Shown here: in pieces, positions 1 to 64,000 of the stretch
Layout: the number at the start of each line of letters is the position of its first letter
Position numbering within the stretch: the first letter of the stretch is position 1
NCBI GenBank assembly: GCA_034520365.1
Contig: JAXHNP010000007.1
Span: 496,001 to 560,000 of the forward strand
DNA from: Desulfobacterales bacterium
GTDB lineage: Bacteria; Desulfobacterota; Desulfobacteria; Desulfobacterales; Desulfosalsimonadaceae
DNA: 64,000 nt
Direction of reading: 5' to 3'
Position numbers and translations under genes: made by a program
The notes under the pieces: model-generated
Databases searched by the model: none
Told to the model about the DNA's origin: nothing
What the model saw: only the letters and a program-made list of their open reading frames with translations

Positions 1-196
1 GAATAAGGGCTGCCCCGGTTTTTCACACGCCGAATCCGTGTCCGCCAAGGGTTGCGCGTTTTAATTTTTGCTTTACTTTTTAATTTTGACCATGATAATG
101 AAAAGCCTCCGATAATTTGTACATGGGTTGCGGACAATTCGCATCAATGCCTCAACCCGCTGGAAAACCATGGAGAGGGAAAGGGGACGTTTGATT

Positions 197-559
197 ATGA
201 AACAAGAAGATCTCGATTATTTTAAAGACCTTCTCACCCAACGACTGGATGAACTGCTCAGTCAGGCCGATGATACGGTTTCGGACATGAATGATCCGAA
301 GGACAATTTTCCGGATCCCACCGACCGGGCCGCCTATGAAGCGGACCGGAATTTTGAGCTTAGAATCCGGGATCGGGAACACAAACTGATCAAAAAGGTC
401 AAAAAAGCGATGGATCGCATTGAAAACGGCACGTTCGGCATATGCGAAAAATGCGGGGATGATATAGCCATTGAGCGCCTGAAAGCCCGGCCGGTGACCA
501 CCCAATGCATTGAGTGCAAGACAAAGGAAGAGGCTTTAGAGAAAGCCCTTGGATTATAA
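197..559 (+). CDS. dksA: DksA/TraR-family zinc finger transcription factor
   Basis: A 120-residue protein of the DksA family, which binds the RNA polymerase secondary channel and, with ppGpp, adjusts stringent-response promoters. The C-terminal zinc finger has cysteines at about 83, 86, 104 and 107 (CEKC and CIEC). The N-terminal half is a charged helical region with an acidic DPTD segment, as in the DksA coiled coil. The frame is open upstream to 128, but the ATG at 197 is preceded by an AAGGGG ribosome site and gives the usual family length. The stop overlaps the TTG start of the next gene, so the pair is probably co-translated. Family placement is firm; true DksA versus a short paralogue is inference. 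Confidence 0.88.
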   Translation: MKQEDLDYFKDLLTQRLDELLSQADDTVSDMNDPKDNFPDPTDRAAYEADRNFELRIRDREHKLIKKVKKAMDRIENGTFGICEKCGDDIAIERLKARPVTTQCIECKTKEEALEKALGL

Positions 560-1454
560 ATCTGGAAAAATTGATTTACATATCCATTCCACCGCATCGG
601 ACGGATCACTCTCCCCGGACGCCATCCTGGCCCTGGCAGCCGAGCAGGATTTATGCGCCATTGCGCTCACCGATCATGATTCCGTCGAAGGGGTGAAAAC
701 ACTTTTAAATGCGCAACCTCCCACTCAATTAGACCTCCTCACAGGGGTGGAAATCAGCGCCGCCCCGCCGCCCGCTTTCCGCCTTCACGGCAGTATACAC
801 CTCCTGGGATACGGGATGGATGTATACCATTCGGGGTTCAATGAAATTCTGAACAAGCAGCAGCAGGCCCGCATAAACCGGACACCACAGATTATCGAGC
901 GCCTGAACCATTTCGGCATCAGGGTAGCGCTTGCGGATATCCGGGCGGAAACCGGAAGTCCACAGGTCGGGCGCCCCCATATCGCCCAATGGCTGGTGAA
1001 AAAAGGCTTGGCAGCCTCCGTTGATGAGGCCTTTGACAGCTATCTCGGCAAAGGGCGGCCGGGGTATGTTGAAAAATTTCGGATTCCAGCGGATGAGGCG
1101 ATTCAGCAAATCCTAAAAGCCGGCGGCCTGGCCGTGCTGGCCCATCCCGGTCTACTTGATCTGGGGGATGCAGAAACCTATGAACGGCTTCTGCTTGAGC
1201 TCATGGCCATGGGCCTTCAGGGCATCGAGGTTTATTACCCGGGGCATTCAGCCGGCCAGCAGTCCTTTTTTACGGATCTGGCTGCAAAACTGGCCCTTCT
1301 TATCACCGGGGGCACGGATTTTCACGGGGACATCAATCCGGAAATCCGGCTGGGTATCGGCCGGGGAGATCTCTATATCCCCTACACCATCTATGAATCC
1401 ATCATGACCGTCTTAAAGAAAAACCGATCTAACTCAATCGCCTATGGAAAATGA
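549..1454 (+). CDS. PHP-domain phosphoesterase (YciV/RNase AM-like)
   Basis: A 301-residue PHP-family metal-dependent phosphoesterase. The HIHST motif at residues 11-15, TDHDS around 40, AHPG in the middle and GTDFHG near the C-terminus are the metal-binding signatures of this family. The family includes RNase AM (YciV, TrpH), which trims 5' ends of rRNA and degrades short oligonucleotides. The start is a TTG that overlaps the upstream dksA-like stop, and the end overlaps the rnc start by 11 bases. Position between a transcription factor and RNase III would suit an RNA-processing role, but the exact substrate is inferred from family only. Confidence 0.85.
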   Translation: MDYKSGKIDLHIHSTASDGSLSPDAILALAAEQDLCAIALTDHDSVEGVKTLLNAQPPTQLDLLTGVEISAAPPPAFRLHGSIHLLGYGMDVYHSGFNEILNKQQQARINRTPQIIERLNHFGIRVALADIRAETGSPQVGRPHIAQWLVKKGLAASVDEAFDSYLGKGRPGYVEKFRIPADEAIQQILKAGGLAVLAHPGLLDLGDAETYERLLLELMAMGLQGIEVYYPGHSAGQQSFFTDLAAKLALLITGGTDFHGDINPEIRLGIGRGDLYIPYTIYESIMTVLKKNRSNSIAYGK

Positions 1455-2142
1455 CAGACTCAAAGATTTGGAAGCCCGCCTGGGGTATACCTTTTCCGAT
1501 AAAGCGCACCTGCAAACCGCCCTGCGGCATAGCTCCTTTGTCAATGAGCACCCGGAAGCCGGGCTGGCGGATAATGAACGCTATGAATTTCTGGGCGATG
1601 CGGTTTTGAACATGATCATCAGCCACCTGCTCATGGAACGCTACCCCCGCTTGTCTGAAGGTGATCTGTCCCGGACCCGTTCCTACCTGGTGAACGAAAT
1701 TCAACTTTCTGAAATTGCAAAAAAAATTGATTTGGGCGGAGAAATCGAACTGGGCAAGGGCGAAATCCAGACCAAGGGACAGAAAAAAAGATCCATCCTG
1801 GCGGATGCATTTGAGGCACTGACTGCGGCGGTCTACCTGGATAGTGGATTTGACCGGACGTTTCAGATGATTGCCAACCTGTTTGACCCGCTTCTGGATC
1901 AGATTGAGATGCCTGAGCAGTTCCGGGATTTTAAAAGCCGCCTCCAGGAGATGGTCCAGACCAAACTCAAAGAAACCCCGGTCTATTTTGTTATCGAAGA
2001 ATCCGGGCCGGATCATGACAAGACCTTCAAGGTGGAGCTCTCCATCGGGGCGACGCGAACCCAGGGCACGGGCAAAAGCAAAAAAAGCGCTGAGCAGGCC
2101 GCCGCCCGAAAGGCGCTGGACCGGCTTGAAGCCAAAGAATGA
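1444..2142 (+). CDS. rnc: Ribonuclease III
   Basis: A 232-residue RNase III, the double-strand-specific endonuclease that matures rRNA and cuts structured mRNAs. The catalytic signature NERYEFLGDAVL lies at about residues 40-52. A second acidic cluster (DAFEALTAAVYLD) follows at about 120, and a double-stranded RNA-binding domain occupies the last 70 residues. Length and domain order match the bacterial family. It overlaps the PHP gene upstream by 11 bases and the radical SAM gene downstream by 4 bases (ATGA), so translational coupling is likely. Confidence 0.96.
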   Translation: MENDRLKDLEARLGYTFSDKAHLQTALRHSSFVNEHPEAGLADNERYEFLGDAVLNMIISHLLMERYPRLSEGDLSRTRSYLVNEIQLSEIAKKIDLGGEIELGKGEIQTKGQKKRSILADAFEALTAAVYLDSGFDRTFQMIANLFDPLLDQIEMPEQFRDFKSRLQEMVQTKLKETPVYFVIEESGPDHDKTFKVELSIGATRTQGTGKSKKSAEQAAARKALDRLEAKE

Positions 2143-3152
2143 GCAAACCCTTTATCATCCCGATTTTTCTCCCTCACGCGGGCTGCCCCCACAGATGCGT
2201 ATTCTGCAATCAAACCGCCATCACCGGAAATAACGAGCCCTTTCCCTCGGCCGAGGGGCTGCGTGGTGAGATCGACCGGCTGATGCCGTATAAAGGCAAA
2301 AACCGGGGAAAAACCGAAATCTCCTTTTTCGGGGGAAATTTTCTGGGCCTGCCGCCGGAAAAAATCCGGATGTGTCTGGATGTTGCGGCAGCATATGCAG
2401 ACTCGCAGATGATCGACAGCATCCGCTGCTCCACCCGGCCGGATACGATCACCCCGGAGACGCTCAAACAGATTGCGCCTTTCCCGGTCAGAACGATCGA
2501 AATCGGGGTCCAGTCCATGGCCGAAAATGTGCTCGCGCTTTCACGGCGGGGCCATGACGCAGCGGCCGTTCGGCAGGCCATGGCCTTGTTAAAGCAAGCG
2601 GGCTACCAAACCGGCATTCAAGTGATGATCGGCCTTCCCGGTGATAATGCCGTGGCCGCCGCCTTAACCGCCCGGGAAATTGTGGAAATGGCGCCGGATT
2701 TTGTCCGGATCTATCCCACCCTGGTGATTAAAGGCAGTCCCCTTGCCCGCTGGTACCGGGAAAAGCGCTATACACCGCTATCCCTTGCCGCCTGTGTCGC
2801 CCGCCTTAAACAGTTATATCATCTGTTTACAAAAAATCAGATCAAGGTGATCCGGATGGGACTTCAGGCAACAGAAGGGCTGTCTGCAGACAACGTGATT
2901 GCCGGTCCCTATCACCCGGCCCTGGGCCATATGGTGCTCTCAACGATCATGCTGGATCAGGCCACGCACCAGCTGCAGCATATTTCCCTGCCCCGGCACC
3001 ACATAAACCTCCGGATCCACCCGAAAAGCATCTCCCGGATGCAGGGTTTAAACAAGCAAAACCTCACGGTTTTAAAAGACGCCTTTGATCTCACCCGCAT
3101 CTGCCTGCTGCCTGATCCGGAAATGCCGGAACTATCCGTAATTGCTGAATAA
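2139..3152 (+). CDS. Radical SAM protein, Elp3-like without acetyltransferase domain
   Basis: A 337-residue radical S-adenosylmethionine enzyme. The cluster motif is C-x3-C-x2-C at residues 16, 20 and 23 (GCPHRCVFCN), followed by an FFGGNF glycine-rich SAM-binding segment and later an IGVQS-type strand. The overall pattern resembles the Elp3/HemN-like radical SAM proteins often found beside rnc in delta-type proteobacteria, but the C-terminus lacks a GNAT domain. The gene overlaps rnc by 4 bases and converges on the CoA ligase gene 8 bases downstream. Substrate unknown; tRNA or another RNA is a guess from context. Confidence 0.82.
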   Translation: MSKPFIIPIFLPHAGCPHRCVFCNQTAITGNNEPFPSAEGLRGEIDRLMPYKGKNRGKTEISFFGGNFLGLPPEKIRMCLDVAAAYADSQMIDSIRCSTRPDTITPETLKQIAPFPVRTIEIGVQSMAENVLALSRRGHDAAAVRQAMALLKQAGYQTGIQVMIGLPGDNAVAAALTAREIVEMAPDFVRIYPTLVIKGSPLARWYREKRYTPLSLAACVARLKQLYHLFTKNQIKVIRMGLQATEGLSADNVIAGPYHPALGHMVLSTIMLDQATHQLQHISLPRHHINLRIHPKSISRMQGLNKQNLTVLKDAFDLTRICLLPDPEMPELSVIAE

Positions 3153-3160
3153 GCAACACC

Positions 3161-5359
3161 TTATTGGCACCGGCGGTCCTCGCGCTGACAAAACCGCTGG
3201 TATTCGTACATTTTGGCCAGGGATTTCACCGCCTGCTCCGGCGCGGGAAAGAAAAGCCCTTTGTATTTGCGGTCTTCAAGGGTATAGACCGTCCGGTCGG
3301 TTTCATCCTTTACCATGCTCACCCCGAGCACCGGTTTCGGATGCTGCTCCATTAAGGACACGATGTGCGCAATGTATTGATCCTCAAATTCAGCATGGGA
3401 CCGATTGATTTTTTCAAGAAAATCCGCCGGGCATGCGGGATCGGCCTGGCGCACCGAATCGGCCAGCCGGGAGACCATATGCCGTCTGCCCATGATGCCT
3501 AAGTTGATCACCGCATCACAGCCGTCCCATTTCATTAATGCCTCAAGAACAGTTATCGGAATACTTGGATCATTCTCCCCCACCAGATCAATGGGGTTTG
3601 ACCGGCTCCAGTACGGGGGCAGGATCTGATTGACGGCCTCGATAATATTCGGATCGAGCTCCGGTACCGTCAGGCCGTAGGCCTCGCACAGGTCTGCGGC
3701 CACCACACCCCAGCCGCCGCCCAGGGTCATAATCGCCACCCGGCTGCCGGCGGGCAGGGGCAGGGATGAGAACGCGGCTGACAAATCCAAAAGATCCATG
3801 GGTTTTTCCACCTTCACGATCCCGGCCTGCCGGCAGACCGCATTAAACACCCGGTTGTTTGAGGCCAGCGCGCCGGTATGGCTGGCGGCTGCCTTGATCC
3901 CGGCCTTTGTCTGGCCGCCCTTGAGCAGCACGATGGGTTTTTTCCGGCCCACCCGGCGGGCGCTTTCAAAAAACCGGCGGCCGTTTTTCACGCTTTCGAT
4001 ATAGAGCATCACGGTTTCAGTCAGTTCATCCACCTCAAATGCGTCAAGATAATCCTCTATGGTGATCATGGCCTCGTTGCCGGAACCGCAAAAACCACGG
4101 ATGCCGATTCCCTGGAGTTCGGCAAAGGCTAAGAGCTGCTGGCCCATGTTGCCGGACTGGGCCACAACACTGGTCGCCCCGGGTTTGGGCCGCACATGGC
4201 TGCCGGTGCAATAAAAATTGATATGCGGATTGGATATGCCCATGGTATTTGGCCCGATAATATGAATTCCGGCGGCCCGGGCCGCATCCACCAGTTCCTG
4301 CTCCTGTTGCGCCCCCTCCGCACCGGTTTCAGAAAAGCCCGAGGCAATAAGAAGCATATTGCGGATTCCCTTTTCCTTAAACTGCGGAATCAAACCCTTA
4401 ACCTTGGCCGCGGGAATGGTCACCACTCCCACATCCACCGGGCCGGGGATATCTTCGATGGACGGGTAAACCGGCCGGCCGGCGATGGTGCCGCCCTTGG
4501 GGTTGACCAGATAAATATCGCCTTCGAATCCGCCGCTGATGGTGTTGGTTAAAAGGTTGTATCCCCACTTGCCGATCTGGCTTGAAGCCCCCACAAAGGC
4601 CACGGACCGGGGATAAAACAATCCGCCCACGTGTCGGGGATCGACCGGCGGCGGAAATTGTTTTGCGCTTTGCCCGCCGCCCTTAATCACCAGGGCATCC
4701 ACGGCCACTGGACTTCCGTCCGGGTCAATCAGCAGCGGGTTTATATCAACTTCCCGGATATCGGGATTTTCTTCGGCAAGCCGGGACAATCCCGTCAGGG
4801 TTTGAATCAACCGGTCCCGGTTGACCGGCGCTTCCCCCCGGACCGCGCCCAGCATAGACGAGGCGCGCAGTTCGGTGATCATTTCAGCCGCATCCGCCTG
4901 GGATATGGGCGCCAGCCGAAAGGTCACATCAGAGAGCACTTCGGTAAAAATCCCCCCTAAACCGAACATCACCACCGGACCGTATTGGGCGTCATTAAAG
5001 AGCCCGGCCACAAATTCCCGTTTGCCTGAGATTTGGGGCTGAATGAGGTAGGCCGCCAGGCGGTCGCCCGCAGATTTATAAACCGCTTTGGCCGCGGCTT
5101 CTACGGACGCCTCGCTTTCCAGATTCAAGTGGACCAGTTGATTTTCTGTTTTATGCAGCAGTTCTGGGCCGAGCCCCTTAAGCACCACCGGAAAACCGAT
5201 TTCTCTGGCGGCGGCCACCGCTTCCGGAATATCTGCGGCTTTTTTCTCCGAAACCACCGGCACCCCGTAGCCGGCAAGAAACGCCTTGGCATCGTATTCG
5301 GACAGGACCGTGCGGCGCTCCGACTGGACCGGCTGTGTATCTTTATTCGTTGCATCCAT
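3161..5359 (-). CDS. ADP-forming acetate/acyl-CoA ligase, beta-alpha fusion
   Basis: A 732-residue NDP-forming acyl-CoA synthetase, interconverting acyl-CoA, ADP and phosphate with the acid, ATP and CoA. Residues 15-226 are an ATP-grasp (beta) domain. Residues 245-340 are a CoA-binding Rossmann domain (RSVAFVGAS). The rest is the succinyl-CoA-ligase-like alpha part, carrying the conserved phosphohistidine in SHTGALAS (His 494). The order is ATP-grasp first, the reverse of the other common single-chain arrangement. In sulfate reducers such enzymes can conserve ATP from acetyl-CoA or activate acids. Substrate range cannot be read from sequence. Confidence 0.9.
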   Translation of the reverse strand: MDATNKDTQPVQSERRTVLSEYDAKAFLAGYGVPVVSEKKAADIPEAVAAAREIGFPVVLKGLGPELLHKTENQLVHLNLESEASVEAAAKAVYKSAGDRLAAYLIQPQISGKREFVAGLFNDAQYGPVVMFGLGGIFTEVLSDVTFRLAPISQADAAEMITELRASSMLGAVRGEAPVNRDRLIQTLTGLSRLAEENPDIREVDINPLLIDPDGSPVAVDALVIKGGGQSAKQFPPPVDPRHVGGLFYPRSVAFVGASSQIGKWGYNLLTNTISGGFEGDIYLVNPKGGTIAGRPVYPSIEDIPGPVDVGVVTIPAAKVKGLIPQFKEKGIRNMLLIASGFSETGAEGAQQEQELVDAARAAGIHIIGPNTMGISNPHINFYCTGSHVRPKPGATSVVAQSGNMGQQLLAFAELQGIGIRGFCGSGNEAMITIEDYLDAFEVDELTETVMLYIESVKNGRRFFESARRVGRKKPIVLLKGGQTKAGIKAAASHTGALASNNRVFNAVCRQAGIVKVEKPMDLLDLSAAFSSLPLPAGSRVAIMTLGGGWGVVAADLCEAYGLTVPELDPNIIEAVNQILPPYWSRSNPIDLVGENDPSIPITVLEALMKWDGCDAVINLGIMGRRHMVSRLADSVRQADPACPADFLEKINRSHAEFEDQYIAHIVSLMEQHPKPVLGVSMVKDETDRTVYTLEDRKYKGLFFPAPEQAVKSLAKMYEYQRFCQREDRRCQ

Positions 5360-5429
5360 ATTTAAATTCCTTAACCCTAAACTTCCTGAAGTTAATTAAA
5401 AATACCCCCAGATTTGCTTTGTCCCCCTT

Positions 5430-7769
5430 TTAGTTCAGGCCTTTTTTATAAAATTCCTCCGAATCAACGGCATCCGGGGCCTGGGTCTTCTGTTTGGGCG
5501 CCGTGCCCTCTTTGAAACATTCATAGGCGGTATGCCTGGACTCAGGGATGGGCAAAAGCCCGGTCTTCAGATCAATCTTGCTAAATACCACGCTGTCCGG
5601 AACCGGAAAAATCTTCTCCGGTTTATCCGCCAGGGCCTGTTTCATAAAATCAAGCCATATCGGGCTGGCCGCCCGGGAGCCGGTCTCTTTTCTGCCAAGG
5701 GGGGCTTCCTCATCAAACCCCACCCATACAGCGGTCACGTATCTGGGGGTATACCCCACAAACCAGGCATCATAGAGGTTATTGGTGGTGCCGGTTTTAC
5801 CGGCCACCGGCCGCTCCAGCGCCCTGACCCGCCAACCCGTCCCGTGTTCGACGACCTCCTTCAACAAATGCGTAATAATGTAGGCGGTGCTTTTTTCGAT
5901 GACCTGTTCGGGCGCTTGATCCGGTTCATAAATCACATTGCCCTGGCGGTCCTCGATACGGGTGATAAATTGCGGTTCAATCATCGACCCCTGGTTGGCA
6001 AACACGGAATAGGCCCGCCCTATCTCCAGCAGGGAGATGCCGGATGAGCCCAGCGCCAGGGACAGATCCCGGCTGAGATGACTCTTTATCCCCAGTTTCC
6101 GGGCGTACTCGATGGTATAGTCGATTCCGATATCCCGTAAAATCTTAACTGTAATGATGTTCCGGGATTTGATCAAGCCGGTGCGGAAAAGGGTGCGGCC
6201 GTGAAAGGTCTGGTCATAATTTTTCGGCTTCCAGGTAAAATCATGCCGGGTATCCTTGAATACGATGGGCGAGTCAAAAATAACCGTGGCCGGGGTATAC
6301 CCCTTATCAAGGGCGGCGGCATAGATAATCGGCTTAAATGCGGAGCCGGGCTGCCGGCGGGATTGAATCGCCCGGTTAAACTGGCTGTCTGAAAAATCCC
6401 GGCCGCCGATCATGGTTTTGACATGACCAGTCCCAGTTTCAATACACATAAGGGCCGCCTGAACCTTGGGCGTCTGGGACAGGGCAAGCTGCCAAAGCCC
6501 GTTTTCCGATGGTTTCTCTTTAATCCGCACCTGGATCACATCACCCACCGATAATACACTGCCCGGATTTTTAACCCGGTCCTGGGTATATAATGTGTCC
6601 GTATCCGGCGGTCTGGCCCATCGCATATCCGCCAGGGCGATAACCCCCCGTTCATTACCCATGCGCACGGTTACGGTGTCTGCCGCATCGTCGACCTCGA
6701 TAACCACCCCTTTTACGCGATCTCCCGGTTTCAGGGGATTCTCCGCTATTTCAGCCTGAAGATCTTTGGAAAAGGATTCAAAGGCTTCAGGGGATAACTC
6801 CTTGATCGGCCCGCGAAACCCCTGGCGCTTGTCCAGGGCATACAAGGCTTTTTGTACCGAATCTCTGGCCATCTCCTGCATTTTCTCATCCACCGCTGTA
6901 TAGACTTTCAACCCATCGGTATAGACTTTTTTCTTGCCGTATTTTTCAACCAGGGTCTGGCGGATGTGCTCGGTATAATAGGGCACATTCTCCATATACC
7001 AGTTTTTCCGGCCCTTGATGTCATGTTCCCTATCAATGGCCTGATCCGCAGCGGTCCGGGATACCATGCCCTCCTGCACCATCCGGTTTAGCACATAGAT
7101 CTGGCGCTGCTTGGCAAGCTCCGGGTGCCGGTAAGGGGAATACCGGCTGGGCGCCTGGGGGAGACCGGCGAGCATGGCGCATTCTGCAAGATATAGATTA
7201 TCCGCGGATTTGCCGAAATAGTTTTGCGCGGCCGCCTCAATGCCATAGGCGCCATGGCCTAGATATATCTGATTGAGGTATAAAAAAAGGATCTGTTTTT
7301 TGGAAAAACGCTTATCAATGCGGTAGGCCAGAATGGCCTCCTTGATTTTTCGCGAATAACTTCGCTCGGGGGTTAAAAAGAAAGATTTGGCGACCTGCTG
7401 GGTGATGGTGCTGCCGCCCTGAACAATCCGGCCGGCCTCGAGATTTTTAAAAAACGCCCGGATGATACTGTGGAGATCAATGCCCTCGTGTTCGTAAAAT
7501 CTGGCATCCTCAGCTGCGACAAACGCATTGAGCAAATCCTCAGGCATCTCTTCCAATGCAATAACAATGCGGCGCTGATTATAAAATTCAGCGATTTTTT
7601 TATTGTTTTGGGAATAAACCGTGGTGATGACCGGCGGCTGATAGTCATTCAAATTGACAATTTTGGGCAGATCCGCCGCAAAATAGACATATAATCCCCC
7701 TATTCCGGCCGCAGCCATCATTATCCCGATGATCAGCAGGATGCCGATCCATTTAAAAAACCTTCGCAT
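5430..7769 (-). CDS. mrcA: Penicillin-binding protein 1A (bifunctional)
   Basis: A 779-residue class A penicillin-binding protein that polymerises and cross-links peptidoglycan in the periplasm. A single membrane anchor lies at residues 7-32. The GT51 glycosyltransferase domain follows, with EDARFYEHEG at about 85-95 and GGSTITQQ. The transpeptidase domain has the serine motif QPGSAFKP near 470, an SRN motif, and KTGTT near 656. An OB-like insert (about 340-420) between the two enzymes fits the PBP1A type. It is transcribed in the same direction as the CoA ligase, 70 bases away. Confidence 0.95.
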   Translation of the reverse strand: MRRFFKWIGILLIIGIMMAAAGIGGLYVYFAADLPKIVNLNDYQPPVITTVYSQNNKKIAEFYNQRRIVIALEEMPEDLLNAFVAAEDARFYEHEGIDLHSIIRAFFKNLEAGRIVQGGSTITQQVAKSFFLTPERSYSRKIKEAILAYRIDKRFSKKQILFLYLNQIYLGHGAYGIEAAAQNYFGKSADNLYLAECAMLAGLPQAPSRYSPYRHPELAKQRQIYVLNRMVQEGMVSRTAADQAIDREHDIKGRKNWYMENVPYYTEHIRQTLVEKYGKKKVYTDGLKVYTAVDEKMQEMARDSVQKALYALDKRQGFRGPIKELSPEAFESFSKDLQAEIAENPLKPGDRVKGVVIEVDDAADTVTVRMGNERGVIALADMRWARPPDTDTLYTQDRVKNPGSVLSVGDVIQVRIKEKPSENGLWQLALSQTPKVQAALMCIETGTGHVKTMIGGRDFSDSQFNRAIQSRRQPGSAFKPIIYAAALDKGYTPATVIFDSPIVFKDTRHDFTWKPKNYDQTFHGRTLFRTGLIKSRNIITVKILRDIGIDYTIEYARKLGIKSHLSRDLSLALGSSGISLLEIGRAYSVFANQGSMIEPQFITRIEDRQGNVIYEPDQAPEQVIEKSTAYIITHLLKEVVEHGTGWRVRALERPVAGKTGTTNNLYDAWFVGYTPRYVTAVWVGFDEEAPLGRKETGSRAASPIWLDFMKQALADKPEKIFPVPDSVVFSKIDLKTGLLPIPESRHTAYECFKEGTAPKQKTQAPDAVDSEEFYKKGLN

Positions 7770-7919
7770 AAAACCTGTTAACTCCTGAACGATGCCATGA
7801 AAAGCCGGTTTTTAGCAAACCCGCCGGTTTTTATCAAGCCGGAGTTATCCGGCGCTAAGCTTTATATTGTAAATTATCGAACATTGACGGCAGGGGGCTA
7901 TTCAAGATATAGTTTTAAA

Positions 7920-8198
7920 TTATTCTTGGCAATTATCCGAATGACGGCGCTTTTGCGAAATCAACCGGTATACGCCAAACATGCGGTAAATAAACCCCAC
8001 GAGCAGGACCAGGCTGATTAAAATCATCAGATTGGAGGCAAAAAAGGAGAGGATGAAATCAAACGGATCATTTAAGCGGTAGGCAAATATCAATACCTGA
8101 ATGCCCAAAATCATGAAAAATACGGCTAAAATAATTAACACCACCTGCCAGAACCACCATAAGTATCTGAAATATATTTTTTTTAAAAAATCAATCAT
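7920..8198 (-). CDS. Small two-helix membrane protein, unknown function
   Basis: A 92-residue protein with a basic N-terminus (FLKKIYFRYLWW), a hydrophobic helix at about 15-35, a short polar loop (RLNDPFD) and a second helix at about 48-68, ending in a charged tail. Both helices look membrane-spanning. I do not recognise the family. It sits upstream of the PBP1A gene on the same strand, 150 bases away, and divergent from dnaN. A coding reading is supported by hydrophobic periodicity and by lack of any other gene here, not by homology. Confidence 0.6.
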   Translation of the reverse strand: MIDFLKKIYFRYLWWFWQVVLIILAVFFMILGIQVLIFAYRLNDPFDFILSFFASNLMILISLVLLVGFIYRMFGVYRLISQKRRHSDNCQE

Positions 8199-8461
8199 CG
8201 CCGGGCGACCACGGATTTCCTTGTTTGGTTTTAAATAAATTTGTGTTGATATTTTGTCGACAACTTAATAGTTTTGAACAGCTCTTACCCCGGTTCTTTA
8301 AAACCGGTTCAGTTATTGAATCGATTTCATCAATTTTATGAACAAGCCGGCACAATAAAATTAAAAATATTTATAGTCTATTATACCGTTTTTAAATATT
8401 TCAACAACCATATATAATAATAATAAATTTAACAAAGATTAATTATTATCAGGATTATTGT
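8199..8461. other. AT-rich intergenic region before dnaN, possible origin-like DNA
   Basis: About 260 bases without a gene. It holds a perfect palindrome TTGTCGACAA (8254-8263), a hairpin CCGGTT-AACCGG (about 8290-8307) and an extremely AT-rich run from 8345 to 8461 (TATATAATAATAATAAATTT). Nonamers resembling degenerate DnaA boxes occur (TTTTGAACA at 8272, TTATGAACA at 8337), each differing from the consensus. The AT-rich stretch must at least contain the dnaN promoter. An origin role is only a possibility, because no dnaA gene is adjacent. Confidence 0.4.
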
Positions 8462-13397
<4,936 letters not shown>

Positions 13398-13461
13398 GAT
13401 CTTCCATGTGTTTGTTTAAAGGGGTTTCGCCTCAGTAACTTTGGTTTGGGCCCATAATATA

Positions 13462-13535
13462 CAACCTTTTTTAAATATATACAAATAATCTTGACATACC
13501 CGGGAAAATTGAATATATATTCAACCTTTTGTAAA
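13462..13535 (+). promoter_or_regulatory. Promoter of the dsr operon with palindrome and direct repeats
   Basis: A strong sigma-70-type promoter is visible: TTGACA at 13491-13496, 17 bases, then TATATA at 13514-13519. A perfect 16-base palindrome TTGAATATATATTCAA (13509-13524) covers the -10. A direct repeat CAACCTTTT-N-TAAA occurs at 13462-13475 and again at 13522-13535, exactly 60 bases apart. These surround the promoter and could be regulator sites. The promoter would drive the RsbRD gene and dsrMKJOP. Confidence 0.65.
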
Positions 13536-13602
13536 CCTATCCCAAACGTTTCATCTGATCATGAAATGTTTAATTATGTCAAATAGTAACAGGTAACTGA
13601 GC

Positions 13603-14148
13603 ATGAATCCGGAAACCCTATTATCGCAAAAGCGGAAAAAAATTATCAACCAATGGTTTGATGCGGTCATTGCCGCTTATCCGGACGACTCCACCCAATT
13701 TTTCAAAAAAACCGCCGATCCGTTTGCCAACCCGGTGGGCAGCACCATCGAGCGTTCCTTAAATGAGTTGTTCGATGAATTAATCAAATCCGAATGGGAT
13801 CAGGAAGCGGTTAAAAACGCTATTGACGGAATTATCCGGATTCAATCTGTGCAGGAGTTCCAACCGTCGGATGCCATCGGGTTTATCTTCTCCATTAAGC
13901 CATCGATTCGAAAACGCCTGACAAAATATGAGAATGAAAAAGCGGTTAAAGCCTATCTGGACGCGCTGGATGCCAATATCGAACAGTTGCTGCGCATTGC
14001 GTTTGATCTCTACATGGAGTGCCGCCAGAAGGTTTTTTTGATGCGCGCCAATCAGTCACGGGACCGGGTGCGCCAACTGTTGATCAAAAAGGGATATATC
14101 GAGGAGATTCCCGAAAAAGGAAACAACCTTGAAGATATTATTGCATAG
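13603..14148 (+). CDS. RsbRD N-terminal domain protein preceding dsrM
   Basis: A 181-residue helical protein resembling the RsbRD N-terminal domain (LLSQKRKKIINQWFDAVIAAYP at the start, then PVGSTIERSLNELFDEL). A related gene commonly sits directly before dsrM in sulfate-reducing Desulfobacterota. The homologous domain in Gram-positive bacteria senses signals for stress-sigma control or helps build globin-like sensors, but here there is no STAS or kinase partner. It has no membrane segment. It shares the operon promoter, and 46 bases separate it from dsrM. A regulatory or assembly role for the Dsr complex is inference. Confidence 0.72.
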   Translation: MNPETLLSQKRKKIINQWFDAVIAAYPDDSTQFFKKTADPFANPVGSTIERSLNELFDELIKSEWDQEAVKNAIDGIIRIQSVQEFQPSDAIGFIFSIKPSIRKRLTKYENEKAVKAYLDALDANIEQLLRIAFDLYMECRQKVFLMRANQSRDRVRQLLIKKGYIEEIPEKGNNLEDIIA

Positions 14149-14194
14149 CCGGACCATTAACAAACAGGTTAAACTGTAAAGCGAGGTAATGTCA

Positions 14195-15190
14195 ATGAAT
14201 GTCAGTTATTTGTATTCGCTTCTGGCGGTGATCGTACTGGGATTAATCGCTTATGCGGGAGCGGCCATCGGACTGGAAGCCCTCTTTGGTATTGTAATCC
14301 CCTACCTGGCGGTTCTGGTATTTTTTCTGGGGTTTATCAACAAGGTGCTTGACTGGGCCAAATCCCCGGTGCCGTTCAGGATTACCACCACCTGCGGGCA
14401 GCAGACGTCCCAAGACTGGATCAAACAATCAAAAATCGACAATCCAAGTACCACCACCGGCGTCATTATCCGGATGCTGCTTGAGATCCTGCTGTTCCGC
14501 TCCCTGTTCAGAAATACCCGGGTGGAAATTAAAGGGAAAACGGTTGCCTACAAATGGGTGGTCTGGCTCTGGCTGTTTGCCATTATGTTTCACTATTCCT
14601 TTCTGGTTGTGGTGATTCGCCATTTGCGCTTCTTTGTGGAGCCGGTGCCCTTTTTCGTCTCTTCGCTGGAGGCTGTTGACGGCATGCTGCAGATCGGGCT
14701 GCCGGGGCTTTTCCTCTCCGGCGTGGTGCTGGTGGGGGCGGCCACCCTGCTCCTGCTCCGCCGGATACTTCTGCCGAAAATGAATTATTTCTCCCGGCCG
14801 GCGGATTACTTCCCCTTGTTTCTGATCATCGGCATCGCCCTGACCGGGATTCTGATGCGCCATTTTACCAAGGTGGACGTAGTGAAGGTCAAGGAGCTTA
14901 CCCTGGGGCTTGCCTCTTTTCATCCCGGTATACCGGAAGGTGGGGTGGGCGCCCTGTTTTACGTGCATATCTTTTTTGTAAGCCTCTTGGTCGCCTATAT
15001 CCCGTTCAGTAAAATCATGCACATGGGCGGGGTTTTCCTGAGCCCCACCCGGAACCTGGCCAACAACAATCGCATGAAGCGGCACATCAACCCGTGGAAT
15101 CCGAGTGTTAAAATCCATACCTATGAAGAATATGAAGAACATTTCAGGGATAAACTCAAAGAAGCGGGCATCCCGGTGGAAAAGGAGTAG
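14195..15190 (+). CDS. dsrM: DsrM, heme b membrane subunit of the DsrMKJOP complex
   Basis: A 331-residue integral membrane protein of the NarI-like family, the quinone-facing heme b subunit of DsrMKJOP. Hydrophobic segments lie at about 4-25, 27-45, 110-130, 160-185 and 200-220, with a further one near 265-285. Histidines in the helices can supply heme ligands. An ATG also exists at 14189, but the AGCGAGG ribosome site ends two bases before it and eight bases before the ATG at 14195, so the latter is chosen. dsrK starts two bases after the stop. Confidence 0.93.
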   Translation: MNVSYLYSLLAVIVLGLIAYAGAAIGLEALFGIVIPYLAVLVFFLGFINKVLDWAKSPVPFRITTTCGQQTSQDWIKQSKIDNPSTTTGVIIRMLLEILLFRSLFRNTRVEIKGKTVAYKWVVWLWLFAIMFHYSFLVVVIRHLRFFVEPVPFFVSSLEAVDGMLQIGLPGLFLSGVVLVGAATLLLLRRILLPKMNYFSRPADYFPLFLIIGIALTGILMRHFTKVDVVKVKELTLGLASFHPGIPEGGVGALFYVHIFFVSLLVAYIPFSKIMHMGGVFLSPTRNLANNNRMKRHINPWNPSVKIHTYEEYEEHFRDKLKEAGIPVEKE

Positions 15191-15192
15191 AT

Positions 15193-16812
15193 ATGTCAGA
15201 AGTCCCAAAACCCGATGAGTTGATTGAGAACATAGATCATACCCCCCCGGAGGAGGAGTGGGAGAAGATTGAGTCCCCCATTACCGAGGGCCGGTTTTCC
15301 TATCCGGCCAAAGGCAAGAACTTAGAGGTCATGGAGTTTCGCGCGCCGGGGGAGTGGTCGCCGAAGGATGAAGAGTGGCCCTTGCCGGACAACTGGCAGG
15401 AAATTATCCATGAGGGTTTCAAGGAGCGGCTGGAGAAATACCGCTCCCTGAAGGTCTTTATGGATATCTGCGTCCGGTGCGGGGCCTGCGCGGACAAATG
15501 CCATTACTTTATCGGCACCGGCGACCCCAAGAATATGCCGGTGGTGCGGGCCGAGCTTTTGCGCTCCATCTATCGCAAGGATTTTACCACCGCCGGCAAG
15601 ATCCTGGGCTCCATTGCGGGCGGCCGGAGTCTCACCAAGGATACAATCAAGGAATGGTTCTCCTACTTCTATCAATGCTCGGAATGCCGGCGCTGCTCGG
15701 TCTTCTGCCCCTATGGGATTGATACGGCGGAAGTGACCATGATGGGCCGCGAGCTTTTAAATCTTCTGGGGCTTAACATCAACTGGATCATGGAGCCGGT
15801 GGCCAACTGCTTCCGCACCGGAAACCATCTGGGCATCCAACCCCAGGCGTTTAAGGAAATAGTGGATTTCTTGACCGATGATATCGAGGAGATCACCGGT
15901 ATCAAGATAAACCCGAGTTTTAACCGGAAAGGCGCCGAAATCCTGTTTATCACGCCCTCCGGCGACTACTTTGCCGATCCCGGAACATATACGTTCATGG
16001 GATATCTGATGCTGTTTGAGGCGCTGGGCCTGGATTACACTTTGAGCACCTATGCCTCGGAAGGCGGCAACTTCGGCCTGTTTACATCATCGGATACCAT
16101 GAAAAAGCTAAACTCCAAAATGTATGCCGAAGCCCGCCGCCTGGGCGTTAAATGGATTCTGGGCGGGGAGTGCGGCCATATGTGGCGGGTGATCAACCAG
16201 TATATGGATACCATGAACGGCCCGGCCGATTTTATGGAAGTGCCGAAATCGCCGATCACCGGCACGGTGTTCAACAACGCGGCCTCCACTAAAATGGTGC
16301 ACATCACCGAGTTTACGGCGGATCTGATCCGGCACAACAAGCTAAAGCTTGATCCAAGCAGAAACGACAGCTACAAGGTCACCTTCCACGACTCCTGCAA
16401 CCCGTCCCGGGCCATGGGGCTTCTGGATGAGCCCCGTTATGTCATCCAGAACGTATGCAACAATTTCTATGAAATGCCGGAAAACACGATCCGGGAGCAG
16501 ACCTTCTGCTGCGGCAGCGGTTCCGGCTTAAATAACGAAGAAGTGATGGACCTGCGGTTAAGAGGCGGGCTGCCCCGGGCCAATGCCGTCAAGCATGTGT
16601 ATGAGAAATACGGGGTCAATATGCTGGCCTGCATCTGCGCCATCGACCGGGCGGCCTTTCCGCCGCTTATGGAATACTGGGTGCCTGAGGTGGGAACCAC
16701 GGGTGTCCATGAACTGGTGGCCAATGCCCTGGTAATGGACGGGGAAATCGAGCGAACCACGAACCTGCGGTTCGAACCCCTGAAGGAAGAGGAGGACGAA
16801 TCGGATGAATGA
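15193..16812 (+). CDS. dsrK: DsrK, HdrD-like catalytic iron-sulfur subunit
   Basis: A 539-residue cytoplasmic protein related to heterodisulfide reductase HdrD. Two [4Fe-4S] ferredoxin motifs are present: cysteines 93, 96, 99, 103 and 162, 165, 168, 172. The C-terminal half has CCG-domain signatures (HDSCNPSR ... FCCGSGSG ... CIC) that bind the unusual [4Fe-4S] catalytic cluster. DsrK is thought to reduce the DsrC trisulfide made by sulfite reductase, using electrons from DsrM. The final 8 bases overlap dsrJ, which suggests tight coupling. Confidence 0.96.
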   Translation: MSEVPKPDELIENIDHTPPEEEWEKIESPITEGRFSYPAKGKNLEVMEFRAPGEWSPKDEEWPLPDNWQEIIHEGFKERLEKYRSLKVFMDICVRCGACADKCHYFIGTGDPKNMPVVRAELLRSIYRKDFTTAGKILGSIAGGRSLTKDTIKEWFSYFYQCSECRRCSVFCPYGIDTAEVTMMGRELLNLLGLNINWIMEPVANCFRTGNHLGIQPQAFKEIVDFLTDDIEEITGIKINPSFNRKGAEILFITPSGDYFADPGTYTFMGYLMLFEALGLDYTLSTYASEGGNFGLFTSSDTMKKLNSKMYAEARRLGVKWILGGECGHMWRVINQYMDTMNGPADFMEVPKSPITGTVFNNAASTKMVHITEFTADLIRHNKLKLDPSRNDSYKVTFHDSCNPSRAMGLLDEPRYVIQNVCNNFYEMPENTIREQTFCCGSGSGLNNEEVMDLRLRGGLPRANAVKHVYEKYGVNMLACICAIDRAAFPPLMEYWVPEVGTTGVHELVANALVMDGEIERTTNLRFEPLKEEEDESDE

Positions 16813-17191
16813 TAAGGGAAAAATCATCGTCGGACTGATTATCTTCGTTGCCGTGTTTACATTTCCCTTCTGGTACAATCACGGGTCTGCAACACAGCCG
16901 CCGGAGCCGAAGCTGACCGATAAGGCCAAGAAGGCTGAAAAATGCGTTGAAGATACCACCTACATGCGCACCGAACATATGCAGATTCTTGATGAATGGC
17001 GGGATACGGTAACCCGCGAGGACAAACGGGTATACGTAAACAAAAGCGGCAAGGAATATATGGCAAGTCTTTCAAACACATGTATGGATTGCCATTCCAA
17101 CAAGGAAGACTTCTGTGACAAGTGTCACACCTATACATCGGTCGATCCTTACTGCTGGGACTGCCATACCTATCCGGAGGAGAAGAAGTGA
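16805..17191 (+). CDS. dsrJ: DsrJ, periplasmic triheme cytochrome c
   Basis: A 128-residue cytochrome with an N-terminal signal anchor (residues 7-25) and three heme c motifs: CMDCH (93-97), CDKCH (104-108) and CWDCH (117-121). Cys 47, in KAEKCVEDTTYMRTEHM, lies where characterised DsrJ proteins have the cysteine that serves as an axial heme ligand together with histidine. That identification rests on family knowledge. The protein is the periplasmic redox subunit of DsrMKJOP. It overlaps dsrK by 8 bases and the dsrO start by one base. Confidence 0.96.
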   Translation: MNDKGKIIVGLIIFVAVFTFPFWYNHGSATQPPEPKLTDKAKKAEKCVEDTTYMRTEHMQILDEWRDTVTREDKRVYVNKSGKEYMASLSNTCMDCHSNKEDFCDKCHTYTSVDPYCWDCHTYPEEKK

Positions 17192-17982
17192 TGGATGATT
17201 CAAGACGAAGCTTTTTAAAATTCGCAGGAATTTCAGCATTGGGGCTGGGTGGGGTATCAATCCTGACGGGTTTGAAGCCGGGAGCGGTCACTGCGGCGGA
17301 CACCGCGTCCGAGCCTCTCTATAAGAATACGGAAAAGGCGCTGACCGCCGAACGCTGGGGCATGGTGGTGGATACCCGCAAACTGACCCGGAGTCTGTGT
17401 GATAAAATGGTGGCTGCCTGCCACAAGACGCATAACGTCCCGGATCTTGACAATGACCGCCATACCATCAAATGGCTCTGGACAGACGGTTTTGAGCACA
17501 TCTTTCCCATGAAGCATGATCAATATCTGGCCGAGCGGCTGCACGGGCTGCCGATCCTTTCCCTTTGCAACCAGTGCAACAACCCGCCCTGTGTGCAGGC
17601 ATGTCCAACTCAGGCGACTTTCCAGCGTGAAGACGGCATCGTGATGATGGATTTTCATCGGTGCATCGGCTGCCGGTTCTGCATGGCCGCCTGCCCCTAT
17701 GGGTCCAGGAGTTTTAACTTCCGGGATCCGCGGCCGGCGATTAAAGAGGAAAATCCGGATTTTCCCACGCGGATGAAAGGCGTGGTGGAAAAATGCAATT
17801 TCTGCGCGGAGCGGTTGGCTGAGGGCAAAATGCCGGCCTGTGTTGAGGTGTCAGAGGGTGCTCTGGTATTCGGCGATCTCGAAGATCCGAACTCTGAGAT
17901 CCGGAAGGTGCTGCGGGAGAACTACGCGATCCGCCGCAAGCAGAGCCTGGGCACGAACCCTTCGGTATATTACATTATATGA
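17191..17982 (+). CDS. dsrO: DsrO, Tat-exported iron-sulfur subunit
   Basis: A 263-residue periplasmic ferredoxin-like subunit. The N-terminus SRRSFLKFAG is a Tat signal motif (twin Arg 5-6), followed by a hydrophobic stretch to about 27. Cysteine groups CNQCNNPPCVQACP, CIGCRFCMAACP and CNFCAERL...C fit three [4Fe-4S] clusters. The frame is open further upstream, but the ATG at 17191 follows GGAGG by 10 bases, overlaps the dsrJ stop as TGATG, and puts the Tat motif at the right position. Nine bases separate it from dsrP. Confidence 0.95.
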   Translation: MDDSRRSFLKFAGISALGLGGVSILTGLKPGAVTAADTASEPLYKNTEKALTAERWGMVVDTRKLTRSLCDKMVAACHKTHNVPDLDNDRHTIKWLWTDGFEHIFPMKHDQYLAERLHGLPILSLCNQCNNPPCVQACPTQATFQREDGIVMMDFHRCIGCRFCMAACPYGSRSFNFRDPRPAIKEENPDFPTRMKGVVEKCNFCAERLAEGKMPACVEVSEGALVFGDLEDPNSEIRKVLRENYAIRRKQSLGTNPSVYYII

Positions 17983-17990
17983 GGTAGATT

Positions 17991-19148
17991 ATGCTTGAAA
18001 AGGCGCTAAGAGGAAGTAAAGGCTATTGGGTGTGGCTGCTGGCCCTGCTTGCGGTCATCGGGGTTGGCTTCGGGGTGTATCTGCGCCAGCTCAACTTCGG
18101 GCTGGGCATTACCGGCATGAGCCGCGATGTATCCTGGGGGTTCTATATCGCCCAGTTTACATTTCTGGTCGGGGTGGCAGCCTCGGCCGTGATGCTGGTG
18201 ATTCCCTATTACCTGCATGATTACAAGAAATTCGGCAAGATCACGGTGCTGGGCGAGTTTCTGGCCGTCTCCTCGGTGATCATGTGTCTGCTGTTTATTA
18301 TTGCCGATCTCGGGCAGCCCATGCGGCTGTTCAATGTCTTGATCCATCCCACGCCCTATTCCATGCTCTTCTGGGACATGATCGTCTTGAACGGGTATCT
18401 GCTTTTAAATATTGTGATCGGCTGGAACGTGCTGGATGCGGAACGAAATGATGTGCCGCCCCCCCAATGGGTCAAACCGCTTATCTACTTGTCAATTCCC
18501 TGGGCCATCAGTATCCATACGGTCACCGCATTTCTTTACTGCGGTCTGCCCGGCCGGGGCTTCTGGCTGACGGCCGTACTGGCCCCCCGCTTTTTGGCCT
18601 CCGCGTTTGCCGCGGGTCCGGCATTTCTTATTCTGCTGGCTTTTATCGTTCGAAAGTTTGCCAACTACGATGTGGGGCGCGAGCAGATTCAGACCCTGGC
18701 CAAAATCGTCACCTACGGCGCCATTGCCAACATCTTCTTCTTTCTCTGTGAAGTCTTTGTTGCCGTATACAGTCAGATTCCGGAACACACCGCCCATCTT
18801 CAGTACCTGTTCTTCGGCCTCGAGGGCCATGGCGTGCTGGTGCCCTGGATGTGGACCTCGATATTTCTGATGATTACGGCCATCATATTGCTGGTAATCC
18901 CTGCGGCCCGAAAAAATGAGGCGGTCCTGGGAGTGGCCTGTGTGGCCATATTCGTGGGCATCTGGATTGATAAGGGGCTGGGGATGATTTCCGGCGGATT
19001 TATTCCCAATCCGCTTCACCATGTCCGCGAATATGTGCCCACGGTGCCGGAAATCATGATCACCATTGCGATCTATGCCACCGGATTTCTTATCCTCACG
19101 ATTCTCTACAAGGTTGTTGTGGGGGTTAAGCAGGAAACCGGCGAGTAA
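17991..19148 (+). CDS. dsrP: DsrP, NrfD-like quinone-interacting membrane subunit
   Basis: A 385-residue NrfD/PsrC-family protein with about ten predicted membrane helices, including one at residues 13-32. It pairs with DsrO to exchange electrons with the quinone pool. The segment MSRDVSWGFYIAQFTFLVG is typical of the NrfD family. It is the last gene of the operon, closed by a strong terminator 22 bases downstream. Together DsrM-K-J-O-P link periplasm, quinones and cytoplasmic DsrC. Confidence 0.95.
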   Translation: MLEKALRGSKGYWVWLLALLAVIGVGFGVYLRQLNFGLGITGMSRDVSWGFYIAQFTFLVGVAASAVMLVIPYYLHDYKKFGKITVLGEFLAVSSVIMCLLFIIADLGQPMRLFNVLIHPTPYSMLFWDMIVLNGYLLLNIVIGWNVLDAERNDVPPPQWVKPLIYLSIPWAISIHTVTAFLYCGLPGRGFWLTAVLAPRFLASAFAAGPAFLILLAFIVRKFANYDVGREQIQTLAKIVTYGAIANIFFFLCEVFVAVYSQIPEHTAHLQYLFFGLEGHGVLVPWMWTSIFLMITAIILLVIPAARKNEAVLGVACVAIFVGIWIDKGLGMISGGFIPNPLHHVREYVPTVPEIMITIAIYATGFLILTILYKVVVGVKQETGE

Positions 19149-19169
19149 GAAAGCTTCGAAACATAGTTA

Positions 19170-19202
19170 AAGGGTTCATTCTTTGGGATGAACCCTTTTT
19201 TT
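19170..19202 (+). terminator. Intrinsic terminator of the dsr operon
   Basis: A 10-base stem AAGGGTTCAT / ATGAACCCTT with an 8-base loop, followed directly by seven T residues. It lies 22 bases after dsrP and just before the rplU promoter. Confidence 0.92.
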
Positions 19203-19203
19203 A

Positions 19204-19246
19204 TTGACAAAATAAAAGTTTACTTTATACTTTTCCAGTTTATAAT
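19204..19246 (+). promoter_or_regulatory. Promoter(s) of the rplU-rpmA-obgE operon
   Basis: TTGACA at 19204-19209 and TATACT at 19226-19231 with a 16-base spacer form a good sigma-70 promoter. A second overlapping pair, TTTACT (19219) and TATAAT (19241-19246), also has a 16-base spacer. Either or both would start RNA about 30-45 bases before rplU. Confidence 0.68.
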
Positions 19247-19280
19247 ATAAAAGATAATTTTGATTGGAGGATACGATATT

Positions 19281-19592
19281 ATGTATGCGGTGATTGCCAC
19301 AGGCGGCAAACAATACCGGGTGAAAGAGGGCGACGTTCTCCGCATTGAGAAAATGCCGGGCAACGTGGGTGAGTCACTGGCGTTTGACAAAGTACTTCTT
19401 TTGTCAGACGGCAATGAATTAAACATCGGTGAGCCCACAGTGCCGAACGCCTCAGTCAATGCCCGGATTGTGGAGCAGGGAAAAGGAAAAAAGGTCCTGG
19501 TGTTCAAATATAAGCGGCGGAAACGGTATCGCCGCAAGCAGGGCCATCGACAGCCGTTTACCGCGGTTCAAATCGACAGTATCGGTCAATAA
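19281..19592 (+). CDS. rplU: Ribosomal protein L21
   Basis: A 103-residue L21 of the large ribosomal subunit. The start [14 protein letters not shown] and the basic C-terminal [16 protein letters not shown] segment are diagnostic. The ATG at 19281 has GGAGG ten bases upstream; the in-frame ATG at 19260 has no such site and adds seven non-conserved residues. rpmA follows after 11 bases. Confidence 0.97.
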
Positions 19593-19603
19593 GGAGTACA
19601 ACC

Positions 19604-19858
19604 ATGTCACATAAAAAAGCAGGCGGCAGTTCAAAGAACGGTCGGGACAGCAACGCCCAGCATCGCGGGGTCAAGCGCTATGGCGGCCAGAGTGTCAGGG
19701 CCGGCAACGTGCTCGTGCGTCAGGTGGGCACCAAAATTCACCCGGGCCAGAATGTCGGGATGGGAAAGGATTATACCCTGTTTTCAAAGATCGACGGCCG
19801 GGTTTCCTATGAACGCATGGGCCGGTCCAAAAAGCGGGTGAGCGTCTACGCCGTGTGA
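19604..19858 (+). CDS. rpmA: Ribosomal protein L27
   Basis: An 84-residue L27. The N-terminal [18 protein letters not shown], close to the peptidyl-transferase centre in ribosome structures, and [14 protein letters not shown] identify it. There is no N-terminal cleavable extension of the kind found in Firmicutes. The last four bases overlap the obgE GTG start, so obgE is translationally coupled. Confidence 0.97.
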
Positions 19859-20862
19859 AATTCATTGATGAAGCCGTAATTCGTGTCAGCGCCGGAAACG
19901 GCGGCCCGGGCTGTGTAAGCTTCAGGCGGGAAAAGTATGTTCCCAAGGGCGGCCCGGACGGCGGCGACGGCGGCAAAGGGGGGGATATCATTATCCAAAC
20001 CTCGGCGCGCCGGCGAACCCTATATCAATTTCGTTATAAAAAACACTTCAAAGCAGCCAACGGCAGCCCGGGGCAGGGCAAACAGAAGACCGGCAAAAAC
20101 GGGGAAAATGTCATCATCGAAGTTCCGCCGGGAACCATTGTCCGGGATGCGCAAACCGGCGATTTGATCAAGGATTTTACCCAAGCGGGCGAATCCTTAG
20201 TGCTCGCAAAAGGCGGAGTCGGGGGTCGGGGCAACCGGCGCTTTGTCAGTTCCACCAACCGGGCTCCGCGCCATGCCCAACCCGGCCTTGCCGGAGAGAC
20301 CCATTCCCTTCAACTAGAATTAAAGCTCCTGGCCGATATCGGTATTATCGGCTATCCCAATGCGGGCAAATCAACCTTGATTAGTCGAATTTCTTCGGCC
20401 CAGCCCAAGATCGCCGATTACCCGTTCACCACCCTTACCCCTGCTCTGGGCGTTGTGACCCCAAAAAGCGGGGAACCCTTTGCTGTTGCCGATATTCCCG
20501 GATTGATCGAAGGCGCCCACCACGGCGCCGGACTGGGCGATAAATTCTTAAAGCACGTGGAACGTACCCGGGTGCTTTTGCATTTAATCGACGCGGCGGC
20601 CATAGACCCCGCTGATCCGCTGCATGCATACAACGCCATCAACCGCGAGCTTGACGGGTATCAGCCGGGGCTTTTGGATAAGCCCCAATGTGTGGTATTA
20701 AATAAAATGGATCTGCCAAAGGCACAGGATAATGCCGACCGATTTCAGGCGGCCTTTTCCGGCTCCCGGCTTATGTACATTTCGGCTTACACCGGTTACA
20801 ATGTGTCTGCATTAATTGATCACTTAAACGAATTCATCAATGCGCATGCAGAAAAGCAATAG
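19855..20862 (+). CDS. obgE: Obg-family GTPase
   Basis: A 335-residue Obg/CgtA GTPase involved in 50S assembly and stress signalling. The glycine-rich Obg fold fills residues 1-158. The G domain follows with the P-loop GYPNAGKST (about 165), the DIPGLIEGA switch segment and the NKMDLP specificity motif. No long C-terminal acidic tail is present. The start is GTG (19855), overlapping the rpmA stop. Gene order rplU-rpmA-obgE-proB is widely conserved. Confidence 0.96.
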
Positions 20863-21997
20863 CCGATCCGCGTATTTCCAAACAGCCCGGCGGGTTGTGG
20901 TCAAGGTGGGCAGCAATGTGCTGACCGGACCGGAGGGCCTGGAGCTTTCGGTGATCGCCGCCCTGTCCGATCAAATCAACGGATTGATCCAAAAAGGCAT
21001 TGAGGTAATCCTGGTCTCCTCCGGCGCCATGGCCGCGGGCCAGAAAAAGATCGGACTTTCCCGCCGGCCGGATGAGATTCCCAAACGCCAGGCCATTGCC
21101 GCCGTGGGTCAGGCCGGGTTGATACTGGCCTATGACAACGCGTTTTCCAGGTATAACCGAAAAGTGGCCCAGGTGCTTTTGACCAGCGATGACTTAAGCG
21201 GAAGCCGCCGCCGCTATCTAAATGCCCGGAACACCCTGTACACGCTGCTTTCCTGGCAGGTGCTGCCGATTGTCAATGAAAATGACACCGTGGTGGTCGA
21301 GGAGATTAAGTTCGGCGATAATGACAATCTGTCCGCGCTGATTACCCTGATGATGAATGCGGACATGCTGATTAATCTGACCGATATTGACGGCCTGTTC
21401 ACCGCGGATCCGCGAACCCGGCCGGATGCGGAGTTGATCAGCGAGGTCACCGCCATTAACAAATCCATTGAAAAAATCGCCGGCGATATCCCCGGCGCCC
21501 TGGGCACCGGGGGCATGATGACCAAAATCCAGGCCGCCCGGAAGGTCACGACGGCCGGTGTTCCCATGGTGATTGCCAACGGCCGGCGGCCGGATGTTCT
21601 GGAAAGCCTCTTCAGCGACCCGGCCCGGGGTACGTTTTTTGTGCCGGCCAAGGGTAAGCTCTCCAATCGCAAATGCTGGATCGGCTTTACGGTCAAGCCC
21701 AAAGGGGCGATAAAAATTGACGACGGAGCGGTGCTGGCTATCCGGGAAAAAGGCAAGAGCCTTTTGGCCGGCGGGATCATCGATGTTGTCGGGGATTTCG
21801 GCGTGGGGGCGCCGGTGGAATTAACCGGTCGGGACGACCAACGGCTGGCCGTTGGCCTGGTCAACTACAGCGCCGGGGATATTAAAAAAATCAAAGGGTT
21901 AAATACCTCGCAGATCAAGGCGCGGCTCGGCCACAACCCCTATGACGAGGTCATCCATCGGGACAACCTGACTGTGCTGGATCAGTGTCATATATAA
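20840..21997 (+). CDS. proB: Glutamate 5-kinase with PUA domain
   Basis: A 385-residue glutamate 5-kinase, the first enzyme of proline synthesis, making gamma-glutamyl phosphate. The amino acid kinase domain (VVVKVGSNVLTG at about 18-29, SSGAMAAG, NENDTV, LGTGGM) is followed by a C-terminal PUA domain from about 290. It overlaps obgE by 23 bases and lies 19 bases before proA, so both proline enzymes are probably made together. Confidence 0.96.
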   Translation: MRMQKSNSRSAYFQTARRVVVKVGSNVLTGPEGLELSVIAALSDQINGLIQKGIEVILVSSGAMAAGQKKIGLSRRPDEIPKRQAIAAVGQAGLILAYDNAFSRYNRKVAQVLLTSDDLSGSRRRYLNARNTLYTLLSWQVLPIVNENDTVVVEEIKFGDNDNLSALITLMMNADMLINLTDIDGLFTADPRTRPDAELISEVTAINKSIEKIAGDIPGALGTGGMMTKIQAARKVTTAGVPMVIANGRRPDVLESLFSDPARGTFFVPAKGKLSNRKCWIGFTVKPKGAIKIDDGAVLAIREKGKSLLAGGIIDVVGDFGVGAPVELTGRDDQRLAVGLVNYSAGDIKKIKGLNTSQIKARLGHNPYDEVIHRDNLTVLDQCHI

Positions 21998-22016
21998 AAG
22001 GCCAAGGGAGAGGTAA

Positions 22017-23273
22017 ATGTCAGTAGAAGCGACGATAGTGGAAATGGCTGCATCGGCAAAAGCGGCCGCCGGGGAGCTTGCCCGGTGCCCAGCGGATAAA
22101 AAAAATGCCGCGCTCTTAAAGATTGCTGACCAATTGGAAGCCGATGCGGAACGTATCAAGGCGGAGAACGCCAAAGATGTGGCCGCAGCCAGGGAAAACG
22201 GGCTGTCCGCGGCCATGATCGACCGCCTGACGGTGACGGATGCGACCGTTTCGGATATGGCCATGGGCTTGCGCGATGTGGTGAAGCTAACCGACCCCGT
22301 GGGTACCACGAGTGAGACCTGGATACGGCCGAACGGCCTGGAGGTCTGCCGCATGCGGATTCCGCTGGGCGTAATCGGTATTATCTACGAATCCCGGCCC
22401 AATGTAACCGTTGATGCCGCCGGACTATGTCTCAAAGCCGGTAATGCGGTGATTCTGCGGGGCGGCTCCGAGGCCATACATTCCAACCAGGCCCTGGCCC
22501 GGACCATCGCCACGGCCCTATCCGATGTCGGGCTCCCGGAAAATTCCGTTCAGATCGTACCGGTCCGGGACCGGGAGGCAGTCAATATACTGCTTCAACA
22601 GGAGGCATGTGTCGATCTCATTATCCCCCGGGGCGGGGAGGGGTTGATCCGGTTTGTGGTGGAAAATTCAAAGATCCCGGTACTAAAACATTATAAAGGG
22701 GTCTGCCACGTGTATGTGGACAAATCCGCGGACCTTTCAATGGCCGAGGAAATCTGTTTTAATGCCAAGGTCCAGCGGCCCGGGGTCTGTAATGCCATGG
22801 AAACCCTTTTGGTTCACCAGGCCGCTGCACCGGATTTTCTCCCCAAAATGGCGGGGCGGTTTGCGCAAGCCGGCGTGGAAATCCGGGGCTGCCCCAAGAC
22901 CTGTGAGCTGGTTGATCAGGCCAAATCCGCCGAAGAAGCGGACTGGTATGCGGAGTTTCTGGACCTGATCCTGGCGGTCCGGGTGGTGGATGACATGGAC
23001 GCGGCCATGGCCCATATCGCTGCATACGGCTCCAACCACACGGAGGCGATCGTCACTTCGGATTACAATCGGGCCAGACGTTTTCTCCGGGAAGTGGATG
23101 CCTCTCTGGTTTTGGTAAACGCCTCCACCCGGTTCAATGACGGCGGTCAGCTGGGCCTGGGCGCGGAAATGGGGATCAGCACCTCCAAGCTTCATGCCTA
23201 TGGGCCCATGGGTGTGGATGAGCTGACCACCACCAAATTTGTTGCCCGGGGCAGCGGGCAGCTGCGATCCTGA
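22017..23273 (+). CDS. proA: Gamma-glutamyl phosphate reductase
   Basis: A 418-residue aldehyde-dehydrogenase-fold enzyme that reduces gamma-glutamyl phosphate to glutamate semialdehyde with NADPH. The [15 protein letters not shown] segment and the catalytic cysteine in [13 protein letters not shown] (about residue 255) are diagnostic. A GGGAGAGG-type ribosome site precedes the ATG. The stop overlaps the nadD start by one base (TGATG). Confidence 0.96.
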
Positions 23274-23953
23274 TGGGGACCCTGGTGAAACGGGCCGGCC
23301 TGTTCGGCGGAACCTTTAATCCTGTCCATGTGGGCCATCTCCGGGCGGCGGAGGAAGTAAAAAATGGATTTGGACTGGATTATGTCTATTTCGTTCCGGC
23401 GGCCCTGCCGCCGCACAAGGATGCGGCGGGCCTGGCCGATGCCCGGGACCGGCAGGCGATGATCGATAAAGCGATCGCCGCCAATCCGGGGTTTTCCCTT
23501 TCCAACGTGGAAATCCGGCGCCAGGGCCGATCCTATACCATTGATACGGTAAGGGCCTTTCAGCATGATTCAGCCGGAGATACGGATTATTACCTGATCA
23601 TCGGCATGGATCAATTTTTTGAAATCAATACCTGGAAAGCATTTGAAGCCCTGTTTGAAGAAATTCCCTTTATCGTCATAACCCGGCCGCCTGAAGCCGG
23701 GATTGATCCCTTAAAAAAGTTTGACGCGATGGCCGAACACGCGAGGCACCATGTGGATGGGGGATATCAGCCCAGGGCGGACAGGCTGTGCCTTATCCAT
23801 GAGACCAAGCAGCCGATCTGGTTCTTCGAGGTCACCCCTCTGGCCATTTCATCCAGTAAAATCCGGGAACTTTCGAGGAACCGGCAATCAATCAAGTATC
23901 TTGTAACAGACACAGTGGAGGCATATATTATAGCAAAGGATCTCTATGGATAG
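23273..23953 (+). CDS. nadD: Nicotinate-nucleotide adenylyltransferase
   Basis: A 226-residue NadD, which adenylates nicotinate mononucleotide in NAD synthesis. The nucleotidyltransferase start GLFGGTFNPVHVGH (with the HxGH motif, about residues 9-22) and the C-terminal ISSSKIREL motif are clear. It overlaps proA by one base and rsfS by 8 bases. The nadD-rsfS pairing is common across bacteria. Confidence 0.95.
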   Translation: MGTLVKRAGLFGGTFNPVHVGHLRAAEEVKNGFGLDYVYFVPAALPPHKDAAGLADARDRQAMIDKAIAANPGFSLSNVEIRRQGRSYTIDTVRAFQHDSAGDTDYYLIIGMDQFFEINTWKAFEALFEEIPFIVITRPPEAGIDPLKKFDAMAEHARHHVDGGYQPRADRLCLIHETKQPIWFFEVTPLAISSSKIRELSRNRQSIKYLVTDTVEAYIIAKDLYG

Positions 23954-24353
23954 GGTACATGAAGACCTGGGCGGGCAATTAAAGCTCTATGTTCAGGCCG
24001 CTATGGGAAGAAAAGCCAGGGATTTGCTGCTTTTGGATGTTCGGGAGCTGACCACGCTGGCGGATGTATTCATGCTCTGTACCGGCCGGTCCAACCGGCA
24101 GGTCTCCGCGATTGCCGACCATATCCGTCGATTTTTAAAAGAGCACGGCATCCGGCCGCTTTATGTGGAAGGCATGAAGGAGGGCCACTGGGTGCTTCTG
24201 GATTACGGCCAGGTGGTCATCCATGTATTTTATGAACCGGTCCGGCAGTTTTATGATCTGGAAAGCCTGTGGGCGGATGCCCGGCCGCTTCCGATTGATG
24301 AGATTGTTGAGCAATTGCCGGACGATGATCAAGCCGATGGAGCAGTAATCTAA
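23946..24353 (+). CDS. rsfS: Ribosome silencing factor RsfS
   Basis: A 135-residue RsfS/RsfA (DUF143) protein, which binds L14 and blocks subunit joining when nutrients are short. Conserved segments LLLDVRELTTLADVFMLCTGRS and the later GHWVLLDYGQVVIHVF are present. It overlaps nadD by 8 bases, and gpmI begins on the base after its stop. Confidence 0.94.
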   Translation: MDRVHEDLGGQLKLYVQAAMGRKARDLLLLDVRELTTLADVFMLCTGRSNRQVSAIADHIRRFLKEHGIRPLYVEGMKEGHWVLLDYGQVVIHVFYEPVRQFYDLESLWADARPLPIDEIVEQLPDDDQADGAVI

Positions 24354-25895
24354 ATGACGTGCATGCTGATGATACTCGATGGATGGGGTCTTGATGCGCC
24401 GGGGGAAGGAAATGCCGTGTACATGGCCAACACGCCCTTTCTGGACCGGCTTGCGGCCAACTATCCCCAAACCCGGCTCGCCTGTTCGGGCGAGGCTGTG
24501 GGGCTGCCCGAGGGCATTATGGGAAATTCCGAGGTGGGGCATTTAAACCTGGGCGCCGGCCGGGTGGTCTACCAGGTGCTTTTGCGCATTGATATGGCCA
24601 TCAAAGACGGCTCGTTTTTTGAGAATGAGGCGTTAAACGGGGTCATGGACAAGGTCGCGGCCAATCAGTCCGCGCTCCATCTCATGGGCCTGCTATCAGA
24701 CGGCGGGGTGCACAGCCAGCTGAACCACTTGTTCGCCTTAATCGATATGGCGGCCGAAAAAGGCCTATCCCATGTCTATATCCACCCGATTTTAGACGGC
24801 CGGGATACCCCGCCGGACAGCGGGGTGACCTATATGGAACAGCTGCAACAGCATATCAAAGACAAATCCAATGCCCAAATCGTCACCATCTGCGGCCGCT
24901 TCTATGCCATGGACCGGGACACCCGCTGGGAGCGGACGGAAAAAGCCTATCGGCTTTATACCGAGGCGGCCGGGATTTTTGAAACCGATCCGGTGGAGGC
25001 GGTGAAAAATGCCTACAGCCGCGGAGAGACGGATGAGTTCGTCGAACCCGTTGCTCTCACCCTGGCTGATGGCACGCCGGTGGCCGCGGTGGGGGATGGC
25101 GACGGGGTCCTTTTTTTTAATTTCCGCCCCGATCGGGCGCGGCAGATCACGCGGGCATTTACCGAAGCGGATTTCAAGGAATTTGACCGCAATGTATGGC
25201 CGGATCTTTGCGATTATGTCTGCATGGCCCAGTATGATGAAAATTTTACACTGCCGGTGGCATTTCCACCGGTTCATCTGGATCAGATCCTGGGCGAAGT
25301 GTTGAGCTATCAGGGCTTTACACAACTGCGGATCGCGGAGACGGAAAAATACGCCCATGTGACCTATTTTTTTAACGGCGGCGAGGAAACCCCGTTTGCC
25401 AATGAGGACCGCCACCTGGTGCCGTCCCCGCGGGAGGTGGGCACCTATGATGAAAAGCCGGAAATGAGCGCTTATGAGGTGGCGGATCAGGTGGTTTCCT
25501 ATCTAAAGATGGAAAAATATGATCTCATCGTCCTAAATTTTGCCAACTTGGATATGGTGGGCCATACCGGTGTTATGAAAGCAGCGGTTAAGGCATGTGA
25601 AACGGTGGATCAATGCGTGGAAAAGGTGGTGACCGCCGCCCTTGAGAAGGACGCGACGATACTGGTCACGGCAGATCACGGCAATTCAGAGAAGATGAAA
25701 GATGAAAACGGCCAGCCGTATACCGCCCACACCTTAAATCCCGTGCCCTTCATTCTGGTGGCAAATGAGGAAAGCCGGTTCCGGAGCACCCGCCTTAGGC
25801 CCGGGGTGCTGGGCGATGTAGCGCCTACCATTTTGGGGATCATAGGCATTGAAAAGCCTGAGAAAATGACCGGCAAAAGTCTGATTGAGAGCTGA
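24354..25895 (+). CDS. gpmI: Phosphoglycerate mutase, cofactor-independent
   Basis: A 513-residue 2,3-bisphosphoglycerate-independent phosphoglycerate mutase (alkaline phosphatase superfamily), needing Mn2+. Metal and catalytic motifs are DGWG near the start, MGNSEVGH with the phosphoserine (about residue 60), DGRDTPP, and TADHGNSE near 440. The length is standard. It follows rsfS with no gap. Role: 3- to 2-phosphoglycerate interconversion in gluconeogenesis or glycolysis. Confidence 0.96.
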   Translation: MTCMLMILDGWGLDAPGEGNAVYMANTPFLDRLAANYPQTRLACSGEAVGLPEGIMGNSEVGHLNLGAGRVVYQVLLRIDMAIKDGSFFENEALNGVMDKVAANQSALHLMGLLSDGGVHSQLNHLFALIDMAAEKGLSHVYIHPILDGRDTPPDSGVTYMEQLQQHIKDKSNAQIVTICGRFYAMDRDTRWERTEKAYRLYTEAAGIFETDPVEAVKNAYSRGETDEFVEPVALTLADGTPVAAVGDGDGVLFFNFRPDRARQITRAFTEADFKEFDRNVWPDLCDYVCMAQYDENFTLPVAFPPVHLDQILGEVLSYQGFTQLRIAETEKYAHVTYFFNGGEETPFANEDRHLVPSPREVGTYDEKPEMSAYEVADQVVSYLKMEKYDLIVLNFANLDMVGHTGVMKAAVKACETVDQCVEKVVTAALEKDATILVTADHGNSEKMKDENGQPYTAHTLNPVPFILVANEESRFRSTRLRPGVLGDVAPTILGIIGIEKPEKMTGKSLIES

Positions 25896-25918
25896 AAACA
25901 ATCCATTAAAGGGGTGCC

Positions 25919-26467
25919 ATGATATCAGATGTGCAAAAACCCTATGAGATGATCACCGATTATGCCACCGGCCGAAAAATTCCGGATATCGGGGCGGAAA
26001 CGCATCGGCAGACGGTGGAGCGATACCTGCACGAAAAATTAAATTATCCCCTGTCAAGCATCGGGGTGGACGTGCCGCTATCTCTGTCTGTGGCCGGAGA
26101 GACGTATGAGACCCAGCTGGATCTTGTGGTAATGGTTTCAGATCAGCCGGTTATGGTGATTAAATGTGCGGCCGGCTCCCTTGAGTCCAGGGAAAAGGAG
26201 GTCCTCGCGGCCGCGCGCGTCATGGGATCCGTGCCCGTGCCCTATGCGGTGGTCTCGGACGGGAAAACCGCCATCATATATGATGCGGGCAGCCGGAAAA
26301 AAATCGCCGAGGGCCTCGATCAAATCCCGACCTATGAAGCGGCCCGGGAATTTATAAAAACTTACGCACCCGCGCCCATAGCCGAGGACCGGCAGGAGCG
26401 GGAGAAAATAATATTTAAATCCTATGACAGCATGAATATGAATGTGCAGCGATTTTTGAAAAAATAA
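25919..26467 (+). CDS. HSDR_N-type nuclease-fold domain protein
   Basis: A 182-residue protein like the type I restriction enzyme R N-terminal domain family (HSDR_N_2). It has THRQTVERYLHEKLNYP near the start, then ETQLDLVVMVSDQPVMVIKCA with an acidic residue and a lysine in the pattern of a PD-(D/E)xK fold. The usual E-x-K (for example VECK) reads VIKC, so the nuclease site may be degenerate. No restriction genes lie nearby. Such stand-alone proteins are common in Desulfobacterota next to housekeeping genes. It starts 23 bases after gpmI. Function unknown. Confidence 0.72.
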   Translation: MISDVQKPYEMITDYATGRKIPDIGAETHRQTVERYLHEKLNYPLSSIGVDVPLSLSVAGETYETQLDLVVMVSDQPVMVIKCAAGSLESREKEVLAAARVMGSVPVPYAVVSDGKTAIIYDAGSRKKIAEGLDQIPTYEAAREFIKTYAPAPIAEDRQEREKIIFKSYDSMNMNVQRFLKK

Positions 26468-26642
26468 CCCCTACCCGCGCCGATGGACCGGCGAAGGTTT
26501 CTATCCATTGGACAAGCCCCAACTTCATTTTTAAAACCTTTCTCTTGTAATCCCCTTATCCTTTTGGCATTGCTTTTTGTAGGGGATTAACCGACGGAAT
26601 TATAAGTCATTGATTAAAATTTATTCCGAATTTTGATTCATT

Positions 26643-28901
26643 ATGCCGGATGCGCAGATACAAAATAAGGCGATTGAGCTAATCAATCATTTAAACGGCG
26701 CAATTACCAATGTGCGCCTTTATCCGCCGCAAAGCGCCATGATCGTCCGCTCCGTTGACCGTTTAAACGCCACGCTGGAGGCCCTCCTGGCGGATACGCC
26801 GGCCATTATTTATGCAGAATCCGAAAAAAACCTCCTGATCCAGGGGGCGCCGCTGCCTGAAAAAGAGCAGAAAAAGCCACAGATTCAATCCTTTTTGACC
26901 ATGCTGTTAACCATGGGAATCAGAAGTTTAAGCTTTGAGCGGGGGGTGAGCGGAACGGAACTTAATGAATTTGTACAGCTGCTCGGTAACCCGCCGGCGG
27001 ACCGGGAAATCGCCGGTGAGTTAAAAGAATTGCTCGCCCAGCGCCAGATCAAGCATATCCTGATCGATGAAAAGATTTATGTGGAGCGGGGTGCCGGCCA
27101 GAGCATCCTCTCTGAAATGGATATCTCGGATGAGGATATTGCCCGGGCAGTTTTCGGTGAGGAATCGGTCTCCGAGGAGGCCATGGATACCCTGCGCGAA
27201 CTGGCCAGGCAGCCTGAATGGCTCTCCCGGGTCTTTCAGAGTGGTGTCAAACAGGCCGTGGCATCCGAAGAGCAGATGCGATCCGACCTTTCAGAGCGGT
27301 TTTCCCAAATGATCGATGAGCTGGAGGCCTTCTCACCGGTGGATCGGCAGGACATTTCCCAGGCCATTATCGAGGCCATGGCGGAAATGGATGACAGTGT
27401 GCTCCAGTCCCTCTTAACCCAGAATTTAAATACCATATTCGGCAAGCAATTTTTTGAAGAGATTGCCCGGAGCCTGGATCAGGACACATTTAACCGGCTT
27501 ATGGAAAGGGTTGAGGAGATGATCCAAACCGCACCGGCAGATGCGGAAAAAAGCCTTAAAAAAGCACTGCAGGAATTAAAGGCCGCGGATCATGCCGGAG
27601 ACAGCCAATATAGCGAGGCGCTTGAAAAAGAACCCCGTCCCGACTCAGAAGAAGCTTCCAGGCCCGGCCCGCAGCCAGCCGCTGAAGCCGGGGTCGAGTC
27701 CGCCAAAGAAAACGTCAAAACCGCTTTAAATCAGCTTTTAAAAGGCGATGTCGAGGTCCTGCCCCGGCTTACGCTGATGGCCGGAATCAACCAGGCGGTT
27801 GAAAAGCTTGCCGCAGGCGGCCGGGCGGAAACGATCAACGCGCTTTTTGATCGGCTCATGCAGGGCCTTGAAAGCAGCCACCCAGATGTTAAAGCTGGCG
27901 CCGCGGAGATGATCGCCAATATGGATGAGCAGCTGGCGGCAAATGATCGGCTGGCGGAGCGAATCGAATGGTCTAAAAAACTTTCGGAATGGATCAAGCA
28001 AGAGGCCGAGATTAGCGCGGCATTTGAAACCGTGAGCCGTGAGCTTCAGGAGATATCCGAAACCCTGATCCGGGAAAACCGGGCAGAAGACGCCGCCCAT
28101 ATTCTGGAGGCTTACCAGTTTTTAGCATCCGGGAATTTATCCAGGGATCAGGCGATTCAGGCGCTGGCTGCGAATATGTTGCAAAATATCGCTACAGACG
28201 ATATACTTGATCTGTTATTAAAAGAAAAGGTCAAGGAAGGCCAAAAGGATGGCGAGGCGGATATTTATAGCCTGGTGATCCTGGGCACCACGACCATTGA
28301 ACGCCTGTTGGATCGGCTGCGGGACAGCCATAACCGGCAGGAGCGTAACCGGATCGTCCAGGTAATTTCCCGGATCGGCGAACCGGCGGTACAATCCGTG
28401 GTGGAACGCCTTTATCAGGAAGGCCCGTGGTATTACATCCGCAACCTGGTTTTGCTGCTCGGGCGTATCGGCGATGCAAGCCACCTGGAGCTCCTGGAGA
28501 GTTTTTTATCTGCCTCGGATTTCCGGATACAGCGGGAAGCGGTGCTGGCCATTCAGAATCTTGGCGGGGAAAGGGCCGGCAAGATTCTGTTAAATCGACT
28601 GGATGCCGTCTCTGACAGCGTAAAGAGTGTAATCGTTTCGGTTTTGGGGCTTATGAATTATCGGGAAGCCCTGCCGTATTTGACAATGTCATTGGAAAAC
28701 CGGAGTCTGGGGCAAACCAGAGAGGCCACAGCGGCAATAAATGCCAAAATCTGTGAAGCCTTGGGCCAGATGGGGGATGCCAGGGCCATACCAGTGCTTG
28801 AAAAGGTAATTCAAGCCCGGAGTTTTTTGGGGCTCAAGACCTATGATCCAAAAGTTAAGGCAGCGGCGGAAAAGGCCCTGGCCAAAATCAGCCGCAAATG
28901 A
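26643..28901 (+). CDS. HEAT-repeat protein
   Basis: A 752-residue soluble protein. The N-terminal part (1-150) holds a PQSAMIVRSVDRLNATLEALL helix and a conserved segment ending in FVQLLG, seen in long delta-proteobacterial HEAT proteins. The middle is charged and alanine-rich. The C-terminal part (about 545-750) carries HEAT/armadillo-like helical repeats (IVQVISRIGEPAVQSVVERL, then LVLLLGRIGDASHLELL). HEAT arrays are protein-binding scaffolds. The gene is followed, after 43 bases, by a cNMP/PilZ protein, and the two are probably co-transcribed. Start: ATG at 26643 near the beginning of conserved sequence. Confidence 0.78.
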   Translation: MPDAQIQNKAIELINHLNGAITNVRLYPPQSAMIVRSVDRLNATLEALLADTPAIIYAESEKNLLIQGAPLPEKEQKKPQIQSFLTMLLTMGIRSLSFERGVSGTELNEFVQLLGNPPADREIAGELKELLAQRQIKHILIDEKIYVERGAGQSILSEMDISDEDIARAVFGEESVSEEAMDTLRELARQPEWLSRVFQSGVKQAVASEEQMRSDLSERFSQMIDELEAFSPVDRQDISQAIIEAMAEMDDSVLQSLLTQNLNTIFGKQFFEEIARSLDQDTFNRLMERVEEMIQTAPADAEKSLKKALQELKAADHAGDSQYSEALEKEPRPDSEEASRPGPQPAAEAGVESAKENVKTALNQLLKGDVEVLPRLTLMAGINQAVEKLAAGGRAETINALFDRLMQGLESSHPDVKAGAAEMIANMDEQLAANDRLAERIEWSKKLSEWIKQEAEISAAFETVSRELQEISETLIRENRAEDAAHILEAYQFLASGNLSRDQAIQALAANMLQNIATDDILDLLLKEKVKEGQKDGEADIYSLVILGTTTIERLLDRLRDSHNRQERNRIVQVISRIGEPAVQSVVERLYQEGPWYYIRNLVLLLGRIGDASHLELLESFLSASDFRIQREAVLAIQNLGGERAGKILLNRLDAVSDSVKSVIVSVLGLMNYREALPYLTMSLENRSLGQTREATAAINAKICEALGQMGDARAIPVLEKVIQARSFLGLKTYDPKVKAAAEKALAKISRK

Positions 28902-28944
28902 TTGGCCGTTGACAGCCAAACAGATTTTTAACAGGAGGGTTTGA

Positions 28945-29973
28945 ATGCAGTCAAGCGAGCGATCGCAGCAGGAAGCCAAGGTGGATCAGTATGTGGCGCA
29001 AAACGATACAGCCTCCGCGATAAAGCTGTTATATGATTTGATTACCGAATATGCCAAGGAAAAGAATTTCGAAAAAGCCGAAGCCCTGCATAATAAAATG
29101 TATGAAGTCGATCCCATGGCACTGACTGAAATTGTGCGCTCCAGCGATATCATTGAAGCGGAAAAAAGTGAAACGCTGGACCCGGAGCATCTGGAGCTGT
29201 GGTCGGATTTATATAGTCGGCTAAACACATCGGAAGCCAATGCCCTGTATTATTCCATGAAACCGAAGACATTTGAGTCCGGCGAGACGATTATGGAGCA
29301 GGGTCAGTTAAACAGCCGTTTGTACTTTATCCTAAGCGGGGAAGTCAACGCGCTCTATACCCGCGGGGATACCGAGGTGTTGTTTAAAACCCTTTATTCC
29401 GGAGAGCTCCTCGGACAGTCCCCGTTTTTTTCTGCCACGGTCTGCACGGTCACCATGAATGCATTTACAAGGGTTAAGGCAAGCTTTCTGGAAAACAGTG
29501 TATTGAAACAATGGAAAGCCGATGTGCCGGCGCTTGAGGCCAAACTCTATGACTACTGCGTAAAAAAAGACAGGGTCAAACAGGAGCTGGAAAACAAAAA
29601 GATGGAGCGCCGTACGGACAAACGCCTGGAATTGACCGGCCGGCTCTCCTTGCAGTTGCTTGATAAAAGCGGAAATCCTATGGGCAAAGCTTATAAAGGC
29701 GAAATTGCCGATATTTCCGTCGGCGGCCTCTCTTTTGTGGTGAAAAGCTCCAAGGAAGAAACCCTTCGCCTGCTTCTGGGCCGCCCGATTCTGGTGAGTT
29801 TCGATCTGCCGCTTAATTCGGGAGGCGCCCGCCCGGTCAGTGAAAAGACGACCATTATCGCGATCCAATCCATGATTTTTGACGATTATTCCATTCACGT
29901 CAAGTTTCAGAGCAAAAAACCGCAATCATTTATTGACGATATTGACCGAAGCCGGGCGGTGCAGCCGGCTTAA
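28945..29973 (+). CDS. Cyclic-nucleotide-binding and PilZ domain protein
   Basis: A 342-residue cytoplasmic protein. Residues 1-65 are helical. A cNMP-binding (CAP-like) domain spans about 90-205 (FESGETIMEQGQLNSRLYFILSGEV). A PilZ domain spans about 228-335, with the c-di-GMP motifs R-x3-R (RTDKR) and D-x-S-x2-G (DISVGG) both intact. It can therefore plausibly respond to c-di-GMP, while the cNMP domain lacks an obvious complete phosphate-binding cassette. GGAGG lies eight bases before the ATG. Its partner may be the HEAT protein upstream. Output is unknown. Confidence 0.82.
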   Translation: MQSSERSQQEAKVDQYVAQNDTASAIKLLYDLITEYAKEKNFEKAEALHNKMYEVDPMALTEIVRSSDIIEAEKSETLDPEHLELWSDLYSRLNTSEANALYYSMKPKTFESGETIMEQGQLNSRLYFILSGEVNALYTRGDTEVLFKTLYSGELLGQSPFFSATVCTVTMNAFTRVKASFLENSVLKQWKADVPALEAKLYDYCVKKDRVKQELENKKMERRTDKRLELTGRLSLQLLDKSGNPMGKAYKGEIADISVGGLSFVVKSSKEETLRLLLGRPILVSFDLPLNSGGARPVSEKTTIIAIQSMIFDDYSIHVKFQSKKPQSFIDDIDRSRAVQPA

Positions 29974-29976
29974 TCC

Positions 29977-30654
29977 CTATTTGCCGGCCACCTCCTTGCT
30001 GCAGTGCTTGCAGACCTTGGCCCGCTTTTTGATGATCTCGGCACAGAACGGGCATTCCCGGGTGAAATGGCGCTGGTGGATTTTATCCACCGTCTCATCC
30101 ACTTTCTCCTGCAGAACGGGGTTGCCGAATTTGTGATTGGTGATCAGTTCAATGGCGTCCAGACCGCCCACATCCGCCGCTATTTCAGCTGCCTTCAGCC
30201 GCACCCGGGCCGGCTGCGTCGCATCCATCAGCATTTGCATGACAGTGACTTCATCTTTTGATACATAGCATTCCGCCAGAATGGAAAACCCTTTCTTGGT
30301 GCTCTCTTTCAGGGCCTCCCGCTCCGCCATCACCTGTTCATCGATGACCTGCCCCTGCCCGCCCATGGAGCTGAAAACCGGCATGGCTTCAAAATTTTTG
30401 TCATTGGGGCTTTTAATGCATCTGTAGGATGCCCGCTGGGCAAAGTTTTCCCACAGATTTTGCCATCCGTTGATATATAAGGGGCATTCATCATTAAAAC
30501 AGACATACATATACGGTGAATCCCAGCCCAGTCCGTCACTGAAAGCCACGGGCGGCACTTCCCAGACCTCCATTTCCTTCCCGCAGTGGGGGCAGATCGG
30601 CTTTACCTGGTCAATGATTCGTTCCAGAACCTGCTCTTTTGTCTCAAAATTCAT
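29977..30654 (-). CDS. Zinc-ribbon protein, unknown function
   Basis: A 225-residue protein with several cysteine pairs: CPHCGKEM near residue 21, CFNDECPLY near 52, and a C-terminal double zinc ribbon CPFC ... CKHC in the last 30 residues. Between these is a helical region (about 120-190). The pattern is that of a metal-binding protein rather than a characterised enzyme. It converges on the PilZ gene (3 bases between the stops) and lies 52 bases downstream of the acidic protein gene on the same strand, so those two may form an operon. Confidence 0.65.
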   Translation of the reverse strand: MNFETKEQVLERIIDQVKPICPHCGKEMEVWEVPPVAFSDGLGWDSPYMYVCFNDECPLYINGWQNLWENFAQRASYRCIKSPNDKNFEAMPVFSSMGGQGQVIDEQVMAEREALKESTKKGFSILAECYVSKDEVTVMQMLMDATQPARVRLKAAEIAADVGGLDAIELITNHKFGNPVLQEKVDETVDKIHQRHFTRECPFCAEIIKKRAKVCKHCSKEVAGK

Positions 30655-30706
30655 TTGAATTCTCCTTTATTGGCCACCTGATGGACAAAATCCTCAGGGT
30701 TTCGGG

Positions 30707-31246
30707 TTATTTAGTGCTGTCTTTGTCTTCGTCATCATCCTCATCGCTTTCTTCACTGTCAAACAAATCCAGCGACCCCTCCTCGATTTCAGAGACATCG
30801 CTGCTGTCCTCATCATCGGCACTGTCAACTTTTTTGTCTTCCGCGCTATCCGAGTCTTCGGCGTCCTCGTCGTCTATATCATCATTTAAGAGCTCATCCA
30901 GGGCCACAGACTCATCTTCCTCCGCCGCTGACCGGGCTGCTTTTTCCTTCTTAAGGGCATCAATGTCATCGAATGCGATTTCAATGGATTCCTGATCCCC
31001 CTGGTTGAACAGCTCAATCACGGAATCGGCAATTTTGTCGGCATATTCGGCCACCGGATACAGATTCGGCGTGCGCAGGGTTTCGATCAGTTCATCTTTT
31101 CCCTCGGATACCGCAGTCTTGATTTTGTTGCCGTCATAGGCTTCTTCGCAGACCAGGGAAAACACGTCTTTGTCAAGTTCCGCAAATTCCTGAATGGTCA
31201 CCTGCTGCGTTTTTGGGTCTTTGGTGACTAAGTACTTCTGCTTCAT
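30707..31246 (-). CDS. Acidic C-terminal-tail protein, unknown function
   Basis: A 179-residue protein. The first 95 residues look folded (MKQKYLVTKDPKTQQVTIQEFAE and a helical part). The last 80 are extremely acidic, rich in Asp, Glu and Ser (EESDEDDDEDKDSTK at the end), and probably disordered. I recognise no domain. A GAAGGAG ribosome site lies seven bases before the ATG. The leader contains a hairpin followed by a T run (see that entry), a sign of possible control by attenuation. Confidence 0.6.
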   Translation of the reverse strand: MKQKYLVTKDPKTQQVTIQEFAELDKDVFSLVCEEAYDGNKIKTAVSEGKDELIETLRTPNLYPVAEYADKIADSVIELFNQGDQESIEIAFDDIDALKKEKAARSAAEEDESVALDELLNDDIDDEDAEDSDSAEDKKVDSADDEDSSDVSEIEEGSLDLFDSEESDEDDDEDKDSTK

Positions 31247-31253
31247 CCGGGGT

Positions 31254-31291
31254 CTCCTTCAAAAAATATGCCGTATTGGTTGCAATACGGC
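31254..31291 (-). promoter_or_regulatory. Leader hairpin with T run, possible attenuator
   Basis: Read on the minus strand, GCCGTATT-GCAACC-AATACGGC (8-base stem, 6-base loop, 31291-31270) is followed by ATATTTTTT and then the GAAGGAG ribosome site of the acidic protein gene. This matches an intrinsic terminator placed in the 5' leader. It could equally be a structure that shields the ribosome site. Confidence 0.45.
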
Positions 31292-31458
31292 GAATTGATT
31301 GTTAATTTTAAATTCACATAAATCCTTTAATATCGATATAATAAGGCAAAATCAGGAGATGTCAACATCTCTGTCGATCACCGGGAATGGGTGAAACCGG
31401 AGGCCGAAAAACCTTTCCCGCTGATTTGAGAAACGGCAAAACCGGATAAAATAAAATA

Positions 31459-31487
31459 TTGACGTGGATTTTCGCCTTTTGTTATAT
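31459..31487 (+). promoter_or_regulatory. Promoter of the tRNA-Ser pair
   Basis: TTGACG at 31459-31464 and TTATAT at 31482-31487 with a 17-base spacer. The predicted start lies about eight bases before the first tRNA. Confidence 0.65.
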
Positions 31488-31501
31488 CAGCTTTGACAAT
31501 C

Positions 31502-31587
31502 GGAGGGATGGCCGAGTGGCTTAAGGCGGCGGTCTTGAAAACCGTTGAGCGAAAGCTCCGTGGGTTCGAATCCTACTCCCTCCGCCA
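31502..31587 (+). tRNA. tRNA-Ser (anticodon UGA)
   Basis: An 86-base tRNA with long variable arm. Acceptor arms GGAGGGA and TCCCTCC pair perfectly, the anticodon loop is CTTGAAA giving UGA, the T loop is GTTCGAATC, and CCA is encoded. It reads UCN serine codons. Confidence 0.97.
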
Positions 31588-31599
31588 TATTATGCATGC

Positions 31600-31692
31600 G
31601 GAGAGATGGCCGAGCTGGCTGAAGGCGCTCGCCTGCTAAGCGAGTATGGGGGGAAACCTCCATCGAGGGTTCGAATCCCTCTCTCTCCGCCA
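31600..31692 (+). tRNA. tRNA-Ser (anticodon GCU)
   Basis: A 93-base tRNA with a long variable arm. Acceptor arms GGAGAGA and TCTCTCC pair. The anticodon stem CTCGC/GCGAG holds loop CTGCTAA, giving GCU. CCA is encoded. It follows the UGA isoacceptor after 12 bases and is probably on the same transcript. Confidence 0.97.
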
Positions 31693-31704
31693 TATCAAAT
31701 ACTT

Positions 31705-31736
31705 GGCCGGGTTTTTAAAGCTCGGCTTTTTTATTT
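31705..31736 (+). terminator. Terminator of the tRNA-Ser pair
   Basis: Stem GCCGGG / CTCGGC (one G-T pair) with a nine-base loop, followed by TTTTTTATTTT, 13 bases after the second tRNA-Ser. Confidence 0.75.
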
Positions 31737-31909
31737 TCCGGATTGCTGATGCCCCTCCTGATACCCTTTTGTCTTTTCTCGACGCTTATGCATTTTAGGT
31801 TGTGTTGAATCCGCCTTCAGCCCCGCCCTTTAAAAATCGCCCATTATTTGTTATATGGTAAACTTATAAACATAGTTTTGATTTTAATACAATTTTCAGG
31901 CAGGGCATA

Positions 31910-34900
31910 ATGACCTCAAAATCAGCTAATGAAGATTTCTTGAAAAAAATTAAGGCTCTGGAAAAGGAAAACGGGGAGCTGAAGGGTCGGGAAGCGGATT
32001 TGGAGGAGAGGTATTCAAAGTGCCTGCAGCTGATGGCGGATTTAAATGAAGTCATTTATACCCTGGATCAAAATGCAAAGGTAACCTTTGTTTCTCCTAA
32101 TGTGGAAAAAATTGGCGGATATACCCCTGAGGAAATCATCGGCCGGTCTTTTACCGATTTTGTTTATCCAGATGACATTGAGGGTCGTTTTGAGAATTTT
32201 CAGAAGATTCTGAATGGAGAGCAAATAGCCACCGAGTATCGATACGTCAAAAAGGATGGATCGCTGGTATGGGTGTTGACGAATGCCGCGCCGATCTTTC
32301 GGGAAGGGGAGTTGCTCGGAATACAGGGCATGCTGGTAAACATAGATGAGCGTAAACGTGCCGAAGAGAGTTTGCGTGAAAGTGAATATCGATACCGGAC
32401 CCTGTTTGAAAAAAATTTGAATCCGATAGCCATTATTGACAAGCAGGGGCGATACCTTGATGCGAATCCGGCGTTTCTCCGATTTGTTGAAACTTCAAAA
32501 GAGATCCTTTTGAAAAAAAACGTATTCGATTTCTCGCCTTTTGAGAACAAGGATCAGATGATATCAGAGCATCAGGCTTTATGGCAGACAGGCGGCACGG
32601 TGGAGACTGAATATTTAGTTAACGGTAAAAGCAAAATTCTTGAGCTCACTGTTTCTCCAATAGATTTTAAGGGGTGTGAGGCCGTTATTGGGGTTGGAAA
32701 GGATGTGACCGAGCATAAAAAAGCGCAAGAGGCGTTGATCCGTGCTGAAAGCAAATGGCGGCAAATCCTTGTTCAGACACCGCAGATCGGTGTCTCCATA
32801 AACCCTGATGGAAAAATTTCCTTTGCCAATGAGTATTTTTTGCGCCTTACAGGCTGGGACGAACAGGAGGTAATGGGGCAAAACTGGTTTGATTGTTTTA
32901 TCCCGGAATATATCAGGGAAGCGGTCAGGGGCGTGTTCCAGAATGTTATCAGGGATCGTGATATAAAGGAGTTTTCAAGCTATGAAAACGAAATTGTGAC
33001 CAAATACGGAGAATTGAGAAACGTCTCCTGGTCTAACGTGATCACCAGGGATGCCCGGGGCGATGTCATTGATGTGACCTGCCTCGGCCTGGATCTGACG
33101 GAGCGGAAAAAGGCTGAGGAAGCGATTCGAAAAAGCGAAGAAAGGTTCCGGACCATTCTTGAGAGCATGGAAGACGGATACTTTGAAGTTGATCTTGCCG
33201 GCAATTTTACCTTTTTTAACGAAGCCATGCGCAGAATGCTCGGTTTTACCGAAGACGAGATGATGGGCATGAATAACAGGAAGTTTATGGACAAGGCGAA
33301 CGCCAAAAAGGTTTTTGAGACGTTCAATCGGGTATACCGCATGGGTGAGCCTTACAGGGCATTTGACTGGGAGCTGATAAGAAAGGACGGCGCAATTTCA
33401 AATATTGACACGTCTGTCTCTCTTGTAAGGGATGAAGCAGGGCAGGCAGTGGGGTTCAGGGGCATTGCAAGAGATGTTACCGAGAAAAAAAGGGCTGAAA
33501 AGGCGTTGCAGCAGAGCGAAAGGCAGAAAAATTTAATCCTGAATTCCACCTCGGAAAAAGTGATTTATTACAGCCCTGACCTGCGGGTTATCTGGGCTAA
33601 TCGGGCTGCCGGTCAATCAGCTGGAAAAAGCGAGAAAGAACTGGTGGACTTGAGCTGCAGGGAGATGTGGTGTCAGGAGAATGCGCCATGCGCATTCTGT
33701 GCCGTTCAGAGGGCAAAGGACACGAAGGCGCCGCAGTTTTCAGAAAAGCATACCCCAGACGGAAGAATATGGGACATCCGGGCCTATCCGATCCTTGATG
33801 ATGACGGAATGGTTGAAGCACTGGCTGTTTTTGGCCAGGAGATCACCGAGAAAAAAAGGGCCGAGCAAGAAAGGGCCCGGTTGGAGGAGCAGATTAATCA
33901 GGCCCAAAAACTAGAATCAATCGGACGCCTTGCCGGCGGCGTGGCCCATGATTTAAATAACCTGCTCTCTCCGATCCTCGGCTACAGCGAGATGCTTCTG
34001 CAAGCCCGCGGGCCGGCGGATTCCTGGAGGGGAAATTTAAAGGAGATACTTAAGGCGGGAGAGCGCGCACGAGACCTGGTTCAGCAGCTGCTCGCTTTCG
34101 GCCGCAAGCAGATGCTTGAGTTTAAAAGCCTTGATCTGAACGATTTATTAAAAAATTTTGATAAATTCCTCCGTCGCACCATTCGGGAAAATGTTGACAT
34201 AAATATACAATTGGCCCCGTCCCTGCCGCCTGTAAAAGGCGACCCCGGTCAACTGGAACAGGTTATTATGAATCTGGCCATTAATGCCCAGGACGCCATG
34301 CCGGACGGCGGGAAAATGAGCATTGAAACCGCCGTTGTTGAGCTGGATCAAAGCTACGCCGCAGAGCATCCGGATGTTACACCGGGCCCCCATGTCAGGC
34401 TGACGGTTATGGATACAGGGTATGGAATGGATGAGGAGACCCTGGAGGCAATTTTCGAGCCGTTTTATACAACAAAAGAGCTCGGCAAGGGCACAGGGCT
34501 GGGCCTGGCTACTGTTTACGGCATTGTCAAACAGCACGGCGGCAACATATGGGCCTACAGCGAGCCCGGCAGGGGAACGACTTTCAGGGTATATCTGCCG
34601 GAATCAGCGGATCGTTTAGAGGAAACGGAGGCGGGCAGCCAGTCAAAGCTATTAGGCAGGGGAGGGGCGGAAACCATATTGCTTGTGGAAGACAACCATC
34701 AGGTCAGGGACTTATCGCGCAGCGTGCTTGAAGAAAAGGGATATAAGGTCTTGGCGGCGGAGACCGGTGAGGTTGCAATAGAATTATTGGAAAGCCACAA
34801 GGGGTCGATAGACCTTCTTCTTACCGACGTGGTCATGCCGGAAATGGACGGAAAGCAATTGTTTGAGCGGGTATCCGGCTTATACCCCGGGATCAGGGTA

Positions 34901-35032
34901 GTGTATATGTCCGGGTATACGGTGGACGTAATTGCCCATCATGGAGTAATCGATACCGGCGTCAATTTTTTACAAAAGCCGTTTGCCATTAAAGACCTGG
35001 CCGCCAAAGTTCGGGAGGCGCTGGATAGCTAA
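31910..35032 (+). CDS. Five-PAS hybrid sensor histidine kinase
   Basis: A 1040-residue cytoplasmic sensor with no membrane segment. A short coiled coil (1-35) precedes five PAS domains in a row (about 40-155, 160-275, 285-400, 405-525 and 535-650). Then come the histidine kinase core, with the phospho-acceptor His 680 in GGVAHDLNN and ATPase boxes NLAINAQDAMP, DTGYGMD and GTGLGLATVYG, and a C-terminal receiver with Asp 973 in LLLTDVVMPEMDG. The last PAS carries a cysteine cluster (about 580-600; C-x4-C-x5-C-x2-C). Ligands are unknown, and no dedicated response regulator is adjacent. It converges on the radical SAM gene. Confidence 0.9.
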   Translation: MTSKSANEDFLKKIKALEKENGELKGREADLEERYSKCLQLMADLNEVIYTLDQNAKVTFVSPNVEKIGGYTPEEIIGRSFTDFVYPDDIEGRFENFQKILNGEQIATEYRYVKKDGSLVWVLTNAAPIFREGELLGIQGMLVNIDERKRAEESLRESEYRYRTLFEKNLNPIAIIDKQGRYLDANPAFLRFVETSKEILLKKNVFDFSPFENKDQMISEHQALWQTGGTVETEYLVNGKSKILELTVSPIDFKGCEAVIGVGKDVTEHKKAQEALIRAESKWRQILVQTPQIGVSINPDGKISFANEYFLRLTGWDEQEVMGQNWFDCFIPEYIREAVRGVFQNVIRDRDIKEFSSYENEIVTKYGELRNVSWSNVITRDARGDVIDVTCLGLDLTERKKAEEAIRKSEERFRTILESMEDGYFEVDLAGNFTFFNEAMRRMLGFTEDEMMGMNNRKFMDKANAKKVFETFNRVYRMGEPYRAFDWELIRKDGAISNIDTSVSLVRDEAGQAVGFRGIARDVTEKKRAEKALQQSERQKNLILNSTSEKVIYYSPDLRVIWANRAAGQSAGKSEKELVDLSCREMWCQENAPCAFCAVQRAKDTKAPQFSEKHTPDGRIWDIRAYPILDDDGMVEALAVFGQEITEKKRAEQERARLEEQINQAQKLESIGRLAGGVAHDLNNLLSPILGYSEMLLQARGPADSWRGNLKEILKAGERARDLVQQLLAFGRKQMLEFKSLDLNDLLKNFDKFLRRTIRENVDINIQLAPSLPPVKGDPGQLEQVIMNLAINAQDAMPDGGKMSIETAVVELDQSYAAEHPDVTPGPHVRLTVMDTGYGMDEETLEAIFEPFYTTKELGKGTGLGLATVYGIVKQHGGNIWAYSEPGRGTTFRVYLPESADRLEETEAGSQSKLLGRGGAETILLVEDNHQVRDLSRSVLEEKGYKVLAAETGEVAIELLESHKGSIDLLLTDVVMPEMDGKQLFERVSGLYPGIRVVYMSGYTVDVIAHHGVIDTGVNFLQKPFAIKDLAAKVREALDS

Positions 35033-35053
35033 ATGAAAAAAAACATGCTCCCA

Positions 35054-35974
35054 TCAGGCGTTTTTGTGGCGTTTGCAGCCCTGGTAGAGATTGCGCTCGG
35101 CCAGCGCCCGGCGAATCCGGTTGAGGGTATCGGCTTTTTGAAGCGCCCATTCCGGGGCCGCAAGTTCTTTGGGATGGGGGTCGCCGGTAAGGCGCTGGAT
35201 TACCATGTTCTCCGGCAGGTGCGCCAGAAACTCGCAGACAATATCCACATATTCCGCCTGGGAAAGGCATTGATAATCCCCGTTTAAATACAGCCGCTCA
35301 AGCGCGGTGCCTTTCACCACATAGAGCAGGTGGAGCTTTATCCCGTCAATTCCCAGATCCGCCAGGTAATCAGCGGTCTCAAGCATTTTCTCCCGGGGTT
35401 CATCGGGCAGTCCCAGGATCACATGGGCACAAATGTTTATTCCGCGGTTGCGCGCGGCTGTTACCGCCTGTTCAAACGCCTTGACCTCATGGCCCCGGTT
35501 GATTAAAGCAAGCGTTTCATCATGGGCGGACTGCAGGCCTAATTCTATCCAAACCAGATAATTTCTGGTATATTCTTCAATAAGCGACAGGGTGGGCTCG
35601 TTGACGCAGTCCGGCCGGGTGCCGATGGAAAGGCCGACCATGTCGTCTGCGGCCAGGGCCTCGTCATAGAGGCGCCGTAGCGTTTCAACCGGCGCATAGG
35701 TGTTTGTAAAAGATTGAAAATAGGCGATAAATTTTTTGGCCTTGTATCGCCTGGAAAGCGCCTGTTTGCTGTTTCGCACCTGCTGGGTGATTGAAAGCCC
35801 TTTTTCATGGGCGCCGGTGCCGGAACCGGCGGCGTTGCAGAAAATACAGCCGTCTTTTGAAAGGGTACCGTCCCGGTTGGGGCATGACATGCCCGCATCA
35901 ATCGAGATTTTCTGCACCCGGCAGCCGCAGCGTTTCCGCAGGTAGGTGGCTAGATCATAATATCTTTGAATCAT
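35054..35974 (-). CDS. YhcC-family radical SAM protein
   Basis: A 306-residue radical SAM enzyme of the TIGR01212/YhcC family. The cluster motif is expanded (CPNRDGTLSKDGCIFC, C-x11-C-x2-C), which is typical of this family, after an RYYDLATYLRKRCG start. SIGTRPDC and WIELGLQSAH are strongly conserved family segments. The frame is open to 36073, but the ATG at 35974 starts directly at the conserved sequence; the longer version adds an unrelated hydrophobic stretch. The family is related to Elp3, and the substrate is unknown. It lies divergent from mnmG, a tRNA-modification gene, which is suggestive but not proof of a tRNA role. Confidence 0.87.
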   Translation of the reverse strand: MIQRYYDLATYLRKRCGCRVQKISIDAGMSCPNRDGTLSKDGCIFCNAAGSGTGAHEKGLSITQQVRNSKQALSRRYKAKKFIAYFQSFTNTYAPVETLRRLYDEALAADDMVGLSIGTRPDCVNEPTLSLIEEYTRNYLVWIELGLQSAHDETLALINRGHEVKAFEQAVTAARNRGINICAHVILGLPDEPREKMLETADYLADLGIDGIKLHLLYVVKGTALERLYLNGDYQCLSQAEYVDIVCEFLAHLPENMVIQRLTGDPHPKELAAPEWALQKADTLNRIRRALAERNLYQGCKRHKNA

Positions 35975-36065
35975 AGAAAAAAGTTGAAAAATGCCTATTT
36001 TATATATGCTTAACAATATCATAAGCGATACTAAACCGCAATCAATTGGAGTTTGAACACACGCA

Positions 36066-37940
36066 ATGGGCACTCATCCGAAAATATATGATGTGATCGT
36101 TGTCGGCGCCGGCCATGCCGGCTGCGAGGCGGCCCTGGCCGGCGCCCGCATGGGATGCCGGGTGCTTTTAATGGCGATTGATCTGGATAAAATCGCCGCC
36201 ATGCCCTGCAGCCCTTCCATCGGCGGTATGGCCAAGGGTCAGCTGGTCAAGGAAATCGACGCCCTGGGCGGTGAGATGGCCCGGATCACCGATCAGACCG
36301 CCATCCATTACCGGAAGTTAAATACCCGAAAAGGCCCGGCGGTTCAGTCCTCCCGCACTCAGAACGACAAGATCCGCTACCATATGGCCATGAAATCCGT
36401 GCTGGAAAAAACCGCGGGCCTGGATGTCAAACAGGGGCTGGTGGAGCGCCTGATTGTTGAAAACGGCTGCGTTGTCGGGGTTTTGGATCAAACCGGGTAT
36501 GGATTTGAGGCCCGGACGATAATCCTGGCCACCGGCACATTTTTAAGCGGGCTGGTGCATATCGGGGAAAATACGTTCCAGGCGGGCCGCGCCGGAGAAT
36601 TTGCCGCATACGGCCTGGCTGAGGATTTGAAGGCCTGCGGGTTTAGCCTGGGCCGGATGAAAACCGGCACCCCCCCGCGGCTGCATCGGGCAAGCATTGA
36701 TTTCAGCCGCATGACGCGACAAGACGGAGACGCAGCCGCCGAGCCGTTCTCCTATTTCTCCGAAGGGTTTGCCATGCCCCAGCTGCCCAGCTATATCGGG
36801 CATGCGGATGAGCGGACCATCCGTATTGCGGGAGAGAACTTGAAAAACTCAGCGTTATACAGCGGCCGGATCAGCGGGGTATCCGCCCGCTACTGCCCGT
36901 CTTTTGAGGACAAGGTGGTCAAATTTCCGGATCGTACCTCTCATCAGCTTATCTTCGAGCCCGAAGGTCTGGATACGGAGGAGATTTATGTGAGCGGCCT
37001 TGGCAACAGCCTGCCCATGGAGGTCCAGCTCCAGTTGGTCCAGTCCGTGGACGGCCTTGAATCGGCGGAAATCATGCGGCCGGGCTATGCCATTGAGTAT
37101 GACTATGTCAACCCGGAACAGCTGCTTCCCACCCTGGAGACCAAGCGGGTTTCGGGGCTTTATCTTGCGGGCCAGATAAACGGGACCTCCGGCTATGAGG
37201 AGGCCGCCGGCCAGGGCCTTTGGGCGGGCATTAATGCCGCATGCCGGGTGCAGGGGCGGCCGCCGTTTGTTCTGGACCGGTCCCAGGCCTATATGGGTGT
37301 CATGGTTGACGATCTGGTGACCCGGGGGACAACCGAGCCCTACCGGATGTTTACCTCAAGGGCGGAGTATCGGCTGATGCTGCGCGAGGACAATGCGGAT
37401 TTCCGCTTAATGGAGATCGGCCATGCCCTGGGCCTGATCGACAAGGACGCCCTGGCCGAAGTAAAAGATCGCAAAGCACAGGTGGCGGAAGAGATCCGAC
37501 GCATCCAAAAAACGGTTATAAAACCTTCTGCCGGGGTGAATGAATATCTTAGGCGTCAAAATTCAGCCGAGATTGATAACGGGGTGCGTCTGGATCAGCT
37601 GCTCAAGCGAAGTGAGATTGATTATGACATCGTCCGCCAGTTTGGCGGCGGCCCGACGCCCACAGACCCGCGAGTGATCCGGCAGGTGGAGATTGAGACC
37701 AAGTATGAGGGCTATATCAATAAACAGTTGAAGGCGATAGCGGAGTTTCAGTCCCTGGAGCACCATAAAATTCCACCGGATTTTAATTATGCGGCCCTTC
37801 ACGGCCTGTCCAATGAGCTGCGCGAGAAACTCTCAAGCATCAAGCCCTTGTCCCTGGGCCAGGCATCGCGAATTGACGGGATGACGCCGGCGGCTATTTC
37901 CATCCTTATGGTGGCGCTTAAATCCCGGGCCACGGGTTGA
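36066..37940 (+). CDS. mnmG: tRNA uridine-5-carboxymethylaminomethyl modification enzyme MnmG
   Basis: A 624-residue FAD-dependent tRNA modification enzyme (GidA) that works with MnmE on the wobble uridine of several tRNAs. The N-terminal dinucleotide motif [26 protein letters not shown] (with the redox Cys) and the [21 protein letters not shown] segment are diagnostic, and the length is normal. No strong ribosome site is visible before the ATG. The stop codon lies inside an 11-base sequence that recurs 158 bases downstream (see the repeat entry). Confidence 0.96.
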
Positions 37941-38107
37941 CGGCTTCGCAAAAAGTCCAATATCTTTGTTGCGCTGCATCCCTCGGAATTTCACCTACGA
38001 GTCAGTACGCTGCATTCCTCGGGATTTGCGTGCCGCGAACTTGAACTTTTTTCTTTGCCGTCCCGGAAGCGACTGTTTACGAGTCCATCACGGGTTGACA
38101 TTTCGCA
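37931..38107. repeat. Small repeat element after mnmG
   Basis: CACGGGTTGAC at 37931-37941 (including the mnmG stop) recurs at 38089-38099, and similarity continues as TTCGCAAA on both sides. Between the two copies is another internal direct repeat, GCGCTGCATCCCTCGGAATTT (37971) and ACGCTGCATTCCTCGGGATTT (38007). The arrangement looks like a short dispersed element with flanking duplication, or a slippage duplication. Confidence 0.5.
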
Positions 38108-38181
38108 AATGGGTATTAACTTATAAATAACTAAATTCCTTGATTTTATAGCAAATTTTGATTGTAAAGGGGTAGTTCTCT

Positions 38182-39132
38182 ATGGCCCAAAAAGACTATT
38201 ACGAGATTCTTGGCGTTAGCAAAAATGCGAGCCAGGATGAAATAAAAAAGGCATACCGGAAGCTGGCCCGGAAGTATCATCCGGATCATGCCGGCGGAGA
38301 CAAGGCCAGTGAGGAGAAGTTTAAGGAGATCAGCGAGGCCTATGCGGTGTTAAGTGACGAGGAAAAGCGAAAACAGTATGACACCTATGGCTCCGAGGAT
38401 TTCCAGCAGCGATATTCCCAGGAAGATATTTTCCGGGGCTCCAATGTCGAAGACATTCTCCGGGAGTTCGGCTTCGGCGGCGGAACATTTTTTACCAATT
38501 TCGGCCGCGGCAAAAAATCCGCCGGTATGGGCGGCGGCCGGTTTTCATTCGATCCGGAGTCGATCTTCGGTTTCGGCGGCGGCGGCCAGCAGGAAACCGC
38601 CCGGATGAAAGGCGGGGATGTCGAATCTGAGCTGCCGGTTACCATCCAGGATATTTTTCACGGGGCCACCAAGACGATTTCGCTCACGTCGCCGTCCGGC
38701 AGCACTGAGCAGTTGACGGTGAAAATTCCCAAGGGCTGGATTACCGGAAAAAAACTGCGGTTCTCCGGCCGCGGCCAGCCCAGCCCCTATGGCGGACCGG
38801 CAGGGGATTTGTACGTCCGGTCAAAGGTGGTCAATGACCCGGTTTATAAACAAAAAGACCATGATTTGTATATTGATCGCGAAATCAAGCTCACAGAGGC
38901 GCTTCTGGGAAGCAAAATATCTGTTCCCACGGTGGACGGCAAGCAATTATCCCTAACCATTCCGAAGGGAACACAGCATAAGCAGAAAATGCGGCTTTCC
39001 GGCCATGGCCTCCCCCATATGAAGGGGGGCAAGGCCGGTGATCTCTATGTGGTGATTAACATTAAAATGCCCAAACGCCTCACCGATAAGCAAAAGGAGT
39101 TGGTCCAGCAGCTGGCCGAAACCGGTCTTTAA
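38182..39132 (+). CDS. DnaJ-type co-chaperone, CbpA-like
   Basis: A 316-residue type II J-domain protein that would stimulate DnaK. The J domain (1-70) has the HPD motif in KYHPDHAG. A Gly/Phe-rich linker follows (about 85-145), then two C-terminal substrate-binding domains. There is no CxxCxGxG zinc region, so it is of the CbpA/curved DNA-binding type rather than DnaJ proper. A GGGGT ribosome site lies before the ATG. It ends 41 bases before a strong terminator. Confidence 0.9.
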
Positions 39133-39173
39133 TCCGGCATAAACTATCATTTTTCCACTGATTATTGAATAAT

Positions 39174-39212
39174 AACCGGCTGAAGGCGCAAAGGGTTCCA
39201 GCCGGTTTTTTT
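39174..39212 (+). terminator. Terminator after the DnaJ-type gene
   Basis: Nine-base stem AACCGGCTG / CAGCCGGTT with a loop of 16 bases and a run of seven T residues. Confidence 0.88.
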
Positions 39213-39547
39213 ATGTCTCCTCAATTTAGGTGACTGTAGCCGGCGCGATGCCCCTGACCCCATTGACAGGATTGCGTCTGCGCCGGCCGGCCGTAAAGGG
39301 AAGTGCTTTAAATTCATTGACAATTTTATTTGATGGCGATATAGTTTGATACCTATCAGGCATACAAAATAAAATGAGTAAATTTCAGCGGTTATCGGTC
39401 CAGCAGTTGTTGGAATGCAGCGTAGGCAAATGGTTTTTTATCCACCAATCACCGGGTTGACGGAAGCCCGCAAATAAACACAGGCGATGGGCCGGTTGGA
39501 TGCATTTTGCCCCGGCATCAGCCAAGTGACAAATTGCGGAATGCTTA
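39213..39547 (+). promoter_or_regulatory. Intergenic region with the hpt promoter and long leader
   Basis: A near-consensus promoter lies here: TTGACA at 39317-39322, 17 bases, TATAGT at 39340-39345. It gives a leader of about 195 bases before hpt. Before it, GCGCCGGCCGGC-type GC-rich sequence (39280-39295) is seen. In the leader a 28-codon ATG frame (39374-39460) occurs without a convincing ribosome site. No known riboswitch is recognised. Confidence 0.55.
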
Positions 39548-40102
39548 ATGAAGGAACGCCTTCAACAACCAATATTAAAAAAAACGCCGGATTTGGTGCC
39601 GGTGCTGAAAGCCGATGAAATCCATCAGAAGGTTGTTTCCCTTGCCCGCCGGATTTCAGCCGATTATCAACATGAGCACCTCCTGCTGCTTGGGGTTTTA
39701 AAAGGCGCATTTGTGTTTTTGAGCGATCTGGCCCGCCAGCTTACCATTCCTGTAGAAATCGATTTTATCCAGTTGTCCAGTTATGGGTGCAGTGATTCTT
39801 CCGGCGGCGAAATTGCTTTTCGCAGCGACATTTCCGTTGATGTGGCGAATAAACACATCCTGGTGGTCGAGGATATCATTGATACCGGGCTCACTATCAC
39901 CCGGTTGATCGAATACTTGCAGCAACTGGGGGCAAGAAGCGTCAAAGTGTGCGCGTTAATCGATAAATATGAACGCCGTGAAATTGCGTTTCACGCTGAT
40001 TATATCTGTCATACGGTCAAAAGCGGCTTTCTGGTTGGCTATGGACTGGACTATGCAGAGCAGTATAGAAATTTGCCGGCGATTTATGATCTAAAATTTT
40101 AA
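39548..40102 (+). CDS. hpt: Hypoxanthine phosphoribosyltransferase
   Basis: A 184-residue purine salvage enzyme. The PRPP-binding motif is VVEDIIDTGLT (about residues 102-112). LLLLGVLKGAFVF and the FLVGYGLDYAEQYRNLP tail are typical of HPRT. It converts hypoxanthine or guanine with PRPP to IMP or GMP. It is monocistronic or the first gene before the DUF3426 protein 20 bases downstream. Confidence 0.94.
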   Translation: MKERLQQPILKKTPDLVPVLKADEIHQKVVSLARRISADYQHEHLLLLGVLKGAFVFLSDLARQLTIPVEIDFIQLSSYGCSDSSGGEIAFRSDISVDVANKHILVVEDIIDTGLTITRLIEYLQQLGARSVKVCALIDKYERREIAFHADYICHTVKSGFLVGYGLDYAEQYRNLPAIYDLKF

Positions 40103-40122
40103 TCAAAGAGGATTGAACAAAA

Positions 40123-42993
40123 ATGATAATTACCTGCGCGACATGTGGCACAAGCTTTCGGTTAAAGTCAAGCATGGTCAGTGAATCGGGCTCAAAGGTC
40201 CGATGCTCCAAATGTCAGCATGTATTTATCGTCTATGCCCCGTCGGCAATGCCGGATAGCCGCTCTGCAGACCAGGCCGGAAAAGGCTATAAAGACGATG
40301 TCTCCCCGGGAATTTTCGGAGCGGACGAAGAATTTGCGCAAAGCAGGGAAGCCGGCCGCGATGCCACAATGGAGGGTGAAACCATCACCGATCTGGAGGC
40401 GCTGCGCGATACGGACAAACAGGCCGCCCGGATGAAGGAAGGCGACACTATCAGCGATCTGGAGGCCATGATCAACGAGGATGTCACGGAAGTTACCCGG
40501 GAGGTATCCGAAACCGAGACCCTTTTTGATGAGGAAAGCCCCGTTTTTGGGCCCTCTGATGAACCGGAAATCAGTTTCTCGGATCTTGAGGCCGGCCCGG
40601 CATCGGAGGAGATCGTTTCCTTAGAAGATTTGGAATCCGGAGCGGATTCAGGGGAACTGGTGGATCTCGATGAATTGACCGGCAAGTCAGAAGCCCCCGG
40701 CATGATGGATGAAACCGGGGAAATCGATTTTGCGGATCTCGGCAGAACCGCTGAGGATGAAGACCTTTTCGCTGAAACGGAAATCGAAGAGGCACCATTT
40801 GAAGAGAGTTCGGAGTTGTATCAGACTTCTGAAATTGACTTTGAGGATGTCGTCAAAACCACAGAGGATGAAGATGTTTTTGGCGAGTCGTCGGCTGATA
40901 CGTCCGACTTTGAAGAAACCTCGGAAATGGATGCGGTTTCAGAGATTGATCTGGATGATATGACCCGGACGACCACCGAGGATGAAGCCCTTTTTGATGA
41001 AACGGACCTCGTGGCCGAAGAAACCGAACCCCCGGAACTTCAGCCCCAGTCCGAGGATGTATGGCTTGAGCCCGAAGAACCAGAAAAAGAAATGGAAGGA
41101 GGTTTTGATACTGAATTGGAAGATTTTGATTTAGACAAGGAACCAGAAGAAGAAAAATCCTCTGATTCAGCAGACAAAAAAAACGGCGGCAAAAAACCGG
41201 CAGAGCCTGAGAAAGAAGCTTCTGAAGAATCCCCGTCAATGGCCACCGAGGATTTTGAGCTCGATTTTGAGGACGAGCTCGAAAAGGCCCTGGGTGATGA
41301 AGAAGGCGGCGAGGAAGAGGCGCTTGATCTGGACCTGGACCTTGAACAAACCCCTGAGGCAGCGGAAGCCGAAAGCGATGAACTCGAGGAATTTGATTTA
41401 GAGTCCGAATCCGAATCCGAGTTCGATGAGGGGCCACCGAGTGCTGGCGATGCAGGCGATACAGAAGAAGCGTTTGACCTGGATCTCGATCTCGATGAAA
41501 CCCCGGAAAAGGCGGAAGCCGAAAGCGATGAGCTTGAGGAGTTTGATTTAGACTTTGAGGCCGAACTGGATGAAGGCGAGCCTGCCACCGAAACTGCTGA
41601 TGAAGAAGATTTTGGGCTGGATCTGGAATTGGATGAGTTTGACGATCTGGACCTGGAAACAGGAGATGAAGAAGGCACTGCGGAGCTCGAGGAAGAGGAT
41701 TTTGATCTGGACCTGGATCTCAGACCGGAAAAAGAATCCGCGGAAACCGTCGATGAAGGCGAAGAAGAGTTTGATCTGGATTTGGATTTTGAATCCGAGG
41801 GTCAGGAGGCAGCGGCGTCCGCCGATGCTGAAGAAGACTTTGATCTGGACCTGGACCTGACGCCAGAGGGCGAAAAAGAGGCTGCCGGCGTCTCGGATGA
41901 AGCATTTGATCTGGATCTGGACCTTGAGCCTGAATCCGAAGAAGAGACTGCGGAATATGAACTGGATCTGGACTCCGAGGCTGAGCCCGAAAAAGCGGCA
42001 TCAGACGAGGACTTTGACCTGGATCTGGACCTTGAGCCCGAGGGCGAAACGGCTGAGGGCCCCTCCGGCGACGAAACCGCCAAAACAGAAGAATTCGATC
42101 TTTCCGAGATCGAGGACTTTCTCGAGGAAGAAGCGCCGGCTGCCGAATCAACGGAAACCATGGAAGAGAGTGCGGAACTGGATTTGGATCTGGAGACAGC
42201 CTCAGAAGGCCAAACCGTGGAGACTGAATCCGAAGCCGCTGAATCCGATCTGGATCTTGAAACGATGCTGGACGAGGAGGAAGATGCCAGGTTCGGGGAT
42301 GAAAAGGAAATCTCCCTGGAAACCGTTGATGAACAGGAAGCGCCAGAGGAAACCGAATATGCCCCGGAACAACCTGCTGCTGCTGCGGCTGACGAGGCTT
42401 TTGAGGCCTTTCCGGAAGAAGAAGCCGAGCCCGAGCCCGAGCCCGTGGCCCCGGTTTCTGAGCCCACGTTTGCCAGAGCCCGCAAAAGCCGGGTAAAACC
42501 CGTGCTGATTACAGCAATCATCCTGATCGTGCTCGGGGCGATTGCCGTAGGCGGTTATATGTTTTTCTTTGGCGGCGAAGAAGAACCGGCTGTCATCGAC
42601 CAGGGGAATCTGCAGATCGAAATGATTCCGAATCCGGATTATCGTTTTGTGAATAATGAAACCGCCGGTGAACTGCTTGTGGTTACCGGCAATGTAACCA
42701 ACCGATACGACCAGCCCCGCAGTTTTATTCAGGTGAAGGCGAACCTGTTTAACCCTGCGGGGCAGGTCCTTCGCTCCGAGACCGCTTTTGCCGGAAACAT
42801 GGTTGAGGATCCGGAGCTTTCCAGCCAATCCCTTGAAACCCTTAAAACACAACTGGCCAACCGTAGAGGGGACGATGATGCCAATGTGGATGTGACCCCC
42901 GGGCAATCCGTCCCCTTTATGGTGGTCTTTGGCAGTCTTCCGGAAAATATGGCGGAATTTAATGTGGAGGTGATTGCCTCTGCCACAGAATAG
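40123..42993 (+). CDS. Giant acidic MJ0042 zinc-ribbon/DUF3426 membrane protein
   Basis: A 956-residue protein. An N-terminal MJ0042-type zinc ribbon has cysteines 5, 8, 28 and 31. A roughly 740-residue acidic, probably disordered middle follows, with many copies of a phrase like FDLDLDLEPE between about 395 and 710 and a looser TEDED repeat before it. One membrane helix lies near residue 790 (VLITAIILIVLGAIAVGGYMF), and a C-terminal DUF3426 domain of about 140 residues would lie outside the membrane. The domain combination is known in delta-type proteobacteria, but this middle is unusually long. Function unknown. Confidence 0.85.
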   Translation: MIITCATCGTSFRLKSSMVSESGSKVRCSKCQHVFIVYAPSAMPDSRSADQAGKGYKDDVSPGIFGADEEFAQSREAGRDATMEGETITDLEALRDTDKQAARMKEGDTISDLEAMINEDVTEVTREVSETETLFDEESPVFGPSDEPEISFSDLEAGPASEEIVSLEDLESGADSGELVDLDELTGKSEAPGMMDETGEIDFADLGRTAEDEDLFAETEIEEAPFEESSELYQTSEIDFEDVVKTTEDEDVFGESSADTSDFEETSEMDAVSEIDLDDMTRTTTEDEALFDETDLVAEETEPPELQPQSEDVWLEPEEPEKEMEGGFDTELEDFDLDKEPEEEKSSDSADKKNGGKKPAEPEKEASEESPSMATEDFELDFEDELEKALGDEEGGEEEALDLDLDLEQTPEAAEAESDELEEFDLESESESEFDEGPPSAGDAGDTEEAFDLDLDLDETPEKAEAESDELEEFDLDFEAELDEGEPATETADEEDFGLDLELDEFDDLDLETGDEEGTAELEEEDFDLDLDLRPEKESAETVDEGEEEFDLDLDFESEGQEAAASADAEEDFDLDLDLTPEGEKEAAGVSDEAFDLDLDLEPESEEETAEYELDLDSEAEPEKAASDEDFDLDLDLEPEGETAEGPSGDETAKTEEFDLSEIEDFLEEEAPAAESTETMEESAELDLDLETASEGQTVETESEAAESDLDLETMLDEEEDARFGDEKEISLETVDEQEAPEETEYAPEQPAAAAADEAFEAFPEEEAEPEPEPVAPVSEPTFARARKSRVKPVLITAIILIVLGAIAVGGYMFFFGGEEEPAVIDQGNLQIEMIPNPDYRFVNNETAGELLVVTGNVTNRYDQPRSFIQVKANLFNPAGQVLRSETAFAGNMVEDPELSSQSLETLKTQLANRRGDDDANVDVTPGQSVPFMVVFGSLPENMAEFNVEVIASATE

Positions 42994-43052
42994 CCGAGTG
43001 TTTTTGGCTTGACTAAGAATTCGGGAATTGCTAAAGAGCATTCTTTGCTCCG

Positions 43053-43158
43053 GTTGGGGCTTTCGTAATTGATCCAGGCATTGGGCGGGCAATACTGCCA
43101 ATTAATGGTATTGTATCAATCTATTTACTTTGTTGGATTGCTTACGAAAACCCCAAAC
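43053..43158. repeat. Imperfect 106-base inverted repeat before tRNA-Met
   Basis: Left arm GTTGGGGCTTTCGTAA (43053-43068) pairs with right arm TTACGAAAACCCCAAAC (43142-43158), with two or three mismatches or bulges. The central part has its own dyads. No ORF spans it. It looks like a small palindromic element or a structured RNA. Confidence 0.5.
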
Positions 43159-43205
43159 GGCTATCCGGTTGCGCTGAATTGAACTGATGGTTAATATTCG
43201 AATAC

Positions 43206-43282
43206 GGCGATGTAGCTCAGTTGGTTAGAGCATGCGGCTCATATCCGCAGCGTCCGGGGTTCAAATCCCTGCATCGCCACCA
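43206..43282 (+). tRNA. tRNA-Met (anticodon CAU, elongator type)
   Basis: A 77-base tRNA. Acceptor arms GGCGATG and CATCGCC pair, the anticodon stem TGCGG/CCGCA holds CTCATAT giving CAU, and CCA is encoded. It lacks initiator features (no C-A mismatch at the end, no GGG/CCC anticodon stem). A lysidine-type Ile2 tRNA cannot be excluded by sequence alone. Confidence 0.9.
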
Positions 43283-43357
43283 AAAATGTTTTGATGCCTC
43301 TCTGCTTTTTCAGAGGGGCTTATTTTTTCGAAAATAAACAAGGAATGGCTTCCATCC

Positions 43358-43762
43358 ATGTTTCCAGTATACACCGGGTTTGAAAAAATAGTGGAGGAGC
43401 GGATTGCCCAGGCGCAGAAACGCGGGGAATTCGAGAACCTGAAGGGAGCGGGCAAACCCCTGCCCAAAGAAGACTTAAGCCACATTCCGGAAGAACTCCG
43501 CCTGGCCTACCGCATATTGAAAAACGCCGATTGTCTGCCGCCGGAAATTGAGCTGAAAAAGGAGATCCGGCAAACCGAAGCCCTGCTGGAAGAGATCAGC
43601 GATGTCCGGCTGAAATATAAGACAATGAAGAAATTGAATTTTTTAATACTAAAGCTCAACACGCTGCGCCAGGGCGCGATCCAATTTGAAGTGCCCCAGC
43701 AGTATGAGGGCGCACTGCTGGACCGGCTGGCAACCAGCAAAAAATCGGATGATCCCGCCTAA
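43358..43762 (+). CDS. DUF1992 (DnaJ homologue C28-like) protein
   Basis: A 134-residue soluble protein of the DUF1992 family. The start FEKIVEERIAQAQKRGEFENLKGAGKPL and ADCLPPEIELKKEI are diagnostic. The family takes its name from similarity to a domain of DNAJC28, but there is no J domain. Function is unknown. It sits between tRNA-Met and a membrane protein gene, 57 bases before the latter. Confidence 0.88.
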   Translation: MFPVYTGFEKIVEERIAQAQKRGEFENLKGAGKPLPKEDLSHIPEELRLAYRILKNADCLPPEIELKKEIRQTEALLEEISDVRLKYKTMKKLNFLILKLNTLRQGAIQFEVPQQYEGALLDRLATSKKSDDPA

Positions 43763-43819
43763 AAAAATCCCTGCTTGTACCGGTCCATTGGGATTTAAAA
43801 ATGGTGACATCGAACACTC

Positions 43820-44326
43820 ATGTTTAAACGCAAACCCAGTGATAATCATTTAATCAGCAGTCTTTTCTTGGCTTTTGCCATACTGCTTTTTCACGTGCTC
43901 CTGCTGGCTGCCATCGGATTGCTGATCCTTATTTTCAGGGGCATTGTCAACTATCTGGTCTGGATTCTGCTGGGCGGCGGGCTGCTTGCGGGCGCAGGGC
44001 TATTTCTGCTTTACCGCTATATCCAGAAAGAAAAAACCATGGTCGCCAAATTGCTTGAATTGCCGGAATTAAAGGATCGGCGGGTGGAAGTCAATATCTT
44101 GGGCGGCCTGGCCTCGTTTAAAATAGATAACCAGAACAGCGATACTCATTGGCCGGCCATTGAGCAGGAGAGCCCGTCGTCCGTGTATCAGCTTGATGAT
44201 CCGGAGCGCATGCGGGTTCGGGAGCTCTCGGAGCTTGCCCGGCTGCTTGAGAAGAACCTGATATCCTTTGAGGAATACGATCGCGCCAAAAATGCGCTGA
44301 TGAAAGACGCCCCGCCCAGGCAGTAG
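43820..44326 (+). CDS. Two-helix membrane protein with SHOCT-like tail
   Basis: A 168-residue protein. Two hydrophobic helices (about 14-40 and 47-68) lie at the N-terminus and a cytoplasmic region follows. The C-terminal segment ELARLLEKNLISFEEYDRAKNALM resembles a SHOCT oligomerisation motif. I do not recognise a specific family. It is followed by ddl after 57 bases on the same strand. Confidence 0.65.
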   Translation: MFKRKPSDNHLISSLFLAFAILLFHVLLLAAIGLLILIFRGIVNYLVWILLGGGLLAGAGLFLLYRYIQKEKTMVAKLLELPELKDRRVEVNILGGLASFKIDNQNSDTHWPAIEQESPSSVYQLDDPERMRVRELSELARLLEKNLISFEEYDRAKNALMKDAPPRQ

Positions 44327-44383
44327 GCCGGCCGGCGGCGCTTAAGCGGATTGAACCAAAAGAGGCATCTCAAAAAGGGGTTT

Positions 44384-45349
44384 ATGGGAAAAAAGCTATC
44401 TGTTGCCCTGCTTGCCGGCGGCACTTCCTCTGAGCGCGACATTTCTTTAAAAGGCGGCGATCAGGTTTATGCCGCGCTTGATAAAGAAAAATACCACGTG
44501 CACCGCTATGATCCCCAAGCCGATATTCCGAGACTTTTTGCCGATGCCCCCGGTATCGATGTGGCCCTGGTAATTCTTCATGGTGCCAACGGGGAGGACG
44601 GGACAGTGCAAGGCCTCCTTGACCTCCTAAACATTCCATATCAGTGCTCCGGTCCTTTGGGCAGCGCCTTAGCCATGAACAAACTGGCCTCAAAAAAACT
44701 CTATGAAGCCGCCGGCATTCCGGTACCGGCCTATATGGGGGTGACCCGGAAGGCTGGAGTGGATGCAGCGGATTGTGCGGCGCGTATAGGGCTTCCCATG
44801 GTGGTAAAGCCCGTAAGCTCCGGTTCCAGTATCGGCATGAGCATTGTCCGGAAAGCGGATGCTTTGCCCGAGGCCCTGGAAATCGCATTTGCCGCAGATG
44901 AAACAGTCTTAATCGAGGAATATGTCTCCGGTATCGAAATCACCGGCGGCGTCCTCGGCAACGACACCCTGGAATCGCTCCCGATAGTTGAAATTGTGCC
45001 GGCCGCCCATCACGAATATTTCAATTTTACCGCCAAATATACGGCCGGCGAAACCCGGGAAATCTGCCCGGCCCGGATCAGCGGGGCGCTTACCCAACAG
45101 GCCCAAAATCTGGCCGTAAAAGCCCATCGCGCCCTTTTCTGCAAGGGCTGCAGCCGCACGGATATGATCCTGCGCAAGGACCGGATTTATGTGCTTGAGA
45201 CCAATACAATCCCCGGCATGACCCCGGCAAGCCTACTGCCCCTGGCCGCAGGGACACTGGGAATGAGCTTCGGCCAGCTCCTGGACCGGCTGATCGAACT
45301 GGGGCTTGAACGCCGGCAACCAGATTTTGAGAAAGGACCGAATTTATGA
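44384..45349 (+). CDS. ddl: D-alanine--D-alanine ligase
   Basis: A 321-residue ATP-grasp ligase that makes D-Ala-D-Ala for peptidoglycan. VALLAGGTSSERDISL at the start, HGANGEDGTVQG, the ATP-grasp loop VKPVSSGSSIGMS and the C-terminal LETNTIPGMT are diagnostic. The frame is open from 44351, but the ATG at 44384 has AAAAGGGG ten bases upstream and begins just before the conserved region. It overlaps the purD-purE gene by four bases. Confidence 0.95.
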   Translation: MGKKLSVALLAGGTSSERDISLKGGDQVYAALDKEKYHVHRYDPQADIPRLFADAPGIDVALVILHGANGEDGTVQGLLDLLNIPYQCSGPLGSALAMNKLASKKLYEAAGIPVPAYMGVTRKAGVDAADCAARIGLPMVVKPVSSGSSIGMSIVRKADALPEALEIAFAADETVLIEEYVSGIEITGGVLGNDTLESLPIVEIVPAAHHEYFNFTAKYTAGETREICPARISGALTQQAQNLAVKAHRALFCKGCSRTDMILRKDRIYVLETNTIPGMTPASLLPLAAGTLGMSFGQLLDRLIELGLERRQPDFEKGPNL

Positions 45350-47112
45350 AGATTTTGATCATTGGCAGCGGCGGCAGAGAGCATGCGCTGGCCTGGAAAA
45401 TGGCAAAAAGTCCGAAAGCCCGAAAAATTTACTGTGCCCCCGGCAATGCCGGCATCGCCCAGGCGGCCGAGTGCGTGGCCATTGATTCGGGAGATATCCC
45501 CAAATTACTGGCTTTTGCCCGGGAAAAAGCCATGGATCTCACCGTGGTCGGCCCGGAGGCGCCCCTGGCGGATGGCATCGTGGATGAATTTGAAAAAGCG
45601 GGCCTGAAAATTTTCGGTCCCACCAAAAAAGCGGCCGAGATTGAGTCAAGCAAGTCCTTTGCCAAGCGGCTGATGCAGCGCTATAATATTCCGACAGCAG
45701 CGGGCCGGGCATTTACCGGATTTGAGAGCGCAAAAGAATACATCAATAAAATGCCCGCGCCCATCGTGGTTAAAGCCGACGGCCTGGCCGCCGGCAAAGG
45801 GGTTATGGTCTGCGAAACCCGGGAGGCAGCGCTTGATGCTTTAGACCGGATAATGAAAGAAGAAAGCTTTGGTGAGGCCGGCCGAAAGGTCGTGATCGAG
45901 GAATGCCTGACCGGCGAGGAAGCCTCTTTTATTGCGTTCACCGATGGCGAACATGTGGTGCCCCTGCCGGCGTCCCAGGATCATAAGGCGGTCTATGATA
46001 ATGACCAGGGACCGAACACCGGCGGCATGGGCGCTTATTCCCCGGCGCCGCTGGTGGATGCGGCCATGCAGCAAAAGATCCTCTCAGAGATTATGATTCC
46101 CGCGGTCCGGGCCATGGCCGCGGAAGGCCGGCCCTACAAGGGCGTGCTTTATGCCGGGTTGATGATTGAGCGGGACCAGGTCAAAGTGGTTGAATTTAAT
46201 GCACGCTTCGGAGATCCGGAAACCCAGCCGCTCTTGATGCGGGTAAAATCCGATATCGTCCCGATAATGGAAGCCGTGGTGGACGGAGGACTCGATAAAT
46301 GCCGGATCGATGTGGATGAGCGGTTTGCCGTGTGCGTGATTATGGCAGCAGAAGGCTATCCGGGATCCTATAAAAAAGGCATGGAAATTGCCGGACTGGA
46401 TGCGGCGCGGAGACTGAAAGATGTCGAAGTGTTCCATTCCGGAACTGCGGAGAAAAACGGCAAACCGGTCACCAGTGGCGGCCGGGTGCTTGGCGTGACC
46501 GCCCTTGGGGACACCATTTATAAGTCTATTGAAAAGGCCTATGAGGCGGCCGGCAAAATCAGCTGGAAAGGGGTTTACTATCGCTCGGACATCGGTCAAA
46601 AGGCGGTGAAACGGCTGGAAACCCCGCCCAGGGTGGGCATCGTCATGGGCAGCGACTCCGACTATAAGGTGATGCAGGCGGCCGGGGATGTTTTGAAAAG
46701 CTTCGGCATCCCCTATGAGATCACCGTGGCCTCCGCGCATCGCACCCCGGCCCGGGCCATGGAGTTCGCCGCATCTGCTCTGGATCGCGGCATGCGGGTC
46801 ATTATTGCGGGCGCCGGCCATGCCGCGCATCTGGCCGGCGTATTGGCCGCCCACACGACACTGCCGGTAATCGGGGTCCCGATTGACTCCTCTGCCCTGT
46901 CCGGCTGGGATTCCCTGCTCTCAACCGTTCAGATGCCGCCGGGGGTGCCGGTGGCCACCATGGCCATTGGCAAGTCCGGGGCCAGAAACGCCGGAATACT
47001 GGCGGTTCAGATCCTCTCCGTTTCAGATCCTGATCTACAGCGTCAGCTCTCAGAGTTTAAGTCGGAAATGGCGGAAAAAGTTGAGCAAAAGGCAGCAGCC
47101 CTCAAATTTTAA
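45346..47112 (+). CDS. Fused GAR synthetase - AIR mutase (PurD-PurE)
   Basis: A 588-residue single ORF joining two purine synthesis enzymes. Residues 1-425 are phosphoribosylamine-glycine ligase (PurD: VVGPEAPLADG, VKADGLAAGKGVM, the FGDPETQ metal site). Residues 428-588 are PurE, N5-CAIR mutase (VGIVMGSDSD, ASAHRTPARAMEF, AGAGHAAHLAGVLAAHTTLPV). The linker is only a few residues, with no internal stop or frameshift. Enzymes for steps 2 and 6 of the pathway are thus one chain. The gene overlaps ddl by four bases. Confidence 0.93.
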   Translation: MKILIIGSGGREHALAWKMAKSPKARKIYCAPGNAGIAQAAECVAIDSGDIPKLLAFAREKAMDLTVVGPEAPLADGIVDEFEKAGLKIFGPTKKAAEIESSKSFAKRLMQRYNIPTAAGRAFTGFESAKEYINKMPAPIVVKADGLAAGKGVMVCETREAALDALDRIMKEESFGEAGRKVVIEECLTGEEASFIAFTDGEHVVPLPASQDHKAVYDNDQGPNTGGMGAYSPAPLVDAAMQQKILSEIMIPAVRAMAAEGRPYKGVLYAGLMIERDQVKVVEFNARFGDPETQPLLMRVKSDIVPIMEAVVDGGLDKCRIDVDERFAVCVIMAAEGYPGSYKKGMEIAGLDAARRLKDVEVFHSGTAEKNGKPVTSGGRVLGVTALGDTIYKSIEKAYEAAGKISWKGVYYRSDIGQKAVKRLETPPRVGIVMGSDSDYKVMQAAGDVLKSFGIPYEITVASAHRTPARAMEFAASALDRGMRVIIAGAGHAAHLAGVLAAHTTLPVIGVPIDSSALSGWDSLLSTVQMPPGVPVATMAIGKSGARNAGILAVQILSVSDPDLQRQLSEFKSEMAEKVEQKAAALKF

Positions 47113-47743
47113 TTCCCGGTTTGCTTCAATTGACCCGGTTGCGCCGGACCAGATTTTAATCCGGCAGGCGGCGGAGCTGATAAAAACCGGCCGCCTGGTG
47201 GTATTTCCCACGCGCGCCCTCTATGGGATTGGTGCGGATATCTATAATCCGGATGCGGTCTCCCGGGTGTTTCAGGCCAAACGCCGGGCCGCGGATAAGC
47301 CCGTTTCCGTGCTGATCCGATCTGAAGCCCGGCTAAACGAGCTGGCCGACGACGTTCCGGAAACGGCAAGGCGGCTGATGCACCGATTCTGGCCGGGTCT
47401 TATCACCCTTGTCTTTGCCGCCGGACCCGATGTGCCGGCCGCACTTACCGGAAATACCGGCAAAATCGGTATCCGGATGCCCGCGCATCCCGTGGCTGAT
47501 GCCCTGCTCGCGGAACTGCCCCATCCGATCACCGGCACCAGCGCCAATTTATCCGGTGAGCCGGGATGCGCGCAACTTTCGGAGCTTGCTTTAGATATTG
47601 CCAACAAGATGGCGATGATCCTTGATGCCGGACCCTTGGCAGGCGGCGCCGGATCGACCGTGGTGGATGTCACCACAGATCCGCCGGTTGTATTGCGCGA
47701 AGGCGGGGTGTCTGAGATTGATATTCTCAATAGCCTGAAATAA
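47081..47743 (+). CDS. Threonylcarbamoyl-AMP synthase (TsaC/Sua5/YrdC)
   Basis: A YrdC-fold enzyme making threonylcarbamoyl-AMP for the t6A37 modification of ANN-reading tRNAs. FPTRALYGIGAD, KRRAADKPVSVLI, RFWPGLITLVF and ITGTSANLSG are diagnostic. The start is uncertain. No ATG lies near the conserved beginning; a TTG at 47081 with GGCGG upstream gives 220 residues and overlaps the purD-purE end by 32 bases, and an ATT at 47129 is another option. An ATG at 46883 would read an unlikely frame through purE. Short-form TsaC, without the Sua5 tail. Confidence 0.85.
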   Translation: MSKRQQPSNFNSRFASIDPVAPDQILIRQAAELIKTGRLVVFPTRALYGIGADIYNPDAVSRVFQAKRRAADKPVSVLIRSEARLNELADDVPETARRLMHRFWPGLITLVFAAGPDVPAALTGNTGKIGIRMPAHPVADALLAELPHPITGTSANLSGEPGCAQLSELALDIANKMAMILDAGPLAGGAGSTVVDVTTDPPVVLREGGVSEIDILNSLK

Positions 47744-47820
47744 GCACTTCCGGCATGTGGCAATTCGGAAGCGATGCGAAAAGGCGGCCGGATCAGGCAA
47801 GCCGGGTTTTGGTTTCGATT

Positions 47821-47861
47821 AAGCCATCCCTATTGACAGGATGGCTTAATTCTCATATATA
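47821..47861 (+). promoter_or_regulatory. Promoter of tRNA-Leu, with dyad
   Basis: TTGACA (47833-47838), 17 bases, TATATA (47856-47861); the predicted start lies about six bases before the tRNA. The -35 sits in the loop of a nine-base inverted repeat AAGCCATCC (47821-47829) / GGATGGCTT (47839-47847). Confidence 0.75.
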
Positions 47862-47873
47862 GAATGACGTTGT

Positions 47874-47960
47874 GCCGGAGTGGTGGAATTGGTAGACGCA
47901 GAGGACTCAAAATCCTCCGCCTTTCGGGGCATGCGAGTTCGAGTCTCGCCTCCGGCACCA
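47874..47960 (+). tRNA. tRNA-Leu (anticodon CAA)
   Basis: An 87-base tRNA with long variable arm. Acceptor arms GCCGGAG and CTCCGGC pair, the anticodon stem GAGGA/TCCTC holds CTCAAAA giving CAA, the T loop is GTTCGAGTC, and CCA is encoded. Integrase remnants follow it directly, so it may be an old integration site. Confidence 0.97.
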
Positions 47961-48117
47961 CCAGAGAAATCAATAGGTTACGTTGGTTTAACGGAAAAAT
48001 AAAAAGGCTAAAAAAGGCCTGACTGTTGTGACTGCTGTTGGGACTTTGCAAAAGCACGGAGGATTTTTAAAGCAGATCTAAATCAAATTCTGTTAAATCA
48101 TTAGCTTTCAATTGCTA

Positions 48118-48172
48118 TTTAAAGCCCGTTTTCAGTTTGCTAAATTGATGAACTGAGGACGGGCTTTTTGTT
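48118..48172 (+). terminator. Terminator-like long hairpin
   Basis: AAAGCCCG (48121-48128) pairs with CGGGCTTT (48160-48167), and an inner stem TTCAGTT / AACTGAG extends it, followed by TTTTTGTTT. It lies between tRNA-Leu and the integrase remnant. It could end the tRNA transcript. Confidence 0.6.
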
Positions 48173-48183
48173 TCTGGAGAAAT

Positions 48184-48378
48184 TTCCGGCACACATTTGC
48201 CGACCACCTCAAGCAGAAACAGGTTGACCCTTACATGATATCTGAACTCCTGGGCCATTCTGTCGATTCCATTACGATGGGCCGATATGGGAAGCGGTAT
48301 GGATTGCAAATGCTTCTGAAGAAAGCTATGATAAAGTTTGATTATGAAATTGATTTCTCTCTTTTAAAGCCCAATTAA
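48184..48378 (+). pseudogene. C-terminal remnant of a tyrosine recombinase
   Basis: Without a start codon, the frame reads FRHTFADHLKQ ... SELLGHSVDSITMGRYGKRY ... KPN and ends at TAA 48376-48378. This is the box II region of a phage-type integrase: Arg-His (the R-H of HxxRH), the Gly-His of LLGH, and a nucleophile-like Tyr in GRY. About 64 residues remain; the N-terminal arm and the catalytic box I Arg are missing. It lies 220 bases after tRNA-Leu, where integrases often sit. Confidence 0.75.
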
Positions 48379-48644
48379 GATCAAAACATCAAGCTTTTCC
48401 TTATTTCAGAACTATTGACCCAATTAGCAAGTCAACATTATTTTGCTGTTTATCATTGGCTGCTCCTGGCCATCATTGACCGGACATAGCAAAAGTCAGC
48501 GAAGGAGTCTTGACAAGTTATTATAAATTCCATGCAAATAAATACGAACACCTATAAATAAATACTTTTGGCAGAAAAAGGCGTGATATGAATTAGTTGT
48601 TATTTCCAAGCATCCCTTAAATACTTACTAACGGAGGAAGTGCC

Positions 48645-49483
48645 ATGTCATCAGTTAAGCAGTTTGTCCCCCCCGGACACTTTTACTCACCTATCCCATC
48701 CCTGGATGAAGTCGACAGAGATGCTGAAAGGATCTTCAGCATGCCAAAGGTTCTTCATGGTATTGAGATGAATGATATGGAACAGATGTGTTTGTTGGAC
48801 CAATCATTTCGGAAGTTCTATGAGGAAATGCCTTTTGAACCAAACCAGACGGAAGGCTTGCGGTATTATTTAGACAATCACTCTTATGTCTATGCTGACG
48901 GCATATTCCTTTACTGTATGTTGCGCTACCTGAAACCGAAGCGAGTCATTGAGATAGGTTCGGGTTCTCCTCATGTGTGACATTGGACACGAATGAAAGG
49001 TTTTTTAATTGGTCTATCGACACCACTCTCATTGAACCTTATCCGGATACTTTGTGGTCACTATTGAAAACTGAAGACAAACCAAATTTGGTACAGATGA
49101 GACTCCAGGATGTGCCTCTGGATCGATTTGAGCACCTGGAAGAGAACGATATTCTCTTTGTCGACTCGACTCATGTATCCAAAATAAACAGTGATGTGAA
49201 TAAGATCCTATTTGAGATCCTGCCGGTCCTTAAGCCAGGGGTCCATGTCCACTTCCATGATATCGTCTGGCCATTTGAATACCCTAAAGAATGGGTCTAT
49301 GAAGGCAGAGCGTGGAATGAAGCATATATTCTTAGGGCATTCCTGATGTTTAATAAGATGTATAAGATTGTGCTTATGAGTTCTTATGTTTGCCACTTCT
49401 TTGGGTATTATTTTAAGCAGTACATGCCGTTATGCCTGGAAAATTCCGGAACGAGTCTCTGGATTAAAAAGATGAACGAGTGA
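48645..49483 (+). pseudogene. SAM-dependent methyltransferase broken by a one-base frameshift
   Basis: Two adjacent frames, 48645-48980 and 48977-49483, make one class I methyltransferase of about 279 residues (Methyltransf_24-like). The first half ends in EIGSG, then the frame runs to a stop. In the other frame the sequence continues GFSSCVTLDTNERFF. Deletion of one T near 48964-48967 splits the SAM-binding motif I (E-I-G-S-G-F-S-S). The second half is intact (ENDILFVDSTHVSK, HFHDIVWPFEYP). GGAGGAAG lies before the ATG. It is either a recent pseudogene or a sequencing error, as the rest of both frames is well preserved. Confidence 0.8.
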
Positions 49484-49560
49484 TTAACTGAGATGTTTTG
49501 GCAAATTGAGACCCTCTATAAGCCCCCTTTCTTCTTCAGACCATACCTACTTACTCATGT

Positions 49561-49867
49561 GTGGATCGTTGGTGCGTCGAATGCGGAATTCCTGTAGATC
49601 TTGATGAATCCAATTTGATGACTGATGATGTAATTACTCTGTTCCCCGAAGATTTTAAAAATCAGAAACCACGGACAGTCCCTTTAACTGAAAGAGCCAA
49701 AGCAATCATTGAGAAGAAAGGAAAGAAGCCGTTTAAAGAAATCAATAGCGACCAAGCTAATAGGGCCTTCAGATGGGCAAGAAAAGGCTTGGAGATAAAC
49801 GATCCAGAATTCTGTCTTCATGCCTGTCGGCATACATTTGCATCCAGAATTCTTGAAACCGGAGCCG
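49561..49867 (+). pseudogene. Internal fragment of a second tyrosine recombinase
   Basis: The frame starting at a GTG (49561) reads MTDDVITLFPEDFKNQKPRT, then VPLTERAKAIIEKKGKKPF and LHACRHTFASRILETGAD. These match the core of a phage-type integrase including box II (H-A-C-R-H). The Gly-His and nucleophile Tyr part is lost: at about 49865 the sequence switches to part of an unrelated gene. A different integrase from the fragment at 48184, since both cover the RHTFA region. Confidence 0.72.
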
Positions 49868-50511
49868 ATGGAGGGCACCGAAAGAAAAAGCCTGCGGGAT
49901 GCCATTCCCCGGGAAGTTGCATCAAACCTGCTAATACACCGGGAATACACCAACGCCACCCCGGCCCGACTTCAAAAATAATTGTCGCTTGACAGCTGAT
50001 CATCGAATACGGCCAGGTTAACACTTACAACGCCAATCGCCCCCACGGTTTTGGCCGGCTTGACTCGGAATCCTTTACCCCCTATCCAAAAAACCCTGTA
50101 ATCGGCGCCTTTTTCCGGGAAATCGACCGGGCCGACGAATTGGGCTCCGGCATGCGCAACATGATGAAATACGGCAGCGGGGATCCGCAGCTTATCGAGG
50201 GTGATATTTTCCGCATGATCATCAGCGTGCCGGAGTTTAGTGCCAAAGCGGATTTGACGGATGAGGCCCATGACGCCCCCGAAGTCACCCCCGAAGTTGC
50301 CCCTGAAGTCACCCCCGAAGTCAAAAGCCTGCTGAGTGTGCTGCAGGGAGATATGACGAGAAAAGAGATAATGACTGCTCTCGGCTTAAAAGATCAGAAA
50401 CATTTCAGGCAGCGCTACCAACAGCCGGGCATTGCCCTGGGCATAATCGAAATGACAATCCCCGACAAACCCAAAAGCAGCAAACAAAAATATCGTCTGA
50501 CTTCTAAGTAA
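49868..50511 (+). pseudogene. AlbA/divergent-AAA-type ATP-binding regulator remnant
   Basis: Two pieces in different frames. 49868-49981 reads TERKSLRDAIPREVASNLLIHREYTNATP, and 49996-50511 continues with LIIEYGQVNTYNANRPHGFG, NPVIGAFFREIDRADELGSG and DPQLIEGDIFRMII. Together they are the C-terminal half of the ATP-binding proteins with an AlbA_2 or RecG-like domain, often on mobile elements. A short deletion between the pieces shifts the frame. The final domain (VTPEVKSLLSVLQGDMTRKE) looks like a winged helix. The stop codon is supplied by the start of the 229-base repeat. Confidence 0.7.
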
Positions 50512-50730
50512 CTTCACGGGTATTAGGTTTTGGGTATTAGGTATTAGGTTAATGAAATCAAGAATTTATGGTCGGCACGGTGGCCGACCCTACGCTGAAT
50601 CGGGTTTTTCCCCATTCGTAGGGCGGGCCACCGTGCCCGCCTGAAAAATAGATAGAACAAATTTACCGTGCCTCAGTGCCTTTAAAGTTACTTTTAAGCT
50701 CGGTCCCGGGCGTGAGCCCGGGGGGAATAC
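50502..50730. repeat. 229-bp tandem repeat, copy 1
   Basis: Starts TTCTAAGTAACTTCACGGG and ends GGGGGGAATAC. It contains a TTAGGT-rich stretch, an imperfect hairpin made of GTCGGCACGGTGGCCGACCC and GGGCGGGCCACCGTGCCCGCC (50571-50643), and a small CCCGGG dyad near 50709. It differs from copy 2 at about six positions. The same hairpin core reappears inverted near 63291. Confidence 0.92.
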
Positions 50731-50959
50731 TTCTAAGTAACTTCACGGGTATTAGGTTTTGGGTATTAGGTATTAGGTTAATGAAATCAAAAATTTATGG
50801 TCGGCACGGTGGCCGACCCTACGATGAATCAGGTTTTTCCCCATTCGTAGGGCGGGCCACCGTGCCCGCCTGAAAAATAGATAGAACAAATTTACCGTGC
50901 CTCAGTGCCTTTAAAGTTACTTTTAGGCTCGGTCCCGGGCGGCAGCCCGGGGGGAATAC
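50731..50959. repeat. 229-bp tandem repeat, copy 2
   Basis: Starts on the base after copy 1 and has the same length. About six of 229 positions differ (for example near 50791 and 50824-50832, and in the CCCGGG dyad at 50937-50945). No gene is seen inside. Such near-identity suggests a recent duplication. Confidence 0.92.
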
Positions 50960-50992
50960 TTCCAAGGGAAAAAAGATACTGGAGAAAATGGA

Positions 50993-51210
50993 ATGAAGGA
51001 GCAGGAGCTGTTTAAAACCAAGTTCGTACGCGGGAAAAAAGAATCCGGCCAGCTCTTTGATGAAGAGTTTGAAACACAAGGCGAACCGCTAACCTGCCTG
51101 GGCATGACATTTGAAAATGATGAGGCCAGGCGGGCTTATTTTACCGAACAACTGCGCCAGAAGCTAAAAGACCCCGAGTTTCGAAATATAGAAGGCTTCC
51201 CGAAACACCG
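50993..51210 (+). pseudogene. N-terminal fragment of a DNA methyltransferase
   Basis: An ATG frame reads KTKFVRGKKESGQLFDEEFE, then GMTFENDEARRAYFTEQL and KDPEFRNIEGFP. This resembles the beginning of large site-specific DNA-methyltransferases that go on to an NPPY-type catalytic motif. After EGFP the reading switches to unrelated residues (KHRGRAIL) and stops at 51229. All catalytic motifs are missing. Assigned from pattern memory, so moderate confidence. Confidence 0.6.
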
Positions 51211-51225
51211 GGGCCGCGCCATATT

Positions 51226-51487
51226 GTGACCTTCCAGGTGGATGATCCGACAGTCATCGAAGTCTTCAGGTTTCTGGAAACCGAGGGGTTTTCCGTTACC
51301 TATCTGCCCGTGGATCAAGCTGGACGGGTCCGCGTGCCATTCGGATACTGTGGACATATCCCCCGTCCTGGTGGCCATGGGTGCTGCCGAAGATTGGGCA
51401 AAGGGCACCCTCCGGTTCAGCGTCGGCCGCATGACCACCGAGGATGAAATCGATCAAGCGCTGGATATCGCGATAAAGGGCGTCTGA
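51226..51487 (+). pseudogene. Cysteine desulfurase remnant with large internal deletion
   Basis: 51226-51317 reads VTFQVDDPTVIEVFRFLETEG then FSVTYLPVDQAGRV, typical of the NifS/IscS middle. In another frame 51318-51487 reads KLDGSACHSDTVDISP, then AMGAAEDWAKGTLRFSVGRMT and EIDQALDIAIKGV, the C-terminal end with the active-site Cys loop. More than 200 residues, including the PLP lysine region, are missing between them. The active-site cysteine in SACHS is retained, but the enzyme cannot be whole. Confidence 0.75.
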
Positions 51488-51510
51488 TACCTTAAATAAT
51501 ATCAACGCCC

Positions 51511-52626
51511 TTATTCAAAAAGCTTTTTGAATTCCCCGTATCCGGATTCTTTCAGTTCATCCTCAGGGATAAACCGAAGCGCGGCGGAGTTGATGCAGTA
51601 GCGCAAGCCCGTGGGCGGCGGCCCGTCGTCAAATACGTGGCCCAGATGCGAGTCTGCGTGCCGGCTTCGCACCTCCGTGCGGGTCATGAATAAGCTCCGG
51701 TCTTTCTTTTCCACCACGGCATCCGGTTTGATCGGCCGGGTAAAGCTCGGCCATCCGGTGCCGGACTCGAATTTGTCCGTTGACGAAAAAAGCGGCTCGC
51801 CGGAGACCACATCCACATATATGCCGGCTTTCTTGTTTTCCCAGTATTCATTGTCAAACGGCGGCTCGGTTTTATCTTTTCGGGTAACCGCGTATTGAAG
51901 GGGGGTGAGTTTTTCTTTCAATTCCGCATCCGGCGGCCGGCTATAAGCCCCGGTATCCTTTTCCGCTTCCTGCTCTACTTCCTTTTCGTTTTTCCACACC
52001 TTTGTCAGGAACTGATCCCGGCCGGAGCCGTGTCGATAGAATTTGTACCGGATGGGATGGGTTTTGTAATAATCCTGATGATAGTCTTCCGCCGGGTAGA
52101 ATTTATCCAGCGGCACGATTTCAGTGACAACCGGTTCTTTAAACCGCGCGGAGGCTTCCAGCTTTTTGCGGGATGCCCCGGCCAGCTTTTTTTGGTTTTC
52201 GTTTTCATAAAAAATTGCCGATCGATATTGCGATCCCCGGTCCACGAATGAGCCGCCCGCATCCGTGGGGTCAATCTGCCGCCAGAAAACATCCAGCAGC
52301 TGCTCATAGGAGATTTTTTCCGGATCATAGCTAACCTGAATGGCTTCGGCGTGGCCGGTTCTGCCGGCTGACACTTCCTCATAGGCCGGGTTTTCAGTAT
52401 GTCCCCCGGTGTAGCCGGAGACTACCTTGTATACGCCGTCAAGCTTTTCAAACGGCGCCTCCATGCACCAGAAACAGCCGCCGGCAAACGTCGCGGTCTC
52501 AAGATTTTCCGGTGCGTCTTTATTTTCCGGCGAATTGGTGCCGACCGCATCGCCCTGACAGCCAGTATATGTGCCCATGATGAATAACCCCATAAAAATT
52601 AATATGATATGTTTAAAATAGGTCAT
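51511..52626 (-). CDS. msrAB: Fused methionine sulfoxide reductase MsrA-MsrB, probably exported
   Basis: A 371-residue bifunctional enzyme. The N-terminus is a lipoprotein-like signal (hydrophobic to about 20, Cys 23 in TYTGC), suggesting a cell-envelope location. MsrA (about 45-200) has the catalytic [11 protein letters not shown] (Cys 51) and reduces the S-sulfoxide. MsrB (about 230-371) has [16 protein letters not shown] and the catalytic Cys in [11 protein letters not shown], and reduces the R-form; its usual zinc CxxC pairs are absent. The gene lies downstream of a decayed region and has a normal, intact structure. Confidence 0.93.
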
Positions 52627-52728
52627 ATTGTGCCTCTTGCCTGGTTAAATTGCAGCTAATACCCATTTAAGTTAATGCAGCATTTTAATCCTTCAATCCC
52701 TGTTTTAGAAATAGCGATCCCCAAAATA

Positions 52729-52772
52729 AAAAATGCCGCTCCCCCCTTAAACTTGGGGAAACGGCATTTTTA
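52729..52772 (-). terminator. Terminator between traT-like gene and msrAB
   Basis: Stem AAAAATGCCG / CGGCATTTTT (52729-52738 and 52762-52771) with an inner CCCC/GGGG stem. T runs flank it on both strands, so it could act bidirectionally. It lies 28 bases past the traT-like stop. Confidence 0.82.
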
Positions 52773-52799
52773 ACGGGTGTTTCGTTTAAGCGATGCCGT

Positions 52800-53633
52800 C
52801 TATTGCGGCAGCATCTGGGTCACCACTTTCTGGGTGCGTTCCTTGATCAGGGGCATTGCCTCTTCCTGCTTCATGTTCATCTGGTTGGCCCAGGCGGAAA
52901 GACGAACCCCGTGCGGGAAATAGTTGCTGGTTTTGCTCATGCGGCCCGTGCTGGTGTTCGTCCCGCGGGTACCGCCGCCGGCAGCCATGCGGCTGTTGCC
53001 GGTGCCGGCCGAATCCCGGGTACTTGCGCCGGTATCGCGCATGAGTTCATATTCAATCGGCTGTTCGTTGTACTCTTCAAGTACGAAATCAATGATCATT
53101 GCCCACTCGCGCGGCCTGGAGGCATTGGCGATGCCCTGGCCCACCAATCCGCCCGCGCCAACGCCTGCGGCTGCACCGGCGGCCCAGCTGTCTGTCGCTT
53201 TACCCACCGCTGCCCCGGTTCCGATGCCCACCGCTGCCCCGCTGATCGCGCCCATATTCCGGGCGATGCCGGCGCCGCCGGATCCGGGTTTAACTTCACC
53301 GAAGTAGCGAAGCGAGGCGCGCAGTCGGTAGGTGGCTTCCTGCGGATCCCGGACGATGTTCCAGCCCTGTGCCTGGGCGGCATTTTTCAGTTCATCGTTG
53401 AGATCCACTGACTGGGCGTCGCTGATGTTTCTAAACGATATGTATACGTTCTTATCATCCGGTCTGGGCGGCTCCAGCTGCGGCGGCGGTACCGCCCAGA
53501 CCGTCCCGCTTCTGGGTTCTGCGTACTTATTGGCCGTTACCTTGCCGATCCCCCGGGAAACACTGGTGCAGCCGGCAGCGAATGCAACAGCCGTGATCAA
53601 TGCGACAATAATTAAAAGCTTTTGTTTTGTCAT
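52800..53633 (-). CDS. TraT-family lipoprotein
   Basis: A 277-residue protein like TraT, the surface-exclusion and complement-resistance lipoprotein of conjugative plasmids, here chromosomal. The signal ends in FAAGCTS (lipobox Cys). Then follow a beta-like part, a Gly/Ala-rich hydrophobic stretch (GAISGAAVGIGTGAAVGKAT then AAGAAAGVGAGGLVGQGIA) that may insert in membrane, and a C-terminal region. A Gly-Thr-rich loop (GTGNSRMAAGGGTRGTNTSTG) is present. The start is one of two ATGs at 53636 or 53633, after a G-rich ribosome site. No conjugation genes nearby. Confidence 0.85.
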   Translation of the reverse strand: MTKQKLLIIVALITAVAFAAGCTSVSRGIGKVTANKYAEPRSGTVWAVPPPQLEPPRPDDKNVYISFRNISDAQSVDLNDELKNAAQAQGWNIVRDPQEATYRLRASLRYFGEVKPGSGGAGIARNMGAISGAAVGIGTGAAVGKATDSWAAGAAAGVGAGGLVGQGIANASRPREWAMIIDFVLEEYNEQPIEYELMRDTGASTRDSAGTGNSRMAAGGGTRGTNTSTGRMSKTSNYFPHGVRLSAWANQMNMKQEEAMPLIKERTQKVVTQMLPQ

Positions 53634-53648
53634 CATCTCCCCCCCCAT

Positions 53649-53981
53649 TCAGATTCGTTTGAGTTATCGGTCGGTGCTGTTAAAAGCAAGCCGCCCTAGT
53701 TAATAATATTCTATTTTAACTGGAAATTAATCGCACATATACGCAATAGTGTCAATCGTTAAAACTGAATATCAGCATACTATGCTTTTTTATAAGCCGG
53801 CCCGATGGCTGCGCATGAAAAGAAGTTGAGCATGGATATGGGTTTTGCAAGGGGATTTTTTAGGAATTGTCTGAATCTTTGCGGTTGTTCTGGAAATCCG
53901 GCGAGCTCGGATTAAACCCCCGAAGCGCAACGGATAGGGGGGCGCTTCGGGGGGTTGCAGGGCTAAAGGAGGTAGCCGAAA
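53649..53981. other. Intergenic region between TraT-like and acyl-CoA dehydrogenase genes
   Basis: About 330 bases with no convincing gene. On the minus strand a TTGACA (53756-53751) lies upstream of the traT-like gene with a weak -10. Near 53917-53953 is a strong dyad (next entry). An AAAGGAGGT sequence at about 53966 is not followed by an ATG. Confidence 0.4.
53917..53953 (-). terminator. Possible terminator of the acyl-CoA dehydrogenase gene
   Basis: A 12-base stem CCCCCGAAGCGC / GCGCTTCGGGGG with a 13-base loop, 29 bases past the stop on the minus strand. The following T tract is weak (GGTTTAAT), so this is uncertain. Confidence 0.45.
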
Positions 53982-55682
53982 TTATTCGCTCATTTCATAG
54001 GTGTCCCGAAGCGCATACACATGGTTTTGCCAGAACCGGTCGAACCGCTCGTAGTCCACACTCGGTTTTCTGAGCATCTTCAGGCACATTTCCTGCTGTT
54101 TTTCGCTGCTGTCGCGCTTGTAATAGACTTCCAGCGCATATTTTGAAAAATCGCGGACCATGAAGTCAAAAATCTGCTCCAGCAGGTCATCGTCGAATTT
54201 CTCCATATTGTATTTCTCGATAATCAGCTGCCCGTAGGCCACCAGGGTGAAGAGTTCGCCGATGGTAAGCAGAAAGTCAATGTTCTGGGCCTGCTCTTTG
54301 GAGGGCGCGGCATTGACGAGAAAGTCCGTAAATGCCTTGATCTGCTCCTTGAACACATTGATGTTCGGGGTGTCAACGCTGTTGTAGGCGAGGTTGTAGT
54401 CGTGGAACTGGATTTTTCCAAGTCCCTTGGTCGGTCCCTGGTTAAACAGGAATTCGTCATCCGCCGGGGCATCCTGTTTGGGAATTTCCGGAAATTCCGC
54501 CGGATTGAAGAAGTAATTGGCCATAAACTTGATGATAAGGGCCATGTTCACATGGACCGTGCCTTCCAGCTTGGGCAGGGACCGGATGTCTTTGGCCGCC
54601 ATTTCAAAGTAGACGTCTTTTTCAAATCCGCGGGCGGCGATCACGTCCCAGAGCAGGTTGATGACCTCTTCGCCCTGGGTGGGCACCTTCATTTTAACCA
54701 TCGGGTTATACAAAAGATACCGGCGGTCATCGGCCGAGGCGGAACGGAAATAGTCGGTGGCCCGCTGGGAGAAAATCTTCATGGCCGCCAGGCGGGTATA
54801 GGCATCCACGAACAGCTGCTTGATGTGCGGAAAATCCGTGACATAGTTGCCGTAGAGGTTGCGGTGGCTGGCATGGTTGATGGCCTCATAAAAGGCGTGG
54901 GTGCAGATGCCGATGGCGCCCCAGCCCAGGTTGAATTTGCCGACGTTGACGGTGTTTAATGCCGCATCCCATGCTTCCCGGCCGTATTCGAGGATGTCGT
55001 CATCGGTAATCGGATAGCTGTTTAAGGCGTATTCCGCCACATAGCCCTCCCAGTTGACCACGTTCTGGATAAGATCATAGTTTTCATGATAGGGGCTTAC
55101 CGCAAAAAAGACGTAGTCATCGGTTTCCGAGTCCTTGCCGAAAGTGGAAACCAGGGCCGCCTTGTTGGCATTGCCGATATAGTATTTGCCGCCGTCTGCC
55201 ACGTATTTGCCGTCGCCTAAAGGCGTCAGCGACATTTCCGATGAATAGAGGTCCGCCCCGTGGGCCCGCTCGGAGAGGCCGAAGGCAAAGATGCCGCCGT
55301 CTTTTAACATCTGGGCGGTTTTTTGCTTGATTGTTTCATTCTTGCTCATCCAGATGGGGCCCAGGCCCAGGATGGAAACCTGCCAGGCATACCAGTGGGA
55401 AAGGTTGTAAAAACCCAGAATTTCATTAAAATCGCAGTTGCGGTAGGTGTCCCAGCGGGTGTCCGGGTCATCCGGGGCATAGGGGGCCGGGGTCAGCAGC
55501 TTGGCAAAGACCTGGTTTTCTTTTAGAAAATCAATAAAGTCCTGGTACCAGATTCGTTCGTGGCTGGCCTCCTTGAGTTTGGCCTTGCCCTTGTTTTCAA
55601 AGAATTCAACGGTTTTTTTCATCAACTCCCGGGATTCGGGGTCGAGATGTTCAAACGTTTCGGTTTTGGGGTTAAGCAGCAT
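53982..55682 (-). CDS. Acyl-CoA dehydrogenase family protein
   Basis: A 566-residue FAD-dependent acyl-CoA dehydrogenase-like protein. The FAD and substrate part includes FAFGLSERAHGADLYSSEM, then TPLGDGKYVADGGKYYIGNA. The domain typical of ACAD continues to about 450, and a C-terminal helical extension follows to 566, as in longer ACADs. Substrate unknown. A GGAG ribosome site is present, and the upstream gene on the same strand encodes a MarR regulator, 124 bases away. The promoter region carries an operator-like copy of the MarR site (see finding), so control by it is likely. Confidence 0.86.
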   Translation of the reverse strand: MLLNPKTETFEHLDPESRELMKKTVEFFENKGKAKLKEASHERIWYQDFIDFLKENQVFAKLLTPAPYAPDDPDTRWDTYRNCDFNEILGFYNLSHWYAWQVSILGLGPIWMSKNETIKQKTAQMLKDGGIFAFGLSERAHGADLYSSEMSLTPLGDGKYVADGGKYYIGNANKAALVSTFGKDSETDDYVFFAVSPYHENYDLIQNVVNWEGYVAEYALNSYPITDDDILEYGREAWDAALNTVNVGKFNLGWGAIGICTHAFYEAINHASHRNLYGNYVTDFPHIKQLFVDAYTRLAAMKIFSQRATDYFRSASADDRRYLLYNPMVKMKVPTQGEEVINLLWDVIAARGFEKDVYFEMAAKDIRSLPKLEGTVHVNMALIIKFMANYFFNPAEFPEIPKQDAPADDEFLFNQGPTKGLGKIQFHDYNLAYNSVDTPNINVFKEQIKAFTDFLVNAAPSKEQAQNIDFLLTIGELFTLVAYGQLIIEKYNMEKFDDDLLEQIFDFMVRDFSKYALEVYYKRDSSEKQQEMCLKMLRKPSVDYERFDRFWQNHVYALRDTYEMSE

Positions 55683-55721
55683 GGTATTTCTCCTTTTTAT
55701 TAAAGTAATGGCGCTTGTTGG

Positions 55722-55734
55722 TTTGTATGCGAAC
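55722..55734. promoter_or_regulatory. Operator-like site before acyl-CoA dehydrogenase
   Basis: TTTGTATGCGAAC matches 11 of 13 bases of TTTGTATACAAAC seen in front of the MarR gene. It lies 40 bases upstream of the dehydrogenase start. Confidence 0.45.
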
Positions 55735-55806
55735 TATTCGGGCGCATGCCCCCGCTGAATTATCGAAGCATAAGATGTTGCAGCCATATTCGGCGTCCAA
55801 TACCGG

Positions 55807-56229
55807 TTAAATCATATCCCGCAGAAGCCGCTTAAAAAGAATCCGCTCCTCCGGGGAAAAGCTTCCCACTATTTCCTTGTTGGATGCTTTTCGTTCTTCA
55901 ATCAAATCCGGTTTGAAGCGGTTGGCCTGCGCAGACGGATATATCCGCTGAATGCGGCGGTCCTCCGGGTCCGGGTGCTTTTCGATCCATCCGGTCTCGG
56001 CCATCCGGTCCAAAACCCCCGATAGCGTCGCCTTGTCCAGAATCAAAAGTTTTGAGAGCTCGGTTGCGGTCATGCCCGGCTCATACCAGAGACCCTCCAG
56101 CACCAGGTGCTGCATATTGGTCAGGCCATAGGGGCGCAGCCGCCGGTTAAAGTCCGCATGGGCCTTCTGGTAGGCTTTGCCCAGCAGAAAGACCATGCAT
56201 TCCGGTAAATCCTCGGGTAAATTAGACAT
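55807..56229 (-). CDS. MarR-family transcriptional regulator
   Basis: A 140-residue winged-helix regulator. The helices around TATELSKLLILDKATLSGVLDRM, about 55-77 (recognition helix region), and the wing EKHPDPEDRRIQRIYPS follow the MarR pattern. It is transcribed in the same direction as the acyl-CoA dehydrogenase that lies after it. A palindrome TTTGTATACAAA lies 12 bases upstream of its start, inside its own promoter, consistent with autoregulation. Ligand unknown; aromatic or acyl compounds are usual for the family. Confidence 0.9.
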   Translation of the reverse strand: MSNLPEDLPECMVFLLGKAYQKAHADFNRRLRPYGLTNMQHLVLEGLWYEPGMTATELSKLLILDKATLSGVLDRMAETGWIEKHPDPEDRRIQRIYPSAQANRFKPDLIEERKASNKEIVGSFSPEERILFKRLLRDMI

Positions 56230-56240
56230 CCATTAGATCC

Positions 56241-56286
56241 TTTGTATACAAACAATTTTTTTAAAATGATCCACCGGCCATGTCAA
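56241..56286 (-). promoter_or_regulatory. Promoter and operator of the MarR gene
   Basis: On the minus strand TTGACA (56286-56281), 17 bases, TAAAAA (56263-56258). Downstream, the perfect palindrome TTTGTATACAAA (56241-56252) lies between promoter and start. Confidence 0.58.
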
Positions 56287-56390
56287 TGGTAATTTTGTCG
56301 ATTCTTGCTTGTTCAGTCCGGCTGTGTTAAAAAGAATAAAAAGCCAACCGGAATACTGCCAACATAAACCCGCCAGCAAAGGATTTTTGT

Positions 56391-56963
56391 ATGAATTGTC
56401 CCAAATGCAACCACTCCCTTTCCCGAACCACCTCTCCGGGAACCGGCGCGGAAAATGCCGGCCCCATATTTTTTTGTGAAAATTGCGGCTGGGGAAAAGA
56501 GCGGCTTGAAAAACAAACAGCCGGGCAGGCAGAAGCCGCAGCGGCGGCTGTGGATCTTTCCGCCGCCACCTGGATCAAGCTGCTTGGCCTTTGGGTTTTG
56601 TCTGCCGCGTTCGTGATCGCGCCCTATGTGCTGCTGGTGAAAGCCCCGCTCCTTTTTGGCGGCGCCGATCCGGCGGTATTTAACCCCGTGGCCGCCTCGG
56701 AGCGAATGGCCGCAGCGTTAAATCCCCATTACTGGATCGTGGTTGCGGTCTACCTCCTGATCTGCTGGACATTCAATCCGCCGGAATTCGACCGGCACAA
56801 TATGGGCTGGTTCGGCGGCCTGGTGGACAATCCGTTTTCATTTACAGATGATATCAACCGGACCAAATTCAAAATTCTGCTGCTGATGGTACCGGGGAAA
56901 ATCATCAAAATGACGGTTGTGGCCACCTACCGGCTGGCAATGGCCTTTACGAATGCCGCATAA
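56391..56963 (+). CDS. Zinc-ribbon membrane protein, unknown function
   Basis: A 190-residue protein. An N-terminal zinc ribbon (C3, C6, C29, C32) is followed by an Ala-rich segment, then two membrane helices (about 62-85 and 115-132), with a C-terminal soluble part containing FNPPEFDRHNMGWFGG. I do not recognise a named family. It is divergent from the MarR gene. Its stop overlaps the ATG of a tiny ferredoxin-like ORF. Confidence 0.68.
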   Translation: MNCPKCNHSLSRTTSPGTGAENAGPIFFCENCGWGKERLEKQTAGQAEAAAAAVDLSAATWIKLLGLWVLSAAFVIAPYVLLVKAPLLFGGADPAVFNPVAASERMAAALNPHYWIVVAVYLLICWTFNPPEFDRHNMGWFGGLVDNPFSFTDDINRTKFKILLLMVPGKIIKMTVVATYRLAMAFTNAA

Positions 56964-57072
56964 TTTGCCGATCGATGATGTGAATCTGCCGGTGGCGGAT
57001 GCAGACATCTGCATCACCTGTTTTTGCTGCCAGGAAATCTGTCCGGAAAAGACGAAAAGGCGATTAGTTTGA
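56953..57072 (+). CDS. Tiny ferredoxin-like ORF, possible remnant
   Basis: A 39-residue frame that begins inside the preceding gene. It reads ADADICITCFCCQEICPEKTK, a C-x2-C-x-C-C-x3-C-P pattern, as at the C-terminal iron-sulfur end of DUF362-type proteins. It could be a remnant of such a protein or a real small iron-sulfur protein. Confidence 0.45.
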   Translation: MPHNLPIDDVNLPVADADICITCFCCQEICPEKTKRRLV

Positions 57073-57156
57073 AGTGATTGTAAAGATAAATCCGGGGCGG
57101 GCTGGAAAAGCCCCGCCTGGCTTCTGCGGGTTTTCTCCTTTTTCAGTCAATTTTTT

Positions 57157-60100
57157 TCAACCGGACAGTACCTGGCGGATAATTTTAAGCATTTTGCCGA
57201 GTTGATAAGGCTTTTGGATGTAGTGGAATTGTTTCTGGTTAATGGCATCGGGACGGGATTGTTCTTCGGTGTAGCCGCTTGTGAGTAAAATTTTGATATT
57301 TGAATACTGTTTGGCGACTTGTGTTGATAAATCGAAACCATTGCCATCCGGCAGAATTACGTCGCTGAACAAAAGATCAAAGGGCTGTTCAGCCGCCTTG
57401 AGCAGGGCTTTTGCCTGCTCCACGGATTCGGCTTCCTGAACGATATAGCCGTTATCTTCCAGTGCGGTGACCACGACCTCCCGGACTTCCAACTGGTCTT
57501 CAACCAAAAGGATGCGTTCCTGGCTGCCTTGATATAACTCGAAAGAGAAATCCGTAATGTCGTCTTCGTTAAAATCTGCCTTGGCAGAGGTCGTTTCGGC
57601 AACCGGCAGGTATACGCTAAACCTTGTCCCGATATCGGGTTCACTATAAACATTGATCCAGCCGCTATGCTGCTTAACAACCCCAAATACCACGGACAAG
57701 CCAAGACCGGTGCCTTGGCCGACCGGTTTTGTAGAAAAAAACGGATCAAAGATTTTTTTAATCTGCTCCTGATTCATGCCCGCGCCGGTGTCTTCGATGG
57801 TCAGGCAGGTAAATTCTCCCGGTTTTGCGTATTGGTATTGCTGACAATACATCTCATCAACGAAAAGGTTTTCGGTTTTCAGCTTGAGGTGACCGCCCTG
57901 CGGCATGGCGTCCCTGGCATTTACCGCAAGGTTCATAATGATTTGTTCCATTTGACCGAAGTCGGCGTGGACAGGTTTCAAATTCGGATCGAGAGAGGTC
58001 TTGAATTCAATATTTTCGCCGATCAGCCGCTGCATCATTTTTTCCATGTTAGAGACCACAGCGTTTAAATCGATAGCGGTTTTTTCAAGCATCTGACGCC
58101 GGCTGAAAGCCAGCAATTGGCGGGTCAGAGCAGCAGAAAGCTCGGCCGCGTTCTTAATATCCCCGATATGTTTTTCCGTCTTTTCCGGATGATCTTTATT
58201 AAGGCGGAGCAGGTCAACAGAGCCCAGAACCGTCATCAAATAGTTGTTGAAATCATGGGCGACACCGCCGGCAAGGGTGCCAATGGCTTCCATCTTCTGT
58301 GATTGAACCAGTTGGGCCTGGGCGAGTTCCTTTTCCTTTTCGGCTTTTTTAACGCCGGTGATGTCGGTGACAATGCCTAAAAACCCCGCAAACTCGCCGC
58401 TGTCATCATAGATGGGCGTGGGCGAGACAAGTGTGGATAGTATTTTGGCGTCTTTTACGATCCAGTCGATTTCAAATATATGCCGTCCCCGCTGCTGCCA
58501 GGTCGCAACCTCCCGCTCGAGTTTTTCCCGACCGGCTTCATCAAGAAAGTCCTTGGCCGGCCTGCCGATGAGTTCATCCGCCGTGTACCCGGACATTAGA
58601 CAGAGGGCCTTGTTGACATATGTTATATTGAGTTGCGGATCAATGATGGTCAGGCCGTCATTCATGGTCTCAACTAGCTTCTGGTACTGTTCCCGCTGGC
58701 GCTGAGCCCGTTTCTCAGCCGCCCGGGTTTCTTCGAAAAAAAATGCGTTTTCCAGGCAGTTGGCGGCCTGGGTGGAGAGCAGGGAGATCATCTCGGTGGT
58801 TGACGGGGTGAACGCATTGGGGGTGAGATTATTTTCCAGGTAGATAAGGCCGATAAGCTTTTGCTGGCGGACCAGCGGCAGGCAGAAAACCGATTGCACA
58901 CCTTGTTTTTGGACATGGGGGTCCCGGATAAATATGCCTGTATCTGCGGCGTTGTGAAGAACGATCGTTTCATTGGTTCGCTTGACATAACTGACAATGC
59001 CGTGGGATAAGGCGTCGCTTTGCTCAATATCAATTCCCTGTAGCACAAGGATATCTTCCTTGTTGATGTCAGCGGTGGCCTCAATCCGGAGCTGGTCATT
59101 TCGGTTCAGAATTAGCAGAGCCTTTTCAGCCCCCGAAATTTCAATAATAAGCCGCATAAAGATCGTCAGAAGCTTGTCCAGATGGATTTCACTGGAAATC
59201 GCCTGGGACATTTTCATCATTGCCGCCAGATCGAGTTTGTTCACCGCCCGGTCAGTCGGGGAGGCAATGAATTCGTCCTCCAATTTCTCGATGCCGGCTA
59301 TAACAGGTTTAGCACGAAACCATGCCTCGTATTTTTCCTTAATATCGTTTGCCTTGGCATGGGCCCCCCAGCCGGTATATAGTTCATGGGTTTTGGCCAT
59401 GTATGAAGCCGCAAGATCATCAAAATCATTGAAATGATAAAACCGGGCGGCAAGTTCGCAGGCCATGGCCTGTTCCTGAAGATATCGGTTGTCTCTGGCA
59501 CCGGTGACAGCTTTTTTGTATAAGGCAAAGGCTTTTTTGTACCGGCCCTTGATGCGGGCCAGTTCGGCCTCAACCAGGTGGTATTTGTGAAGGCAGTTGG
59601 ATGGGGCCTGACGGGCCCATTTTTTCAGCTTTTTCAGGTTCCGGCGAATCCTGGAAAGGATTTTTTGTTTTAACAGCCAACCGGCATGAGGGAAATATTC
59701 GATATGGGCAAGGGTATCATAAAAATATGAGGGCACATGGAGCGGCGATCCTATGGCCCCGTCGATAAAAGCCATCATTTTACGGGATGCATTAAACGCC
59801 GCCGTATAGTCACCAAAAAGGTAATTCAGCACAACTTTATTAAAAAACAGGTGATGAAGCGCGGTTTGATCATTGGCCTCTTCGTGGACTGTTATCATCT
59901 CGGTTTCATTATATATTTTTCCAACTAAACGCGAGGTTTCGCTACTTTTGTTCCGTAAGTTGAGCACTGCTTGATGAAATATGGAGGCAACGTGCAGGTT
60001 GGATACCTGGCCGATTCGGTTTAGGGTTGTACGGTTTTTTTCAAGGTCACGGTCTAAATCGTCCAGGGGGGTCGCCAGAAGATAGCGGGTGTATCCCCGG

Positions 60101-63100
60101 ACCATCAGGGAGTGTCCGGCAAATTCAATATCCCCCTGGGCAAGCCCGTTCTGATGTGCCTCCAAAAGCGGTTCCACAACGTTTTTCGCATGCTCTTTCC
60201 AGTGCCGGACAAAGGTGTTTACCACCATTAGGGTGCAGGCCTTATATTTTGGATTATTCATTCGGTCCATCAATCTCAGCGCGGCTTGCCCGTAATGATA
60301 GCCGGTATCAATGTCCCCGAGGGTGCAAAGGATCATTCCGTATCCGGCATAAATATAGGGCGAAAACCCCGTGTTGCCGTATTTTGCAAATATTCGTAAC
60401 AATCTGAGGACAATAATCGGCAGCAGATTCGGCAGGGTCCAGTAGGCGGTGGAGGTGATGGTGGCCATGACTTCCACCTGGGCCTGCACGGTCGGATCTG
60501 TCATGGGGGGTAAATCCAGAATGTCATCCGGTTGTTTGCCCAGCAGTTGGATTTTTGTCAGAAGCAGTTCCCGGAGAATGTGCTGTTTGCCCGGCTGCTT
60601 CGGCAACGAGATCCCCATGGATTTTAGAACCAAAAGTCCGGACCGGATCACTTCGTCGAGATTGTTCTGCGCCATCAGGGTTTGCAGGCGCACGATATGG
60701 GCGCCGACCGCATCATTTGGTTTTTGGGCGCGGTTGATGATCTCGTCGGTGAGTCTATACATTGCATCATAGTCGGCGATGAGATAGGCGGCTTCAGCAC
60801 AACCGGAATAAAGCTCAAGCGTTAAGTTATAGTCGATGCGCCAGCAGTCCCCGTTTGCATCCCCATGCGCAGTGTCTGAGGCAATAAACTCAATTCCGGT
60901 TTTGAAATAATGAAACGCCGATTCAAAGGCACCGGAGGCCAGGGCTTTTTGGCCGGCCCGGCAGTTTAGACGCGCCGTTTGATATTGCTGATCAAGCGAG
61001 GTGATTTGTTTGCGGGCGATATTGAAATGATTGGTGATGTCAATGATGCCCTCATCCAGTTGCTTTTCAGAGGTATTTTCCAGCAGATAGCGACCGATCC
61101 GGTAATGGGTCCGGACCCGCTCGTCTTCTCTGAACAGATGATAAATCGCTTCACGGATGCGGTCATGTGAAAACACCCCTGTGTCTTCTTTAAAAAAGAT
61201 CAGGCCTTCCTTCTCGGCACCGGATAGCGCGGCGATGGTCTCGTTTATCGTGGTATTCTGGTTTGCAGCTACGGCAAATAAATCAAACCGGTTTCCGTAG
61301 CAGGCACAAATCTTCAGGGTTTGGCGGATCTCAACCGGCATGCGGGCGATCTTTGCGGCCATGAAATCCACGACATTGTCCGTGAACTGGATGTTTGCAA
61401 CTTTTTCCATATTCCAGGTCCAGCCGGAAGTCGGATCCAGAGTCAAGGTGCCTTCATCATAGAGGGTTTTTAAAAACTGTCGGATGAAAAAGGGATTACC
61501 GCTGGTTTTTTTGTGGACAATTTCAGAAAGTTCAAGAGAGTCGCGGTCCACGCATCGCAAAAAATCAGCGATTAACTGATTGATATTCTCAACCGACAGC
61601 GGGGGCAACTTAATAGTGGTTGCGGCAGCGCCGTTTTTTTCAGCTTCGTCCATGGTGCGTATTAACGGATGGTCCGGCTTTACCGCATTGTCCCGATATG
61701 CGCCGATCAAAAGGAGATGTCCGATTTCGGGCTCTGTGGAAAGCCTGCGGATAAGGCTAAGGGTCGCCGGATCCGCCCATTGCAGGTCGTCTGCAAAAAC
61801 GACCAGCGGATGCTCTTGGGTGGCGCAGACCTTAATAAACTCCTTGAATACATAGATATAGCGATGTTGGGTGATATCCGGACCAATGGCTGATAAATCC
61901 GGTTGCGGACCGATGATGCGTTCAAAATTGGGTATCAGGTTGGTAATGAACCTACCGTTTGGCGCAACGGCCTTGATTATGTTGTCTTTCCAGGCTTCGA
62001 TTTGGGCGTCGGTCTCACATAAAATCTGGGCGGCCAGTTCCTGGAAGGCCTGAATAAGCGGGTAATATGGGATGTCCCGTTTGTATCGCTCGGCTTTGCC
62101 GACAATGAAATAGGCGCGGTTTTGCACCACAGGTTTTTGTATTTCATTGACCAGGGTGGATTTGCCGATACCAGGGGGGCCTGCCACCAAAAAAATTTCA
62201 TTACTGCCGCCGGCCGCCCGGTCAAAGGCAGCCATTAGGCTTTTGGCTTCGCTTTGGCGACCGAAAAGCTTCTCCGGTATATGCAAGCCGGGTGGGATAT
62301 CATGTCTCGCCAAGGCAAAGGGACTGATCTCGCCGGCAGTTTTGAGCTGCCGGGCGCACTCCTCGAAATCCGCCGCTAAACCATAGCCGCTTTGATATCG
62401 GTTTTCCACTGTTTTTGAAATTAGTTTCATCACGATATCAGAGATAATCTGCGGCAAATCGGTCCTACGTTTGACAGGCGGTTCAGGGCGCCGGGCGATA
62501 TGGGCATGGATGATTTCAATTGGATCATCGGATGAAAACGGCAAGCCACCGGTCAAGAGTTCGTAAAAAATAATGCCGGCAGCGTAAAGATCAACCCGGT
62601 GGTCTACCGAGCAGTTCATCCGGCCGGTCTGTTCCGGGGCCATGTAGGGCAGAACCGACTTGATTACCACTGGGTCATAAATTTCTTCATGAATGCGGGA
62701 GATCAGACGGGTGGCGCCAAACCCCAGTACTTTGACCCCATCTGAATGGTTGTTGCAAAGTATGTTAGCCGGAGTGATGGCGCCATGGACAATGCCGCAG
62801 GAATGGATGTCACCCAGTGCCCGGCTCAGATTTGCGGCAAGCTTCAAAAATTTGTCGATATCCATCTCGCCGGGGGTAAACCGGTTGTAAAGGGGATTTT
62901 CAGTGAATTCTTCTGTTACAATGGCAATGCCATCTTGGTAATCGAATACTTCGTAGACTGGAATGACAGAGTTTCTGTCAAGTTTTTGAATTTTTTTGTA
63001 TTCGTTTTTCAGGCGGGCAATTTTCGAATGCGATGCAAGGTCGACATTGATGAACTCGATGATAACGGGTGGACTTTGAGCGGTTTTGCGGCCTCGGTAA

Positions 63101-63180
63101 TAAGTGACGCCCCGAATGTCGGCAATTTTTTCAATAATCTGATAGTCATTGATAGCTTCCATGGGAAATGTCATTGGCAA
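57157..63180 (-). CDS. Pseudokinase-AAA ATPase-GAF-PAS hybrid histidine kinase
   Basis: A 2007-residue soluble sensor. Order: a Ser/Thr kinase-like domain (10-275); a predicted AAA ATPase with Walker A GPPGIGKST at 334-342 and FADDLQWAD as Walker B; a long helical TPR-like region (about 650-1300); GAF (about 1340-1500); PAS (about 1510-1620); histidine kinase core with His 1642 (GGVAHDFNN); and a receiver with Asp 1940. The family (trifunctional kinase-AAA sensors) normally has a kinase with HxD and DFG. Here the catalytic loop reads HGAITPAN and the DFG is GFG, while the VAIK lysine is replaced by Glu 42. Predicted inactive kinase, functional histidine kinase. Confidence 0.9.
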   Translation of the reverse strand: MPMTFPMEAINDYQIIEKIADIRGVTYYRGRKTAQSPPVIIEFINVDLASHSKIARLKNEYKKIQKLDRNSVIPVYEVFDYQDGIAIVTEEFTENPLYNRFTPGEMDIDKFLKLAANLSRALGDIHSCGIVHGAITPANILCNNHSDGVKVLGFGATRLISRIHEEIYDPVVIKSVLPYMAPEQTGRMNCSVDHRVDLYAAGIIFYELLTGGLPFSSDDPIEIIHAHIARRPEPPVKRRTDLPQIISDIVMKLISKTVENRYQSGYGLAADFEECARQLKTAGEISPFALARHDIPPGLHIPEKLFGRQSEAKSLMAAFDRAAGGSNEIFLVAGPPGIGKSTLVNEIQKPVVQNRAYFIVGKAERYKRDIPYYPLIQAFQELAAQILCETDAQIEAWKDNIIKAVAPNGRFITNLIPNFERIIGPQPDLSAIGPDITQHRYIYVFKEFIKVCATQEHPLVVFADDLQWADPATLSLIRRLSTEPEIGHLLLIGAYRDNAVKPDHPLIRTMDEAEKNGAAATTIKLPPLSVENINQLIADFLRCVDRDSLELSEIVHKKTSGNPFFIRQFLKTLYDEGTLTLDPTSGWTWNMEKVANIQFTDNVVDFMAAKIARMPVEIRQTLKICACYGNRFDLFAVAANQNTTINETIAALSGAEKEGLIFFKEDTGVFSHDRIREAIYHLFREDERVRTHYRIGRYLLENTSEKQLDEGIIDITNHFNIARKQITSLDQQYQTARLNCRAGQKALASGAFESAFHYFKTGIEFIASDTAHGDANGDCWRIDYNLTLELYSGCAEAAYLIADYDAMYRLTDEIINRAQKPNDAVGAHIVRLQTLMAQNNLDEVIRSGLLVLKSMGISLPKQPGKQHILRELLLTKIQLLGKQPDDILDLPPMTDPTVQAQVEVMATITSTAYWTLPNLLPIIVLRLLRIFAKYGNTGFSPYIYAGYGMILCTLGDIDTGYHYGQAALRLMDRMNNPKYKACTLMVVNTFVRHWKEHAKNVVEPLLEAHQNGLAQGDIEFAGHSLMVRGYTRYLLATPLDDLDRDLEKNRTTLNRIGQVSNLHVASIFHQAVLNLRNKSSETSRLVGKIYNETEMITVHEEANDQTALHHLFFNKVVLNYLFGDYTAAFNASRKMMAFIDGAIGSPLHVPSYFYDTLAHIEYFPHAGWLLKQKILSRIRRNLKKLKKWARQAPSNCLHKYHLVEAELARIKGRYKKAFALYKKAVTGARDNRYLQEQAMACELAARFYHFNDFDDLAASYMAKTHELYTGWGAHAKANDIKEKYEAWFRAKPVIAGIEKLEDEFIASPTDRAVNKLDLAAMMKMSQAISSEIHLDKLLTIFMRLIIEISGAEKALLILNRNDQLRIEATADINKEDILVLQGIDIEQSDALSHGIVSYVKRTNETIVLHNAADTGIFIRDPHVQKQGVQSVFCLPLVRQQKLIGLIYLENNLTPNAFTPSTTEMISLLSTQAANCLENAFFFEETRAAEKRAQRQREQYQKLVETMNDGLTIIDPQLNITYVNKALCLMSGYTADELIGRPAKDFLDEAGREKLEREVATWQQRGRHIFEIDWIVKDAKILSTLVSPTPIYDDSGEFAGFLGIVTDITGVKKAEKEKELAQAQLVQSQKMEAIGTLAGGVAHDFNNYLMTVLGSVDLLRLNKDHPEKTEKHIGDIKNAAELSAALTRQLLAFSRRQMLEKTAIDLNAVVSNMEKMMQRLIGENIEFKTSLDPNLKPVHADFGQMEQIIMNLAVNARDAMPQGGHLKLKTENLFVDEMYCQQYQYAKPGEFTCLTIEDTGAGMNQEQIKKIFDPFFSTKPVGQGTGLGLSVVFGVVKQHSGWINVYSEPDIGTRFSVYLPVAETTSAKADFNEDDITDFSFELYQGSQERILLVEDQLEVREVVVTALEDNGYIVQEAESVEQAKALLKAAEQPFDLLFSDVILPDGNGFDLSTQVAKQYSNIKILLTSGYTEEQSRPDAINQKQFHYIQKPYQLGKMLKIIRQVLSG

Positions 63181-63290
63181 TTCAATTGCTTGATATTACA
63201 ACCTTTCCATGTAAATAAAATAAGCATACAAATTTTTTGGGTATTATCACAGATCCCGCCGGGAATGTCAACTCCCTGATATCATTGAGC

Positions 63291-63387
63291 CACGGTAAAT
63301 TTGTTCTATCTATTTTTCAGGCGGGCACGGTGGCCCGCCCTACGCGACAATGCCGACATTTTGTAGGGTCGGCCACCGTGCCGACCT
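63291..63387 (-). repeat. Dispersed repeat, inverted third copy
   Basis: On the minus strand this matches the core of the 229-base repeat (50570-50670): GGTCGGCACGGTGGCCGACC, then GGGCGGGCCACCGTGCCCGCC and GAAAAATAGATAGAACAAAT. The middle between the two hairpin arms is different, as if the arms were kept. Confidence 0.8.
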
Positions 63388-63392
63388 TACAT

Positions 63393-63424
63393 GCGAGAAA
63401 CCCCATGGTTATGGGGTTTCTCGC
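63393..63424. repeat. Perfect 14-bp inverted repeat
   Basis: GCGAGAAACCCCAT and ATGGGGTTTCTCGC separated by GGTT. No T run on either side, so not a typical terminator. Confidence 0.85.
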
Positions 63425-63507
63425 CAGAACAAATTCACCGTGATCAGTGAGCAGGTCCGCATGGTGGAGGGGAGAACAATGGTTTTGAAAACGATTGTTC
63501 GGATTGA

Positions 63508-63549
63508 TTCAAAAAATTAATGGCGGGCTCTGCATCGAGAGAGCCCGCC
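63508..63549 (-). terminator. Terminator of pckA
   Basis: On the minus strand, stem GGCGGGCTCT / AGAGCCCGCC with an eight-base loop, followed by ATTAATTTTTTG. It lies 26 bases past the pckA stop. Confidence 0.85.
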
Positions 63550-63574
63550 AAGAAAACCGATTCTTGCCGGATGC

Positions 63575-64000
63575 CTATTTCGACTGGAACGGCCCGGCGC
63601 AATACACCTGGTTATCAACGAAGTCCTTGTATTGTTCGAAGTTTTCGGTGAACAGATCCGCCAGTTCCCGGGCTTTCTTATCATAAGCGGCCTTGTCAGG
63701 CCAGGTGTTTCGGGGTGTCAGTATTTCGGAGGGGACCCCCGGGCATGAGGTCGGCACACTCAGGCAGAAGGTTGGATCCTGAACATATTCCACATCATCG
63801 AGCCGGCCGTCCAGTGCGGCGTTTAAAAGCGCCCGGGTATATTTAATGGAAATCCGCTCCCCCACCCCATAGGGGCCGCCGGTCCAGCCGGTGTTTAAGA
63901 GCCAGCAGCGGACGTTGTGTTTTTCAATTTTTTTGGCCAGCAGCCTGGCATATTCACTTGGGCGCAGCGGCATAAAGGGCGCCCCGAAGCAGGTACTGAA
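63575..64000 (-). CDS. pckA: Phosphoenolpyruvate carboxykinase (ATP), partial
   Basis: The C-terminal 141 residues of an ATP-type PEP carboxykinase, which forms PEP from oxaloacetate in gluconeogenesis. FSTCFGAPFMPLRP, LLNTGWTGGPYGVGERISIKYT and PTSCPGVPSEIL are diagnostic of PckA. The gene runs off the window at the right edge, so the nucleotide-binding and metal motifs lie outside. The stop is TAG. A strong terminator follows. Confidence 0.94.
   Translation of the reverse strand, partial: FSTCFGAPFMPLRPSEYARLLAKKIEKHNVRCWLLNTGWTGGPYGVGERISIKYTRALLNAALDGRLDDVEYVQDPTFCLSVPTSCPGVPSEILTPRNTWPDKAAYDKKARELADLFTENFEQYKDFVDNQVYCAGPFQSK

Follow-up and report, generated by a model that had tools for sequence, protein, structure and literature searches.

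We find that positions 13491-13530 of the window (the whole 64,000-nucleotide stretch of DNA analyzed here, from a member of the Desulfobacterales) probably form an RpoD-type core promoter with a CTTTT element in its start region, and that the 16-base palindrome over the -10 and the repeat copy upstream are probably incidental. Comparison with the corresponding regions of related genomes leads us to give this reading a probability of about 0.8. A separate operator appears unneeded for what is seen.

All of the features named lie in the 205-base gap between a divergent gene, which from its likeness we take to be asnS, and the gene for a stand-alone RsbRD_N-domain protein that opens the dsrMKJOP operon (Table 1). 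By tblastn, 18 of 30 loci have a match to the asnS-like neighbor next to RsbRD_N, fragmented in one of them, and the RsbRD_N protein is matched in 53 of 60 genomes, its own included. The genes that follow it stand in the order M-K-J-O-P with the expected domains, an assignment made from Pfam domains, gene order, and CxxCH motifs. We know of no role in sulfate respiration for an RsbRD_N protein heading dsrMKJOP, and the name RsbRD is not used in the dsrM literature among the matches listed. Rfam models searched over 12000-20000 gave nothing at gathering threshold that would point to an RNA element around the leader. After dsrP, a terminator-like stem is followed directly by the rplU promoter TTGACA-N16-TATACT (window 19169-19231).

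Table 1. Features of the asnS-RsbRD_N intergenic region and of the adjoining genes, in positions of the window
Feature	Positions	Strand	Basis or remark
asnS-like gene, divergent neighbor	12015..13397	-	Class II tRNA synthetase; PF00152 and PF01336
Putative -10 TATATT of divergent asnS promoter	13456..13461	-	Consensus match only
Upstream repeat copy CAACCTTTTTTAAA	13462..13475	.	Not conserved; within putative asnS promoter spacer
Putative -35 TTGTAT of divergent asnS promoter	13479..13484	-	Consensus match only
-35 TTGACA of RsbRD_N-dsrMKJOP promoter	13491..13496	+	Identical in 4 same-genus genomes
Palindrome TTGAATATATATTCAA, 16 bases	13509..13524	.	Left arm formed by TTGA ahead of the -10; right arm enters the start-region element
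-10 TATATA, 17-base spacer	13514..13519	+	Aligned with relatives' TATAGT/TATAGG/TATAAA at 17 (some 16 or 18)
Downstream repeat copy CAACCTTTTGTAAA	13522..13535	+	Includes start-region element and right end of palindrome
Start-region element CTTTT	13526..13530	+	Predicted transcription start at it or a few bases before
RsbRD_N-domain protein, first gene of operon, 181 aa	13603..14148	+	PF14361, E 5.2e-19
dsrM-like, nitrate reductase gamma-type membrane subunit	14189..15190	+	PF02665; named by gene order and domain
dsrK-like, 4Fe-4S / CCG-domain protein	15193..16812	+	PF13183, PF13534, PF02754; named by gene order and domains
dsrJ-like small protein, CxxCH motifs	16805..17191	+	Translation; no Pfam match; assigned by order and CxxCH
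dsrO-like ferredoxin protein	17191..17982 (predicted start)	+	PF13247 on 17185-17982
dsrP-like NrfD-type membrane protein	17991..19148	+	PF03916

The core promoter is widely shared among relatives. Among 50 orthologous RsbRD_N-dsrMKJOP upstream regions, taken from the 53 matched genomes with G042 (contig end), G055, and G059 left out, 48 combine an exact TTGACA with a -10-like box that starts with TA after 16-18 bases, and two do not; we call a promoter kept when it has this exact TTGACA and a TA-starting -10. The exact TTGACA recurs in 52 of 54 further nonredundant named loci (80, minus 26 identical to earlier ones). An alignment of the same-genus regions has its longest conserved stretches around the promoter in ACAAATAA-CTTGACA, TTGAATATATATTC, and CTTTT, in that order. 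The region thus has what marks an RpoD-type promoter, hexamers 16-18 bases apart that are conserved before an orthologous gene, and we consider conservation of the core promoter across the order well supported. The preliminary description had likewise placed a promoter before the dsr operon. Its wording of a "near-ideal" promoter holds for the -35 and the spacing and is limited to them, because TATATA matches TATAAT at only four of six positions and the promoter is absent from the calls of a consensus promoter scan of the window. The register of the -10 is ambiguous: besides TATATA at a spacing of 17 bases, it can be read as TATATT (13516-13521; 5/6 match to TATAAT) at 19, and a script allowing spacings of 16-19 picked the latter in all four same-genus rows.

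The palindrome had been put forward as a candidate operator, and its sequence and its position over the -10 are as described, the middle eight bases, ATATATAT, being self-complementary and covering the -10. A dedicated dsrMKJOP repressor that blocks the -10 from this site is, in our judgment, very unlikely. The perfect 16-base dyad is exact in three of the four same-genus genomes, and a perfect palindrome of at least 16 bases arises in only 11 of 1,000 dinucleotide-preserving shuffles of the 205-base intergenic region. It occurs once in the window with up to three mismatches allowed (shuffle mean 0.25). A search of the whole genome cuts both ways: it returns nine sites within two mismatches (one exact, eight at two mismatches), against none for the reversed-pattern control, but of the four two-mismatch sites examined, three lie inside open frames of 873-1617 bases (the other is in a 249-base frame), and the eight include one sequence present three times and another present twice. 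Longer perfect palindromes are present elsewhere in the window, at 17748-17765 (18 bases, inside the dsrO-like gene), 51513-51532 (20 bases), and 54481-54498 (18 bases).

It is on conservation, by a test set beforehand, that the operator reading fails. The exact palindrome is present in 3 of the 50 orthologous regions, all of one genus (G000, which is the genome of the window, G001, and G003), in none of the 46 regions outside the genus, and in none of the 54 further loci. In G002, the fourth genome of the genus, the right arm TTCAA has become TTCCA with the left arm unchanged, so that the change is uncompensated; a dyad kept among orthologs with compensating changes, the mark of an operator for a dedicated repressor, was not found. 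Relatives have at this place, for example, TTGATATAAAC, TTGCATATAGTCAAC, and TTGTTTATAGC, which largely retain the -10 and its preceding TTG but not the full dyad. Scoring of dyad pairs is less clear-cut, with a mean of 5.06 of 8 in the 48 promoters vs. 4.72 in 2,000 recombined halves, an excess carried mainly by the four same-genus rows (8, 8, 7, and 8 of 8); by arithmetic from the individual scores, the mean for the 44 rows from other genera is about 4.8. The palindrome appears to be mostly a by-product of an ordinary conserved promoter, in which the -10, the TTGA beside it, and the first part of the start-region element would have come to pair by chance in one genus.

The direct repeat fares similarly. 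Its copies start 60 bases apart at 13462 and 13522, as had been reported; they are 14-mers that differ by one mismatch, and such a pair (at most one mismatch) is held by 8 of 1,000 dinucleotide-preserving shuffles of the same intergenic region. Because 11 and 8 of 1,000 shuffles reach them, palindrome and repeat are each mildly unusual, not extraordinary. That one protein binds both copies, looping or bridging the 60 bases between, had been suggested from a spacing "near six helical turns"; the distance is in fact 5.7 turns at 10.5 bp, and we consider the suggestion extremely improbable. The downstream copy reads CAACCTTTT in G000, G001, and G003 and CCATCTTTT in G002, whereas the upstream copy was not found at the aligned place in any of the three same-genus relatives (G001-G003), and only the window's own region among the 50 contains CAACCTTTT twice; joint conservation of both copies and of their phase, as looping between spaced repeats would entail, is thus not seen, and we reject looping. 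The upstream copy falls inside the 17-base spacer of a minus-strand TTGTAT-N17-TATATT, the putative asnS promoter, and we read it as a nonconserved resemblance within that putative divergent promoter.

We also compared the intergenic region with the binding sites of known anaerobic and redox regulators, of which FNR has the consensus TTGAT-N4-ATCAA and Rex TTGTTAA-N4-TTAACAA. The TTGA...TCAA ends of the palindrome recall FNR-type half-sites. The best matches in the intergenic region miss 4/12 bases for HcpR/CRP, 6/16 for a second HcpR form, 3/10 specified bases for FNR, and 4/14 for Rex. Neither TTGTGA-N6-TCACAA nor TTGAT-N4-ATCAA nor a Rex site is present; the palindrome has the form TTGA-N8-TCAA, not N6, and is the first best match for none of the four consensuses (ties beyond the first not being compared). 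Binding of an HcpR/FNR- or Rex-type regulator at the palindrome promoter therefore seems to us highly improbable, and we discard these sites as candidates. For Desulfovibrio, HcpR sites at sat and apsAB have been predicted in a study that also comments on DsrAB being missing from the HcpR regulon so predicted (PMC545781, in the parts considered here). As described there, these sites resemble the dsr palindrome in being palindromes over the -10 of sulfate-reduction promoters, read as repressor sites, and differ from it in sequence, length, and half-site spacing, the dsr palindrome being confined to one of the genera compared. Repression of sat by Rex in D. vulgaris, described from earlier work in a passage of PMC7531388, is likewise transcriptional control of a sulfate-respiration gene, whereas the dsr intergenic region has no good Rex-like site. 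The earlier remark that no dsr regulator is clearly established agrees with what these parts of PMC545781 and PMC7531388 say.

What does extend beyond the genus is a T-tract downstream of the -10, which we assign to the start region by its distance from the -10. To describe it, we count offsets from the first base of the -10 and compare kept promoters of several sets of loci. The dsrA set draws on 49 of the 51 genomes with a match, two partial matches being excluded, and has 44 kept. The aprB set has 50 of 58 listed matches, with 37 kept; two aprB-like matches are present in nine genomes, and five genomes contributed two loci each, some of them probably nonrespiratory, so that the set is diluted. 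For sat, 40 matches of the short type, with frames of 398-475 residues (one truncated by the end of its contig), were picked by hand, the longer frames of roughly 570-590 residues being excluded, and 39 were kept. As controls, we used rplU (30 loci from the 51 genomes with a match, 29 kept) and SRB-type adk (30 of 57, 28 kept). A T stands at offsets 13 and 14 in 94% and 90%, respectively, of the 48 RsbRD_N-dsrMKJOP promoters, and at offset 13 in 98% of 44 dsrA, 95% of 37 aprB, and 97% of 39 sat promoters, percentages that overstate independence because the rows of each set are related. The same position holds T in 93% of 28 adk and 97% of 29 rplU promoters, and in 35% of 126 other TTGACA-N17-TATA sites among the matches listed. 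Being common to rplU and adk, the T-tract is not a sulfate signal; it suggests that the order may favor such start regions more widely. In adk (L414-L443) and rplU (L252-L281), the tract at this distance often takes the forms ATTTT or GTTT.

The form with a preceding C has a narrower distribution. CTTT at offsets 8-13 is found in 33/48 RsbRD_N-dsrMKJOP, 32/44 dsrAB, 20/37 aprBA, and 25/39 sat promoters, compared with 3/29 for rplU and 4/28 for adk; six-base windows elsewhere in the same regions contain CTTT in 0 to 6 sequences per set. A stricter rule, which keeps 47, 44, 35, and 32 promoters of the RsbRD_N, dsrA, aprB, and sat sets, gives CTTT in 32, 32, 19, and 21 of them, the same trend. 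Counted by genus, CTTT is present in 13/27, 16/24, 11/23, and 13/22 genera for the same four sets, and counted by genome in the window's family, in 28/30, 23/27, 15/22, and 17/25, with rplU at 0/23. Among the matches listed for eight genomes of the family, 9 of 9 sulfate-operon sites have CTTT vs. 3 of 126 other sites (Fisher p ~7e-12, kinship ignored); the 15 listed rows of G004, left out of the 126 and counted separately, add two with CTTT among the other TTGACA-N17-TATA sites listed. Against three controls (the other TTGACA-N17-TATA sites, rplU, and adk), we reject a generic promoter property as the source of CTTT: rplU and adk share the T-tract but mostly not the preceding C. Membership of adk in the CTTT group, which one same-genus match (L247) had suggested and for which the adk set was chosen, was not borne out. 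The T-rich start-region motif thus appears to be often kept at the relatives' other sulfate-respiration genes.

Searching whole genomes with TTGACAN{16,18}TAWAWNN{2,7}CTTT yields four matches in the 4.3-Mb G000, three at dsrAB, aprBA, and the RsbRD_N-dsrMKJOP promoter and a fourth within an open frame of 2307 bases. The four same-genus genomes together give 23 matches vs. 1 for the reversed control, of which 8 belong to dsrAB and RsbRD_N, 1 to aprBA, and 1 to sat (L241, where the contig ends, so called solely by likeness to the sat promoter of G001), and 13 lie elsewhere, one of them before an SRB-type adk; 20 of the 23 were inspected by script, and the coordinates of the other three identify them as the RsbRD_N-dsrMKJOP promoter of G000, G001, and G003. 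The sat promoter of the window's own genome has TTTT, without CTTT. These figures bear on the idea that CTTT is contacted by an unknown regulator whose regulon would comprise sat, aprBA, dsrAB, and dsrMKJOP, an idea favored by the enrichment of CTTT at the four sulfate operons, by the counts per genome in the family, and by the three sulfate operons among the four matches in G000. Against it, the conserved core of four to six bases is short for a regulator, and the common part of the element is not sulfate-specific because the T-tract without the C is equally conserved at rplU and adk. The looser VTTT pattern (A, C, or G before TTT) gives 7 matches in G000 and 17 in G036, with three sulfate operons in each. 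We regard such a regulator as quite unlikely.

Outside the family, the CTTT form weakens: among the further named loci, CTTT is present in 12/52 and at least CTT in 34/52. In a phylum-wide draw of 148 genomes, 79 had dsrA, loci were obtained for 30, and 26 were scanned, two of them from the same order; the best-scoring promoter has CTTT in 2/26, several of the scores being too poor to trust. The CTTT form thus looks restricted in the phylum-wide sample, which does not prove its absence elsewhere. Two other patterns appeared. A TTTTTTA-like run stands ahead of the dsrAB -35 in most of the order's loci shown (e.g., L056, L320, L321, and L329), and likewise in several other families of the phylum. 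In G000, a tRNA-Leu gene (G000:C2:484050; L410) has a TTGACA-N17-TATA promoter, and rows like it, with a AAATCAATCC-like tail, are present in other genomes of the family.

The dsr promoter is like an RpoD (sigma-70) core promoter in its TTGACA, 17-base spacer, and TATA-type -10, all kept in relatives, and differs by the extra T-tract at a fixed distance after the -10, a feature not known among the standard sigma-70 elements. We propose that the housekeeping, presumably RpoD-type, polymerase would bind TTGACA and the TATA-type -10. From the spacing, the DNA would open over about 13514-13530 and synthesis would begin at about 13524-13528. CTTTT, some seven bases downstream of the -10, would then coincide with the first nucleotide or follow it closely, in the predicted initially transcribed region. 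There, the run may affect start choice, slippage, or early pausing, and tuning by the T-tract could let the sulfate-respiration genes be expressed strongly and in parallel with no need of a dedicated operator.

In two related systems, the sequence that immediately follows the start has been proposed to set the output of initiation, as far as the parts of the sources considered here describe them. A lac consensus promoter variant pauses in vitro after 6 nt, as set by the transcribed sequence and the 5' end (PMC5902446), and the T5 N25 promoter is treated as a case of the initially transcribed sequence (PMC12464699). The effects in the lac variant were measured in vitro and involve a T+6G+7 motif, whereas our case is comparative and concerns a T-run near +2; by analogy, we infer that the early-pausing behavior of the variant might carry over to the dsr promoter. 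A bolder version, which we hold only tentatively and think rather unlikely, is that in this order sat, aprBA, dsrAB, and RsbRD_N-dsrMKJOP share a start-region code, a CTTT run at a fixed distance from the -10, through which the polymerase itself sets their joint output, with no dedicated regulator; the code would act via start choice, slippage, or NTP-sensitive early synthesis. We found no literature titles on a shared start-region motif of sulfate-respiration promoters in a search that covers subscription literature poorly and so is weak evidence of absence.

To our knowledge, the switching of sulfate-respiration genes is poorly known outside Desulfovibrio. Our comparison removes a weak operator candidate and supports promoter conservation throughout the order at each of four operons, and it is the conserved short start-region element that seems worth following. 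If this element does set expression, the coexpression of sat, apr, and dsr would be a property of the promoter itself instead of the work of a repressor.
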